Assembly: GCA_008802785.1 (NCBI GenBank)
Contig: VUYT01000017.1
Span: forward strand, 1-64,000
DNA length: 64,000 nt
DNA from: Symmetrospora coprosmae
Taxonomy: Eukaryota; Basidiomycota; Cystobasidiomycetes; Symmetrosporaceae
Direction of reading: 5' to 3'
Part shown: piece after piece, positions 1-64,000 of the stretch
Layout: each line of letters opens with the position of its first letter
Numbering within the stretch: position 1 is the stretch's first letter
Program-made: the position numbers and the translations under genes
Notes under the pieces: model-generated
Told to the model about the DNA's origin: nothing
The model's input: only the letters and a program-made list of their open reading frames with translations
Databases searched by the model: none

Positions 1-241
1 CCCCCCTGGCCTTCCCCCTACTTAAACGGGCAGCTCTGGCTTCTTTCGCTTCTCTCTTCTCTTCTCATTATACATTCCAGAGCCTGCTCATCCCAACCCC
101 AACCCAGTGAGTGCATGCAATGACCCAATCATCTCCACCCGCTGCGAGATGAGGCACGCACTGACTGCCTGCTCGTACCGGCCTGGTCTCCACCTCTGCC
201 CTCTCCCTCATCCAGCCAACTCCAACACCCCACAAGCAACC
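1..241 (+). promoter_or_regulatory. 5' flank of the KGG-protein gene
   Basis: Pyrimidine-rich sequence in front of the ATG at 242. It contains runs of CT-rich DNA (about 45-70) and CCAACCCC-type tracts, as fungal core promoters and 5' leaders often do. No TATA box or known factor site can be named with confidence. Confidence 0.3.
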
Positions 242-903
242 ATGTCTGGCGGATCTGAGGACGGAATTCCCCTCAAGAAGGACGGCAACCGTTCGTCGCC
301 ATCTCCCTGTTGTTCTCCTCACTCGAGCCCATGACTGACCTTGCGCATCTTTGCGCCCCGCTTTCGCCGCCTCCAGCCGACATGAGGTACAAGGCCGCAC
401 GAGAGGCAGTCGGAGACGATGCCGGAGAGGGACAGGGCAAGCCTGCCGGCGGAACCGCTGAGGACGGAACGCCTCTCCGCAAGGACGGCCAGCCGGACCA
501 GGTCAGTAGTCGACCGCTGTGCCCTCCTCCATTCCCGTTGCCGTCCACTGACGCCATCCCTGTGCCTCCCATCTGTCCCCGCACCACAGCGATACTCGAG
601 CGAGCATGGCTTCGGCGCTGACCGCGAGCGCGCCTCCGAGGAGGGCAAGAAGGGCGGATCCACCCAGCCTGGTGCGTCGTCTGCACACTTTCCTTTCCCT
701 CCCGCCTCGCCTCGCTCTGCTCATCTGCTGACTTCCGCCTCCCCCGCTCAATCTGCACCACAGACGAGGTCTACAAGCCGTCCGAGCACGGAGGTCTCCG
801 AGAGGATGGCCAGCCAGACCAGCGCAAGTCGTCCGAGCACGGCTTCGGTGCCGACCGAGAGCGCGCATCGGAGGAGGGCAAGAAGGGCGGTCACTCCAGC
901 TAG
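242..903 (+). CDS. KGG-motif stress/LEA-like hydrophilic protein
   Basis: Exons 242-290, 377-501, 590-671 and 764-903 give 131 aa. The protein is almost entirely polar and built from repeats. One unit type reads EDG-x-P-L-x-KDG-x-PD (exons 1, 2 and, as LREDGQPDQR, exon 4). A second reads SSEHGFGADRERASEEGKKGG and occurs once each in exons 3 and 4. The EEGKKGG ending is the glycine/lysine motif of the KGG (stress-induced repeat, Con-10-like) group, and KPSEHGGLREDG-type text is common in small fungal and Em/LEA-like stress proteins. Such proteins are thought to protect cells during drying or other stress; that role is inferred here. There is no signal peptide or membrane segment. Splice phases are 1, 0 and 1. 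The first ATG with a KGG-like reading frame was taken as the start. Confidence 0.8.
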
Positions 904-1483
904 ACGTCTCGCCTTCCCCTGGCTTGAGCCTCGATTTGCGCCTAGCTCCAGAGAAAGACAAACATGTAGCAATAGCCTTGGGTGATGCAACAGCTTGAAT
1001 TGAATTGCAGTTCCCCATGTCTCACATCTCTTTTGCATGTTATTATATCGCTGAACAGATTCTCTGGCCTTGTCCTCCTCCTGGCCCTTTCATTCCCGAC
1101 GAATGCTGCGCTGACATGGCTGAATGCGGAAGAAGCAGCTGGTTGCGTTCACGGTTCTTCTGACGAAGCAGAGACAGTCCTAAGATTTCCACGTTGAGAA
1201 GGACAGACCCGCGAAATCCAAGTTGACAGGGCGCATCCGCGAGAGACGACCCTCGAGCCCTTCATGCTGGCCAGGTCCGACTTGGACGACAATCAGCACG
1301 AACTCCTCCTCAACTCTCTGCTGCGAATAACGACGACCTATGAACGCAGAACGGTCCCATCGCGATGTCGGTGGTGCGAGATTGAGTGAGAAATGCGGCT
1401 GCTAGGCGAGCTCCTGTCCTGGACATCCTTTGCGCAAGCTGCTCCTCTTCTCGACAAGCATTCTGAGCGTACTAGGATGATTC
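904..1483. other. Intergenic, no gene seen
   Basis: Lies between the 3' end of the KGG gene and the 3' end of an uncertain minus-strand gene. Short frames on both strands lack coding character or family resemblance. I see no repeat or RNA gene. Confidence 0.4.
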
Positions 1484-2276
1484 CTACCTGTACACCCTAG
1501 GCTGCACATGCAGCAATGCCTGCCCTTCCTGCTCTATAAGCTGCGATGAAGCTATAGATTCGCAATCCTGCCTTGGCGCGCATTGGCTGACTGGCGGCGA
1601 TCGGTTGACCGAGGTCAGCAAGACTCCCGCCCGCTAAACAGATGCAGAGAAACAAGACTATCCTACCAAGCCTTGTTGTCAGACTCGGCTCGCCTTGCAC
1701 GCGGGCCTGTCCGTCATCCTCGCGCTTGCTGTCGGGCAGGAGTGCGAAGAGGATGGAGTCGTTGTAGAAAGCTGCGACGAGATTGCCTGTTAACGTTAGT
1801 GCAGCTTGGTCAGCCTTCGCGAAGCCTTCCTTGCGCCGGAACCAGCTTATAGACACGCTGCGCTCACCTCCGCCGGCAATGGGCTTGATCTTCTTCCGAT
1901 TCCTCTGAGCGGCATCGCTACTGGACGTCAGCTCCTTCTCGAGAGCCTTCTTCAGCTTCTTGGCGGTGATGTCTTTGTCCTGCAAGACGAGAAGAGAGTC
2001 GGGTCAAAACAGGTCTGTCCGAAGCGAGGCGGTCAGCAGGAGGCCACGAACCTCCCTGATTGCCTCCTTGATCTGCTCAAAACGCGTCGGATCGAGAGAC
2101 GCAGTCTGTACGAATACAGCCTTCAGGGGAATGACAGGTCCTGATGTCGCATTCCCAGCGCGCGCCTGCCGGAGCTGCGCACGCAAATTGGAGCTCGTGG
2201 TGCGCTCCTGCTGCAATTGCCTTTGCTTTTGCAAGGAGCTTCTGATGTTTCGCGCCTGCTCGAGCTGATGGCGCAT
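1484..2276 (-). CDS. Hypothetical coiled-coil protein (uncertain model)
   Basis: Proposed exons on the minus strand: 2052-2276, 1868-1979, 1667-1786 and 1484-1590. They sum to 564 nt, giving 187 aa in frame. The N-terminal part (about residues 1-75) is a charged, glutamine-rich coiled coil beginning MRHQLEQARNIRSSLQKQ. It is followed by a lysine-rich helical stretch (DKDITAKKLKKALEKEL) and a more hydrophobic segment (LVAAFYNDSILFALLPD). I do not recognise the family; the helix pair faintly recalls DEK-C-like folds, but not enough to call. Splice donors GTTCGT, GTGAGC and GTAGGA and acceptors CTTGCAG, TTAACAG and CCGCCAG keep the phase. The coiled-coil frame stays open for about 14 codons upstream of this ATG, so a 5' exon (for example within 2400-2640) may exist. 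The C-terminal exon is the weakest part. Confidence 0.4.
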
Positions 2277-2747
2277 GTTTAGGTTCCTCTCCTCGAGACC
2301 GTTGTGGGATTGTGCTTATCCACCATTACTGTGTGGATGGCGAGGCGCAGATCTTTCTTGGTTGCTGGCATGGCAGCGTCGCAGCGTCGCACACGGCTGC
2401 GTGTTTCGATACGGCGAGATCCGTCCGAGGCCTTCACCGTGTCCGAGCCTTCGTAAGATGGTCAGACTCGAGCATGTTTCGCCAAAAGACATCGGCGGTG
2501 GAGAGGTCACATGCTTTTGTGGCCGACTTGGACGAGGAAAAGGAGAAGAAAGGGTCAGCTGGCAGAGACTCGCCTCTTATACCCTCAGTCGCGCTCTGAT
2601 CTTCCACGACCTTAGAACTTTAGCTGAATCAGCGCCACTCAGTCCACCTGCGCAATGACGTGAGAGCCTGTACACCCCGCGATCGGCCGACCTCTTAATT
2701 GCTCTTCCGCAGTCACCTGTACATCACCGTGGACCATCCTCAACGAA

Positions 2748-5700
2748 TTACGGGTTGTACGCCTTTGTCCGATTGACCGGGATGATGCCTTCGCGCATCT
2801 TCAGCCGACCCGTCCACCAGTCTGGGTCGCCCTTCGCCAGCACTTCGATGATGTCGCCGACAACAAAGGGCAAGTCTCCCGGCTGTGCATCCGGACACAT
2901 GAGCACGACCCCAACGCTCAGTACGAAGACAGAGCAGACACGCACCTCGCTGCCATCAAAGTCGAAAGTGGCCAGTCGCAGCTCCTTCCCATTCCCAGCC
3001 GCCCGGGTGTAGCTGTTGGACCGCGTGTCGGTCTTCATGAAGCGAGGAACGCCCTGTGTCTGCAGCTGGTCCGTGAAGTCATCCTCGACCTGGCGGATGC
3101 GGACGGCTCGGTTCCCAAATTGCACAATGTCGTCCCTAGACGAGTCGAAGGAGCGGAGCGAGGCATTGTCCTCGGCGCCTAGGCGATGCTGCGGGCGTGC
3201 AGCAGCAAGCGGCGAGGCCGAGACATCATCGTCGAGCGCAGAGAGAATGTCGCGGTTTTCGCGCGAGGACGAGATCAGTGCCCCCGACTCTGCTTGCGAG
3301 TCGGCGCCAACGTCATCAGAGTCGTACGCAGCTGCCGATCGGCTCTTGCCCTTCTTGCTGCTCGACTCGGCAAAAGGGTTGTCGGCGCGCTTGATCCGGA
3401 TATCGCCTCGCCGATGCCCGTCGTCCTCCGTCCCGCTTCCCTCGGTACTCGTGACGTCCCGGCTCCTGCTACCGCTCCGTATAATGATATCGTCCAGCTC
3501 GTCCCCGGCCCGGGTGGCATTGTACCCTTCGTACTCGTCGTCGCTGCCCCGGCCGTACCGGTCGCCATCGGCGCCGCCGTACTTGTCCCTCCAGGAATCG
3601 CTCCGCTCGCGGCCGCCCGGCTCCCGTCGGGGCATGGGTGCCGTTGACGAGCGCTTGCTCATCGGGCGAGAGCTGAAGACGCCCTTCATGGCGGAAGTGG
3701 TGCCCTTCATGGCCTCGGAGGCGCCCGAGAGGAGCTTGCCTGTCGACGACTGTTTCTTGCCGAACGTCGGGCGCGTAGGTCTGTCGTCGCCGCCGGAGAA
3801 GCCGCCGGTTCCGCTCCTGCTGCGATTACCTCGCTTGCCAAGTTTGCTCCCGCCCCCGAATCGGTCATCGTCGCCCTCTTCCTCGTCGCTGAATCGGTGC
3901 TCGACCTCTTTCCCAAACCTGTCTGCGAACGGTGAGGTGGTAGCGAGGCCGGAATTGCGAGCACTGCCCGTATCCTGATCGTCTCGCTCCTCCTCGTCCG
4001 AAGCCGAGAGTCTCCGTCTGTGCGGCCTGGCGTTGTTGGTCTCGTCGTCGGAGCTGCTGTATTTGCCGCTGAACTCGAGCTTCCCTTTCCTTCGACTACC
4101 GCCGGCATTGTCCTTGTTTCTAAAGCTGCCGAGTGTCCCGCTCCTCGCTCTGCTGTTCGTGGGGCTGTGCGCTCCTGAGCCACCAGAGTAAGGGCTGCGC
4201 TCACCACCCGGCCGCGAGACGGTCGAGAGCGCCGAAGTCGACTTGCGCGCGGGCAGCACTGGCCGCTTCATGAACTCTGTAAAGCGCTGCGTGCGCGACG
4301 AGGCCGAGCCGATGGACGACGGCGACGGCGGGATGTCCTGGTCGTCATTGAAGCTGTACTGGGATTGGCGCGAGACGGACTGTCGAGCGTCCATCCCTCC
4401 GCTGAATCTGCTCCTGCCGCCGTTGTCAAAATACTCCTCGTCTTTATCGCTCTCGTCGCCACGGTAGCGGTATTTTGGGTCGGCGGCCGAGTTGGCGCGG
4501 TCTCTGCCGTTGTACGCTGCCTCGCGGCTGGGCGTAGACGAGCCAGACTTGCTTCGCCCGAATGAGCCGAGGCTATAACCGCGCAGCCTGTTCCCGACGC
4601 CCATCACGCCCCCTTTCTCGGCTGCAGAAGCCTCGTGCAGCCTCTCGCGCGTGCTCTGGCTGAGACCGCGATCGCGCGGGCGGTCCCGTTCTCTCCCCTC
4701 GTTCTCTGCGTGCTCACTGCCCTGTGAGGCGAATTCCGTGCCAAAGCTGTACCCCCTGCTCCTGCCAGACGCCTCGTCAACGTCGCTCGGAGCATCATCG
4801 ACCCACTTGCTGTCGAGCTCGGTCCCGATCTTGCGCTCGATGCACTGGATGAGCATGCTCGCCCAGGGCGGGACATCGATCTGCCCGCTGAGGATGTTGC
4901 GCGCCGTCACTTCGTCAGGGTGGTCTACGTATGCGGCGTAGGCGGCTTTGTTGGCGTCGGAGCGCTCAATGATGACGCTCCCTTCGAGCGAGGCTCCACC
5001 GAATAGTCCGCGTGTCTGTTTTGGGATTTAGCAATGTTCCTGCAGGCACGCTGTGTGGACATGGCTCACCCTAGAGTACGAGTACATTGCCGCTCGCTTT
5101 GTGATGGATCCGCCAGCTTCGGCGTTCCGTCCTACCGGGCCCACCGCGATGGATACGTTGCCGCCTCTGATGAATTGATGAGGGTGGGTGTGAGAGAGTC
5201 AGTGTAGGTTTCTCTTTCGGGGTGGCTTTCGCCCGCGCACAGGAGCGCCGGACCGGGCGAGCCTCACAGGTTGAGGCTTCCCGACGTCATGAAGGAGCGC
5301 ACGGCCGACTTTGAGCTGAGGATGATGACAAACTCGGAGAGCTCTGCCCCGAGCTGTCCTCCGACGCCGAGGCCGCCCTGTGTGTGTGCGAATTGGACAG
5401 GGCGCCATTCGCATATCAGCGTCATGCACGTGGGTGTCCTGGATCGGGCGGTCCGGCCCAATCCCTGGCCGGAAAGGCGTGGACGGCGCGCTCACTGTTC
5501 CTACGGCAGACGGTGCAGACCAGGCTGGAGAAGAGGAACAGCAGACGCAGGGGAGCGGCCGTCAGTGAGGGTCCTGCTGAAGGGCGCCCTTGGGGCAGCG
5601 GCCGACGTGGAAGGACGGCGTGACCCACATCCGTTCGGAAGCTTGCACAGGACGAGCCCGCTCCCCGCTCTGGCGGAGAAGAGGAACCCGGCTTTTGCGA

Positions 5701-5833
5701 TTGTGAGGATTGCGAACCCTCTTGCGTTGCGCAGGATGTCGTTGGGGATGATGGAGGCAAAGCTGTTGAATATCTGGGTTGCCTTGCTGCACTCATTGGG
5801 GAGGTTGGACGGGAGCGGGGACGAGACGGGCAT
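2748..5833 (-). CDS. LSB3: SYLF + SH3 protein, Ysc84/Lsb3 family actin-patch protein
   Basis: Exons 5629-5833, 5496-5524, 5268-5377, 5070-5166, 2946-5015 and 2748-2882 give 881 aa. Residues 1 to about 215 are a complete SYLF (Ysc84) domain: FAILTIAKAGFLFSARAGSG, WSAPSAVGT, GLGVGGQLGAELSEF, GGNVSIAVGPVGRNAEAGG and GLFGGASLEGSVI can be lined up with yeast Ysc84/Lsb3. The last about 65 residues are an SH3 domain (ATFDFDGS..PGDLPFVVGDIIEV..DWWTGRL) split by an intron. The family binds lipids and actin and works with Las17/WASP at cortical actin patches in endocytosis. The middle of about 600 residues is disordered and rich in S, R, D and G, roughly doubling the yeast length of about 460. Exon 2 is only 29 nt. 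The start was placed at the ATG of MPVSSPLPSNLP, which matches the family N-terminus. It is divergent from the RhoGAP gene 243 bp away. Confidence 0.93.
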
Positions 5834-6076
5834 GATCAACGGCGTGTATCCTGACGCGGATGCGACCCAGATGCGATGAGGTTCCTGATATCGCTTTTTG
5901 CGATTGAGTGGATGGTCTCCGTCTCCGTCGCAGCTGTCGCAGTCGCATCAGTACTCGCAGCCCCGCAGTCTCGGTCGCGGTCGCAGCTTGACATGATGGC
6001 AATCACCACCACAAAGGCAACGCCAGCACAAGGCATATAGCAGAGCAGCAGCAGCAGAGTAGCCGCAATCAGATCA
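5834..6076. promoter_or_regulatory. Divergent promoter, LSB3 / F-BAR-RhoGAP
   Basis: A gap of 243 bp separates the two start codons. The DNA has tandem GTCGCAGTCGCAGC-like segments (about 5925-5990) and a CAGCAGCAGCAG tract (about 6043-6057). Both genes act at the cortical actin cytoskeleton, so shared regulation is reasonable but not shown. Confidence 0.4.
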
Positions 6077-9000
6077 ATGCCGCCCTCGGGCGACGTCGAC
6101 GACGCTTTCAAGCATCTCGGCGCCTACTCGCAGTCTGTTGCCACCTTTTTCAGCCGGAGGTGTGTGTGCTCCCACAGCATAGCAATAGCAGGCACCCCAT
6201 AGCAGGCTGAGATGAGACTGCATTGCACTGCATCGCAGACTCGAACTCGAAGCGGCCCATCTCGCCGAGCTCGAAAAGGTGGGTGCGTCGATGCAGTCGC
6301 AGTCACGCTGCTTGCTGTGCCGTGAACACAGACAGGGAGCTGGCTGCGAAGGAAGGATGCATGCAGACCACAAGCAGTGCTGACGATATGGGGGATCGCA
6401 CACTCACCGCGTCATTGCAGCTCCTCGTCAAGCAGGACGAGTCGGACCGACGCCTCGACGCCTCTCTGCGTGATCTTGGCATCACCGCCGCCTGGTCCCA
6501 GATAAAGTCGACCGTCCATGCAGAGCTCGTCGAGCGGCGACAGGGCCTGTACAAGCTGCAGCACGGGTGCATAGAGCCCCTCGTCAGCTTCAGGGACCAG
6601 CGGGAGCGCCAGAGGAAGCGCATCAAGGACGAGACGACAACAATCACGTCCGAGCATGCCGACTACAAGGCACACACACTCCGCTTGAAGCGCCAGTACC
6701 AGCGAAAGAGCGAGGAGGTCAAGAACCTCACCGAGACGCACTATTCGCAGCCTGCACAGAGTAACACGACAGCTGCCAGTGGTGGGGGAGGTGGCGGCGG
6801 CAGCGGCAGCAGCAGCGGCGGCGGCTTGGGCGCCTTCGCAGGAGGGAGCGCCACAAGCCCCACCAGCAGCAATGGAAGCGGAAGCCAGGCTCATGGACAT
6901 GGTCATGGACATGGGCATGGCGGACAGCACGAAGGGAGAGACGCCGGACTCGCCGTCGGCTCTGGGCAGTCGGATGGCCGGCCGTCATCGTCACAGGGTC
7001 CGAGCCATACAGGGGCAAGCACAGACGCACGCTCTCTCGTTTCGGGCGCCAGTGAGTCTATACTCTCAGGCGGGTGAGCCCTTGCTCTGTACTAAAGCTA
7101 TCGGAACCCGCTTCTTGCGTAGCGTCGACGTCCCTGCGTGATGCGCAATCGCCACCACCGCGCGACAATGCCGCCATCTTTGCCATCAAGAACTCGCGGT
7201 CGCAGCTCAACAGCCTCATCCACAAGCTGTCCACCTCTACATCCAAAGTCGCGGGTAGCGCGCAGCCAGTGGCGGCGGGCTCGGGCATCGGGAGCGGCGG
7301 CGCTGGCGATTCATCGCTGTCTGCTGGCGCAAGCACGTCCGGGCGGTATCCCTCAGCAGCGACCCAGTCGCGCCTCAGCCGCGTCAAGCGCGAGGCAGAG
7401 GAGGCGGACGCACAGTACCGGAGCGCGCTGCACCACCTCGAGACCCTGCGCCTGCAGAAGGAGCGCATCGCCAACGCCTCGATGGGCTCGCTGACGGAAT
7501 TCGCCTTCGAGTTTAGCAACTGCTGCCGGAGTGTGTTCTCGCAGTACTGCGACAGCTACGCGTCGAAAGCCCGGCAGACGGAGAAGGTGCGCGTGTGCGC
7601 GAAGGCTGCTCTGCCCTTCGCAGAGCTCGAGCTAACCGGCCATCACGGCTGTGTGCGTCTGTCCGCGCGGCTTCAGCTCTGCGAGGTCGCAAAGCAAGCC
7701 TCTATCGGCATCTCTCCGCAAGCGGACGTTGCCATCTTCACGAGGGCCATTGCCATTGAGCCGTTCTTTGAGGAGCCGCTGCCGTATGAAAACTACCACG
7801 TTGGCACATCCTACAGCCTGATCTTCGGCGTCAGCTTGAATGAATACACGAACGGCAACGATGGCGTGCTCGTTCCGTGCGTATCTATCCGTGTGCCGTC
7901 AGCGCAAGAGGAAAGCTGAACAACTTGATTGTCCGGGATCGCAGGCTCACCGTACAGCGTGCAATCATGGAAGTTGACGCGAGAGGACTTGAGATCGAGG
8001 GGATCTATCGCATATCGGGAAAGCTCAACGCCGTTCAGCAGGCTGTGCAGGAGATTGAGCAAGACGAGATCACCTTCGAGTTCTCTCCGGAGCGACACGA
8101 TGTGCACACTGTCTCGGCTGTGCTGCGGGTGGGTGCATGCAGCCACGCTCCCGTATCAGTAGGATGCTGCCAATCCAGTCCTGACTGACCTTGGCCGTGC
8201 GTCACACAGCTGTATCTTCGACAACTACCAGAAGCGCTGCTTCCCATCGATTCGGCCGAGCGCTTACACATCTCCAAGCTCATTGGCGCCTCGGAAGATC
8301 CGGATCTTACTTCAGTCGACCCAACGGAGGGCGAAGCGTACAAGCTAATCAGCAAGAAGCTCCGGCGGATGTCTCGGTCGCACCAGGCAACGGCCAAGAT
8401 GCTCATCGCCCACTTTGCACGCGTTCTTGCGCGGCAGGAGCACAACAAGATGAACGTGCAGGCTTTGACGCTATGCCTCAATCCGTGTCTCTTCCCGGAG
8501 GAGACCAATCTTGGCGCATTCACTCACGGACATAAGGTAGTCATCTGCTACTGCTATTCGAAGCATGATTCGGGCTGATCAGTCGCATGACTTCGAACAG
8601 GATCGCGTGCTCGAATACCTCATTACATATCGACAGGAGCTTTTTGCTGGTCTGCCGATCACTGAGGAAGCGCGCAATAACCTTTCGAGGCGCTCGCGGC
8701 TATCGGGCGGTTCAAGCGGTTTCCGTCCTGCGCTGGATGGCGGCGATGACGAGAACGACGACGATGACCCCCCATACCGACGCTCGCAGGAGAATATCAG
8801 AGCGTCAGCTACGGGTTCGGCAGCAAAAGCAGCGCGCGTTGCTGCCCCGGACAATACAAATTACCCAGCACAGAACAGCAGTCCGAGACTTGCTGCAGGG
8901 GCGCCTCCCCCCTCGTCAGTCCCTCACCGCGCCAGTCCGCAAGCAGTCAAGGAGGACGCAGCAACCGAGACGCTCTCGCCCACCGCTTCTGAGACGGGCT

Positions 9001-9767
9001 ATGAGACTGTCTCGTCTGCGGATGTGGCCGCCTTTGGGCTCGGATCTCCCCCGCTGGCGGGCATGACATCGCCGAAGCGGACCCTCTCGCAGCGGGCGCG
9101 CTCGTCCAGCCAGCAGCTCGCCAATGCGATGAAGACGGGTCTCAACCTTGGTCGATCTCGCTCCGGCTCCAACAGGCAGTCTCAGGTCGCCACACCGAGC
9201 CTCCAATCCTACCCCTTCCAGTATCAGTACCAGAGTGTCGGCGCTGCGGGCTCGACTGGCCCGCTGTCTCCGCCGATGCCCGGCACGGCCAGTCGGCCAT
9301 TGACACCGCTTCGAAACGCAGAAGGCCAGCTCGTTGCCTCTAGAGGTCTGGTCGAAGAGACACCTCGAGGAGGTCACGAGCCTGGCGAGACTCTCGAAAG
9401 CAAAGCCGTGACGGAGCCGGGCTTATCTTCTGCGCAGCAGATGTTGCAGCAGCGCCGGCTTATGGGGTCGCCCCCACCGCCACCGACACACGTCCCCGCA
9501 TTGTCGCCGCATCCGCTCCCTGCAGGCGCCGCCCCGCTTCTCAACAGGCCCCCCTCGTTCTCCGGCTCCATCTCGACATCATCGCCGCCGACACCCGGAC
9601 AAAGCGGGTATCTGCCTCAAGGAGCTCATCCGTACTCATCGCACGGACGTGCATCTCGGTCCTCTCTTGGTCTGGCGGCGGCCAAGGAGCCCGTGCCGTC
9701 TGGCGCTGCTTCTCCCGATATCGACCCGGACTCCGTCTACGAGAACTACCATAACGCTGCTGGCTGA
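6077..9767 (+). CDS. F-BAR domain Rho GTPase-activating protein
   Basis: Exons 6077-6159, 6239-6282, 6332-7051, 7123-7586, 7677-7876, 7945-8128, 8210-8536 and 8601-9767 give 1062 aa. The N-terminal about 430 residues are helical and F-BAR-like (FFSRRLELEAAHLAELEKVD, then TEFAFEFSNCCRSVFSQYCDSYASKARQ in pieces). They are interrupted at about residues 185-310 by a Gly/Ser/His-rich insert with an HGHGHGHGHGG run. A RhoGAP domain follows at about residues 480-680: GVSLNEYT, EIEGIYRISG (arginine finger), LYLRQLPEALLP and NVQALTLCLNPCL. The rest is disordered and rich in Ser/Pro. RhoGAPs switch off Rho-type GTPases, and the F-BAR part bends or senses the plasma membrane; yeast Rgd1/Rgd2 and fission yeast Rga8 have this layout. 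Intron 7587-7676 is 90 nt and in frame; it was called from its donor, a CTAAC branch site and a CAG acceptor. Confidence 0.9.
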
Positions 9768-10021
9768 GGCAATCACCAAAAGCCAGCACCTCCACACCGA
9801 CGCATCCTGCTATCTTCCAGACACGATTGCCTTGCATATGCATACGAACAAGGACACTGCAGTACTACTCGTGGCTACTGCAACTTCGACTGTTGTTGCT
9901 GTCCGGTCTCCCAACATCCTGTCCATACCCTCTCGTTTCACCACACTAATGCAGACCTCCCTTACGACCTGTAACGTAGAATGGACACTGGCTACCCCTT
10001 CTGCCCGCTGCAATGTCACCT
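9768..10021. other. Convergent 3' region, RhoGAP / REX3
   Basis: A 254-bp gap between two stop codons facing each other. It should hold the 3' UTRs and cleavage sites of both genes. No coding frame is supported. Confidence 0.35.
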
Positions 10022-12371
10022 TCAGCGATTCGGCCTTGCTGTGCCATCCTCCACCTTCTGCGCCTTGTGCTTGACGAGGTCTAGCGCGGTGCAGGCGTCA
10101 ACGGCACTCGAGTGCCCTGCCGTGCCGCCGTCTTGTATGACTGTAGTAACAAGCGAAACGCCTGTCAGTCAGCGTTCGAGCAAGTGTAGCTGTCCTTGCC
10201 GTCCTCCAGCTCACACGCTTGGAGAATATCTCGGGAAAGATTGCGGAGGGCGTGACGGTATGGAAGACCGCGTGGATGTGGAAAGAGCTGGGCAGTATCG
10301 ATGCATCTATCTGCAGGATGAATAAGCCGCAGGGCTTTGAGATCGTTCTCGAGCCCATGGCCAATGACGACTGCGATCGGAGAACACGGGTAGGCTCAGC
10401 GACCTGCTATGGCAAAGCACAGCTCAGGCTATGCCAGCTCACTTGTGTCGTTGCTTATGTAGCGGCCGAGCACTCTATTCCTGAGCTGATGGATGTCTAG
10501 CTTAGCTCGGCGCTCGACGTCGTCCTCGGTAATGCCGGACCATCGGGTGACGAGGTCGACGGCCACCCCATTCGGCCGGATGTACTCGTCAAAGACAACG
10601 ACACCCTCGCTGTTAACGATAGTGAGTCTCGCCAGCGCCATACCAGCGGTGGTGTACACCATTTCGCAATCGAGAGCGGCAATTGGCAGCGGGGCCTCAA
10701 AGCTCGACAGTCTCGGGAGAGCCGAAGTCGCCATGAAGCCGACGCGACTGTGTAGATCGGCGGCGGCCTTTTCGCTGAAGACATGGGGACCTGTCGAACA
10801 GCCAGGCGAACCTGCCGGTGTCTGGCAGCATGCCCAGCGCCTGGTGCGGTCCGCGGCTACAGCAGTGCAGGCATCGATCAGCCTTGCCGTTTGCACAGAC
10901 GCTCACCAGACTCAATCACTCACCTGTCGTCTCCATCCGACCCCAGTGGTGCGTGCACGCCTGCATTTCCATCTTCCAGTCACGTGGAAGTGCGCGAGGG
11001 CGAGAAGGTGTGAGCCTCCACCCAGCGTGCCAGATAGGCGGCTCAGCTTACCTCGGAAAGGTTACCATGCACCACATACTCTATGCCGCATCTTTCGCAC
11101 TTCTTTGAGCCTCCTTCTTCAGTCGGAATGCTGCCTCCAGTGCCCTCTGGCACTTCAAGGATGTAGCCGTGAGCTTCTGCGCTCTCGCGATCCAGCGTGA
11201 GCCGAACAGATCTTTCCACTGTCAATCTAGAGCGCTCCTCATCCGCCATATCCTTCAGCCACTTTTCGTAGTCTTCGAGCGTTCCGGCTTCGTTGAAGGT
11301 GACAGCAGGTGGACGCTTCTTGAGCCGAGCGATAGCTTGTATGCATGCCGTTCGATAGCTGAACTGCAGAACAGACCCTATCAGTCGGAGGATGATGGAG
11401 CTGAAAAGGCTCGCTCTCACCTTGTTGTTCTTGCCATAGAGTGTGAGCTCTTGAGCCAGAGAATGTGCTGATGCCATCGACAGAGCTTTCCCTCTCGGAG
11501 TCAGACCCTCGTACAGCGTCGTGAACTCCTGATGCATCGCCTTTATCATGGCATTGCGCGTTGCAATTGGGAAGTACGTGTTCTTCGTGTCGATTGGCAA
11601 ACGTGGACGACCAGTGGGTCCATTGGGAACTGCAGACGAGGAGGACGAAGACGAGTTGCTGCCGACGGTGATGGCAGGACTCGGCCGGTCCATCACGCGC
11701 CCTTTGCCCTTCGAGGCGGATGTTGTCGGGGCTGCCGAACCTGCAGGAGTGCCGAAATTGGCCTTGGGACCGGTTCGTACAACCTGCCCGTTCCGACCAA
11801 TCTGAAAACCTGGCTTGCGTAGGCTGCCAGGTCCCTTTAGCGGCATGGTGCGTGTGGTCGAGGGCACAGGGACTAGCGCAGTGGCCGCCGGCGGAAGCGC
11901 GGAGGTGCTGGCGGGGGCGGTGTAGGTGAGCTGGGCGCTCGCGTCCGCGCTCGGTGTACCATTGCGCGCAACCAGTCCAGGCTTGACATCGTCTAATGTG
12001 CTATCGCTTGCGCCGTCTACAGTTGGCTCTCGGCTGAAGAGTTCAAAGGCGGATCTGGCGACTCCCGATGCGCTTGTCCCCGGCGCGTTACCAGACTGCT
12101 CCAGCTTGGGCCGCTTGCGCGTTTCATTGCTTGTTTGCGTATGTGGCGCCGACGCGGTAGATTGCGTCGCGCTCTGGCCTTCCGATAGCGGGCGCTTCGA
12201 GGTAGAGCTCGAGCTCGAGCTCGAGGTCGCTGTGACGCGACCTCCGAGACGGCTCGGCGCAGGGACAGTATGCGAGAAGAGACAGGGATTGCGCTTGCAG
12301 GCACCGCTCGGATTGCTCGAGGATAACTCTGGACAGCGCACAGAGCTGAACAGGCCGAGCGTCGAGAACAT
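10022..12371 (-). CDS. REX3: RNA exonuclease 3 (DEDDh 3'-5' exonuclease)
   Basis: Exons 11421-12371, 11052-11363, 10924-10972, 10443-10856, 10215-10370 and 10022-10140 give 666 aa. The N-terminus MFSTLGLFSSVRCPEL..CKRNPCLFSH carries a Cys/His metal-binding-like module seen in fungal Rex3. After a low-complexity stretch comes the Rex3-type central region (KKCERCGIEYVV, then THHWGRMETT, then PGCSTGPHVFSE). The DEDDh exonuclease core follows: ALDCEMVYTTAG (catalytic D and E, about residue 497), IGHGLENDLKALRL (second D block) and GHSSAVDACTALDL (H and last D). The enzyme trims 3' ends of RNase MRP RNA and other small RNAs; that function is from the yeast family member. Intron donors and phases are clean. 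The downstream exons run right up to the convergent RhoGAP gene. Confidence 0.93.
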
Positions 12372-12483
12372 TTGCCGGAGTCATTGAGAGGAGAACCCAG
12401 AACGTAGCGCCGGTACCACGATCCATTGCATACGACCCTCAATCATCTATATGTAATACATGGCTACTGATGTTTTGCGCTGA

Positions 12484-14618
12484 CTAGCTGTTCACCCAGA
12501 GCTTGGCATTATTGAAGTACGAGTACTGTTGGCGTGGTGACGCCCAGCTGGGATCGCTCCCTCCGAAGAATGTATCTGCGAAGCGTCATCGAGTCAGGAC
12601 TGACCTTCGCCAACAATGAGCACACCATGCTCACCAAACATGATCCCGACAAAGGTCGTTGGGCGGTTGTTCGTCTTGGCTGCGTAGCTATCCAAGCCTG
12701 GAAACGTCTTCACTAGCGGCTTCTGCGGGGTCACCCAAATCTGGGACAGCCCTTTGGCCTTGTCCGACGAACTTGCAGCTGTCGCTCTCTCTGCAGAAGC
12801 TGTGAGCAGCCTTGTTGAATTGGCTGGGAAGGTAAGGGCTGCCGTCGTCTGAAGCACTGAGACGGTATGATTCGCCTGCAGCGGCTGGACAGTCTGCACG
12901 GTGGTCCCGACAGTTGTTGTGGAGTCGATGCTGCTCGCAAGGTGGTTGAAGAGCTTGACAGCTCCTATCCGAGGCCGCGTTTGCACCATGCCAATGTCTC
13001 GCCGGCCGAGGCGCAGGCGTCGGCGCAATACGCCTCCGAGTTGGGTCACTTCGCCCAACAGACCAGCAGCCGCTTCCTCCAGCAAGGAGCCATCTTCCGT
13101 CGTAGCAGCTCCCCCGATATTCTCCGTAGACTGCTCGATGCCAGCCTCTTCCTGTTGTGCTTCATCGACGAGCGCAGCAGAATCCGCCAGAAGCGGGTCC
13201 GAAAGGTCGCCAAAAGGATCTTCGGGCTCGGGTTGTGACTGAGGCTTGACGGCGTTCCGGTACATGACCTCGTGAGAGTGAAGGACGAGGTCGCCGTTGA
13301 CCCTGCGGAGGGACGGATGGCATTAGCCGGGCGTGTGATGGCGCGTACGGGCACTCTGACGATACGCTCACCAGATATTGAAACCTCCATCCTGCTTGCC
13401 AGGCGTGTTGAGCCAAATATCCTGTCGAACATCGGACCATGCGCCCCGCTTCCACAGCCACGCGCCCCGTCCGATGGAGTAGCCGTACGTCGAGTCGCAG
13501 TACGTCGTGGGCGGCGTGGAGCACAAGCTCTGCGATTGCGTCCCTTTGGGTACGTAGAGGTAGAGTTCGCCCATTCCATCCTTGCGGAACATCAGGCGGG
13601 TCGAGAAGCAATCCTCGGACTGCTGGCCGCCGCTGCAGCCGCCATGTCCGCCGTACAGGCCAGGCATCTTGCCTCCTTTGCTGGTGACCGCAAGATTTTC
13701 AGCTTACCCAAGGAACAATCAGAGAATGATGCAGCCTTACACGAAGTCAAAGTCGGGCGGAAAGTAGACCGAGTATGCGAAGGAGACGTTGCTGGCCCGC
13801 CGGATGTCGACTGCACCAGAGTGTGACTATCAGCGCCGATACATCATTGTTGTTTTCCCAAGAGAAGCGAAGACCAGCTCACTTGGCTGAGCATAGAAGC
13901 CGACACCGCCTTGAGGCTGCCCGCCCGGGTTGACCGAGCCCTGCGGAAACTGAACCTGCAGCACCGGACCATTGTTGCTAGCGGGCAGCGTGCTGGGTCT
14001 GGCCATCGGCTGCGCCTTCAGCGTGGCGGGAACGTTCGGATCCCGAACGAGAGCGGACGCCGGCAGGCTCGGCAGAGGCGTGACGAGGGACTTGCCCCAT
14101 GCCCACGTCTTTACGCCGAAAGCGGATGTGACGTTCGCCGTCCAGTCTTGCGGAAGCGACCACGAAGCGAGCGCCGAGGGTACTGAGCTAGTCGAGGGTG
14201 ATGGACGGGCTGTGATAGTCGCGGTTGCCGTGGCGGTGGCTGTGCGGGAAGCGACCCGGATGCGCGTTTCTGTCACTGTGAAGGGCGTGAAGTCTGGCTC
14301 TCCCGCGACGAGAAGCAGGGCTGTGCTGACATCGTGCACAGTGACAGTGGAGAGAATGGTTTCGGTTGTAGTCGTGGTCGCGAGAAGCGGCAATGCCGAA
14401 GGCGGTGTAGTCAAGATCGGGAGCGACTGCGCACCCTTGCTGGAAGACAGCGAGGATGACGGCGGTAGAGCTGTTGGGGCAGCGGCCGTCGGTAGCGGCC
14501 CAGCCAGGATGACTCTGCCAGCCGAGATGTAGGCCGGGCTATTGCGCTCTACTAGCGGGAGCGCCAGCACTCCCTGAAGCAGGAGCGGTAAGAGCTTGAG
14601 GGAGCAAGAAGCCTTCAT
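12484..14618 (-). CDS. Secreted PL14-type polysaccharide lyase-like protein
   Basis: Exons 13883-14618, 13741-13810, 13372-13680, 12635-13302 and 12484-12575 give 624 aa. It starts with a signal peptide (MKASCSLKLLPLLLQGVLALP), then a Ser/Thr/Pro/Ala-rich stalk to about residue 190. The rest matches the fungal PL14-like fold: GVGFYAQP, SNVSFAYSVYFPPDFDFVKG, KMPGLYGGHGGCSGG, DCFSTRLMFRKDGMGELYLY, YGYSIGRGAW, WLNTPGKQDG and, at the end, FDTFFGGSDPSW..YSYF. PL14 enzymes cut uronate-containing glycans (alginate, glucuronan) by beta-elimination; the substrate here is unknown. A block of about 190 residues rich in acidic, Gln and Thr residues is inserted between VNGDLVLHSHEV and the terminal FFGG motif. 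An ATG further upstream would bury the signal peptide, so 14618 was chosen. Confidence 0.88.
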
Positions 14619-15544
14619 GGTGCAGTGAGCGATGTAGGCAGCGGAAGGTCGAGACCGGCTCTGATGATAGGTGAGCTCCGACGTCCAGTGAAGGGGTCGA
14701 GCGTTGGGTAGCAGCACAAGCAGAAGGGGCGTGCACCCATCAGGGTACAGGGGAGGAACGTCGGCATCCCACGGGAGCTCTCGTACGCGTGCTGGAAGTG
14801 TCAGTGACGCGCAAGTGGAGAAGTGGCGGGATTGCTCGGGGGTCGGGACGGCAGCCGGAATCGAAATTTTGGGCTAAGGCCCGGAGGTCGCGAGGGGCGG
14901 GAGGGAGCGCTCATCGCGCGCAGCCTGCTGTCGATCTGGCTCGCTGACCCACTTCGCTTCGCGCTGCCATACGAGGGCACATGTTTAGAGCAGGATTGGG
15001 GGCCGCCACTTCGCCGTCGGCGAGATTGCCTGTCCAGAGCAGAAATGTTGCTGAAAATACCATAAGAGCAATGATTATCGGCAGTCGACTGTGAGGCTCC
15101 GTCCAGAAGAGGGTGGCAGAAGTGTTTCATTCTGCCTTTGCGCTATGTTCATGCTCGAGCCGAGCCATATTGGGCATCAGCCCCAGCCATTGAGGGTCGC
15201 CCGGACTAGCATGGGATTAGCTGGATCAGCGACGGGCCGGTAGCGAGACAGCTTCTGTCAGTAGTGGGGCGGTGACCAGTCAACAAGGCACCAAATAGAA
15301 GGCGGTTGAGCAGAGTGGGGCAAGCTTTTTGCAGGCAGCCGTGTCTGGTATGTACGACGGCTGGAGAGAAGAACGATGTAGACTGCAGCAAGGACAGCAT
15401 ATGTGCGTGTGTGCGATGACAGGGAGATGTTGAGCAGCGAGGTGGGCGGTCGGGACAGTAGTAGCCAGAGGCTGCCATGGCCACCTCACCCGAGGGCGCT
15501 CTGTTCCGTCTATCTATCTATGGCAAGGATCGGCATGTTCGCGA
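14619..15544. other. Intergenic: PL14 upstream region and CYC1 3' flank
   Basis: About 0.9 kb between the start of the minus-strand lyase gene and the stop of the minus-strand cytochrome c gene. It must hold the lyase promoter. I see no conserved frame and no RNA gene. A short TCTA repeat lies near 15511. Confidence 0.4.
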
Positions 15545-16378
15545 TTACTTGGTAGCGTCCTGCGAGTAGAATCGGTCGTCAGCTGCTGGAGATTCGTGTG
15601 TTGCTGTACTATGGCTTGTTTTTCACCTTGAGCCACGTAATGAGGTTGTTGCGGTCCTGCCAGGGTGCCACGATTGACGTATGAGCGGCCGATGCAAACG
15701 TAACAGCGTAGCATTGTGTATAGGACTCACCTTGTCCTTCTTCAGTCCTGCGAAAGCCATCTTGGTACCGGGGATGTACCTGATGAAGGGCGGACCTCCG
15801 CGTCAGTGGCGTTCCTCACACATCACGAGACCGCTGGAAGCTGCTACGAAGCACTTCTTGGGGTTCTCGAGGTACTCGAAGAGGGTGTTCTCGTCCCATG
15901 TGATGCCCTTCTTGACGTTGGCCTCGGTGTACGAGAAGCCCTCGGCCTGACCGGTCTGACGGCCGAAGAGCCCGTGGCTGCATGAAGTGGAAGACAGCGA
16001 GTTAGTTTGCTGCGAGTGCGACTGTCCGCGTCGACTGCTGATGCGTACAGGTTAGGTCCAACCTTGTGGCCTGAGGAGGGTGAGGTGGACGTCCAGCAGC
16101 GTTCGCAGGTCGCAACGATCGGAGGTGACGTGGGAGAGCGAGGCACAGAGGAAGCAGGCAGGCATCAGCACGGCGAAGTCGATACCGTGGAGCGTAGCAT
16201 GGATGCTACTGACCGCCTCCGGACTCGACAGTGTGGCACTGTGCGCATCTGTTCGATGAGAGCGCGTCAGGTCAAAGCTTTGCAAGAGCTAGAAAAGCGG
16301 GCAAGGCGCATCGCCCAACACGCACCGCGTCTTGAAGAGCGATGCTCCCTTGTTTGCGTCACCCTCTGCGAATCCCAT
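15545..16378 (-). CDS. CYC1: Cytochrome c
   Basis: Exons 16326-16378, 16214-16248, 16049-16070, 15855-15977, 15731-15779, 15627-15656 and 15545-15559 give 108 aa. This is a full-length mitochondrial cytochrome c. It carries electrons from complex III to complex IV in the intermembrane space. The heme site is CAQCH (residues 19-23), the axial Met is in GTKMAF (Met85), and [24 protein letters not shown] and [16 protein letters not shown] are near-invariant. All splice phases close. The gene is cut into seven exons, with pieces of 35, 22, 30 and 15 nt; the first intron falls directly before the first heme cysteine. Exon 4 ends at a non-standard donor (GTGCTT). Confidence 0.96.
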
Positions 16379-17378
16379 GGTGTGCTATGGAGATGTGTGT
16401 GTGTGTATAGGTGCGATGTGGATAGTGGCAGGAAAGAAGCAACAAAGTGCGATGCGATGGATGCCGCCCTCAGCCGACAGGTGGCGGCGAGGTTCGTCGA
16501 GATTTCCCGGTGCAGCGGGCCCTTCCCTCTCTCTGCTGGCCAACCGGAGCTGCCCGGTTGCACCCGCACCCATCAACATGGCCGGGCTTGCTTCACAAAG
16601 CTCGTAAATTCAGACAGAGCATGGCTTCACTTCCGCACGGAGGTTTACTGATGGTCTACAACCTTTTCCGCCCGACTGATTGACTGTCTGCTCGCGCACG
16701 GACCGCCCAAGTGCGACTGACGGCTCCATGCGGAATGCACCCACTGATCGTTCACATCCCCTCAAGACCTCCCTTGCTGTACTGTCCCGCAACGCTTACT
16801 ACACATGGCATGACGGCGGACGAGATGAGAAGGCCAGCCGCCGAGCGATCGCTGCTAGACTGGGTTCGAAGCAGGCTGATGCGCACTCACCTCCTCACCT
16901 CCTCATTTCGAAGCTTTTCTGCCAGCGAGCCCACAAGAAACCTTGTCCTACAGGCTCGACCATATGGTGCACTCTCGGTCCTGGACGAAACGAGAGCTGG
17001 ACTTCCGACCCGGCAAGCCCCTACGCGCTCGACCCTTCAGGCCCCTTCGCCCCTTCCCCCTTCAGCAGGCCGCTATTCTCGGCCTCTGTACAGCCCGTAC
17101 TCTTCATTCGATCCACCCGACCATACAAGCACGTCTTAAAAACAGTACGTGACACTGAAAGGCTGCCGTCAACCTCGATCCACCCTTTCAGGTTTGGCTC
17201 CTTTGACCGGCTGCTGGCCAGATCGCAGCCGTGTGCACTCCACTATCGCACCCGTGGTGCACCACGAGTGCTATGAAACCGGCTCTCTATATCACGTTCT
17301 CCTCTGCTCTCGACATACTCTACGCACATCCCCTGTCCGTCCACCCACACGAGTCGAAGTCGGGGTTCAGTCTGCACG
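16379..17378. other. Intergenic: CYC1 upstream region and 5' flank of Cys/His-rich gene A
   Basis: About 1 kb between divergent genes. It includes a short GT repeat near 16394 close to CYC1. Long frames on the plus strand (for example around 16680-17276) have no repeated motif or family resemblance and were not called. A GGTTCGA near 16862 is not set in a tRNA fold. Confidence 0.4.
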
Positions 17379-17867
17379 ATGCCAGTCTACCGCAGAAGTC
17401 ATATTTCCGGTCCCGGAGCCCTGATCCCCCGCCTCACACCTCAGACATGCAACTGGCAGGCAGGCTGCACACAGCAACACGACCTGAGGAACGGTCGATG
17501 CATGCAACACCGCTGCTACCTACACATTTACAACGGCGTGAGATGCAACCAGGCACGAGAAGCTAGATCACACTATTGCGGAACCCACCGGGGCATGCCA
17601 GCCCTCCACTCGTGCAGCATCCCTGCCTGCGGCGGCCTGACCCCGCATCGAGGCAGCTACTGTCATGTGCACAATACCTGCGTCGTAGATCGCTGCGGAG
17701 AACAGCCTGCGGGTGGTGTCGGAAGTGCTTGCCGCGTCCATCGATGCGTCAACGGCTGCAGCGCGGCGAAGGCTCCCAACAGCCAATACTGCAGCACTTG
17801 CGATCGCGCGAACAACAGTCGACCGAACGCTCGCAGGAACGGCAACCCTCTGGGACGTCTTCTCTGA
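17379..17867 (+). CDS. Cys/His-rich protein A (tandem paralog pair)
   Basis: A single-exon frame of 162 aa. After about 22 ordinary residues it becomes an array of Cys/His clusters with a C-x2-H-x1-2-C rhythm: CNWQAGC..GRCMQHRC, then CGTH, SCSIPAC, YCHVHNTCVVDRC, GGVGSACRVHRC, NGC and YCSTC. Seventeen cysteines in about 120 residues, spaced this way, point to several bound zinc ions. The C-x4-GC-x7-GRC-x2-H unit recalls zinc repeats in WRKY19-like and similar eukaryotic proteins, but I cannot assign a family. There is no signal peptide or membrane segment. The paralog at 18680-19240 shares the C-terminal half closely, notably HN(T/A)CVVD and GGVGSAC..HRC. The first ATG of the frame was taken as the start. 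An intron in the short N-terminal part cannot be excluded. Confidence 0.72.
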   Translation: MPVYRRSHISGPGALIPRLTPQTCNWQAGCTQQHDLRNGRCMQHRCYLHIYNGVRCNQAREARSHYCGTHRGMPALHSCSIPACGGLTPHRGSYCHVHNTCVVDRCGEQPAGGVGSACRVHRCVNGCSAAKAPNSQYCSTCDRANNSRPNARRNGNPLGRLL

Positions 17868-18679
17868 AATCACGTGCTGGGAGATGTTGGGCAGTTCGGT
17901 CTGCTTGACAGCTCCGCTTCGCTTGAGACGACACATACACCGCTCAAGCATCATTCACACGATACCCTAGACAGCTTGCACAACAGCATTCGAGGTAGAC
18001 TGAAATAGCGAAATGCATTCCGGTCTGCCGCGTCTGAGCTTGGTTAGGTTCACTTCTACACGGGTGACTCACGTCTACGTTGTTCGATCTTATGCGCCTA
18101 TATCGCAGTGCTACACTCTTGCGGCTCTACTGACAGTAGATCAAAGGGAGCTACTGTATGCTGAACACACCAATGACGCATTGATCCTCGATACGGGTTC
18201 GATAGCAAAGGCGGGCTAATCTCTGCACTTTCGTGAAGCTCCACCGGAAGTAGCAGCTATCCTCCTCATCCGCCTTACTGCCGATGTCATGCCTAAAGCA
18301 GTCCGCCAAATCGCTCCGGTGACAGTCTACATCCCAGGATGCTACGATCGTCAGCTTAACCGCACACCCGTCAGGCTCCGTCCATCAGCTGCTGCTGACT
18401 TTAGCACGTATTGCGAGCCCTACGTGATATCCACCAGGTCACCTGGGCATCCTTTCAGGCTCCCGTCCCTTTCACGGCTCTTCGGTCTCGCAGCGGTGTG
18501 ATCCCAATCCTAGTGGCCATGGGTCCCTCCGCGAGCGGTATAATCACGCTGTCCGGCTTTCGGCGTCCTCTGTGCTCTGCTCCTTTCCGTCTGTGTGTCC
18601 GTCCTCCATACACAGCTCTTAACTCTGGTTCAAGCTCAGAAGTCAAATCCTCACTTCGCAGCCTCAACCTCGGAACGCC
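17868..18679. other. Spacer between the two Cys/His-rich genes
   Basis: About 0.8 kb without a supported gene. It holds the 3' end of gene A and the 5' flank of gene B. Its last part shares short similar blocks with the flank of gene A (CCTTTCAGG-x-GCTCC-like and TGTCCGTCC), consistent with duplication that included upstream DNA. Confidence 0.4.
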
Positions 18680-19240
18680 ATGCAACCACACCTCCCTCAT
18701 TATGGCCGGCTTGCCAAAGCTCCGCTTGCCCTACCCCAGGCTCGGAAATGTAACTACCCGGTCGCGTGGGGCGGATGCCAGGAGACAACGGGTCTCATGG
18801 GCGGCCGATGCATTCAGCACCGATGCAATTGGCCTGTCGCCGCCGGCGGCTGCCAGCAGACAAGGGGCCTCCGTGGTGGACGATGTCCCTGGCACCGCTG
18901 CCTGAACCACATCCATTCTGGCACATATTGCCCAAACGTACGGCCTGCTCACCTTGCTCACCATCTCGGTTTCTGCCATGCCCATCAAGATGCTCCACCC
19001 CTGCATCAGTGCAGCTTTCCACTCTGCCAGGCTCTGGTCAGTAAGCCTAGACAGCGGTGTGCAACGCATAACGCCTGTGTGGTGGATGGGTGCCGCGGCG
19101 CTGCCACTGGCGGAGTCGGAAGTGCGTGCGAGCAACACCGCTGCAGGAGCGGATGCACCACGCCGGGAAACCCGCTCTGCAATGTATGCTTGAGAGGCGT
19201 AGGGAACCAGCCTCATTCGAGGCGCGCCCACACGCTCTGA
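18680..19240 (+). CDS. Cys/His-rich protein B (tandem paralog pair)
   Basis: A single-exon frame of 186 aa with the same Cys/His architecture as gene A. It has two consecutive N-terminal modules (CNYPVAWGGC..GGRCIQHRC and CNWPVAAGGC..GGRCPWHRC) where gene A has one, so one module was gained or lost. It then follows gene A: GTYCPNV, GFCHAH, QCSFPLC, RCATHNACVVDGC, GGVGSACEQHRC, SGC and LCNVC. The protein should bind several zinc ions; the role is unknown. No targeting signal or transmembrane segment is visible. The two genes lie in the same direction about 0.8 kb apart, as expected for a local duplication. Differences are spread along the whole length, so the duplication is not very recent. 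Confidence 0.75.
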   Translation: MQPHLPHYGRLAKAPLALPQARKCNYPVAWGGCQETTGLMGGRCIQHRCNWPVAAGGCQQTRGLRGGRCPWHRCLNHIHSGTYCPNVRPAHLAHHLGFCHAHQDAPPLHQCSFPLCQALVSKPRQRCATHNACVVDGCRGAATGGVGSACEQHRCRSGCTTPGNPLCNVCLRGVGNQPHSRRAHTL

Positions 19241-19816
19241 GCGCATATAACGGGGCTAGCTGCTGAGAAGCTTGGACTATCGTAACCACAATCATCGTTA
19301 GCGCCCTAGAGTTGCCTCGCCGGTAGTTGTGTTGTGCTCATTCACTTGCCGGCCCTCGTGCGATTCGTTCTTGACGCTCTGGGCGGTCGCTCGTTTGCCT
19401 CACCCTGGAGACAGGCGGAGAGCCCGGAGAAGAGGCTGTAGTCTCAGTATTTTCAGCGCGTCAGCCTGTGTTAGAGCAATTGCGTGCAGCCGTTTCAAGG
19501 AGAGTGTCGATGCGGGTGAAGGATGGCCGCAAGGCAAGCGAGGTGCTCAAAAGGCTTTCGCCTTGCAGGAGGCATGTTAGTGCATGGCATTTTCATCAAC
19601 GCGATACACGAACACTTCATCTGCCAGGGGCGATGGTCGCGACTGCAGGCTGGCGATGTGGTTTCGACGCTGTGCCCTGTCCCGAGCTTGGAGGGAAGGC
19701 CGATCGGGGGTGGCCGCAGGGAGAAGAGGCACGAGGGAGGGCACGGGAGCCGGACTTCAGCTCGTCCTGGCTTGTCATTCCCCGTCCCCCACCACCACCC
19801 CTTCAAGACTGTCAGT
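19241..19816. promoter_or_regulatory. Upstream region of RPL5
   Basis: About 0.6 kb before the ribosomal protein gene. Frames here (for example 19468 onward on the plus strand) run through the RPL5 start and first intron without conserved motifs and were rejected. No specific ribosomal-protein promoter element could be named. Confidence 0.35.
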
Positions 19817-21539
19817 ATGCCGTTCCAGAAGAGCACGAAGACGGGTTAGTGCTGCTTGCTGCTGCGCTGCCGCTGCATTGGTGCCGCCTCCATCCGGGTC
19901 CAGCCAGGAGGGAACAGGGAGGAGAATTGGGAGAGCACAGGGAAAAGCAGCGGCAAAGTGGCATAGCGCGCCACAGGCAAACAGGAGACAGCAGCTGGCA
20001 CGGAGTGAGCAGCGTGGGCGTAGCGCTCCACAGGTTGCCGTTCGCCTCGAGCAGCTGCTTCCTGGCACTCCAGTATCTGCTGGGCGAAAGTGTCGGGCTG
20101 GCACCTGAGGCACTCAAGTCGCGGGAAGGACGCTCCTGGCTGGAGTTGGAGGAGGAACAGCACGCACAGGTATCCCAACCCAGTGAGACAGGGATGCTGA
20201 CATGCTATCGGCGTTCGGCGCTTTTCAATCGCCAACAGACCAGTACTTCTCCCGGTATCAGGTCAAGTACCGCCGCCGCAGGTGAGCGCTCAGCATCTTT
20301 TGAGGCTATCCTCCGCTCGCTCTCTTCGACGTGCACATACCATCCTCCACATCTACACGATGATCCAATTATCTTAGCATAGTTCAACCGAAAGGGAGAC
20401 AGAGATCCTGTCGACCTGCTGCGGACAAACACAGCACCATCTAACGTCTTTCGCTCCTATCTGATCTCATCTCACACCTACATCCCTGTGTGCACGCGTG
20501 GAGAGAGGGTGTGGAGCAGAGCCCCTCCTGGCGCCAGATCGGTCAGCTGACTTCGTGCTTCTTCTTCTGCTCAAAAGAGAGGGAAAGACCGACTACTATG
20601 CCCGCAAGCGTCTCGTGACCCAGGCAAAGAACAAGTACAACTCGCCAAAGTACCGCCTCGTCGTCCGCTTCACCAACAAGGACATTGTCGCCCAGATCGT
20701 CTACGCCAAGATCGCCGGTGATGTCGTCCTCACCTCTGCCTACGCGCACGAGCTCCCCCGATACGGCATCAAGCACGGTCTTACCAACTGGTCTGCTGGT
20801 GCGTTCACAACGCTCTCCATGCTAGTCGGGTCATTTGCTGACAACCACCTACCACATCTGCAGCCTACGCTCTCGGTCTCCTTGTTGCCCGACGTGCACT
20901 CACCAAGCTTGGCCTCGCCGACAAGTACGAGGGCGTCACCGAGCCCGAGGGCGAGATGAGCCTGACTGAGCACGCCGACGAGGAGGGACCCCGGCCATTC
21001 AAATGCTTCTTGGATGCCGGTCTCAAGCGAACCTCCACCGGAAGCCGAGTCTTTGGTGTCCTCAAGGGCGCTTCGGACGGCGGCATCCTGATTCCCCACA
21101 ACGAGAAGCGATTCCCCGGGTACGACCCAGAAGGCAAGGAGCTCGATAGCGAGGTCCTCCGCAAGTACATTGTGCGTTGGCATTGCGCCCTCCCAGGTCT
21201 GCTTGTCTTCGCGCTCTAAAAGCTAACCGCATTCCAACGCATCCCCAGTTCGGAGGTCACGTCGCCGAGTACATGGAGTCCCTCGAGGAGGAGGATGACG
21301 AGCGGTTCAAGAAGCAGTTTGCCAGCTACCTGGCTGACGACATTGGATCGGACGACATGGAGGAGATCTACGCCGAGGCGCACAAGCAGATCCGCGAGTC
21401 GCCCGAGGCGCAGTCCAAGCAGCGTAGCCAGGCCGACCTCGAGGCGTACAAGTCGGCGAGCAAGAAGTACTACAAGCCCAAGCTCACGTACGACCAGAGG
21501 AAGGAGCGTGTCCAGGAGAAGATTGCCGCCTTCCGGTGA
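19817..21539 (+). CDS. RPL5: 60S ribosomal protein L5 (uL18)
   Basis: Exons 19817-19844, 20239-20281, 20578-20798, 20864-21171 and 21249-21539 give 296 aa, the normal length. It starts [20 protein letters not shown] and continues [19 protein letters not shown], all typical of eukaryotic L5. Later signatures are [64 protein letters not shown] and the basic C-terminus. L5 binds 5S rRNA with L11 and joins the central protuberance of the large subunit. The first exon codes only nine residues and is followed by long introns (394 and 296 nt), much longer than the others in the window; early long introns are common in fungal ribosomal protein genes. Confidence 0.96.
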
Positions 21540-22149
21540 GTCAGCCTGCGCTGTTGGACGCGCTTTCGCTCCACGCGAGCAGCCATTTACTGACTACTGC
21601 TCGGGCTTATCGCTGCATTCAGCAAGGGAGACCTCTAAGCTGTTCGCTTGGCTTCCTTCTGGTCATCAACCTAAAACTTTCCCGTCTCCGGGAGGGTGGC
21701 GGACTTGTTGCAAGCTTCTGGGAGCTGGAGATCTGCGTCCGAACAACCGATGCGAGTCACATCTGTCTCTGTCTTGTTCTGCTGTCGTACTTTCCTGTCT
21801 GTCCATGGCTGCAACGGATTCTGCCACTCCTTCTGCGCGCTTTCGTTCTATCGCTGGTCTATTGCCATGCTGCCTGGTCCGGCCCGCACTTGCAGTGCAT
21901 GGTCTCCTTTGAGGGCATCTCCTGTTCTCGCTGTCCTGCTAGTGACCTCTCCCGTGTAAATTGTCAGGAGCTGCCCTAGATTTGCCCCGTCTCCAATTCG
22001 CCACCCTCGCCTGGCTGACTCCCTCCACCCCGGCTGCAGGCGGCGAAGAGGCTCCTCCTCCCTTCTTTCCCTGCTTCGTCCCAACACCTCTTCAACAGCC
22101 CAAGACGTATAGTGAGAGCCTAGTCAATATCATCCTAATCGCCATCACA
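21540..22149. other. Intergenic between RPL5 and NFS1
   Basis: Same-strand gap of about 0.6 kb holding the RPL5 3' UTR and NFS1 promoter and leader. The NFS1 frame stays open upstream of its ATG, but no homology or nearer start supports extending it. Confidence 0.4.
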
Positions 22150-23896
22150 ATGCTCTCTGCAGCATCAGCATCGACGTCCTCGGTAGCCGCAGTCATGGCT
22201 TCCACATCGAGGCGCGCCCTCCTGCGATCCTTCTCCTCGGCCGCAGCAGCGCCTCGATTCCAACCTTCTTCCATAGCAACCAGCTCGGCCGCTCCCTGCT
22301 CAGCCTGCTACGGTGCCAGAGCAAGTCCTGCGTCTTCTTCGTCCTCCGCACCCTCCTTGTCGTTGTCGTCGGCCCCCTTTGCCCGCCGCGGCTATGCGAC
22401 CGCCACCGCCCCAAGATCGATGGCCACAGTCGTCAACTCGCCAGAGCAGCGGGCGCCGCGCTCGACGAGCGACAAGATCAGGGTGGACGAGCTCAACACT
22501 GCGCGGCCCGAGCCGGTCGTGCTCCACCCCATCAAGGAGGGTGCGGTGGATGAGGCCGTCAAGAGCCTGCGCGAGGACATTGGGCGGCCAATCTACCTCG
22601 ACATGCAGGCGACGACGCCCGTCGACCCGCGCGTGCTCGACGCCATGCTGCCCTTCATGACGAACCAGTTTGGGAACCCGCACAGCCGCACGCATGCGTA
22701 CGGGTGGGAGACGGAAAAAGCCGTCGAGGAGGCCCGCGAGCACATTGCAGATCTCATTGGTGCCGGGCCCAAGGACATTATCTTCACTTCGGGAGCGACC
22801 GAGAGCAACAATATGGCCATCAAGGGCGTGGCGCGCTTCTACGGCCGCGGGGAGGGCACCAAGGCGCGCAAGCATGTCATCACCCTACAGACGGAGCACA
22901 AGTGTGTCCTCGATAGCTGCCGGATCCTCCAAGACGAAGGATTCGACGTCACGTATTTGCCGGTGCAGAAGGATGGCAAGGTCGATCTCGCCGAGCTCGA
23001 GGCTGCCATCCGCCCAGACACATGCCTCGTGTCCATCATGGCCGTCAACAATGAGATTGGCACCATCCAGCCGCTTGAAGAGATTGGCGCGCTCATCAAG
23101 CGCAAGAACAAGAACACCTTCTTCCACACGGACGCTGCGCAGGCTGTTGGCAAGATCCCCATCGATGTTGATGCGTGCAAGATCGACGTCATGAGCATCA
23201 GCGGGCACAAGCTGTACGGCCCCAAGGGCGTTGGCGCGGCGTACGTCCGCCGTCGTCCGCGCGTCCGCCTCGAGCCCATCATCAACGGTGGAGGGCAGGA
23301 GCGCGGCCTCCGATCCGGAACCGTCCCTGCACCCCTGTGTGTCGGCCTCGGCGAGGCGGCGCGCATCGCAAAGCGCGAGATGAAGTTTGACCACGAGCAC
23401 GTCAAGCGCCTCAGTGACCGCCTCCTCAACGGCGTCATGGAGAAGTGCGAGTCGATTGAGCGGAACGGAGCCACGGACGGCTACGCCGGATGGTGGGTTC
23501 CATCTTCTTCTCGGTACTCTGTCCGAACTCGAGTCGAGTCTCGGGCCCTGACACACTTTGCTCATGCACTCCCTCGTTGCCGTGCGCAGCCTCAACCTCT
23601 CGTTCTCGTTTGTCGAGGGCGAGTCGTTCCTCATGGCCATGAAGGACATTGCCCTCTCTTCGGGTTCCGCGTGCACGTCGGCGTCGCTCGAGCCGTCGTA
23701 CGTGCTGCGCGCGCTCGGCGCCGAGGAGGACATGGCGCATTCGAGCATCCGGTTCGGCATTGGCCGCTTCACCACCGAGGGCGAGGTCGACTTTGTCACG
23801 AGCAAGATTGTCGACATTGTCACGCGCCTGCGCGACCTCAGCCCGCTCTGGGAGATGCACCAGGAGGGCATCGACATCAAGACGATCAACTGGTGA
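22150..23896 (+). CDS. NFS1: Cysteine desulfurase, mitochondrial
   Basis: Exons 22150-23492 and 23590-23896 give 549 aa. The N-terminal about 95 residues are rich in Ser/Ala/Arg, as in a mitochondrial presequence. The enzyme then follows NFS1 throughout: [70 protein letters not shown], the PLP lysine in [12 protein letters not shown] (about Lys354), [13 protein letters not shown], and the persulfide cysteine in [15 protein letters not shown] (about Cys476). It takes sulfur from cysteine for Fe-S cluster assembly with Isd11 and Isu1 and for tRNA thiolation. The single intron sits just before [12 protein letters not shown]. The long serine-rich front makes it longer than the yeast protein of about 500 residues. 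Confidence 0.97.
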
Positions 23897-24351
23897 GTGC
23901 CTTCTCTCCCGTGCCTGGGTGGCGGATGCATATGTGCGAGCAGGCGACATGGGCTGAGGTCTGATTTTGCATGTCCGTAGGTCACAACACTAGGCGTAGA
24001 CTGGACAGGGCGCCTGCTGTGCAGATATGAGGCACCTTGTATACCTAGCGAGAGGATCAATGTGCGGGCTGAGCTAGCCAGGGCTTGCGGGATGAGTCTG
24101 CTATCGCTTGGTCTGTTTCGTCTGGGCCTACCTTGCGTCGCCGTCCCTGCAGGCAGCCTCTATCGACAAGCCGCTGCTGCTGAACAACGTGAGGTGCCTG
24201 CCGACAGGACGACCCCCTTGGAGCAGCCGGCCGCTTGTGTAACGCTCTCCTCAGGCTGGTCTGTGCTTCCCGGACGCACGAGTCGTTGATCTTGGGAGAG
24301 CTGTCGTGTGCCCAGCCATTGTATGGATTGTCGATGTCTTGATGGTCGCCG
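23897..24351. other. Convergent 3' region, NFS1 / UXT-like gene
   Basis: About 0.45 kb between facing stop codons. Short frames on both strands lack support; a minus-strand frame across NFS1 is an antisense shadow. Confidence 0.35.
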
Positions 24352-25161
24352 CTACCGCAGCTGCTGAAGAAGCTCGTCCATCTGCGCCATGTCCATCTTG
24401 AGCTCAGCCTCGAGTCCCTTTATCCGATCTTTGACGCGCTCCCTGTACGTGACCGCAGCGATGGCAGGGTGTGTGTCAGTCTTCTCTTTCATGCGTGCGA
24501 CAGCTGACTAGACAAGGCACACACAAGGCTCTGCAGGCAGACGATACCATGTCAGAAATCACCAGGATTCACATAGACAGGCAAGCTGCTGCGCCTGCGA
24601 GCAAAGGCGCATCCACTCACACGCGCAGAAAGTTATCCCTCCGCTGCGCATACGCAACAGCCTCTTCCAGCTCGAGCTCGACGTGTGCCCCTTCCAGACC
24701 GAGCGAGACGATGAAGCTCTCTGTGTCTTGTCTGCGGGAAGGGAACGAGTACGGCCACCCTCAGCGACGTCGCTACTGACGGGCTAGGATGATGAGCGGG
24801 CGAGAACGCACATTTCGGTCTTTACGAAGAAACCCTCTGCGAGCTCGGTGTGCCCGGATAGGGTGTTCTGCCCGTTCTTGCGCCGCTTCCGGACGTCGAG
24901 CAGAGTCCGCTGGAGGTTCTCGCTGCGTGCCGCGGGCACCCGCAGACCGACGTCAGTTCAGCAGGAAAACATCGCACAGGACTGCGGTGTTGTGTATGCG
25001 CCGGGACGCACGCACCACTCTGCGAGCTGCAGCTCGAGGACGGCGCGCTCGTGCAGGAACCGGGGCAGGGCGAGGTCGGACGGGATGCGGTCGCGCGGGT
25101 CAGAGTGGGACGGCCGGGTCGGCGGGTCTGGGCGGAGGAAGATGGTGGATGGGATGGACAT
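24352..25161 (-). CDS. UXT: UXT-like alpha-class prefoldin
   Basis: Exons 25016-25161, 24812-24922, 24621-24731 and 24352-24442 give 152 aa (human UXT is 157). The protein is two helices around a beta hairpin. The N-terminal helix is PRFLHERAVLELQLAEW..ENLQRTLLDVRKR, the hairpin is ELAEGFFVKTE followed by FIVSLGLEGAHVELELEEA, and the C-terminal coil ends LKMDMAQMDELLQQLR. The FFV..T...V.LG.G..VEL.L.EA pattern is diagnostic of UXT within the alpha-prefoldins. UXT sits in the R2TP/prefoldin-like complex that helps assemble RNA polymerases and PIKK kinases; this is family knowledge. All four junctions keep phase (2, 2, 2). The N-terminal about 30 residues are proline-rich and not conserved. Confidence 0.82.
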
Positions 25162-25765
25162 GCTGAGAATAGGCAGAGGGAGTGGGCGGGCGGGAGAGGC
25201 TGCTGCAGTGTGAGCGAGTGTGCGGCGTGCTGGACCACGGCACCGTCAAGGTGGCAAAAGAGTTGGCAAGGCTATGATGGTCCGCTTCGAAGGTCCGCGA
25301 TCCCCTGAAAGACGGGCAGACTTGACGGGGATGCTCCTGCTGCTCTTGCTGTATCTGCTCTTGCCGTTGCCGTTGCTGTTGCTGTGGTACGGAGAAGAGC
25401 TGCCTGCCTGGATTCCCTCTCCTGCCCTGCCCTGCCCTGCCCTGCCCTGCCTGCGCCGCCAACGCTCTTCCCTTCTCTTCCTCTGCGTACCGTGCACGGG
25501 AGCACGCAGCATCGGAGGATATACACACACGGCGAGATGCAGTAGCTTGCGCAGACAGTACTAGTACAACTTCGGATCCCGCTCGTCCTTCAAGCCCCGG
25601 CAGCGACAACAAGGAAACGCGACCCTTTACGCGCGACGCAGGACGCAGGCGCGGGACGAGGACGTCGACGGGGAATGAGTGGAGCGCACAGAGACTCGGA
25701 CAAGGACAAAGGAGCAGCAGCGACGCATCGACGGTGACGGTGACGGTCAAGGCCGCGGTGACAAG
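25162..25765. promoter_or_regulatory. Divergent promoter, UXT / TFC3
   Basis: About 0.6 kb between two start codons. It contains a (CCTGC)6 microsatellite and a GTTGCC/GCTGTTGCTG-rich tract (about 25358-25386). Both genes serve RNA polymerase biology, so co-regulation is possible but not shown. No coding frame is supported. Confidence 0.4.
25421..25450 (+). repeat. (CCTGC)6 microsatellite
   Basis: Six uninterrupted copies of a 5-nt unit in the intergenic region. Likely variable in copy number between strains. Confidence 0.85.
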
Positions 25766-28700
25766 ATGGACGACCTGCTCCATTTCCTGCGTGGCGAGAT
25801 TGCCATGGATGGCGATGATGGTGAGTGCCATGCCATGCGAGCGAGTCAGAGCAGACGAGCCCGGCCAGCGACACAACAAACAGCACACACAGAGCGCGAA
25901 GGGAAAGCTGCGTCTCGTAGAGACCCGTCGCGCGTCTACACTTTCCTGCACGTGTGTGTGTGTGTGTCCACAGTCCTGGTCGCAGTCACCGTGTTCAAAG
26001 CCCTCCTGCGACCTTGCGCAAGGATAAACGGGCGTATCTGCTCACAAAAGCTTCCACACACAAACACAATCATTGCGCACACCTTCGCTTCCATTTGCTG
26101 ATCTACGTTGCACCTCGTTCCTGCACATCCCTGTCCCACCTTCTAAAACTCCGCTTCCACCTCCGCGCCCTGCCCGGACCCCACCGCACAAAAGGCACGC
26201 CCGTCTCGCGACTCGATACCTTCATCGAGACACACTATACTAGGCTGCAGGAAAGGGACGACGAAAGCTGGGACGACGAGGACGAGGATGAGGACGGTGA
26301 TGACACCGACCGCAGGAAGCAGAACGTCGACGAGGCCTTCAAGGACTTCGTGTGGAGACAACTGTGCAACTTGCCAGAGATCAAGGTGGCACACCTCAAG
26401 AAGCCGGGAGAGACCATCGCCGCACCTTCTGGCAGGGATGCCAGCGAATCCGCCCAGTCGGGCCCGAAAGCAGGCGACGCGAGCATCGTGCCTGATCAGA
26501 GCGCGGACCCTTCTCTTGATCCAGCTCTGGCGGGCCACTCATCATCATCGTCTACCTCGCTCGCACTTCAGCCACAGCAAGATCGGTCTGGCGAGCTCGA
26601 CAGCGCCGCCAACTCCTCCTTCCTCCTGCCGCCCCTCCCGCCGCGACCTTTAGACGACCCCAGCACGAACGCCGCCCCGGCCGACGCCAATTCAAGCATG
26701 GCCATGGTCATCTTCAAGGACGCGCCCGAGGCGACGCCAAAGAACAAGAAAGGGGCCGTATCCACGACCGTGCGCGCCAAGAGGGAGCTGAAGGCCGAGC
26801 GCAGCGCCACGGGAAAGGGCATGAAGGCCCGAGATGCCCGCTTGGCCGGCGACGAGTACGAGTTCTGCGAGCTTTCGCCCGAAGAGAGGGCGCACAGCTC
26901 GAGGGCAGACCTCCTGGCCCGCTACGGCCCAGAGAGGCTGCGAGTCGCGGCAGACCCCGAAAGCTGCTATGCTTCCCTGACTGGCAGTCACGAGAGGGTG
27001 AGGATGCCGTCAGCGCACACGACTGCAGAGCAACCGGCTGACCATCTGTGACATTCGACCTGGAATTTCCTCTTCGTGCCCTGTGCAGCGCTCCAAGCTT
27101 ACCCACCATTCCTACCAGATCCTTCAGGCTATCGCCAGAGGCAGGGAGGATGGAAAAACTGTCATTCAGCTCGGGAAGGAGTTTGACCACGATCAGAAAT
27201 CACTGTTTCATTTTGTAAAGAATCTGCTCGACATGGGATTGATGTGAGTGCGCTGGACTCGGCGGCGCATAACAAGGAGCATAGACCTCTGAACCCATTC
27301 ATTCTTCGTTCTCCAAGTGTCAAGCTCAAGATATCAGACAAGAAGTCGACAACCTCTCGCTGCATCCACCGTCACTACCTCGAGACATCAAAGCACTGGG
27401 CACTCTGGCAGACAAAGGATCTCGGCTCCACCGAGCCGCGCACCGCCGGTGCCGACGAGGAGGAAGACGAGGACGACGTCGCGCCGCCTGCCATAATGTC
27501 CATCCTCACTGTCGCGCATGTCAACGGCAACGAGCCCCTTGTCCGAGCTCGCATCCTCGCCGCGCTCCGCCGCGAGCCAGATCACATCCTACCGCACTTG
27601 GACATCGTCTTTAAGATCGGCTTCACGCATCGCCCGCACAAGATGGTGCGCCGCCGAATCAACCGGATCATCGTATCAATGGTCAATCAGGGCCTGATTG
27701 AGAAAATTGGAGTAGCACGCGATTTTCACAGGGGCGAGCAGAGTTGCATCAGACTCCTTGAAAGTTCGCATACAGGGGAAGGACAGGACGCTACGGCGGG
27801 CGCCGAATCTGCTATCGAGGAGCGACCCAACTTCCTTGCTACACTGGCCGTCGAGAAGCAGATTGTTGATCTCCTTGCCGAAGCAGGAGCCAGCGGCCTC
27901 ACCATCCGCGAACTGCGCTCGGGCCTCGGCGACCTGAATGTGCGGATCCTCGAGACGATCTTGTCAAAGCACGAGCGGGCTGAGCACCCGCCGCACTTGT
28001 GCGACTTTGCGATCCACAGCGTGCTCGAGATTGTCGGACGCGAGAAGCGGCTGCGCTGGTTCACGATTGCCGGGTACAAGGAGCGGTGCCGCCTGGACGG
28101 GCTGAGCGACCTCGCCGACACGGTCAAGTTTTCGCACCCGGCCGAGGCCGGCGGGTGGTCGGCGCTCGAGTCGCTCGGCTTCTACGAGACGCCCGGCGCA
28201 TTTGACACGTACGCCGACAGCTGGGACTCGAGCAGCAAGGGCATTGATAGGTACGCCGCGTACCCGGAGGGCGTCCCAGGCAACGGCAAGAAGAAGCCGC
28301 GCGCAAAGAGCTCGTACCCGACTGGACAGCGCAGGACTGCGGACGGCAGGCCCCTCGGCCGCCCACGGGGCAGCACCAAGGCTGCAAAGCTGGAAGCCGC
28401 GTATGCCGAGGGGGACATCACCCTCGAGGAATACGAGAAGCAGAAGGCGCTCCTGCCAAGGTACAGGAAGACGACAGACGATCTTGAACGTGAGAAGCTA
28501 GAACGCGAGGCGCAGAAGGTCGCCTTCGTTGCAGCTGCTGTGGCGGATGGCAAGTCTGCAGAAGAGGCCGAAGCGGCATGGGAGGAAGCAGAAAACGCAA
28601 AGCGGGCTGCTCTGGGAAAGAGAAAGCGTGGAGCGTCTGGGTCAGCTGTACCGGTCGGGGCGGAGGAAGATGGCGCTCAGGAAGAGGAGCAAGAGGAGGA

Positions 28701-31700
28701 CTTTAGCGAAAGCGAGTTGGGCGCACCCGGCACGCCGGCCATGAGCGACAGCAGCACTCCAGGCCCAAAGCGGCCAGGGCGACCGAAGAAACCGCCGAGA
28801 CCCAAGCTCGCACCGGACGGCACGCCCTTCCCGCCTCCCGTCAAAGGACGTCCGCGAAAGTATCCCGTTGGCACAACGTCCAGAGAGCGCGCGAAGATAC
28901 TAGCAGAGAGCAGGATCGCAATGGGTCTTCCTCCCAGGGCGCCCAAGTCCCGGGCGAAGAAGTCGAACGAGGGTGAGGCGTCAACTGACGGGTGGCTTGG
29001 AAACGGAAAAGCGGGCCCGGCGAACAAGCCCAAAGAGCCGAAGCCGCGAGCGAAGAAACAGAAGGAGGGCGAGACGCCTGATGGGAATGTTGCAGCTGGA
29101 GAAGGAGGTGGTACCGACCCACAGAAGAAGCCGAGGAAGCCTCGAGCGAAGAAGCAGAAGACCGATGACGCTGCTGCGGACGAGGCCGGCGCCACCGCGG
29201 ATGCTTCCGCCGGCACTCCGAATGGCCAGGGTGTAGCTGCACCGACAAAGAAGCCCAGGGCAAAGAAGGCGAAGAAGGGCGAGGCCGATGCGGACGGTGC
29301 ATCAGCACAGAGGGGTGCAGGCGCCCCGGCAATTATTGACCTGACGGCTGGACCATCCATACCGGCATCTGTATACGCGCACGTCCGGCAAGCAGCTGGT
29401 GGTCAGGACCAGGCGAAGGCGACCAATGCCACGCCTGCTGAAGTCGTGGATGTCAACAAGCACTCGGAAGCTCGTGGGACCAGGCAGCAGACACCGCAGC
29501 AGCAGCAGACGACGCAGCAGCAGGCTGAATCCCTTCTCCGGCACCTCCATCCGGCCACCGCCGATAGTCAAAGGACCGTTGAACAGCCACGGTCAGGGCC
29601 ATCTCAGCCGGTCCCGCCGCTCCCGGCATCCTCCGAGCCAGCTCCGGCAGATTTCCCTGCAGCTCCCGCGGAGGTGCCTCAGCAGACATCTCGCAACATC
29701 CAGGCGGTGCTCTCGCCACCTCGCGGAGAGCAGGAAGTTCACATGGCGAGACCAGCAACGCCTGCCGCCGGTCCTGAAGCGCAAGCGCAGACAGGATGCG
29801 ACCAAGAGCTGCATCTCGCGGTGCAGGCGTCTTCATCGCAGACGTCTCCAGCCCAGCCTGTTGCTGGTCAGTCAGCGACAGCAGTCAAGGGCCCGAGTGG
29901 CAGCCCTGCTTCGATCCGGCAGGCTTCACTCCGCACATCCGACGGCATCGAGCAGTCCACCCCCGCGATGAGACACAGGAGGCGCTCGTCACTGAGCTCA
30001 CAGCCCTCCGGCAGGCCTGACTTTGTCGATAAGCTGCCACCATCGGGAAGGCAGCGGCGGGCGAAGCGTTTCCGTGAAGAGTCCGTCAGTGCAAGTACGA
30101 CTGTCTCTATCGATGCTGAGGACGAATCTACGTCGGAAGCAAGGAGGGCAAGGCTCGGGCATCGGGGCGCTTCAGGGGCTGAAGAACTCGAGCCGAAACA
30201 TGGCACTGAGCAGGCTGAGCACTACGAGGCCTTCGCCAATCTTGCACCTGCAACACCGGCGCAGCCCGGCAACGCAACAATGATAATGGATGTTTCCGAT
30301 TCAAGCGTGCTTGGTGACACGACCGCAGACGTTCTAAGAGGAACCGAGACTCCGGCCAGGAGCGCTAGTAAACAGGGGGATAAGAAGCGTAAAGCCGAGC
30401 CTCTTGCGCCAAGCGAGCCTGACGGCCCGCCTCCACCGAAGCGCGGCAGAGGTAGACCCCGCAAGTACCCTCGTACTGGCCCGGACCCAATGAAGCCATT
30501 CAAGTACGGCATCTACCCCAATCTCGTCCTGTATCCGCCTGTGGTGCCGCGAACGCCGCTAGAGCCAGATGCACGCAAGACACGGAGGCAGATCAGGGAG
30601 GAGGGCGGCTCGGCGTCTCCTGCTCCTATCAGCACCGAGCAAGAACCTTCCATGCGCGATCTGCTAAGTCGGTTCAACCAGCCACGACACGCTAGTCCGC
30701 AAGCTCCAGCTTCCCCGCACCTGCCCGCTCCAGATATGCTTTCGGAGGCACAGTCTGAGCCTCCGCCGACGACGCCAGCGATGGTCAATTCTGTAGCTTC
30801 GCCATCATCAACGGCAGCAGCAGAGCCGGAGGATGCAATGCTAATCGATGGCACTTCGGCCATCTCGCAGGATGTGCAGGCCAGCGAGCTTGCAGCATAT
30901 CCATCACTGCCTCCGCTGCCGCCGAGCGTAGGCTACACACTCCCGGAGATGCCGCTTCCCTCGGCAGGAACAACTGCCTTCGCAGGCGCCGACGCTGGAA
31001 TGCTCATCTCGCAGCACAACGGCTCCTTCCCTTCCGATACGCACTTCTTGAACCTCGCAGGCAATGGCGTGCAGAATGGGGCAGGCACGATCGCCTTGAT
31101 TCCCGCCAATACGGTAACAGAGCCCAGCAAGAGTGAGCACTGTGCCTCTTCTATTCACGCCAAGCAGAAGTCAGCTGACGTCGCTCCACCGCAGAACCTG
31201 AGCGCAAGAACTATTCTATCATGATCCACGAGAATGAGCATGCGCTCTCGCTCAAAGAAGCTGGCGGTATTGCGACCGAAGGCTCGCAGTTCACCAAGAT
31301 CTGGCAAGCGTACATGCAGAAGAAGCACGGGTTGGAGCAGCCGCCGAACGCACTCGACCGGCGCACTCACGCCTCTGTTATGCGAGGGCTGCAGACCCGA
31401 GGGCAGGTCAAGCGCACCGTCATCCAGCTGCAAGGCGCAAACGGCAAGATGACGCAAACGGCGGTGTACCACCTCGCCGAAGTCAGCCTTGACGGACCCG
31501 AGATGCAAGCTTTCGCCAAAGCTCTGCAGGACGAAAAGTTCAACATGAACGTCAAGACCAACTGGCTTCCCGGTCGCAAAGTCATCCGCAAGAAAGCAGC
31601 CAAGCCGGAGGACAAGCGTGTCCGCAATCGAGCGGAAAGGTCCGCTCTCCTCGAGGCTAGCATACACTCCGAGATGGACGCACGCGCCTTCTTCGGGCAA

Positions 31701-34700
31701 GAATGGCGTATCGTTGCTCAGAAGTACGGATGGCAGTTCGGCACCATCGGCAAAGCCAGAACGCTGCACGAGTTCCTGGCAGAATCGATCAACGACGACA
31801 ATGACTCCTCGTTCATCATCTCTTCCAGTCCGGAAACGCGAATCTTCGCCTCGCCATACGTCATTCACGATTTGCCTCTCGCGCTCTATCTGAAGCTCCA
31901 TGCAGTGCACGGCCATCTAGGTTCCGAGCTGCAGCAGCTGGACGACTACCTAGCCGGGGAGGGCAACCCTGCCCAAACGCCAGTCTCTCGTCTCCCTCAG
32001 GAGATCACCAAGATGCTTCTGCCAGAGAAAGCCAGCAACGTATCCAAGACGAACCAGCTTCTTCGCATCCTCGTGGCATTCCGCGTCCTCATCCCGATCG
32101 AGCAGACGGAGACGGTCACATCGATTGTCGCTTACTCTGGCGTGGATAGGGAGCCGCGCTACTTCCGGGAGCGTGAATTCGACGGGAGTGTATACTGGAT
32201 GCTTGCCAACACTTCGCCAATCTATGATTTGCACTCCAGTAAAGGAGGCAGCCAGGTCCTGGTCAGCGAGCAGAGCACCCTGGACCTTGCCGGAATCGAG
32301 CAGTACTGGGACACTACCGAGGCGATAACGTTCAGAGCACTCGACCCAAGCGAGCTTCTGCCACCCAACAACGATCATCCCGCAACCCTCCATCTGGACA
32401 GCACTATCGCTCCAACAGCAAAGATGGAGTCCCGCTGGCAACGCAGCTACATGCTCTTCAGGCTGCAGAAGCAGTACATCGAGCGGATCGTGTCGGAGCA
32501 AGGAGGCGCAGCTGCCTTCCTCGATGACGAAGAGGGCTTGAATCAGCTGGCATACAAGATTTGGGCGCCTGTAGATGTCGTCCGGACCCATGTCGCCCGA
32601 CTAGCAAACGAGGCAGAGCGTCAGCTCATGGAGGTACAGAGCAAACCATCTCGGCGTACGAAGAAGAAGAAGACCAAGAAGAGCAAAGCCGTGGAGGCAC
32701 ATGTACTAGAGTCTTCGGACTCCGAGCCTGGGGTCATCGAGAAGCCCAGGCGAAAGGGAAAGAAGAGCAAGAAATTGAAGCGCAGGCTCGCTGCTGAGGA
32801 GCGCGGCGAGGCCGACCTTGGGGCTATGCGCGCAGAGACGCGCCAGCAGGAGGAGAGGTCTGAGGCAGCACCAAAGTCGGTCAAGCAGAAGAAGAGCACT
32901 GCTGATCAGATCCTCGCTCGTGGAGCCAAGTCGTCCAAGCAAGGACGGGAGCAGATGTGGGATGCCATCATTGGGCGGTTCGTGGCAGAGCATGGTGCCG
33001 CAGAGGAAGCGCTTGATCCAGACCAGCTCGAATTCCTTCGGGTATGGTTTGTCAGCCCCGGCGGAATCAACGCCAAGGATCTTCAGCAGCACCTGGAGAC
33101 GATGCTCGAAGACGCCGCCCTCGTGCAGCTGCCGCTCCTCTCGTCCAAGAAGGCTGTCCTGAATCGCCCGGATCTCGGTAAGGGTAAGCCAGAGGATGCA
33201 GCTACGGTCAGCAAGATCACGCAGGCGCGACGCGGAGCGCCGGCCAAGCCGAGCGAGAAACGCATCGCAAGAGCTGCTCGTGCACCGGAGGCCGAACCTG
33301 TTCCGGAGCTGCCCTTCACGCTTCCAGATGTCTGCTTTGGTGAGTTGGCACTTTGCGCATCTTGCCGTCAACTTGCCCCTTCTGACTGTCTTGTCTGATA
33401 GTCGTTCCCGAGGACGCACCGCGAAAGACTCCGGCGCACGGATGGTCAGAAGCCGAAGACGACCAGCTTCGTGACTTCTACGTCATCCTCCAGTCTCGAG
33501 CCAATCACCTGAACGTCAGATTGAGCCTCGAGCCCGCCCGCGCGTTCTATCCTGGCCTGACGAGCAAGATCCTGGTCGATCGCTTGCGCCGGCTTGCGTC
33601 CATGCACGGCGACGCTCCCTACCTCGATGTCCTCCAAGACACCTGGCAAAAGCTGTGGCTGGCGGCGCGGGCGAAAGGCGAGGTGCCCGATCCGGAGCCT
33701 AATAACTTTGGAAGGTTTGACATTGCGAAGCATCGCACCTTCCTCTGCGCCAATGTCAACAAGCAGTCAATGTGCGCCCCGGATATGGTCGGCGGATTTG
33801 TGCATGCTGGGGAATGCGGGCTGATCAAACGTACTCCCTCTTCGCAGCCGCTTCCAAGCCATGGATCCAACACGTTCAGCATCTGCGCTATATCGCGATC
33901 TACCGCTGGATGCCAGAGATCTATACGCATCATGCCATATTGATGCGCCTAACCCGCTCCGCAAGGACGACAGCCCGAAAGTATGGGACTACCTGTACTC
34001 GACTATCACCACGGCGCTCAAGGAGAAAGACTACAAGTACAGATCTCTTACTCGGCCGCTCGCTAGGCTTGATCAGGCTGTAGAGGCCGGCATCTCTAGC
34101 AACGACCGGGCCGCCGCCTTCTCTACGAGGTGAGACCACACGTCACAGTAGTGGCTTGCTCCGTGTACAAGGCTGACGTGCGCACCCGTGCGTCGCGCTC
34201 CCTGCAGATACTGCTACAGAGACCAGAAGATCAGCTTGGAATGCCTTGAAGGGGCTGGGAGATGCGAGAGTAGCCTCAAATCGCAGGAGTCGACCGTTTG
34301 GCCCATCCCTGTCGAGGACGGGGAGATGCTGGCTCTGTCACACCTGTTCTCCGAAGACTTGGTAAGTGCCCGACCTGCCGAGTCGTGGAAGCTAGGTACA
34401 CGCTGAGCATGACTCACTTCGCACCGTCCCAGGTCAATTTCGAGGTCGATACATTATCCACCCTTGAGAAGCGGCCTTACCGAGATTATCGCACGCGGAA
34501 GATCGGTGCGTGCGGCATTACGTTCGTGGTCAGCCAGTCGTGTACGCCTCTGACGGTCCCGGATGTGGTTGCGCACAGATGACGAAGCCTTCGAGCACGA
34601 CATGAGCGTTTCGCTGAAGGAGTCCTACAAGAGTCTGACTGCGCCTTTATTCGACATGATCACATTGCCTCCGGCAGAATCTCCTTCCGCCAACGAAGCT

Positions 34701-34742
34701 GAGGTCGAAGCGGCGGCCACGTCTGCACCCGCAGCGGCCTAA
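25766..34742 (+). CDS. TFC3: TFIIIC B-block-binding subunit
   Basis: Exons 25766-25820, 26195-26997, 27089-27243, 27318-31132, 31195-33339, 33402-33771, 33848-34129, 34208-34361, 34433-34505 and 34579-34742 give 2671 aa. The start MDDLLHFLRGEIAMDGDDG followed by DTFIETHYTRL and VDEAFKDFVWRQL is typical of fungal Tfc3. The B-block winged helix is at about residues 287-338 (HSYQILQAIARGREDGKTVIQLG..DQKSLFHFVKNLLDMGL), with further winged helices at about 390-520. After that come AT-hook-like basic motifs (KGRPRKYP near residue 848, RGRGRPRKYP near 1380) and a second conserved region (KPERKNYSIM.., FTKIWQAYMQ.., GWSEAEDDQL). It binds the B box of tRNA genes and recruits TFIIIB for RNA polymerase III. 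It is about twice the length of yeast Tfc3 because of disordered inserts. Intron 1 (374 nt) was placed by homology. Confidence 0.9.
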
Positions 34743-34875
34743 TATGCATGCAAGGCAGGGCTTGACAGCTCGTGACACTAATAGCTGTGCGTACACGACC
34801 TCCTGTACAACTTTTCGCTACCTCTACTCTTGGGCAAGCGGCCCGCTTTTGTTATGGTAGTTCTTGCTGTGCACT

Positions 34876-36081
34876 TTACAGGGTGATGTTGACGAGGAAG
34901 TTATCGATGAGGCGCGTTCTGCCAATCCTGACGGCACCGGACAGAACGGCAGGCTGCCCTGGCCGGACCGCCTCCATCGGTCGCAGCGTGATCGGGTCGT
35001 TCACCTTGATATAGTCGAGCTCGATGTCGACCTTTTTTGATGATGATGGCTGCATCGACTGCAGATAGTCATCCATGCCGGACCGTGCGGCTTCTAGTAT
35101 GCTTGCAGCTGATGTTTCGCCTGAGGTTTCGCTAATCTCGCCGCTTTCGATGACGGCACGCTGTGCGGCACTGAGCGCGGCATACAGGACTGGTGCCTGC
35201 TGCCGTTCTGCGGGCGTGAGATACGCGTTTCGACTGCTCAACGCCACGTTGTCGAAGTCTCGAACCGTTGGGACAATGCGAAGACGAGACGGCGAGGGTG
35301 GATGGGGCATGTGCAAGTCGGCCACCATCCTTCGGAGGATGAGGCACTGCTGGATGTCCTTCTGCCCGAAGAAGGCGTAGTCTGGCTGGACAATGTTGAA
35401 TAGTTTCGTGACGACGGTCGCAACTCCGCGGAAGAAGGTCGGCCGGGACTGGCCTTCCATCTAATCAGACACAACGAATGTCAGCAGGGGGAAGAACCAA
35501 GTCCTGACGGAAAGCCGGATCTGCTCACCTCTTGCGAATAGCCCTTGACGTCGACGAATGTCCCTTTCTGTTTGGACACGTCTTGCTCTATGCCGTCCGG
35601 GTACAGGTCAGTCACGGCTGGCAAGAAGAGGCCGTTGACCCTCTTTCCGTCCACCTCGATGGAAGCCAGCTTGTTCATATCCGACTCCAGTGTTCTCGGA
35701 TAAGTTGACAGATCTTCCGTCGGGGCGAATTGGGCCGGGTTGACAAAGATGGAGCAGACCGTCAAATCCGTCTCACGGAGCGATCTGCGGACTGCGTACG
35801 GCCGGACCAAAGGTTTCAGTTGTCGCACGAGGTCCGCGCAAGAGAAGCGTTGCACGCGCACCGAGTTCGAGGTGTCCTTCGTGCAAGGCTCCCATTGTCG
35901 GGACGAAGCCGACGGACCTGGACGTCTCGAAAGCCGTCTTGCGCCATGCTCGCACGTCCGGGACAGACTTGAGGATAGTGAGGGCTGCTTCCGGGAAGCT
36001 GGATGTGCTCATTGCCCTGCTGCGGAGGATGCCGTCGCGTTTTGCGAGGGCTGGAAGTCTCGAGAGCGCGGCTCGCAGCAT
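34876..36081 (-). CDS. PAN6: Pantothenate synthetase (pantoate-beta-alanine ligase)
   Basis: Exons 35862-36081, 35529-35791 and 34876-35460 give 355 aa. It joins pantoate and beta-alanine, using ATP, to make vitamin B5, the precursor of coenzyme A. PanC signatures are complete: VGFVPTMGALHEGHLEL (ATP-site H-x-G-H), VNPAQFAPTEDLSTYPRTLE, FFRGVATVVTKLFNIVQPD, FFGQKDIQQ, VPTVRDFDNVALSSRNAYLT and DPITLRP. The first Met precedes an Arg-rich, acid-poor stretch (MLRAALSRLPALAKRDGILRSR) that could be a mitochondrial presequence. A second Met at 36012 (residue 24) would give the usual cytosolic length. The gene is convergent with TFC3 and divergent from the HD gene 186 bp away. Confidence 0.95.
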
Positions 36082-36267
36082 GCCTCCTCCAGGCTAACGT
36101 CGGGCCTTGCCTTGATGCCGCTTCCAGGTTCTGCACCTTTAGCAATCAGCATCAGTCTGCGAGCACTCAACAAGACGACGCGATCCTTTTGCGGCTCACT
36201 TCCGCTTCCTGGTTCTCAGGTCAGAGATTGATACCAGCATAACCGGGCGTTTCTGCATCGGAAGAGG
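36082..36267. promoter_or_regulatory. Divergent promoter, PAN6 / HD-domain gene
   Basis: Only 186 bp between the two start codons, the second-tightest divergent pair here. The leaders and core promoters of both genes must overlap or abut. No named site is visible. Confidence 0.4.
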
Positions 36268-37104
36268 ATGGTCGACGCGTCGAGCTCACGACAAAGTCAA
36301 GCGGGCGAGATGATGGCAGCAGCCGAGAAACTGTCCAAGGAGCATATGCAAGCCTACGATGATCCTTCCCATGACTGGTGAGCATCGTACGGCATCTAGA
36401 CGTGTCCTCGACTCGGCTGCCCGCCCTTACAGAAAACATCGGGACGCGTTTATTTCAAGGCTCCACGTCTCCCGCGTCCGCGCAACGGCCATGAAGCTCG
36501 CTCGCACAATGGCCCAGAACGAGAGTCGCAAGGTTGACCTGCTGGTAGTCGAGCTGGCTGCTCTGTTCCACGATCTGCACGACTCCAAGTACGCCTCGCG
36601 CACGGCAAATGTCTGGGAGGACCTCGAGGCGCGCTTCTTTCGGCCTTGGCTTGCCGATGACCACATCACTGAGGAGCGCGCACGACTCGTCTGCAAGATC
36701 TGCGAAAATGTCAGCTACAGTAAGGAGGTCAAGCGAATCCAGGCCGGCTCCCAGACACCGTGGCACGACACCTGCCTGGAGCTGCACTGCGTGCAAGACG
36801 CAGACAAGCTAGACGCGATGGGCGGTAAGCTACTGCTGCTCCGACAGGTCAACGAGAACGAGCTGATGAGTGACAAGCAGGCATCGGCATCATGAGGTGC
36901 GCAGCTTTCTCTGCTGCCAAGAAGCGGCCTCTTGCAGACCCGGGCAACCCGGAGGACTCAATCTCGCACTTCCACGACAAGCTCTTCAAGCTGAAAGACA
37001 TGCTCAGAACGGCCGGGGGCAGAGCGTTAGGGGAGAGGCGGCACCAGATCATGCTTCACTTTATAGCAGAGGTGGAAGATGAGCTACAGGCGTGTCGAGA
37101 CTAG
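36268..37104 (+). CDS. HD-domain phosphohydrolase, YedJ/YpgQ-like
   Basis: Exons 36268-36377, 36460-36824 and 36881-37104 give 232 aa. The metal-binding HD motifs are clear: DWLHVSRVRATAMKLA (first His), ALFHDLHDSKY (His-Asp) and CVQDADKLDAMG (last Asp). The end, HFHDKLFKLKDML..ERRHQIMLHFI, matches the bacterial and fungal YedJ/YpgQ group. Members are metal-dependent phosphatases or pyrophosphatases acting on nucleotides or small metabolites; the exact substrate is not known. The second intron has a clear GTAAGC donor and AAGCAG acceptor. No targeting signal is evident. It ends 130 bp from the stop of KAP104 on the other strand. Confidence 0.88.
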
Positions 37105-37234
37105 GCGGAAGCGGAACGGGCTGAGAAGGGAGTCTTGTTGCGAGAGACCATGGACAGAGTGAACGACCGGGTATCGTTTACTTCATGCGACAGCTTGATG
37201 AGATCATGGGAGAGGCCGAGTGGTAACAGACACT

Positions 37235-40200
37235 TTACTGGAGGTAGCTCGCAATCTGGGCAATGGAGCAGCGCATCAGCTTACATCCTCACCGCGAACC
37301 GCACGCCGACTCACCTCAGCCGAAGCGCTCTGGAGCTCTGCGGACGGATTCTCGCACGTCGTCAGTGCCTGCGCGAGCCACCGCCCACCGCTCTCGAGCG
37401 CGGCCGGGTTCGCCTTTCCCGCAGCGCACATCCCCTGAAGTGCAGTGTCGCTCTCGAAGCCCTTTGATGCGTGGACCATCGTCTGTGCCCATGGCCCCAC
37501 GATATCGGCAAAGTGAGGCCCGACCTGCTCCGGTGCAGCAAGTGCGAGTCGGCCGACGCATATGGCTGCGTTCTCCATGTAGTGTGCAGAAGCCTTGATG
37601 TTGCCAAAGACGGGAACGAGCCGTTCGAGCATGCCCGGAACGAAAGGCGCAACAGAAGCGCCCAGGGCGAGCGCCAGCTCGCCGATGCACCACGCGCAAT
37701 TGCTATCCATGCCGGCCGTTTGCGCGCGAGGCGATGGGTTGATCGCCTTAGTGAGCAGAGGCAGGAGCTCCCCGAGGACAGGGTACAGGGCAGCAACAGC
37801 GTTGGATGCGATGTCGCCAATGAGCGCGAAGGCGGATTGGCGGACAGCCGCCTCCGGGTACTGCGAGAATAAGAAGAGAGAAAGGTCAGAACGCTGCATT
37901 AACACCTAAGAGCAGCTCGCTGTCGAGCTTACGGAGAGAAGGACAAGGAGGATTGGCAACGTCCCGGCCTCGCTCGTCTGCATGAAGGGCCCGAGTGCGC
38001 CTTCCGCATCGGCACCAAGAGCCTGCACAAGCCCCGAGATGAGGTCCAGAGCGACAACCAGGAACGCCTTGTCGGGCGCTTCGTTGGTAGAGGGGTTGTC
38101 CTGGTGCAGTTGGTACTGGTATAGCGATGCATGCACAATGCGGTAAGCTCGCTCCAGCACTGAGGATTGTGAGAATTTGACATAAGAGGTCTAATATTAT
38201 GGACGAGCTATCGAGGGGCTGGCTGGACCCACCAGGTTCCGCATGCGGGCCGAAGCCAGCACCGGCCGCTACCACCAGTGATGTCAGGCACTAAGAGAGC
38301 GTCGACAGGTCAGACAAGTAACGTCGCTTGCGGTGTGTACAGTATGTGTAGTCACCTCGAGGAGATAACGAAGATCTGGATCATCGTCTGCAAGGGCCTG
38401 CCAGCGCTTGATGAGGGGTGGCATGATAGTCTGTAAAACCTGCTCATCTGCAAGCCCGCCAGCACCCACGCCATCGCTGAGATGTGCGATGGCGTCGTAG
38501 AGCTTGATGATGTTCTTGTACTGGTATTTGCCGAAGGCCGCATCGATCGCCTGCGCGATGGAAGGGAGGTACGGCCGGAGAGCGCCGGTCGGACCAGCCT
38601 CTTTCGCGAGATAGCCAAAGGCTGTGATGGCATCGCCCTGCGCATGCTTGTTGTTGTCCAGGGCGACGTTCAGTAGCTGAGATGATTGGGCAGGCCGCGG
38701 AGAGGAGGTAGTGTCAGCGATAAGGCACCCAGCCGGCCAGGCTAGTGCTAGTGCTGCTCGACTCACACCCTGAACAGCTGGGAGGAGAAACTCCTGTCCG
38801 GATGTAGCGATCCACGCCGAATACTCGCCGATCGTCCATGCTGCACTTGAGCGGACAAGGGGCTGAGCGTAACGACGATGTCATCAAGTCAGCGGAGGGC
38901 TTGTCAGACAAGTCGGACGGTAGCTGCTCACGTGCTCGTCCTCGAGACTCTGCAGCAGGAAGGGGAGCAGACTCGGCAAATGCTCGTACATGGACTCGAT
39001 GCAGCCGCCTGCGACGTTGCCGAGTGCAAAGATGGCCGCTTCCTTCTGGTACCAGTTCCCTCGAGATAGCATCTGCGTAAGCTGCGGGAGCAGGATGTCG
39101 AGTAGAGCGCCTTCGAAGCTTTCTGCAGCTGTCTCGAGCGCGGTCGCCGCTGCTGTCCGAGTTGTCCACTCTCCTTCATCGTCCTCGTCCTCGTCCTCGT
39201 CCTCGTCATTCTCCTCTCCGGCATCGTCGTCGTCTCCCTCCTGGTCGTCGCCATTGGCGCCATTGAGATCGCTCGCCGTCATGCCCATACGTGCAGCGAG
39301 GGAAGGGACGACCTTGGCACTACCCGTCGTGCGGTCCTTGTAGATGTGGGGCTTGATGTCGGACGCGTTGTCGACCTTGGCGTGATCGTCTTCATCTAGG
39401 TCGAGCACCGCTCGGGAAGTGGACGAGAACGTCATGGCCTGCAGCAGGCCTGGCAGGAACTTCTCCAGGTGGATGTGCAAAGGCTCGTAGAGATCTGGCT
39501 CGTCCGTGAATCTGCGTGTCAGAGCCAAATCGGGTGCACGTCAGCGGAGCCCGGCGTTACTGAGTCGGCGCATAGGGGCGAGATGGCCCACGTCAGGAGG
39601 AACTCGGCGGCTGTCAGTGCCAGCTCTTCTTCCTCGTCCTTGGACTGCATGCAGAAGAGCATAAAATCGATGACGGGCTCGATGTGGGGCACGATTGCGT
39701 CTGTCCAGAACCTGAGGAAGAGGTTCATTGCCTCGACGACTGCCTTGCGGACGGCGACTGATGGGTCCGAGGTGAGGCTGAAGAGGTTGGACAGGAACTG
39801 CTGGAGGTGCTGGGTGAAAATAGGGGGTTGCACAACGATGAAAGCTGAAAGTGCCTGGAGGGACGAGACGCGTATGGAGGCAGAATCGCGTGATGTGAGG
39901 CCTTGGTGGATGAGATGGGGGATGATGGTGTGGAATGGCAGCTGGCCGTTGATCTCCAACGCTGCCGTCGAGCGAGGTGCCTGACGGCAAATGTTCGCGA
40001 CCGTCTTGTAGGCGGTCTGCAGACGGCGAGGGCAGCAATAGCAACAGCAGGAGCAGGAGCAGCATCGTCAATTAAGTGAGCCCACTAAATGAGCACCTCC
40101 AGACACGCACGACCCACCTCCTTCGCTGGCAAGCTCGCCGAGGTCTGCATGACCTGCGCGAGCCTTATGATGCTCTCTGGCCACTCTGTTGGGCCAACGG

Positions 40201-40561
40201 TGCGGATGAGGTGGTCGAGCACGGAGGCTGTCGTGCTCCTGACGGCCGCATTGCCATCGTCGAGCCCATCCCAGATGGCGTCCTTGATGTATTGCAGCAC
40301 GCTCGGTGGAAACGCGCCCAGCCTGCCGAGGATGGCGTTCTTGAAAGCGAGGCCAGCTCTCTGCCGGACTGCCGGGCTCTCCTGCTTCGACTGCGTGAAG
40401 ATGTAGCACAGGTATCCCGGATACTCTGGTATGCTGCTGAAGCTGTCGAGCTGCTGCAGGACACGTCGCTGCACGGCATTGTCCGGGCTGTCTGCTGCGG
40501 CGAACGTCGCAACCAGCTCCGCGACGGCTGACGGGTCCGCCTGGAATGCGGGAGGCGTCAT
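37235..40561 (-). CDS. KAP104: Transportin (karyopherin beta-2)
   Basis: Exons 40118-40561, 39592-40016, 38932-39511, 38767-38862, 38356-38676, 38233-38290, 37933-38159, 37315-37860 and 37235-37255 give 905 aa, right for transportin-1/Kap104. It is a HEAT-repeat importin that carries PY-NLS cargo such as hnRNP proteins into the nucleus. Landmarks are RQRAGLAFKNAI, TAYKTVANICRQ, EPVIDFMLFCMQSKDEEE, ALTAAEFLLTFTDEPDLYEP, the long acidic H8 loop (about residues 375-400) that releases cargo upon RanGTP binding, NWYQKEAAIFALGNVAGGC, RSSAAWTIGEYSAWI, AFALIGDIASNAV and MENAAICVGRLAL. The last exon codes only six residues. It reads in the same direction as VPS54, 316 bp downstream of it. Confidence 0.96.
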
Positions 40562-40877
40562 GGTGGGTCTCTCTGCTATGCTGTGCGCTCCTATGTCGTT
40601 GGCCGTCGTCCGTTTTGCGAACAGGTTGCAGTTGACGGGATGGCGAACAGAGTGGATGTGGCGCTGAGGCCAGGTCAGGCGCGTCAGGCACAAAGGGCAT
40701 GTAGCATGTAGCACTCTCAAACGATGCAAGGGAGTGCCGCGATGCAATGGATGGCTCGCTCCAATTGGTTCGACGCTATCTCTCGCCGCTCTTTCATTGT
40801 CGCGTCCGGCCGGCCGGTCAACGCGGCCCAGTCCGTTACACTCGTACAACGACAGTGCGCATACCGATACTCCACCT
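40562..40877. promoter_or_regulatory. KAP104 upstream region / VPS54 3' flank
   Basis: A 316-bp gap between two minus-strand genes. It must hold the end of VPS54 transcripts and the KAP104 promoter. No other feature is seen. Confidence 0.35.
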
Positions 40878-43800
40878 TCAATCTTGCTCCCTCGGCGCAT
40901 CAGAGACAACCTTTTCTTTCTCTCCCGTGTCCCCCATCCCTGGCTCTGTTGATGCTTCTGCGACATCAGGTACCGGCTCCTGCGTCGCCTTCGCTTCCTG
41001 CATCTCAGGCTCGAGCTCAGACACAGCCGGGGCCGTCTCCGCATCTGCCTCTGCTGCTTGTACGCGCTCCTGACCTTGCTCTTGCGCCTGCTCATTGCTG
41101 TCCTGCACCACCAACTTCGTGGACGGAGTCTCCTTGTCGGAAGCAGCCGAAGCGTCTTCCAAGTCGGCTGTTTCCCTTCCAGCATGTGACGGATCGTCCG
41201 CAACTTCATCAGGCGCTGAGATCGCCTCAGGGACCTGAGATGCGACGTGAACCTGCTGGTCCACATGCGCGCTCTCAACAGCCGCGTCATCTGCGGGTGG
41301 CGGTGCCTCCACAGCCGCCTCTCCCACTGGCACAACCGGCGAGGCAGGCTTGTCCGCCGTCCCTGCTGCTTCGTCGTGCGGCTCAGCCTTTGGCTCGGAC
41401 AATACGGGCGCCGCCAGGTCAGCTGCAGCGGTCTTGGGCTCCTCCTCTGGTACCGCTGTGCCATGACTCTGCTCGCGGTCCCGAGCAGCAGCGCCTTCCT
41501 GTGTCTGCTTGTCCATGAGCGCCCTCGCCCTTGGCAGGTCAAGCGACGATTTTGCCTGGGACGGGCTGCCCATCCCCGCCTGTTTGTCAGGGCTCATGAC
41601 GCGCTGCAGGCTGGCAGGAATGCTGACTTTCGGTAGGTCGATCTTCGGCAGCGAGGTTGGCAGGTCGATTTTGGGCAGCGAAGCCGTCGGTCGCTTGTTG
41701 AACAGGCCCGCGAGACGGTTCTTGACGTTGCCGACAGGCGCCGGAGGTGGTGGGCTTTTGGTGGGCGTGGCCGCGGGTGTAGTCTGTGCAGCTGCAGGCA
41801 CTTGCGCAGGCGCAGGCGCAATGGCAGGGGAGGAAAGAGGGCTGACCGGCTTCTCCGGAACGAGCGGCGGAGGAGCCGAGAGCTGTCGCTTGTGATCTTT
41901 CATCGGAGTCGATGGAGCGGCCTCGTTTGTGCCCGCTGGATCAGCAAGGCGTGTCTCTGCTAGTGGCTTGCTGTCCTCGATTGGCGGATCTTCTATAGAA
42001 GGTGACGGCGGTAAGGGTATGTCCGCCGGTGACTGGACTGCTGCCACAAAGCCGATTGAATCGAGCAAAGGCTGGTCTAGATGAGCGTCTGGCGTGATGT
42101 CCGTCTTTAGGTCAAGCGGCTCTGCGACTTGCGTTGCCGTCGAGAGGTCTGGCGTATTGACACCGGACGCCGTCTCTGTTGTCTTTGCGCGAAGCTCGGC
42201 TGCTGCGCTTGACTGAGCGACCTCTCCGCTCTTTGCAGGCTCCTCGGCAATCGATGCGGGCGCCGAGCTGTCAGGCGCCTTACTGATCGAAGCCGAAGAC
42301 GGTGTTCTCCGGTGTTGCTGAGAGAATGACGAGCGCGATCGCGTGAGAGACGGCGTCGAGAACATTTTCGCCGGTGTGGAAGCGGCAGAAGCAGGTGCGG
42401 CTAAGGGCGGGGGCGGCTCGACCTTCCTCTTCATCTTGATGAGGTCCTCGAGCTCCGCGCCCGGCACGTCCCGCTCGAGGCCTCTGAGCTCGCTGAACTT
42501 GCTGCGCATGTATCGCGCATCGTGCAGGATGCGCGCGCGCGCAGCATCCGAGCGGATCTCGATCTTGCCGTACTCGTCGGCCAGGCGCGAGCTGATGGCA
42601 GAGAGGACCTGCATCATGACGGTCTCGAGCGCGCTGCCTGGCAGGTACTTGAGGAGGACCTTGTGCAGCGTACCCGTCTCCTTGACGAGCGTCTCCATGT
42701 ACGTGTTGGCCGATGTTGTCGAGTCTACAGCTCTGTCCCCGCCGGCCGGCGGGTGCTCCCAATCGATGCTCTGCAACGTCTTGCAGTGTACAGCGAGCCG
42801 GTCGCCCATGATGGCCACGAGCTTGGCATGAATCTCGTACTGGTGCTCTTGGTAATCCCGCTTAAGCTTGTCGAAGTCGACTAGGATCACCGCCTGCTTG
42901 GCCCTCAAATGGCGACGCAAGCACTCGCGGATGTACGGGATCAGACTGATCATGATGGACAGCGATTGCGAGGCGAGAGCAAGGTGCTTGGCTGTGATGT
43001 TCTTTAGCCCGGCTGCGCGCATAGCGCCGGCGCCGAGCACAAGCTGGCACACGCGCGAGTTGAATTGCTGGATGTGGACAAGTCATCAGCTCGAGGCTGT
43101 ATCCCACGGAAAATGAAGCTGAGAGAGTCCCACCTTGAGGAATTCGATGATGCGCGACATAGTGTCCAAAGTCAGCAGCGGCAGGTTGATGACGACCTTG
43201 AGATACTCTTCCAGGATATCGACGCAGCGTGAGCAGGATCCGACCGAGAAGTACGTCCTGTCCTCAATGACGGCATGCTTGCTTGCTTTCGCCTCGTTGC
43301 GGTACACGTTCGTTCCTTCTCCAGCTCTCGTATCTGTCTTGCTCAGCTCCCAAGCTGAAGGATTGCTTACTGCGCTGTCCAGGATCCGCGTTATCGTGCT
43401 TTGCGTAGATGAAGTGACATCGGCAGGCGACCACTGCTCGTTCTCGACCAGACGGGCTGCCTCATTCAGATTCTTCTGATGAAAGGCTTGCAAGAACGAC
43501 TTTGCCTGTGTGAGACCGCGGCGAGGGGCGTCAACAGCGCAAGAAGGAGCATGCTAGCGCAGTGGGATGAACATACCTGGCCGACAATGACGCCTCGCAG
43601 TCCAACAATCATCTTGCGGCAGATGACCTCGCACTGCAGGACGAATTGCCAGCTCTCGTGAAAGACGACGACAAACTCGCTCAGGGCGAGCGCCGCGTGC
43701 GCGTCGGCGCGACTCGCCACGATCTTGGCCAGCCGGATGTTGGCCAGCTCTGCCGTCGCCTGCGCGACGTCCGAGACATCCGTCGCCAGTTTGGCGGTCC

Positions 43801-46128
43801 AGCTTTTCTGCCCAGACTCATCTGTGGTCGCGACGGTACTGGCGCGCTCATCGTGCGAGCTCATCTGGCCCTCTCGAGACGCCACAGCGGCCGAGATCAG
43901 CGAGATCAGGATTTGCCCCTGAAGATCAGACAGGGTGATGCAGCCGAGCATGGCCGTTTGCAGTTGGCGGATAGTCGTGAGGTAGAGGTCGTTGCTCATG
44001 GCGCGAAGGCCAGACGCCGCCGAGCCGTTGACGGCGCCGTCGAGCGAAGGGCGGCCCCCCTCAAGCGACGAGCGCGAGCTAGGGTTGCTATCATCAAGGC
44101 CGTCGTCCTCTTCGCTAGTACCCGGGACGCCATTGGCGGCCGCGGAAGGAAGCAGCTACGGAGTGTGCGTTGTCTGTCAGCCTCCACAGTTTACTCTCTC
44201 GAATCCAGGCACATGGGCTCTCACGTCGCGCAGGGTCTTGCGGACTTCTGCCAGCGTAGCAGCGCGCCACGCAGCGACAGCACTGTCCACAGCCGGCTCG
44301 CCGCACCTGACTAGGCCCGTCACATTGGCGCTGCCCCTCTGTGTCAGGCTGCGGACCACGTCTTCGCGGGCCTTAGCCGCCGGCGCCGCCTCGCCGCTGC
44401 CGAGATCGGACCACTCGCTCGGCGTCGCCCGGTATCCCGCAAGTTGTTCGCGCAGCTCGTGCACGAGCACGGCGACCAGCTCCACTTCGAGCGTGTGTGC
44501 GAGCGCGGCGCGCAAGCGGGCCATGCGGCCCGGCAGAGATGACAGAGCGTCGATCTTTGCTATCCGCACAGGCGGAGGATGCTGCCCGTCTGCACCTTGG
44601 CCATGACCCCGCGACGCGCCGAAGATGGCCGCAAGGGGCGTCTTGGGTGCTTTGATAGGGGTGCGTGCGTCTCTGTCGACATGAGAATCTGCTTCTTCCT
44701 CTCCCGCTTCCTCCCCTATCGCTTCTAGCGTTGCGCTGGGCTGACCCGACGCTTGATCGCCAGTTGACGCTTTTGCCTGAATGTCTCTACTGCTATCGCT
44801 CCTGCGGCGTAGATGCTGCGCATCCGGCTCCGGCTCATGCAGGCTGGCCTGCCATTCCCTCTCGAGCTCGTCTGCGAGGTCCAGAGCGCCCTCCGTCTCT
44901 CCTGCTTCGGCCATATCCTCCGCCTGCTCGACCGCGCGCAAGACGTCCTTTACGCGCTCGAGCGCGATGTCGAGGTCTGCCAAGCGGCGGCGCTTCTTGC
45001 CCTGCCTGATCTTCTCCAGGCCCTTCTTGGCAATGGTCTTGTCGACGTCGCGGAGCAGCGTCTTGAGCGAGGCAATCTGCGTGAGCGCCTGGGCCGACTG
45101 CGTGTCGAGGGCCTGCAGATTTGATAAGGCGCTGAAGAACGAGGCGGAGCGAAGGCTGATTTCGACGCTCAGGTGAACCTCGACGATGTCGAGATAGTGC
45201 GTGAGCTTCTCCTGCAGGATCTGGTCGGTCGCAAAGTCCGTGGTCGCGCCCGTCTCGTGCGAACGGATGGTGTCGCTCGACGAGCGGCTCTCCCTGCCCA
45301 AGAGGGAGGCAGTTTGGTGACCCGCAGTGACGAGCTCGAATGTGCGTGGATTGGCGAGGCTGAAGTTCTCCTCGAAGAACAGCGGGGGAATCTCGCCGAG
45401 TGGGGGCAAGTCCCTGCGTCCGCGCTGCCTCGAGCTCCGCCCTGGAGCTGGGGCCGATGTTGACGCTGACGGTGTTTCCAATCTCGCCAAGCTGCTGTTG
45501 GCCAGTGCCTGTGCAATGGCCTTCTTGCGCAGGGCGTCTCCACCATCGTCGGCGGCGGGCGAAAGCTGCCCGGCCGCAGCCGGGCCGTCCTCGCCGTGGA
45601 GACCGTCGAGTATGTTGGCATTGTCTCCTTCAAGGTCCGGAGCAGATACAGCCTGCAGCTTGCTCCACTGGGCGTAGTCGTCCCTGACGCTGTCGAGGTA
45701 GGCGTCAAAGTCACGTCGGTGGACCTTTGGAAGGTCCGAGACGACGACAGGGGCGGCTGGGGTGCCTCGTGTCGCGCCGGACTTTGGGCCTGAAGGGCGG
45801 AGCGGGTTGAAGTTGTTGAGGGTCGCAGCTAGGTTGGGTCCCGCCGAGGCTGCGTTCATGATGGTCGAGATGGCTGCGTGCAGGCGTGTCGCACGTCGCA
45901 TGTTGAGCGGGTCGGCGTCAGCTTGGCCAGGCCCACCGGCAGGGATGCCTCGCAGTCCGCAGGTCTCTCAGCCCGGACAGCGCACGCACAGTATGAGTTG
46001 ATCCTCCCATTGCCGGCTGTCCCGTGTGTCCGGGCTTCTCCCTCGCTGTAGCTATAGCCATGGCCATGGCCGCTGAACACGCTGCTCTCCTCCTCCTCCT
46101 CTAGGGAGGACCGCGACTGCGACGCCAT
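40878..46128 (-). CDS. VPS54: GARP complex subunit Vps54 with long C-terminal tail
   Basis: Exons 45990-46128, 44225-45921, 43577-44155, 43134-43505 and 40878-43067 give 1658 aa. The core is Vps54: PPLFFEENFSLANPRTFE, LTHYLDIVEVHLSVEISLRS, RDVDKTIAKKGLEKI, then LRAMSNDLYLTTIRQLQTAM, SWQFVLQCEVICRKMIVGLR, AFHQKNLNEAARLVENEQW and the C-terminal bundle QFNSRVCQLVLGAGAMRAAG through KFSELRGLERDV. GARP tethers endosome-derived vesicles to the trans-Golgi. The protein is nearly twice the yeast length (889) because residues from about 1145 are a disordered Pro/Ser/Thr/Glu-rich tail with an SLPKIDLP motif repeated. Exon 1 (MASQSRSSLEEEEESS..GHGHG) is joined by a 68-nt intron whose acceptor (GGCCAAG) is plausible but not strong. 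Confidence 0.9.
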
Positions 46129-46945
46129 CCTGACCCCGACTCCCTGCGCTGATACTGCGTATCTTTTGCGGCCTTCTCTCTCTCTCTTCCCTCTGTGCGT
46201 GTGCGCAACCCTTCAAGCCATGGCTTCCATCTTGCTCTGTGCTGTGGGTGTGTGGGGTTGTCCTCCACCAACCCGTGCTGCGCGTCCCCGCGTCTCCTCG
46301 TCGGCGAGACCCCGCAGCGATCCGCCACTTGGTCACCTCTCCATCCAACCAACCCACAAATATGCAGACAGCAGCAAAGACGTTTCACCACTTCCGCGAC
46401 GTCGTCGCAGACTACGCGAGCAAGGCCGCGTGGGTTTGGGATGGGTTATCGATGGCAACATGTCTATTCTGGGGGCCGTCTGACGCCTCGAGATGCATAC
46501 ATGTCGGATCCGCAGCAAGGCTCCCCAGGTCCTCGTCGACGATGCTGGCTATGAAGCTCATGGTGTGCAGCATCCGCGTGTCAAGGAGGGCAGAAAGGCC
46601 GCGATTCGAAAAGCTAACCTTGCCTTCTCCCAGAGCTATTCCGGGATGCAAGAGGTCTGTCTGGACGGCCTGGTCCATCCGAACATCACTGAAGCTACCG
46701 CTCATTCTCAATTCTCGGTGCCTGACTCCACTGCTGTCATCTGTGTCCATCACAACCTTGCCTTCCTTGCCGCTTGCCCTACCCACAGGTCACTCGGCTC
46801 CGGGAGACAGGAAGAAGACTGACGAGGAGCACGAGCACACAATCCCAGGCACGCCCTTTCACATTTGTTGACTTCTACGCATCGTGACCCTGACTGCACT
46901 CGAAGACTAACGTCAGACGCGTCCGGTGTACCGTCCCATCCACAG
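46129..46945. other. VPS54 / aminotransferase divergent region, possible missing 5' exons
   Basis: About 0.8 kb that should contain the VPS54 promoter and the start of the aminotransferase gene. A plus-strand frame from the ATG at 46361 (MQTAAKTFHHFRDVVADYAS) and another frame around 46505-46620 (VLVDDAGYEAHGVQHPR) look partly protein-like, but I could not join them in phase to the first clear aminotransferase exon. Confidence 0.4.
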
Positions 46946-48989
46946 GCATCACCGAGCCAGGCTCGACCGGAGTCATCTATGTCATGGGTGCGGTGTTTGC
47001 TTGGAACTGTGGGCCGCCGACAGCAGCTTCATACTGACCTCGCTTGAACCGCTCAGACCGAGCGACTGCGAACGGTGAGCGGTGCCTCCGTTTGGCCTGG
47101 CAGGAGCTGTGTAGGCTACAAGACTGATGCTAGGCTCGCAATTCCGACCAGGCTTCTCGTATGGAAACAGTGAATGGGCGAATTTTGGCCAGGGCGCTCC
47201 GGAGGTAGGTCCCATACCTGGCGGCAGCGCGCGCCCGACAAGCATCGACCTCGCGAGCATGGGCGACGGCGTGAACGAGTGCGTCAATTATTCTCCACGC
47301 AGCCAGGATCTTCATCCGAGAACCTCACGCTGAGCACTGAGTCCACTCGCAGGTACGCGCCTACCGCGGGAGTGAAGGAGCTGCGCGAGGCTGTGGCGAA
47401 CCTCTACAACCACACGTACAGGCAGGGCAAAGAGTCGCAGTACACGCACGAGAATGTCTGCATCGTTCCGGGTGGGCGAGCGGGCCTCATTAGGGTCGCA
47501 GCCGTGATAGGCGTGAGCTACCACCGCTGTCTGCTGCCGGGCTTCCGCTTGCTGATTCTGACACCACGGCATGCCCGTCCCGTAGGATGTATACGTGGCG
47601 TACCAGATCCCAGAGTACACGGCGTACTCGAGCATGCTCAGCTGCTTCAGAAGAATGGTACCTGTGCCCATGTCGCTCGCCGCCGGCGACCGGTACAAGC
47701 TGCACGTCGAGGAGCTCCGCAAGAATGTCAAGTGGGTGCTCATCATCACAACCGAGTGCTTTCCACCTCGCGAGGCTGATTCGTTGCGTGGGCTGGCATT
47801 TGCAGGTCCATGGGGATCAGCGTCATCGTCGCATCCAATCCGCGAAACCCCACGGGCCAGGTCATCGAGGGCGAAGAGCTCGAGAAGCTGGTACAGCTAG
47901 GCCGGGAGGGAACGACACTTGTGTGGGTTCCCTCTTCTAGACATACTTTTCTGGATTTGGAAGCCGTCTGCATTGGCTGAGCGTTCGGCCGATGACTTGT
48001 TCGTGATTGTTGGTGCACAGCCTGGACGAGTTCTACTCGTGGTACCAGTACGACGAGAAGCTTCGGGGCAAGAGCGTGTCTGCCGCAGCTTATGTCGACG
48101 ACGTCAACAAAGAGTATGTCGGCTTCCCTTCCCCTACAAGGGCGAGTCTGACACGGTGACGGTTGACGGTGGCGCATTTCCCTAGCCCAGTCATCCTCAT
48201 CGACGGCCTAACCAAGAACTTCCGTCTTCCAGGCTGGAGGTGCTGTTGGGTTATCGGAGCAAGGTCGCTGATAACGGCTCTCGGACAGTCCGGCTCGTAC
48301 CTCGACGGCGGGTGCTCACACCCGACGCAGCTCGCTGCCATCCCCCTGCTCGAGCCGCAGCGCGTGCAGCAGGACAAGGAGGCACTGCAGCAGCTGTTCC
48401 TCAAGAAGCGCAACCACGTACTCGACAGACTTGACAAGATGGGTCTCACGGTGCGCAGGCCTGTCCCACCAAAAAGGGTGTCCGATCGCCCCAGTTCTGA
48501 AAGGTCGGGAGCCTGCCTATATGCATTCGCAGGTCGAGGTCCCGCCCGTCGCGACATTCTACATCTGGCTCAATGTGTCTGGCCTTCCTGCCCCGCTGAA
48601 CAGCGGTCTAACCTTCTTCGAAGAGCTTCTGAAGGAGAAGACCATTGTCGTGCCTGGCGTAGGTCTTCCTCTCTGACCCTACTTTGGTGGTCTACCGGCT
48701 AGCACGCTGACAGACAACACATTCTCATTCGCAGATCTTCTTTGATGTCAACCCGTCGCATCGGCGTAATCTCTTCGACTCGCCCTGCAATCACTACGTC
48801 CGCCTATCATTCGGCCCGCCCTTAGCTGAGCTCGACAAGGGCCTTGACGGCATCCAGCGCCTCGTAGACAGGGCTCGGCACCATTACGAGAGAGACGGGC
48901 ACCTTCGGAACGGCACGGGTCAGTACAAACGCAGCGATGACAATCATAGGACGGCGGGAAGTCTGGACGCCCCAAGTAGTGGCTCGTAA
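46946..48989 (+). CDS. Class I/II PLP aminotransferase (5' end not resolved)
   Basis: Visible exons: 46946-46987, 47057-47074, 47152-47278, 47353-47512, 47586-47731, 47806-47922, 48021-48113, 48186-48450, 48533-48658 and 48735-48989. They code about 449 residues; the first enters in phase 1, so at least one upstream exon is missing. The fold-type I aminotransferase pattern is clear: GVIYVMDRA, EWANFGQGAPEVGPIPGG, YAPTAGVKELREAVANLY, VCIVPGGRAGL, VAYQIPEYTAYSSM, SNPRNPTGQ, LDEFYSWYQY (cofactor Asp and Tyr) and LIDGLTKNFRLPGWR (Schiff-base Lys), ending HYVRLSFGPPLAEL. It should move amino groups between an amino acid and a 2-oxo acid; the substrate cannot be told. Exon 2 here is only 18 nt. The C-terminal about 30 residues are not conserved. 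Confidence 0.85.
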
Positions 48990-49105
48990 CGCCTCCGGTG
49001 CCAGGTTGACCTCGCCTTGTATGGCTCTTCATGCTGAATGCAGCACCTTATGAAAGCTACAACAACATGGAATTCTCTGCCTGACTGAGACTTGAGCTGC
49101 CGCAA

Positions 49106-50606
49106 CTATGGGGCCGCTGTTGCGCCTCCAGACGCCTCGGCCGCTTCCTTCTGCCGCTGCAATCTCCGCTCGAGCGCTTTGCGCTTCATCTCTTCGACCT
49201 TTGTCTCGTCGTTCTTTCGCGTCTGCACGCGCTTGGTGCTCTGATTCTGCGCTTCCTCGTCGGCTTTGCGCTTCTTCTCCTGCGACTCGAGCAGTTGTCG
49301 CTGCAGCTCGCGGGATTGGCGCTCGCGGCTGATGCGCTGGCGCTCGGCGACCGTCATGCCCGTCATGCCGAGACTCGCCTCGTCCTCACGCGCCCGGCGC
49401 TCCCGCTCGCGCTGCTCGACGTCCGGCTGCGCGCCGGAAGCAGCAGCGGCAGCCTGCTCGCGGCGCTCGGCAATGCTCAGCGCAAAGCCTTTCAACTCCT
49501 GTCCGTCTGCAGCGGACGAGCCGGGCAGTTGAGGGCCAAGCGGCTTCCGGCGCGGCTTGACGTTCAGCCCGCCCGTGAGCAGCTCGCGCTTGTCGATGAT
49601 CTGCCCATCGTCGTTCACCTCGATGCGCTTGCCAAGCGCTGCGGACGCTTCGGCGGCAACCTGCGCTTCGGACTTGGGACCCCGCGCGGCGAGTTCGGCT
49701 TGCTGTGCTGTGCCCGCCCCGGCAGTAGCGCCGGCCCCGTTGGCGGTGCTCGCACTGGCCGCTGCGACAGCTGCGGCATGCACGGCCTCGGACGCTGCTA
49801 GCTCGCGCTTGTAGTACTCTGCCATCCCTCCTGGGCGTTTTGCTTGCTGTTCTAAAAGGCGCGAACAAGCGATGAGGAATGGGAAAATGAGGTTTAGCGC
49901 TTGTGGCAAGAGTGATCTGTGTATGCTGGCAGCCAGACGCACCCTCTTTTACCTTCTCTTCTTCCTCTAAGCGGCGCAATTCTGCCTGCTGATCCTTGTA
50001 CGCCTGCGTGACGAATGCATCCTTGTCCTCGAATTCGCCACCCTCGCGCTCCCTCTCGCGCTCAATCATCTTGTCCTCTGCGCGGACGCGGTCCTTCTTG
50101 CGCTGCTCTGCGGCCTTGAGCAGACCGGACACGTATTTCGGGGCGTCGCCTTCTGCCTCCTTTGCCGCTTTGCGCGCCTGCTCCGCGGCCGCCTTCCCGG
50201 CCTTCATGCTGTCGTACACGCCGTCGTAGTCAAAGATGGACGGATCGACGCTTGCGGCCTCGTCGTGCAGCTTCTTGAGCAGCCGGGAAGGGTTCGCATA
50301 GGCTGAAGGGCGCGTCGGGTCGTGTGCGTGTGGCCGTCCTTTCGATTTGGCTTTCGAGGTGCCGGCGCCTAGCGAGTCGTCCAATGAACCGCCGGCCCCA
50401 TCGCGGTCGTCATCTTCATCGTCATCGTCGCCGCCAAACGCCTTTTTCGTGGGTGCGGTCTTCTTGCCAGGAGGCTGCTTGCCCTTGACGAGCCCCCCAG
50501 TGCCGCCACCGCCGAGCGAGATGCCTCCAGGGCGAGCTGTTGTAGCTCCTCTCGAGGAAGAGGAAGAGGAGGAGGAGCCGCCAGCAGCGCCCAGCGACAG
50601 CTTCAT
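49106..50606 (-). CDS. NSRP1: NSRP1-like nuclear speckle splicing regulator
   Basis: Exons 49943-50606 and 49106-49851 give 469 aa. The N-terminus MKLSLGAAGG is followed by a Ser/Gly/acidic stretch. The conserved NSRP1 (CCDC55) core comes next: LLKKLHDEAASVDPSIFDYD, VYDSMK, PKYVSGLLKAAEQRKKDR and EDKMIEREREREGGEFEDKD, then FVTQAYKDQQAELRRLEEEE. The intron falls within this coil. A charged Arg/Glu/Lys coil fills the C-terminus. In animals NSRP1 is a nuclear speckle protein affecting splice-site choice; fungal members are barely studied. It is divergent from a small orphan gene 172 bp away and convergent with the aminotransferase gene (116 bp). Confidence 0.85.
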
Positions 50607-50778
50607 CTTGTCTTGTATACGGAACTGTCAGTATGTGCTGGCTTTCATGGGTCGCGGTGGTGGCAGGAGGAAGAGGAAGGAGAGACGGTACGTAGAGATG
50701 ACCCTCTCTCCTTTCGCCCAACTCGCCCATAGCCAGGACGCATATCAGGAATCACCACAACACTACGCAGCAGCAGCC
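50607..50778. promoter_or_regulatory. Divergent promoter, NSRP1 / orphan gene
   Basis: A 172-bp gap, the tightest divergent spacing in the window. It includes a purine-rich AGGAAGAGGAAGGAGAG stretch (about 50668-50684), complementary to a pyrimidine leader on the NSRP1 side. Confidence 0.4.
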
Positions 50779-51280
50779 ATGTCGTCCCCAACACCCGCAG
50801 GAACCGCCAGCGCGCAGCCGAGCAACAACTCTGGCGTGGCCAACCCGGCGAGCAGCGAGAGCAACTACAACATGAACGCGACACCCGTCGAGCCCGCGCG
50901 GACGGCCGACGACAATTGGGCGCAGGTGCAGGATGAGGCGTGAGTGCGCAGCGATCCGTTGCGTTGCGCAGGAAGGGCAAGGCGGCTGCACGGGTACGGG
51001 GAACTGACGCTCGTCACCCTCGCAGGATGGAGCCAGAGGAGCTGTCGGAACACGTCGAGCGCGACGACGCCGCTTTCGAGGAGCAGACAAAGATGGTGCG
51101 GCGTTCGCTGCGCTGTCCACATCGTCTTCGCCGCGGCCTAGCTAAACCTCCCGCCCGTTCCTGCAGGTTGGCGCCAGCGATGCGGGGACAAAGGACGAGG
51201 ACAAGTCGCTCCTCCAGAAAGGCATCGACGCCATCGCCGGCGTCAACAAGGAGGCCGGCAAGGAGTACCTGGCTTCGTAG
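50779..51280 (+). CDS. Small hydrophilic protein of unknown function
   Basis: Exons 50779-50939, 51026-51095 and 51167-51280 give 114 aa. The start MSSPTPAGTASAQPSNN opens a Ser/Asn/Pro-rich half. It is followed by an acidic helix (DNWAQVQDEA, EELSEHVERDDAAFEEQTKM) and a Lys/Glu-rich end (DEDKSLLQKGIDAIAGVNKE, then AGKEYLAS). There are no cysteines, signal peptide or membrane segment. I recognise no family. Donors GTGAGT and GTGCGG, acceptors CTCGCAG and CCTGCAG and the phases all fit, which supports a real gene. Confidence 0.6.
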
Positions 51281-51925
51281 GTGTCGGGGCGGCGCTCGAG
51301 AGCGACAGTGTAGCATAGGCCACCTCAAGTATAAGATACAGCCCGACATGTCCCGCCCCGATGTTTGCTCGCGTCCCCTTCGGAGCAGCGAACTACGTCA
51401 TCAGTACCGTACATGCGAGGAGTGCAGCTAAATGATCCCGGGAGGACTCGAGTCGTCAGAAGCCCAGTCGCGATCCTCTTGGACTCGACATCATGTTGCA
51501 TTACAGGCGAACGCGGACGCGAAAGCTAGTCGACAGCCGAAAAGAAGCGCGCGTTACGATACATGCTGGACCAAGCCATACGGAGCGGATGCCGTGCGAT
51601 TGCGACTAGACACTTGCTATGGACGATGCTATATGGCAGATTCCAGTTGCCACTCTGGCAATATGGCGATTGCTCCGATGTGTTGCTGACTGCGAGGAGG
51701 TATGGAGAACGTGGTGCTGGTGCAGCAGGGATCCCAAACGACGGATGGCGACGAAGGTTCGATTAGGCAGTATGCATGGTGCACAGAGTCGGAGTGGATG
51801 CGAGCGATGCAGGTGAATAAGTCAGGGTCCAGAAAGAGACGCAGGTGAACGAACGAGGGGGAACTGGGTCTGGTGAGGGATATCGGTAAAAGTATCGAGG
51901 GAGAGTCACCCCGTCCGTGCGGCGA
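51281..51925. other. Convergent 3' region, orphan gene / SLC35F6-like gene
   Basis: About 0.65 kb with lower GC than its surroundings in places. Short frames only; I see no motif, repeat or RNA gene. Confidence 0.35.
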
Positions 51926-54288
51926 TTACCAGGTAGGCGACGGCGTTCGCTGCTGAATCAACGGGCTCCGCTCGGTAGAGTCGCCGCTGGTTCTCGCGAC
52001 TCGCTCATCCTCGGGCGCAGCCAGAGCGTCCCGGTCGCCTCCTCCTAGTGCTCCCCCATCTCTCGCTGCAATGCCGCTGTCGGACGATTCAGAGCCCCCG
52101 TAGTTCGGGACTGAGACTGCTGTATCTTCCTTCTTGCCAGTGCTGCTCTCGCGCAGCTCGATGCCGCTGCGAAACCAGCTGGCCGGAGCAGGGAAGGGGA
52201 CAATGCCGTTGAAGCACAGCGTGCCGTACACGAGCATGGCAAAGCCGAGCACCTGCAGCCCGGCGAGCTGCTCCCATCCAAGGAGGAGCGAGACGACCCA
52301 GATGCCCACGGTCCGGCTCGTGTCGATGAGCGAGCGCGCCGTGGCAGACACGTTCTTTGTCACTGCGAGCCCGCTGAAGTTGAAGAAGGCAATCGAGAAG
52401 CAGATGGCAATCCCCGTACCCCAAATGGCAGGGCTCGAGAATGTCTCGGTGAATCCAGTCGGGATGTCGAAAAAAGCCGAAGAGGATGACCTGCCCGCCC
52501 GCCCGAATAGCGCATACAGGATCGGCATGAGTGCCAGCGTCGTCATGAGGCCAAACGCGCCCTCGAGGCCGACGGCGCGCTGCGAAGACAGACCAAACTG
52601 TTGCGTCAGCCAGTGGATGGGAAGAAAGGAGGAGGAAATCGGGACGCCAACGCACCAATGGCTCGAGCTGGTAGCGCGTCATGATCTTCTCCTCGATGAC
52701 AAATTGGCTCGCGGTGAAGACTTGCGCAAAGAGGACGAGGCAAGCGCCCATGACTGCTTTGCCCACGTCGACCTGCTTGCCCCCATGGTCCATCCCGCCG
52801 TCCTCGGCGTGCTGGAGCGAATTCGAAAGGCCGACGACGGCGACGCCGCTCATGACGATGGCGAGCGAGAGCCACTGCTCGAGGGGCAGCTTGCGGCCCA
52901 GGAAGAGCACGCTGAAAAGGCCTACCCAGAGCACGAGCGCGCCGCGCAGCATCTGATACACGGACACGGGCACGAAGAGCAGGCCAACGTTCATGAGCGT
53001 TGTGCCGCAGATCTGCCGTGCGCCACAATGTCGCAAAGATCAAGTTAGCCCGGAAGACGCGCGGCAGGGGCAGAGTGAGATGGGCTGGCTCACGTCGAAG
53101 AGGGCAGGCAACCACATGAGCAGCGTCTTTGTCCCCTCGAGCTGCTCGTTCTTGTCCTCGACCGGCTCAATCTCGCCCGGCACGAGCTCATCCGGCCCGA
53201 CGACAGCCTTGTGCGCGGCGACGGCGGGGACCTGCGTGGCAGACGGCGACGACGCTGCTTCCGTTCCGCCTCCGCCTCCGCCTATCTGGTATGCAGGCTG
53301 TCCCCACTGGTGCTGGCGTTCGCGCTCCTCCTCCTCCAGCTCGTCCTCATACTGCTCTCGCATGCGGTCATCCACGCCGCGCAGCGTGATGCGCGACTCG
53401 TCAAATCCACCGCCCCACATGCTCTCGTTTGCATTCGCACTCTCGCTGCCCAGTACGACGCCCGAGTCGTCGACCACGGGCACCTTGGCGTATCCCCCTC
53501 GCGCACGGTGCTTCCGGCTGGCGTCGCCTCGCTTGGACTGGATGTAGCGGGTGCGTTGACGGAGAGCGAGCAAGGCAACGAGGCCTGGGGACGTGCATGC
53601 ATTGTCAGTCAGCTGTCTGGCGCGACTTGCACGGCTTACTTTGCCATGCACTTACAGAAGGCTGAGCGGGAGAGGGGATCACGAGGCACGGCAGCAGGGG
53701 CAGCGTTAGGGGCAGCGGCGGCGGTAGAAAGAGAAAGGCGAGCGCAATCAGCTGCAGTGACGCGGAGCACACTGGTGTATGGCACACCTACTCTCCCCGA
53801 CAAACATGGTCCTATGAGGCGCGAGGAGGAAGGCGAGCAGGCGAGCAGTTACGTCAATCTCCCGGGTCTGCCTTGGGGTCGCTCCGAGTACCTTCAGGGA
53901 ACAGGAGAATGGGGAGCACGCTTACGCTGTCTGAATGACGGGCTGCTCGTAGTGCCTTGGCCGTGCCGAGTCGCAGTCCCCGACGCACTGTTCGAGTGGC
54001 AGTCGGGCATGCGGGTCAGCTGCCTGGACTCATTCCGGGAGCAACACAGGGAGGCAGCGCGGGGGCCAGTATTGCGCACCTGCATGTCCTGCAGCTTGTT
54101 GAGGATCGAGTTTGCTACACCCGACACGAGCCTGTGGTTGTGGTGTGTTGTCGTTGGTCGTTTCAGCTCCAGCTCCACCTCCGTCCACCAAGCCAAAGCC
54201 AGACGACGGCAGCGACGACGACGCACATGAGGCTGATGAGCCCTCCGACCTGGGCGCTGCTGAGGCCGCCCGTCTTGTAGCTGGTCAT
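51926..54288 (-). CDS. SLC35F6: SLC35F6-like drug/metabolite transporter
   Basis: Exons 54227-54288, 54080-54131, 53926-53987, 53792-53811, 53094-53584, 52656-53012 and 51926-52597 give 571 aa. It is a multi-pass membrane protein of the DMT superfamily. LMLVSGVANSILNKLQD, CVGDCDSARPRHYEQPVIQT, the helix pair around ICGTTLMNVGLLFVPVSVYQ, MLRGALVLWVGLFSVLFLGR, AQVFTASQFVIEEKIMTRYQ, RAVGLEGAFGLMTTLALMPI and TARSLIDTSRTVGIWVVSLL line up with SLC35F6. The human protein is found in lysosomes and mitochondria; its substrate is unsettled. A loop of about 130 residues rich in Asp/Glu/Gly follows RQRTRYIQSKRGDASR. Exon 4 is only 20 nt (TMFVGE) and is followed by a 207-nt intron, the least certain junction. 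Confidence 0.87.
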
Positions 54289-54973
54289 GGTCGGGTGTCT
54301 GGTATGTTATGCGATATGATGGATGGTCAGGAGGGTGAGCCGGTGTCAATCCCCCTTATCGCGTACTAGTCGGCCCCGGGCAAGATGGCCAGATGCCGCC
54401 TCTCTGCTGTCCTGCCCGTTCGCAATGGTTGCAGAGGAGAGGCCGCTCATGCAATACAAAAACGGCCAATGGCATTCCACACGGCACACGGCGTGCTCTG
54501 TGGACAATGCGCAGAAGGGCGAGGCCCCCCTGATGGATCGCCCACCTTCGCACCGCGGCACCCTCCTACAGCTCACACAGGCCTGATCCGCGACAGACGA
54601 GAGAACCGCATCGGTCGTACTGATCCATCCATCGTCCGAAAGACTCCCCTGCGCGCTGAAACCCTCATCGCCGTCCGCATTCTGGCGCGCGTTCTCAGGC
54701 CAGCTCCGCGAGCGCGATGCACAGCTGGAGAAGATACGGGTATGCTGCACGCTGTGCCCTGCAGGCTGCATACTGGGACCCGCTCAGCACGCTCGCATCG
54801 CCCGTCGGAGCCCATCTTCACTCGAGCCCCTTCTGCCTGCGTCTCCATCTCTCTATCCTCCTCTCTCCCGTCCCGCACCTCCCACTCCCTTCACGCTTCT
54901 GAACACGCTGCTGCCTTCGGGTCGTTGCTGTACACTCCTTTGACCGGTTCTTGTTCATCTCGTCGTTACAGTC
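54289..54973. promoter_or_regulatory. Divergent promoter, SLC35F6-like / receptor gene
   Basis: About 0.7 kb between start codons of two membrane-protein genes. The half next to the receptor is CT-rich (about 54830-54900), as in many fungal leaders. No gene is supported inside it. Confidence 0.4.
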
Positions 54974-57035
54974 ATGTCGACCTTTGAGTGCGTGCATGGC
55001 CCCCTTCTCACGCGACCTATGTTCATCACAACTGATCCACACCCCACAGACGCTACGGCGCGCTGGCCGTGTCGCTCTCTGCCACCTTCTCCTTCTTCTC
55101 CACCCTCTCGCTCGGCCTCTTCATCGCCTACCTGAGCGTGCGCTACCGGCGGCACGCGACCGAGGACATTCCGCTCGGGAGCGGGCTGCGCTTCCTGCGC
55201 TCGCAGGCGGGGTACCTCTTTATGCAGCTGCTATTTGCCGACTGGATCCAGGCGCTCGGATTTGGCCTGAGCTGGGTGTGGTACGGCCGCCCGGCCGGGA
55301 TTGCGGACCCAAGCACGACGTGCACGGTCCAAGCGCTCGCCATCGAGGCGGGCGACGTTGCCTCCGCCCTCTTTTCACTCTTCATCGCCGTCCACACGGC
55401 CGCCTTCCTCGCGTGTCAATACAGGCCGCCCAAGGTCGTCCTCAACCTCGTCTGCTGGGCGGCGTGGATCTTCGTCGCTCTGGTCACAGCCCTCGGACCG
55501 CTCGCCATCGAGCGCATGGAGCAGAAGGGAAGCTTCTACGCCACCGCGGGCAACTGGTGCTGGATCTCCAAGAGCTACGAGGACTCCAGGCTGTGGCTGC
55601 ACTATCTTTTCGTGAGTGCCCACGAGGGTTCCGCGCGATACCGTGCAATTCAACAAGACCAGAAGCTCACGCATAACGCTTCATTCTGCCTAGATCTTCG
55701 CTTCCGCTATTGGGCAGCTCATCGCCTACTGCGCCGTTTTCATCGTGAGCGCCGAGCAGTAGCCCCAGACACGACCATAGCAAAGCTGATGTTGAGTGAG
55801 ATCTCGGGCGTTCTAGATCCTCCGCTTCCGCATTCCGATGCGCGTACCACGCCGGCTTCTCCTCGAGGACCGCCGAGACTCGACATTCATGCTCGATCGC
55901 AAATATCCTAGCCCTGGAGGCGGGAGCGGCCTCGCGATTAGCGCATTGTCCCCGCCCGCTGGCATCAGCGGCCGGCCCGCGTATCTCGCGTCCTCGTCGC
56001 CATCGCCGTCCCCACTGGCCACTCCGACGCGGTCCACGTTCGCCGACCGGAGCTCGTACCTCCAGCCGCCCGCTGCGGCCTTCGCGAGCCCGCTGAGTCC
56101 GAGCATGAGCGTGAGCGCGAGCCCCGCATCGACGACCATTACTAGCGCCGCGACCGGGCGAGGGTACATCCCTCCCCCGCAGCACCGCCCCACGACGTCG
56201 TCCTCGACGCTGCGGCGCAAGATCGATCGGTCCAGCCTCGTCATGCTCGCCTTCCCGCTTGTCAATCTCGCCGTGATTCTCCCGCTGTCCGTGTACCGCC
56301 TCTCGGCGCTCGCAGGCCGCCAAGGATCGCCCCAGGCGCTCGCAGTGTGCGGCTTCATCTTCGCGCTGGGCGGCTTTGCCAACTGCACAATGTACTGTCT
56401 GACGAGGGTGAGTGCGGGGCTGCATTAAAGTCGCTTCGCCGTCCTTCGACCTCATACTGGCTCCCGTACGTCCAGAAACTCATTCGCTTCCCGTCAAATG
56501 CGGAGAATTTGCGCAAGGAGCAGGCTGCAACGCGTAAGTACCCGCTCGCTTGGCCAGTGCTGCACGCCCCGAAGCGGTCGAGCTGACCCTCCCGTGTCAT
56601 GTACCAGCCCTGGCAGGAATGTTCGTGGACAGCGAAAAGCTGCGCACCCCGAACGACAGCCCAGGCAGCGACACGACCAAGGTGGATAACATCAGCGTAC
56701 ACGGGGCAGGCAAGACAGCAGCCTCGCCGTTCAGCTCCCTGGCGGCTGCGAAGCTCAAGGAGTTGCGCCTGTGCCCGACGTCTAGCACTGGCAGCAGCGC
56801 TGGCAGCATCGGCCGCGCGTCTATCGAGTCCGCCATCGACGTCCCCGTCCCGCGAGCAGGGCGCGTACCAAAGGTCGCGGCAGCCGCAGCGGCGCTCCTC
56901 CTCCCGCCTGCGAGCATTGGCAGGAAGGGCAGCAAGAACAACGGTGCGGCCTCGAGGCCGTCTTCGCGCGGCACTTTGACGGACGTTAGCGCCGTCAATG
57001 TGAGCCGCGAGACGGTCACGCGCACCGACATGTAG
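54974..57035 (+). CDS. Git3/Gpr1-like seven-transmembrane receptor
   Basis: Exons 54974-54987, 55050-55611, 55694-55744, 55817-56407, 56476-56533 and 56608-57035 give 567 aa. TM1 is LAVSLSATFSFFSTLSLGLF; TM2-TM5 follow with FLRSQAGYLFMQLLFADWIQ, CTVQALAIEAGDVASALFSL, VVLNLVCWAAWIFVALVTAL and the region across WLHYLF / IFASAIGQLIAYCAVFI. A disordered third intracellular loop of about 150 residues rich in Ser/Pro comes next, then TM6 (LVMLAFPLVNLAVILPLSV) and TM7 (ALAVCGFIFALGGFANCTMY). The order and long loop are those of fungal Git3/Gpr1/CRL-type receptors, which sense sugars or nutrients through G proteins and cAMP; the ligand is not known. A Ser-rich cytosolic tail ends the protein. Exon 1 is only 14 nt, coding MSTF plus two bases. 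Confidence 0.87.
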
Positions 57036-57385
57036 CGGCGTGGTATCACCCTGGCTTTCCCGTAGTATTCCGTAGCGGTCGCTGTCAGTCGTCGACATGT
57101 AGTTAGCCGGAATCAGTGGCAGTAGCAGTGGCGCAGTGAAGTCAGTTCTTGATAGGCTCTCGTCCGCGAATGGGAAGGTTCCTAGCACCACCCTCGATCC
57201 GACCCGGTGCTAATGACTGAGCTCAGGGTTCGCTTCTGTCGCTGCCAGTCTCCCTCGCTCTTGTATAGGTCGTGCTCATCTTGCCCCATCGAGCACTGCG
57301 GCCGCCGCAACCCCACGACACCAGTCTCCCCTTTTCCTCATGTTGCAGGAGCTGTAGCATATACATAGCACTGCATATGCACATC
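57036..57385. other. Convergent 3' region, receptor / PHO88
   Basis: 350 bp between facing stop codons, with no supported frame. Should contain both 3' UTRs. Confidence 0.35.
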
Positions 57386-58378
57386 CTAGAACTCCTCCTT
57401 CCTATGCAGGAGGTTGGCCTTCTCTGCGGCCTCGATAGACGCCTTGTCTGTGGCCGGTCCGCCACCGCCCATGAAGCCAGCGGGCGCGTTGGCATTGAAG
57501 GGTCGCTTGAGGTCGTTCTTGGCTTCTTGGCCGCGCAGGTGGATGCGGACCATCTGGAGAGCGGTGGACAGGGGGTCGTCAGCGCCAGAAGCGGCGGAGC
57601 AGATGGATGAAAGCACTGACGTTCGAGCGGTAGATCTGCAGCCAGACAGTGAGCGAAGATATGGCCAAAGGCTGGTTGAAGAGCAACCAGCTGGAAAATG
57701 CGTGCGAGGCGGTCGATGGGGTGTTGGTCCCAGCAGCAGAAGCGTGTAAAGTAATAAAGTCGTGGGCACACATGCAACATGGGCGAGGCGGCACACATGC
57801 AACATGGGCGAGGCGGAACGCATGTCAGCGCATCAGTAGCCACGCAGGCCCAGCACATCCTGAAGTCGTGTACATTACGCACAAATGCATGAAGAGCGTC
57901 ATGCCAATTCCCGTGACGAGACCGCGCATGGCTTTCGAGACCTCGAGCAAGTCGTAGTTCCGGACCGTGGTGATTGTCACGGCCGGGGGCTCTCCCGTTT
58001 GCGACGAGAACGGCTTTGTTTCGACATACTTCAGGAGAGTGTTGTCGTTCTTATTGCGGATCTGAGATGTGGGTTGTACGCGCGAGGCAGCGGAGGGGAG
58101 AGCAGGAAGTCAGTCAATGAAACACAGCGTACATGCGCCCCTCGGTAAATGCCTGTAGGAACAGGACCGTCGCGCGTTCCGCGCACGCGAGTGCAAGCAG
58201 TGCCGCAAGGGTCACTCACCTTTCTCGCAATGTAGAGGTACATTGCAAAGATGAGGGCGTGGACGCTTAGGTACAGCACGCGCAAGGCCCACACCCGCTC
58301 TGGGGTGTCCATGTTGATCCTGCGGGCGAGCTGGCTGAGTGCCAGCCCACCGACGAGGGTGATTGCCTGTGCGTTCAT
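57386..58378 (-). CDS. PHO88: ER membrane protein Pho88/Snd3
   Basis: Exons 58220-58378, 57883-58061, 57621-57690 and 57386-57553 give 191 aa (yeast Pho88 is 188). Residues 1-53 contain two membrane segments (QAITLVGGLALSQLARRI and LRVLYLSVHALIFAMYLYIA). The middle is KNDNTLLKYVETKPFSSQTG..TVRNYDLLEVSKAMRG, then FMHFWLLFNQPLAISSLTVW and the tail MVRIHLRGQEAKNDLKRPF, all typical of the family. Pho88/Snd3 is part of the SND route that targets membrane proteins to the ER, first found through phosphate transporter maturation. Intron 2 (192 nt) contains a tandem 25-bp repeat. It is divergent from ADP1. Confidence 0.94.
57766..57815 (+). repeat. Exact 25-bp tandem duplication in PHO88 intron 2
   Basis: Two perfect, adjacent copies of a 25-nt unit beginning GCACACATGCAACATG (57766-57790 and 57791-57815). 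They lie inside the 192-nt intron. The perfect match points to a recent event. Confidence 0.9.
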
Positions 58379-58732
58379 CGTGTTGGACGACGTGTGATAT
58401 GGGAGGGATGGTAGTGGTAGGGGGGAAACCAGTTGTCGCGCGCACATCCCCGAAACGGGCAGGAGGGGATGGCACCGGTGGGAGAGGCATGGCGAGAGAC
58501 GGTTCGGCGCAAGGCGTGAGTGAGCAGGAGTGCGGACATGTCATCGCTAGTATGGCCTCGCCATTGTCCATGGTGCACAATACCACCACCACCACTCATG
58601 CAGCCGCCGCCGCCGCTCTCCGCCTTCAGCCACGCCACGCCACGCCACCGTTGCGGCACTCTCGTTCGCACCGTTCGCATCGCATCGCAACAACAGCAGC
58701 AGCATCACCGACAAGCATCTCGAGTCGACGAG
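58379..58732. promoter_or_regulatory. Divergent promoter, PHO88 / ADP1
   Basis: 354 bp between the start codons. It contains CACCACCACCACTC and GCCGCCGCCGCC repeats (about 58584-58617) and a CAACAGCAGCAGCATC stretch before the ADP1 ATG. No transcription-factor site can be named. Confidence 0.4.
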
Positions 58733-61700
58733 ATGGTGCCGCACAGGGCGGCCATGGTGCTCGCGCTCATCGCTTCACTCGGGACCGTCAAAGGGACAGC
58801 GACGAGGACGCGGCCTCTGGGAGGTGACGGTCGTGGCCGCAGCAGCAGCAGCAGCAGCAGCATCGCATCTCTGTCCTCAGACGCGTCATTCAGCTACTTC
58901 CAACCACCAATGGACAGCCATGCGCTCGCTCTGATGGACGACCGGGATCCGAAATGCCCGCCATGCTTCAACTGCAACCTCGAGAGCTTCAAGTGCCTGC
59001 AGTACGGCCACTGCAATGCGAGGGACGGGAGCTGCAGCTGTCCGGACGGGTTCGGGGGAATCTCATGCGATAGCGCTCTCGATGGCTCGCTCGCAGATGG
59101 CAAGGACAGGCCTATCCGCGAAGGCAGCGAACCGCAGTGCAAGCCTGGCTTCTCGGGCCTGCTGTGCAACGTGTGCGAGACGAACGAGGCGTGCAAGCCG
59201 CTGGTCCCTGATGATAGCGACACACCCATCCGCCCCTCCTCATCTGGCCTTACAGTCAAGTACGACGATGCTCAACGGGAGGACACCGCCGTCTGCTACA
59301 AGGGCGGCTTTGTCGTCAACAAGATGCACCAGATGTGCGATGTCACGAGTGGGTGGCGGATAGACCGGTCCAAGTCGCCACGTTCGCCGAGGAGGGGGCT
59401 GATAGCTATGCACAGATCGCAAAATCCTGGAGATGCTACCAGGGCGGCCACCACAGGTCACTTTCACATGCGAGAAGGAAGACGCGACTTGCGGTTTCCA
59501 GTTTTGGGTTGGCGGAAAGTGAGGCGCCGAGTCTGGCGCATCCCAGGTCCCGGACCCGACAGACCCAGCTGACACGATGTATGCACAGGGAGAGCTTCTA
59601 CTGCGGACTTGAGCAGTGCGAAGCCAAGGCAGGAAACACAGCGCATGCGAATGTGACAAAGTACGACTGCCAGAAGATCGAATGCTCTTGCATCCCAGGG
59701 CGAATGCTCTGCGGGGAGTCCGGCTCAGTCAGTACGTTGGCTCCCCTTTCAATGTAGCGGTACATGCTCTATTCCGGAGCTGACATCCCCATTTTATTCG
59801 ATCCGTCAGACATCGACGACTTCCTCGACGAGGAGATTAAAGGGCCCGGAACGTTCTCGTGCAGGGACGACGGATCAGGCTGCTACTTTTCCGAGCCAGC
59901 CATGAATCAGCTCATTAACGACATCTTCGGTGACGAGCACATTACCCTCCAGTGCAATTCAGGCGAATGCCTGCACTACTCCGCTGTCCCCGGCTTTGAG
60001 CGCCCTGCACCACCAGATAATAGCAAATTGGTTGCGGCCAGCATCGCTGTCACTGGTCTCGGCGTCGTCATTGCATGCGCCCTGTTCTGGTATCTTGGAA
60101 GAACAACGCGGACAGCCGACGCTGGCAGGATCCGCCTCGGCGCCGGAGCTGACGAGGGCGACAATGATGGAGACGAGGTCAGCAAGCTCATGGCGAACCA
60201 CGTTCCCGCGAGTGTCTCCTTCGACAACTTGTCGTACACTGCACCTACCGGCCGCAAGGTGTTGTCTGGCGTCTCTGGGATAGTGCAGCCCGGCCAGCTG
60301 CTGGCCATCATGGGCGCGAGTGGAGCGGGAAAGTCAACCTTCCTCGACATCTTGGCCAAGAAGGCCAAGCGAGGCCAGGTAGGCGGGCAGGTCACGGTGA
60401 ACGGCAGCGTCCTTAGCGGCGAGAAGTACCGCCGGATAGTGGGGTTTGTCGACCAGGAGGACACGCTCATGGGCACGTTGACCGTCTACGAGACGGTGCT
60501 CTACTCTGCGCTACTGCGTCTCCCTCGAGAGATGTCGCTCGAGGCCAAGCGCATGCGCACGCTCGAAACGATGCACGAGCTCGGCATCCTCGCCATCAAG
60601 GACAGCCGCATTGGAGAGAGCGGAAAGCGCTCCATCTCGGGCGGCGAAAAGCGGCGCGTGTCGATTGCGTGCGAGCTCGTCACGAGCCCGTCCATCCTCT
60701 TTCTCGACGAGCCGACGTCCGGCCTGGACGCCTTCAATGCCATCAACGTCATCGAATGCCTCAGCGGCCTCGCCAAGAACTATAACCGCACAGTCGTCTT
60801 CACTATTCACCAGCCCCGCAGCAACATCGTCACACTCTTTGACCAGCTGCTCCTGCTGGCTGGAGGGCGAGCCGTGTACTCGGGCGAATACGCAAAGTGC
60901 CAAGACTACTTTGATTCCATTGGACACCCGTGTCCGCCGGGCTACAACATCGCAGATTTCCTCATCGATTTGACAATGCAAGATGAGCGGGCTCCATCGT
61001 CAGCAACAACAGTCTCTGACCAGTGCGGGAACGGCATCGCCGCGGACGAGGAGAGCGCGACCCCACACATGGGCCACTCACCCCGTGCGCCCACGTTCGA
61101 CGGCGACACCGAGCTCCGTCGTCGTACTCATGCCAAGCAACAGAATAAAGACCGCTGGTCTCTCTTCTCCTCGTCCACGCCGAGCTCGCCTACGACTAGC
61201 CAGTCCCTAGGTCCGCACCTGACACAGCTCGTCGAGGCGTATGAGCAGAGCGATATCGCGCAAAGCATCAAGGAGTCGGCCCGGAGCCAATCTGAAAATG
61301 GGCACGGCAACGGAGGGCATAGCCTGGCAGATCAGCAGAACCTGGAGAAGCTGGCTGGTTTCAAGCAGGCCAGCCTTTGGACGCAATTCACCATTCTCAG
61401 CGGACGGGCCTTCAAGAATCTATATCGCGACCCTATGCTCATGCTCTCGCATTATGTCGTATCTGTTGCAGTGGCACTGCTGTGCAGCTTCCTCTTCGCC
61501 CGCGTGACGTGCGTGCTCACAGACTTCGGAGCGCCTGATCCGTCGAAGCTGACGCGCCAATGCGTCTGTCCACTTCATCTGCAACCTCCCAGAAACGACA
61601 TTCCTGGCTTCCAAAACCGGATGGGCCTCTTCTTTTTCGTCCTCGCCCTGTTTGGCTTTTCCTGCCTCACCTCGCTCGACGCCTTTGCCAAGGAACGCGT

Positions 61701-62360
61701 ACTGTTCATGCGGGAGCGGTCGAACGGATACTACTCGCCTGCGACGTACTTTACGTCCAAGGTGCTGTTCGATGTATTGCCTCTACGGGTCATTCCACCG
61801 TTCATCTTGGGCGCCATCATCTACCGGCCGGTTGGGCTCGTTCCCACCGTTGCCGAGTTCTGGAAGTTCATCCTCGTGCTCATCCTCTTCAACCTGAGCG
61901 CGAGCAGCGTGGTATTCTTTATCAGCATTGTTATCAGCAACAGCGGCGTCGCCAACCTCGTCGGCAGCCTTGTCATGCTGTTCAACCTCTTGTTTGCGGG
62001 CCTACTCGTCAACCGCGACAAGGTGCCGCTCGGCATTGGATGGCTGCAGACGATTTCGTTCTTCCACGCTGCCTTTGAAGGTCTTCTCGTTAACGAGGTC
62101 AGGTACCTCCAGCTCAAGGATCACAGGGTGCGTCACGCTTTCCGCGGTTGTCGGTGTTCCACGCTCGAGCTGATCTTGCGCGCCCTTCGCAATAGTACGG
62201 AGTCGACATCGAGGTGCCAGCAGCGACTATCCTATCCATGTTTGGATTCCGCGCACAGGCATTCTGGTACCCGGACGTCATGGTGCTCTGCGTCTATTTC
62301 ATTGGTTTCCTCCTACTCTCAAACATAGCGCTGGTCATCCTGGTGAAGGAGAGGCGCTAG
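58733..62360 (+). CDS. ADP1: ABCG-family half transporter, Adp1 type
   Basis: Exons 58733-59348, 59416-59518, 59589-59731, 59810-61508, 61593-62127 and 62196-62360 give 1086 aa (yeast Adp1 is 1049). A signal sequence ([17 protein letters not shown]) leads into a lumenal, Cys-rich EGF-like part: [32 protein letters not shown] and [13 protein letters not shown]. Then [20 protein letters not shown] and [16 protein letters not shown] follow, with a membrane anchor at about residues 375-395. The ATPase has Walker [10 protein letters not shown] (about 456), signature SGGEKRRVS (about 563) and Walker [10 protein letters not shown]. The ABC2 membrane domain follows ([39 protein letters not shown]). 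The substrate of Adp1 is unknown. A Ser run coded by AGC repeats sits near residue 35. Confidence 0.95.
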
Positions 62361-62608
62361 ATGAGCGTCCAATATCGTTCAGCGAGACTGTGACAACTGT
62401 AGCGAATCTGCATGTATCTATCGTCCGTGTGTCATTGCAATATCAGACACTCTCGCCCTGCAAGCCTGGCGATGGATGTCCTCGGCGTTATGGCTTGCTT
62501 GCCAGCGGCGTTACCGCCTGGCGCTGCCCCGGGCACGATTGCGTCAAGGACGCTTGCTTCTCCTCGCCTCCACAGCCGAATACACGGACGCAGTCTATTT
62601 AGCAAAGC

Positions 62609-63809
62609 ATGAGCAAGACAATCCAAACATTCAAGCTTGCAGACGGAGCCGAGATCCCCTGGCTCGCCTGGTGAGTTGGCCTTTGGGGAGGCCGGGCAAC
62701 CAACGCAGCCTTGTTCTGACATCACCAACTCCGTCCGCGCAATCATTAATCAGGGGCAACGGAACTGCCAATTCAAAGAAGGAGCCCATTGATGCGGGTC
62801 GTGCTGCCCTCAAGGCTGGCATCAACCACATTGACACGGCCGAGATCTACGGGACCGAGGAGGCGACCGCGCAGGTCATTGCCGACACGGGCGTCTCGCG
62901 CGACAGCGTCTGGGTGACGAGCAAGATCGGCAAGCCCCGGTCGAGCGACGCCGATATCCGGGCTGCCATCGATGCGTCTCTCGAGAAGCTCCAGTCGCCC
63001 CCGGACCTCTTCCTGATCCACAACCCGTACCCGAGCCAGCCCGAAGCCGTGGTGCCTACCTGGAAGGTGATGGAGGCCATGCAGAAGGAGGGCAAGCTCA
63101 AGAGCCTGGGCGTGTCCAACTTCCGCCCTCAGGACTTTGAGATGCTCTTCAAGGCGGACATCACCGTCAAACCCGTCGCGCACCAGCTCGAGTTCCACCC
63201 ATTCTTGCTTGCTCAGCTCGAGCCGGTCCTCAAGATTCACAAGGAGCACAGCATTGTCGCAGAGGCATACGGACCGCTCACCGCTACTATGCGATACCCC
63301 AAGGACTCGCCGCTCGTCCCGCTCTTCAAGCGCATCGCAGAGCGCCTCTCCAGGGATGCCGGCGAGGAAGTCGACTTCCACAACGTCGGCCTCTTCTGGT
63401 GCAAGGCAAAGGGCGTTGTCGCAGTTACGGCGTCCGCAAACCCGACCAGGCTCGCCGCGCTCGGCAGGCTCGCATCGGCTAATCTGAACCTCACGCCTGA
63501 GGAGGTGCAAGAGATTGACACGGTCGGCAAGGCCCACCACTTCCGCTACTACGTGAGTCCTGCCAGCTTCCCACCCAGCGGGAGACGAGCGCGACCGCAA
63601 GCTGAATGGCATGCCCGCAGGCCGAGCACATGAAGGATGTCGACGACACGATGCCAGTGCCCAAGGTCAGCCCGGAGTAAGTTCCTCATCTGGCAGGTCA
63701 CACTCGCGTGAGCTGCGATCTATGCTCTTGCATGTGTTGGCCTGATTGCTCTGTGTTGCATCTGTCCAGCAACTTTGCCGACTCTGGCAGGTCGAGTAAG
63801 AACCCGTGA
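62609..63809 (+). CDS. Aldo/keto reductase
   Basis: Exons 62609-62670, 62754-63552, 63621-63676 and 63770-63809 give 318 aa. The AKR TIM barrel is clear: MSKTIQTFKLADGAEIPWLA, ALKAGINHIDTAEIYGTEEA (catalytic Asp and Tyr), VWVTSKIG (catalytic Lys), FLIHNPYP (His), WKVMEAMQKEGKLKSLGVSN, HQLEFHPFL, VAEAYGPL and the NADPH-binding VVAVTASANPTRLAALG. It should reduce aldehydes or ketones with NADPH; the substrate is unknown. The 3' end has two readings. Without the last intron the frame stops at 63678-63680 (306 aa). The GGA|GTAAGT donor and CTGTCCAG acceptor are strong, so the spliced form ending SGRSSKNP is preferred. Confidence 0.9.
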
Positions 63810-64000
63810 AGCAGCTCGACAACAGGTGACCGCGCAAGGATAGCGGCTAAGAAAAATCTGAAAGGAACCATGTGCTACACTGTGGAGAAAGGCGGACGAA
63901 GGAGAAGAGCGGCAACTCGCCGATTTGTCATGTCTGGGTGGACAGCCGTCCCAGTCCTGCAATATTTACTGCTTGGCAAAGCTCCAAATTCTGACTGTGC
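63810..64000. other. 3' flank, no gene seen
   Basis: The last 190 bases follow the aldo/keto reductase stop. No frame or structure is supported. Confidence 0.3.

What the first reader, a model, noticed from the sequence alone, without database searches (positions are those of the whole stretch)
17379..19240. Tandem pair of uncharacterised Cys/His-array proteins
Two single-exon genes in the same direction code 162- and 186-aa proteins packed with C-x2-H-x-C clusters. They share HN(T/A)CVVD and GGVGSAC..HRC, but protein B has two N-terminal C..GC..GGRC-x2-H modules where A has one. Seen directly: the cysteine spacing and the duplication. Inference: a multi-zinc structural fold, loosely like the WRKY19-type C-x4-C-x9-C-x2-H repeat. 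I know of no named fungal family with this layout. They are almost the only intron-free genes in an intron-dense region.
Basis: partly seen in the sequence, partly recalled or inferred. Interest (0 to 1): 0.8.

Follow-up and report, generated by a model that had tools for sequence, protein, structure and literature searches.

The report
Paired orphan zinc-module repeat proteins
Two neighbouring genes in a fungus-like genome encode small proteins built almost entirely from repeated, probably metal-binding modules that match no catalogued protein family searched, so they look like a real but narrowly distributed family whose job is unknown.

Summary
Two intact + strand ORFs, A (17379-17867, 162 aa) and B (18680-19240, 186 aa), are diverged paralogs (40% identity over 148 columns). 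Every cysteine fits one repeat, C-x(3-9)-C-x(7-14)-C-x2-H, closed by a CCCC module: 5 modules in A, 6 in B. No other open frame of the window has two such modules. B's extra module is a diverged tandem copy of 25 codons. The frame looks real: A has relatives at 96% and 75% identity, and A-B differences concentrate at third codon positions. Pfam, NCBIfam, PHROGs, PADLOC and PDB sequences gave only chance-level matches; the WRKY19-type model did not match. A profile search of 5.8 billion proteins added no relative, and protein searches of the host assembly find only these two copies. Structure prediction failed (pLDDT 33 and 44). Best reading: a lineage-restricted pair of basic, probably intracellular multi-zinc proteins, 2+3 modules in A and 3+3 in B around an eight-residue hinge, most likely binding nucleic acid or bridging proteins. 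Zinc, fold and function are inferred, not shown.

The parts
17379..17867 (+). ORF A, 162 aa, five Cys/His modules, pI 9.5
   Evidence: relatives P0003 and P0004 start at the same Met
17448..17510 (+). A module 1, C-x5-C-x10-C-x2-H (aa 24-44)
17514..17588 (+). A module 2, C-x9-C-x10-C-x2-H (aa 46-70)
17589..17612 (+). A eight-residue hinge with the conserved P-x-L-H (aa 71-78)
   Evidence: alignment; in P0003 the L of P-x-L-H is H
17613..17672 (+). A module 3, C-x4-C-x10-C-x2-H (aa 79-98)
17679..17741 (+). A module 4, CVVD..GGVGSAC-x2-H (aa 101-121)
17745..17801 (+). A module 5, C-x3-C-x10-C-x2-C (aa 123-141); its second Cys is Gly in P0004
18680..19240 (+). ORF B, 186 aa, six Cys/His modules, pI 9.4
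18749..18820 (+). B module 1, C-x8-C-x10-C-x2-H (aa 24-47), in the first copy of the 25-codon tandem unit 18749-18823
18824..18895 (+). B module 2, C-x8-C-x10-C-x2-H (aa 49-72), in the second copy of the unit 18824-18898; 50 of 75 nt identical to the first
18899..18985 (+). B module 3, C-x9-C-x14-C-x2-H (aa 74-102)
18986..19009 (+). B eight-residue hinge (aa 103-110)
   Evidence: alignment
19010..19069 (+). B module 4, C-x4-C-x10-C-x2-H (aa 111-130)
19076..19138 (+). B module 5, CVVD..GGVGSAC-x2-H (aa 133-153)
19142..19189 (+). B module 6, C-x3-C-x7-C-x2-C (aa 155-170)

Best explanation
A and B are two old tandem paralogs of a lineage-restricted family of small, basic, probably intracellular proteins. 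Each is a chain of CCCH mini-modules that ends in one CCCC module; each module most likely holds one zinc ion (about 5 in A, about 6 in B). Modules are joined by one or two residues (H-x-C or H-x2-C) within two blocks, 2+3 modules in A and 3+3 in B, and the blocks are joined by an eight-residue hinge. I think the arginine-rich zinc blocks bind nucleic acid, RNA or chromatin DNA, or bridge partner proteins, and that B gained a module by tandem duplication of 25 codons (or A lost one). Shown: frames, module periodicity, paralogy, conservation of nearly all Cys in two relatives of A, basic charge, no hydrophobic N-terminus. Inferred: zinc as the metal, the fold, the location, nucleic-acid or partner binding.
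For: All 35 Cys of the two proteins fit the repeat. Among the window's open frames (1002 of at least 40 aa) only A and B have two or more modules. A-B identity is 40% over 148 columns with third-position excess: 87 of 138 aligned codons differ there, against 62 and 60 of 138 at positions 1 and 2, chi-square p 4.5e-4. NG86 gives dN 0.66 and dS 2.62, dS being saturated and so rough. The sense frame is conserved far better than the antisense frames (E 4e-29 against 0.043). P0004, identical at 116 of 153 aligned positions, keeps 19 of 20 proposed ligands (hypergeometric p 0.02); P0003 keeps 20 of 20, uninformative (p 0.45). pI is 9.5 and 9.4, and no 15-residue window starting within the first 20 residues averages above 0.2 on the Kyte-Doolittle scale, so no signal peptide is apparent (no dedicated predictor was run). 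A fixed C-x2-H end in each module fits zinc sites better than disulfides (established knowledge).
Against: No structure or family match supports zinc or nucleic-acid binding. Both AlphaFold models failed (mean pLDDT 32.7 and 43.7). P0004 lacks one ligand of module 5, so that module may not bind metal in all members. Three further His columns are invariant among the four sequences (A H49, H65, H77) and could make the real ligand sets different from the ones I assign. Codon-position G+C of the two stop-to-stop frames (third position 0.64 and 0.62, little above the other positions) shows no strong coding signature. B has no relative other than A's group and itself.
Confidence: 0.5

Rival explanations
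1. Metal buffers: A and B are metallothionein-like proteins that store or sequester zinc, copper or cadmium, without binding a macromolecule.
For: About 10% cysteine, 16 and 19 Cys; small size; tandem gene copies, as metallothioneins often have (recalled).
Against: No CC and no C-x-C occurs in A or B (Cys positions), whereas metallothioneins are dense in them (recalled definition). Each Cys is spaced as part of a separate CCCH site with conserved non-Cys residues between (HRC, HN-x-CV, GGVGSAC), which points to folded modules.
Confidence: 0.15
2. Transposon-derived cysteine cluster: the modules descend from, or work like, the CxC clusters that accompany KDZ transposases, captured as free-standing genes.
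For: Such a cluster (CxC7) is described as zinc-chelating and was hypothesised to recognise DNA sequences or chromatin proteins (passages of PMC12062965). From recall, some contain paired C..C..C-x2-H units of similar spacing. Apparently single-exon genes without other copies in the genome fit a captured piece.
Against: No Pfam CxC model appeared for A, B, P0003, P0004 or the 11 single modules at E up to 10. The CxC6 and KDZ models found nothing in this genome, though no control genome rang, so absence is not shown. The stretch 16900-19400 matched only itself in the genome.
Confidence: 0.12
3. Secreted cysteine-rich protein (effector or cell-surface protein) with disulfides instead of zinc.
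For: Small, Cys-rich, apparently lineage-restricted, paralogous: the common profile of fungal secreted proteins (established knowledge).
Against: No hydrophobic signal-like stretch at either N-terminus, A's start Met is shared with both relatives, and the fixed C-x2-H pairing is not expected of disulfide proteins.
Confidence: 0.08
4. The pair are incompletely drawn exons of larger genes, so the small intron-free proteins as drawn are not the real products.
For: The downstream neighbours are spliced. A short in-frame likeness of A's N-terminus to the open frame just upstream of B's ATG (19 bases at 79%, repeat D4; frames) suggests B's start may have moved, or is chance.
Against: P0003 and P0004 share A's start and most of its length, and P0003 its stop. 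No module is found in the 812 bases between the ORFs.
Confidence: 0.12

Closest known systems
Zf_WRKY19 (Pfam PF24906)
   Different: The Pfam model does not match either protein nor this place in the genome
zf-TRM13_CCCH (Pfam PF11722)
   Same: CCCH ligand order; 1 of 4 full-length family members gave a chance-level match, E 5.1
   Different: One finger in a tRNA methyltransferase (recalled), not an array of five or six; no match to A or B alone
zf-C3Hc3H (Pfam PF13891; KANSL2/INO80D type, recalled)
   Same: Two C..C..C..H units in sequence (recalled)
   Different: No match at E up to 10 in A or B, none in the genome
CxC clusters of KDZ transposases (Pfam PF18721 and kin)
   Same: Zinc-chelating cysteine clusters proposed to read DNA or chromatin (passages of PMC12062965 on CxC7)
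   Different: No model match; no KDZ transposase found in this genome, without a positive control

Membership tests
Zf_WRKY19 (PF24906) | Score above the curated Pfam cut-off (27 bits) | tested here: not met
   No match of A or B at E up to 10; genome search finds only two sub-threshold places on other contigs
zf-TRM13_CCCH (PF11722) | Score above the curated cut-off (20.9 bits) | tested here: not met
   Only row is E 5.1 in 1 of 4 members; the genome search lists no match on this contig
zf-TRM13_CCCH (PF11722) | Lies in a tRNA methyltransferase (recalled) | tested here: not met
   A and B have no Pfam domain
zf-C3Hc3H (PF13891) | Score above the curated cut-off (27 bits) | tested here: not met
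CxC6 of KDZ transposases (PF18721) | Score above the curated cut-off (27.5 bits) | tested here: not met
   No match at E up to 10 for A, B or the 11 single modules
CxC6 of KDZ transposases (PF18721) | Linked to a KDZ transposase | tested here: inconclusive
   No KDZ found in the genome, but no control genome rang
Metallothionein-like metal buffers | Dense C-x-C and C-C runs (recalled) | tested here: not met
   No CC and no C-x-C in A or B (Cys positions)
Zinc-binding tandem module protein (general kind) | Regularly spaced four-ligand Cys/His sets conserved in relatives | tested here: met
   11 of 11 modules complete in A and B; 19 of 20 ligands kept in P0004, 20 of 20 in P0003
Zinc-binding tandem module protein (general kind) | Binds zinc | not testable with these tools
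   Needs purified protein

The most novel reading that the evidence does not exclude
A new zinc-repeat fold: CCCH units chained by one or two residues into rigid zinc-nucleated rods, two rods per protein around a fixed hinge, that grow or shrink by whole units of about 25 codons. It would have arisen in one fungal lineage and been recruited as a nucleic-acid or chromatin-binding scaffold.
Probability: 0.25. Interest if true: 0.6.

Novelty: new variant of a known kind. Interest (0 to 1): 0.4.

Why it matters
If right, this is an uncatalogued zinc-repeat family in which the whole cysteine content of the protein is set by metal sites. It would be a compact test case for how a folded repeat protein arises and gains modules in a lineage-restricted gene, and the spacing data are enough to write a profile that can look for more members in fungal genomes not held here. 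As it stands it is one of many orphan Cys-rich families; its unusual feature is the completeness of the array.

Tried and rejected
Structure: AlphaFold on B with all four sequences and on a two-module piece of A with three other two-module pieces (alignment) gave models too poor to search (mean pLDDT 32.7 and 43.7), so no fold search was run. Alignment A3 came out in mixed register and was not used.

Other copies in the genome: the first DNA pattern, for the GGVGSAC motif, gave 7 places, 2 of them A and B. Two weak protein matches lay on C26 (E 0.035) and C5 (E 0.16). A six-frame scan of the loci fetched for these and other off-contig places (33,598 bases in all) found no open frame with two or more modules. 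DNA of 16900-19400 matched only itself. A genome-wide count of such arrays was not obtained.

Collections: no relative in viral contigs (0 of 41 pattern stretches confirmed) or in prokaryote genomes (0 of 163); neither is a fungal collection. The 5.8-billion protein search gave 1 hit for B (itself; 38 candidates), 2 for A (13 candidates) and 3 for the profile, none new (2192 candidates); it sees only relatives that share short exact words. PDB sequence matches were chance-level: prophytepsin E 0.67 for B, none for the full profile, and for the single-module profile a sperm-tail repeat protein E 0.65 and TRIM21 E 4.6. zf-A20 matched 2 of 11 single modules, best E 0.68: rejected as chance.

Literature: eight searches listed no paper that I recognised, from titles and starts of abstracts of the rows shown, as describing this layout, for the name of the WRKY19-type finger, found 0 papers. 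Only passages of PMC12062965 and PMC10608323 were read. LWL85 and YN00 failed on the A-B codon alignment; only NG86 ran. In one search a 100-base perfect match between 'downstream of A' and 'upstream of B' is an overlap of my own two query windows and means nothing. The Rfam scan of the window was empty.

Full report
What is there. ORF A (17379-17867) and ORF B (18680-19240) lie in the same direction, 812 bases apart, and are open from ATG to stop. About 576 bases after B comes the ATG (19817) of a spliced ribosomal protein uL18/RPL5-like gene (named by me from its sequence), and then an NFS1-like cysteine desulfurase (Aminotran_5, E 4.3e-77), both on the + strand.

Anatomy. Written as ligand spacings, every cysteine of A and B falls into the unit C-x(3-9)-C-x(7-14)-C-x2-H, the last unit ending in Cys instead of His: five units in A, six in B. 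Between units there are one or two residues, except for one eight-residue linker in the same place in both proteins (RGMPALHS in A, QDAPPLHQ in B). So A is 2+3 modules and B 3+3. B's first two modules are a tandem copy of 25 codons, 18 of 25 residues (my count on the printed pair) and 50 of 75 bases identical, with synonymous divergence already high (NG86 dS 1.9), so this is not a recent event. Three further histidine columns are invariant among the four sequences (A H49, H65, H77).

Is it real. The unit count is far above composition: 0 of 20,000 shuffles reached it for either protein (the pattern was defined after looking). In six frames of the window, with 1002 open frames of 40 aa or more, only A and B hold two or more units. 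The two proteins are 40% identical over 148 alignment columns, and differences pile up at third codon positions (87 of 138 against 62 and 60; p 4.5e-4). Between the two genes with their flanks, blastn reports three short matches inside the ORFs, one 16-base match between flanks at E 0.38, and an overlap of my own query windows; a 19-base repeat at 79% links A's N-terminus to the stretch just upstream of B. Relatives of A exist in other samples: P0003, 156 of 162 positions identical, and P0004, 116 of 153. In P0004, 19 of 20 proposed ligands are kept (p 0.02); the lost one is the second Cys of the last module, so that module may be dispensable. The protein collection lists B itself with a longest contig of 1265 bases, which is not the 413,571-base contig of this assembly. 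Against a strong coding signal, the third-position G+C of both frames (0.64 and 0.62) is little above that of the other positions.

What it is not, as far as tested. No match in Pfam, NCBIfam, PHROGs or PADLOC for A or B at E up to 10; HMMER's filters drop most weak matches. The only Pfam rows among the four full-length sequences and the eleven single modules are chance-level: zf-TRM13_CCCH E 5.1 in 1 of 4 and zf-A20, best E 0.68, in 2 of 11. PDB sequence searches were empty or chance-level. The WRKY19-type model does not match here.

How it probably works. CCCH sets with a fixed C-x2-H end, an excess of Arg over Lys (19 to 1 in A, 17 to 3 in B), pI near 9.5 and no hydrophobic N-terminus suggest a zinc-folded intracellular protein that touches nucleic acid or acidic partners. 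[quoted passage not shown] a KDZ-linked CxC cluster was hypothesised to recognise DNA or chromatin proteins (passages of PMC12062965). These are analogies, not membership. Zinc, fold, location and binding are all inferred. Both structure predictions failed, which with four sequences each says little either way.

Verdict. The interpretation as an undescribed multi-zinc family is the best available but untested at the bench, and its true spread among fungi is unknown because no fungal genome collection was on hand. I rate it as a new variant of a known kind (tandem zinc-module protein), interest 0.4.

Noticed in passing
window 19817-21539 +: Spliced ribosomal protein uL18/RPL5-like gene directly downstream of B, pieces in several frames (named from its sequence by recall).
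   Followed up: partly
window 22150-23964 + and beyond: NFS1-like cysteine desulfurase (Aminotran_5) whose C-terminal part continues in another frame, so it appears to have an intron.
   Followed up: partly
window 18623-18679 +: The open frame just upstream of B's ATG shares a short in-frame stretch with A's N-terminus, hinting that B's start codon may have moved downstream; could be chance.
   Followed up: partly
window 27496-31221 and 31221-33395 +: Two long open frames (1242 and 725 aa from the first Met) with no Pfam match at E up to 0.001.
   Followed up: no
window 18731-19246 -: 171-aa open frame antisense to nearly all of B, and a 128-aa one partly antisense to A (17568-17954); their likeness to each other is weak (E 0.043), so they look like by-products of the sense frames.
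   Followed up: yes
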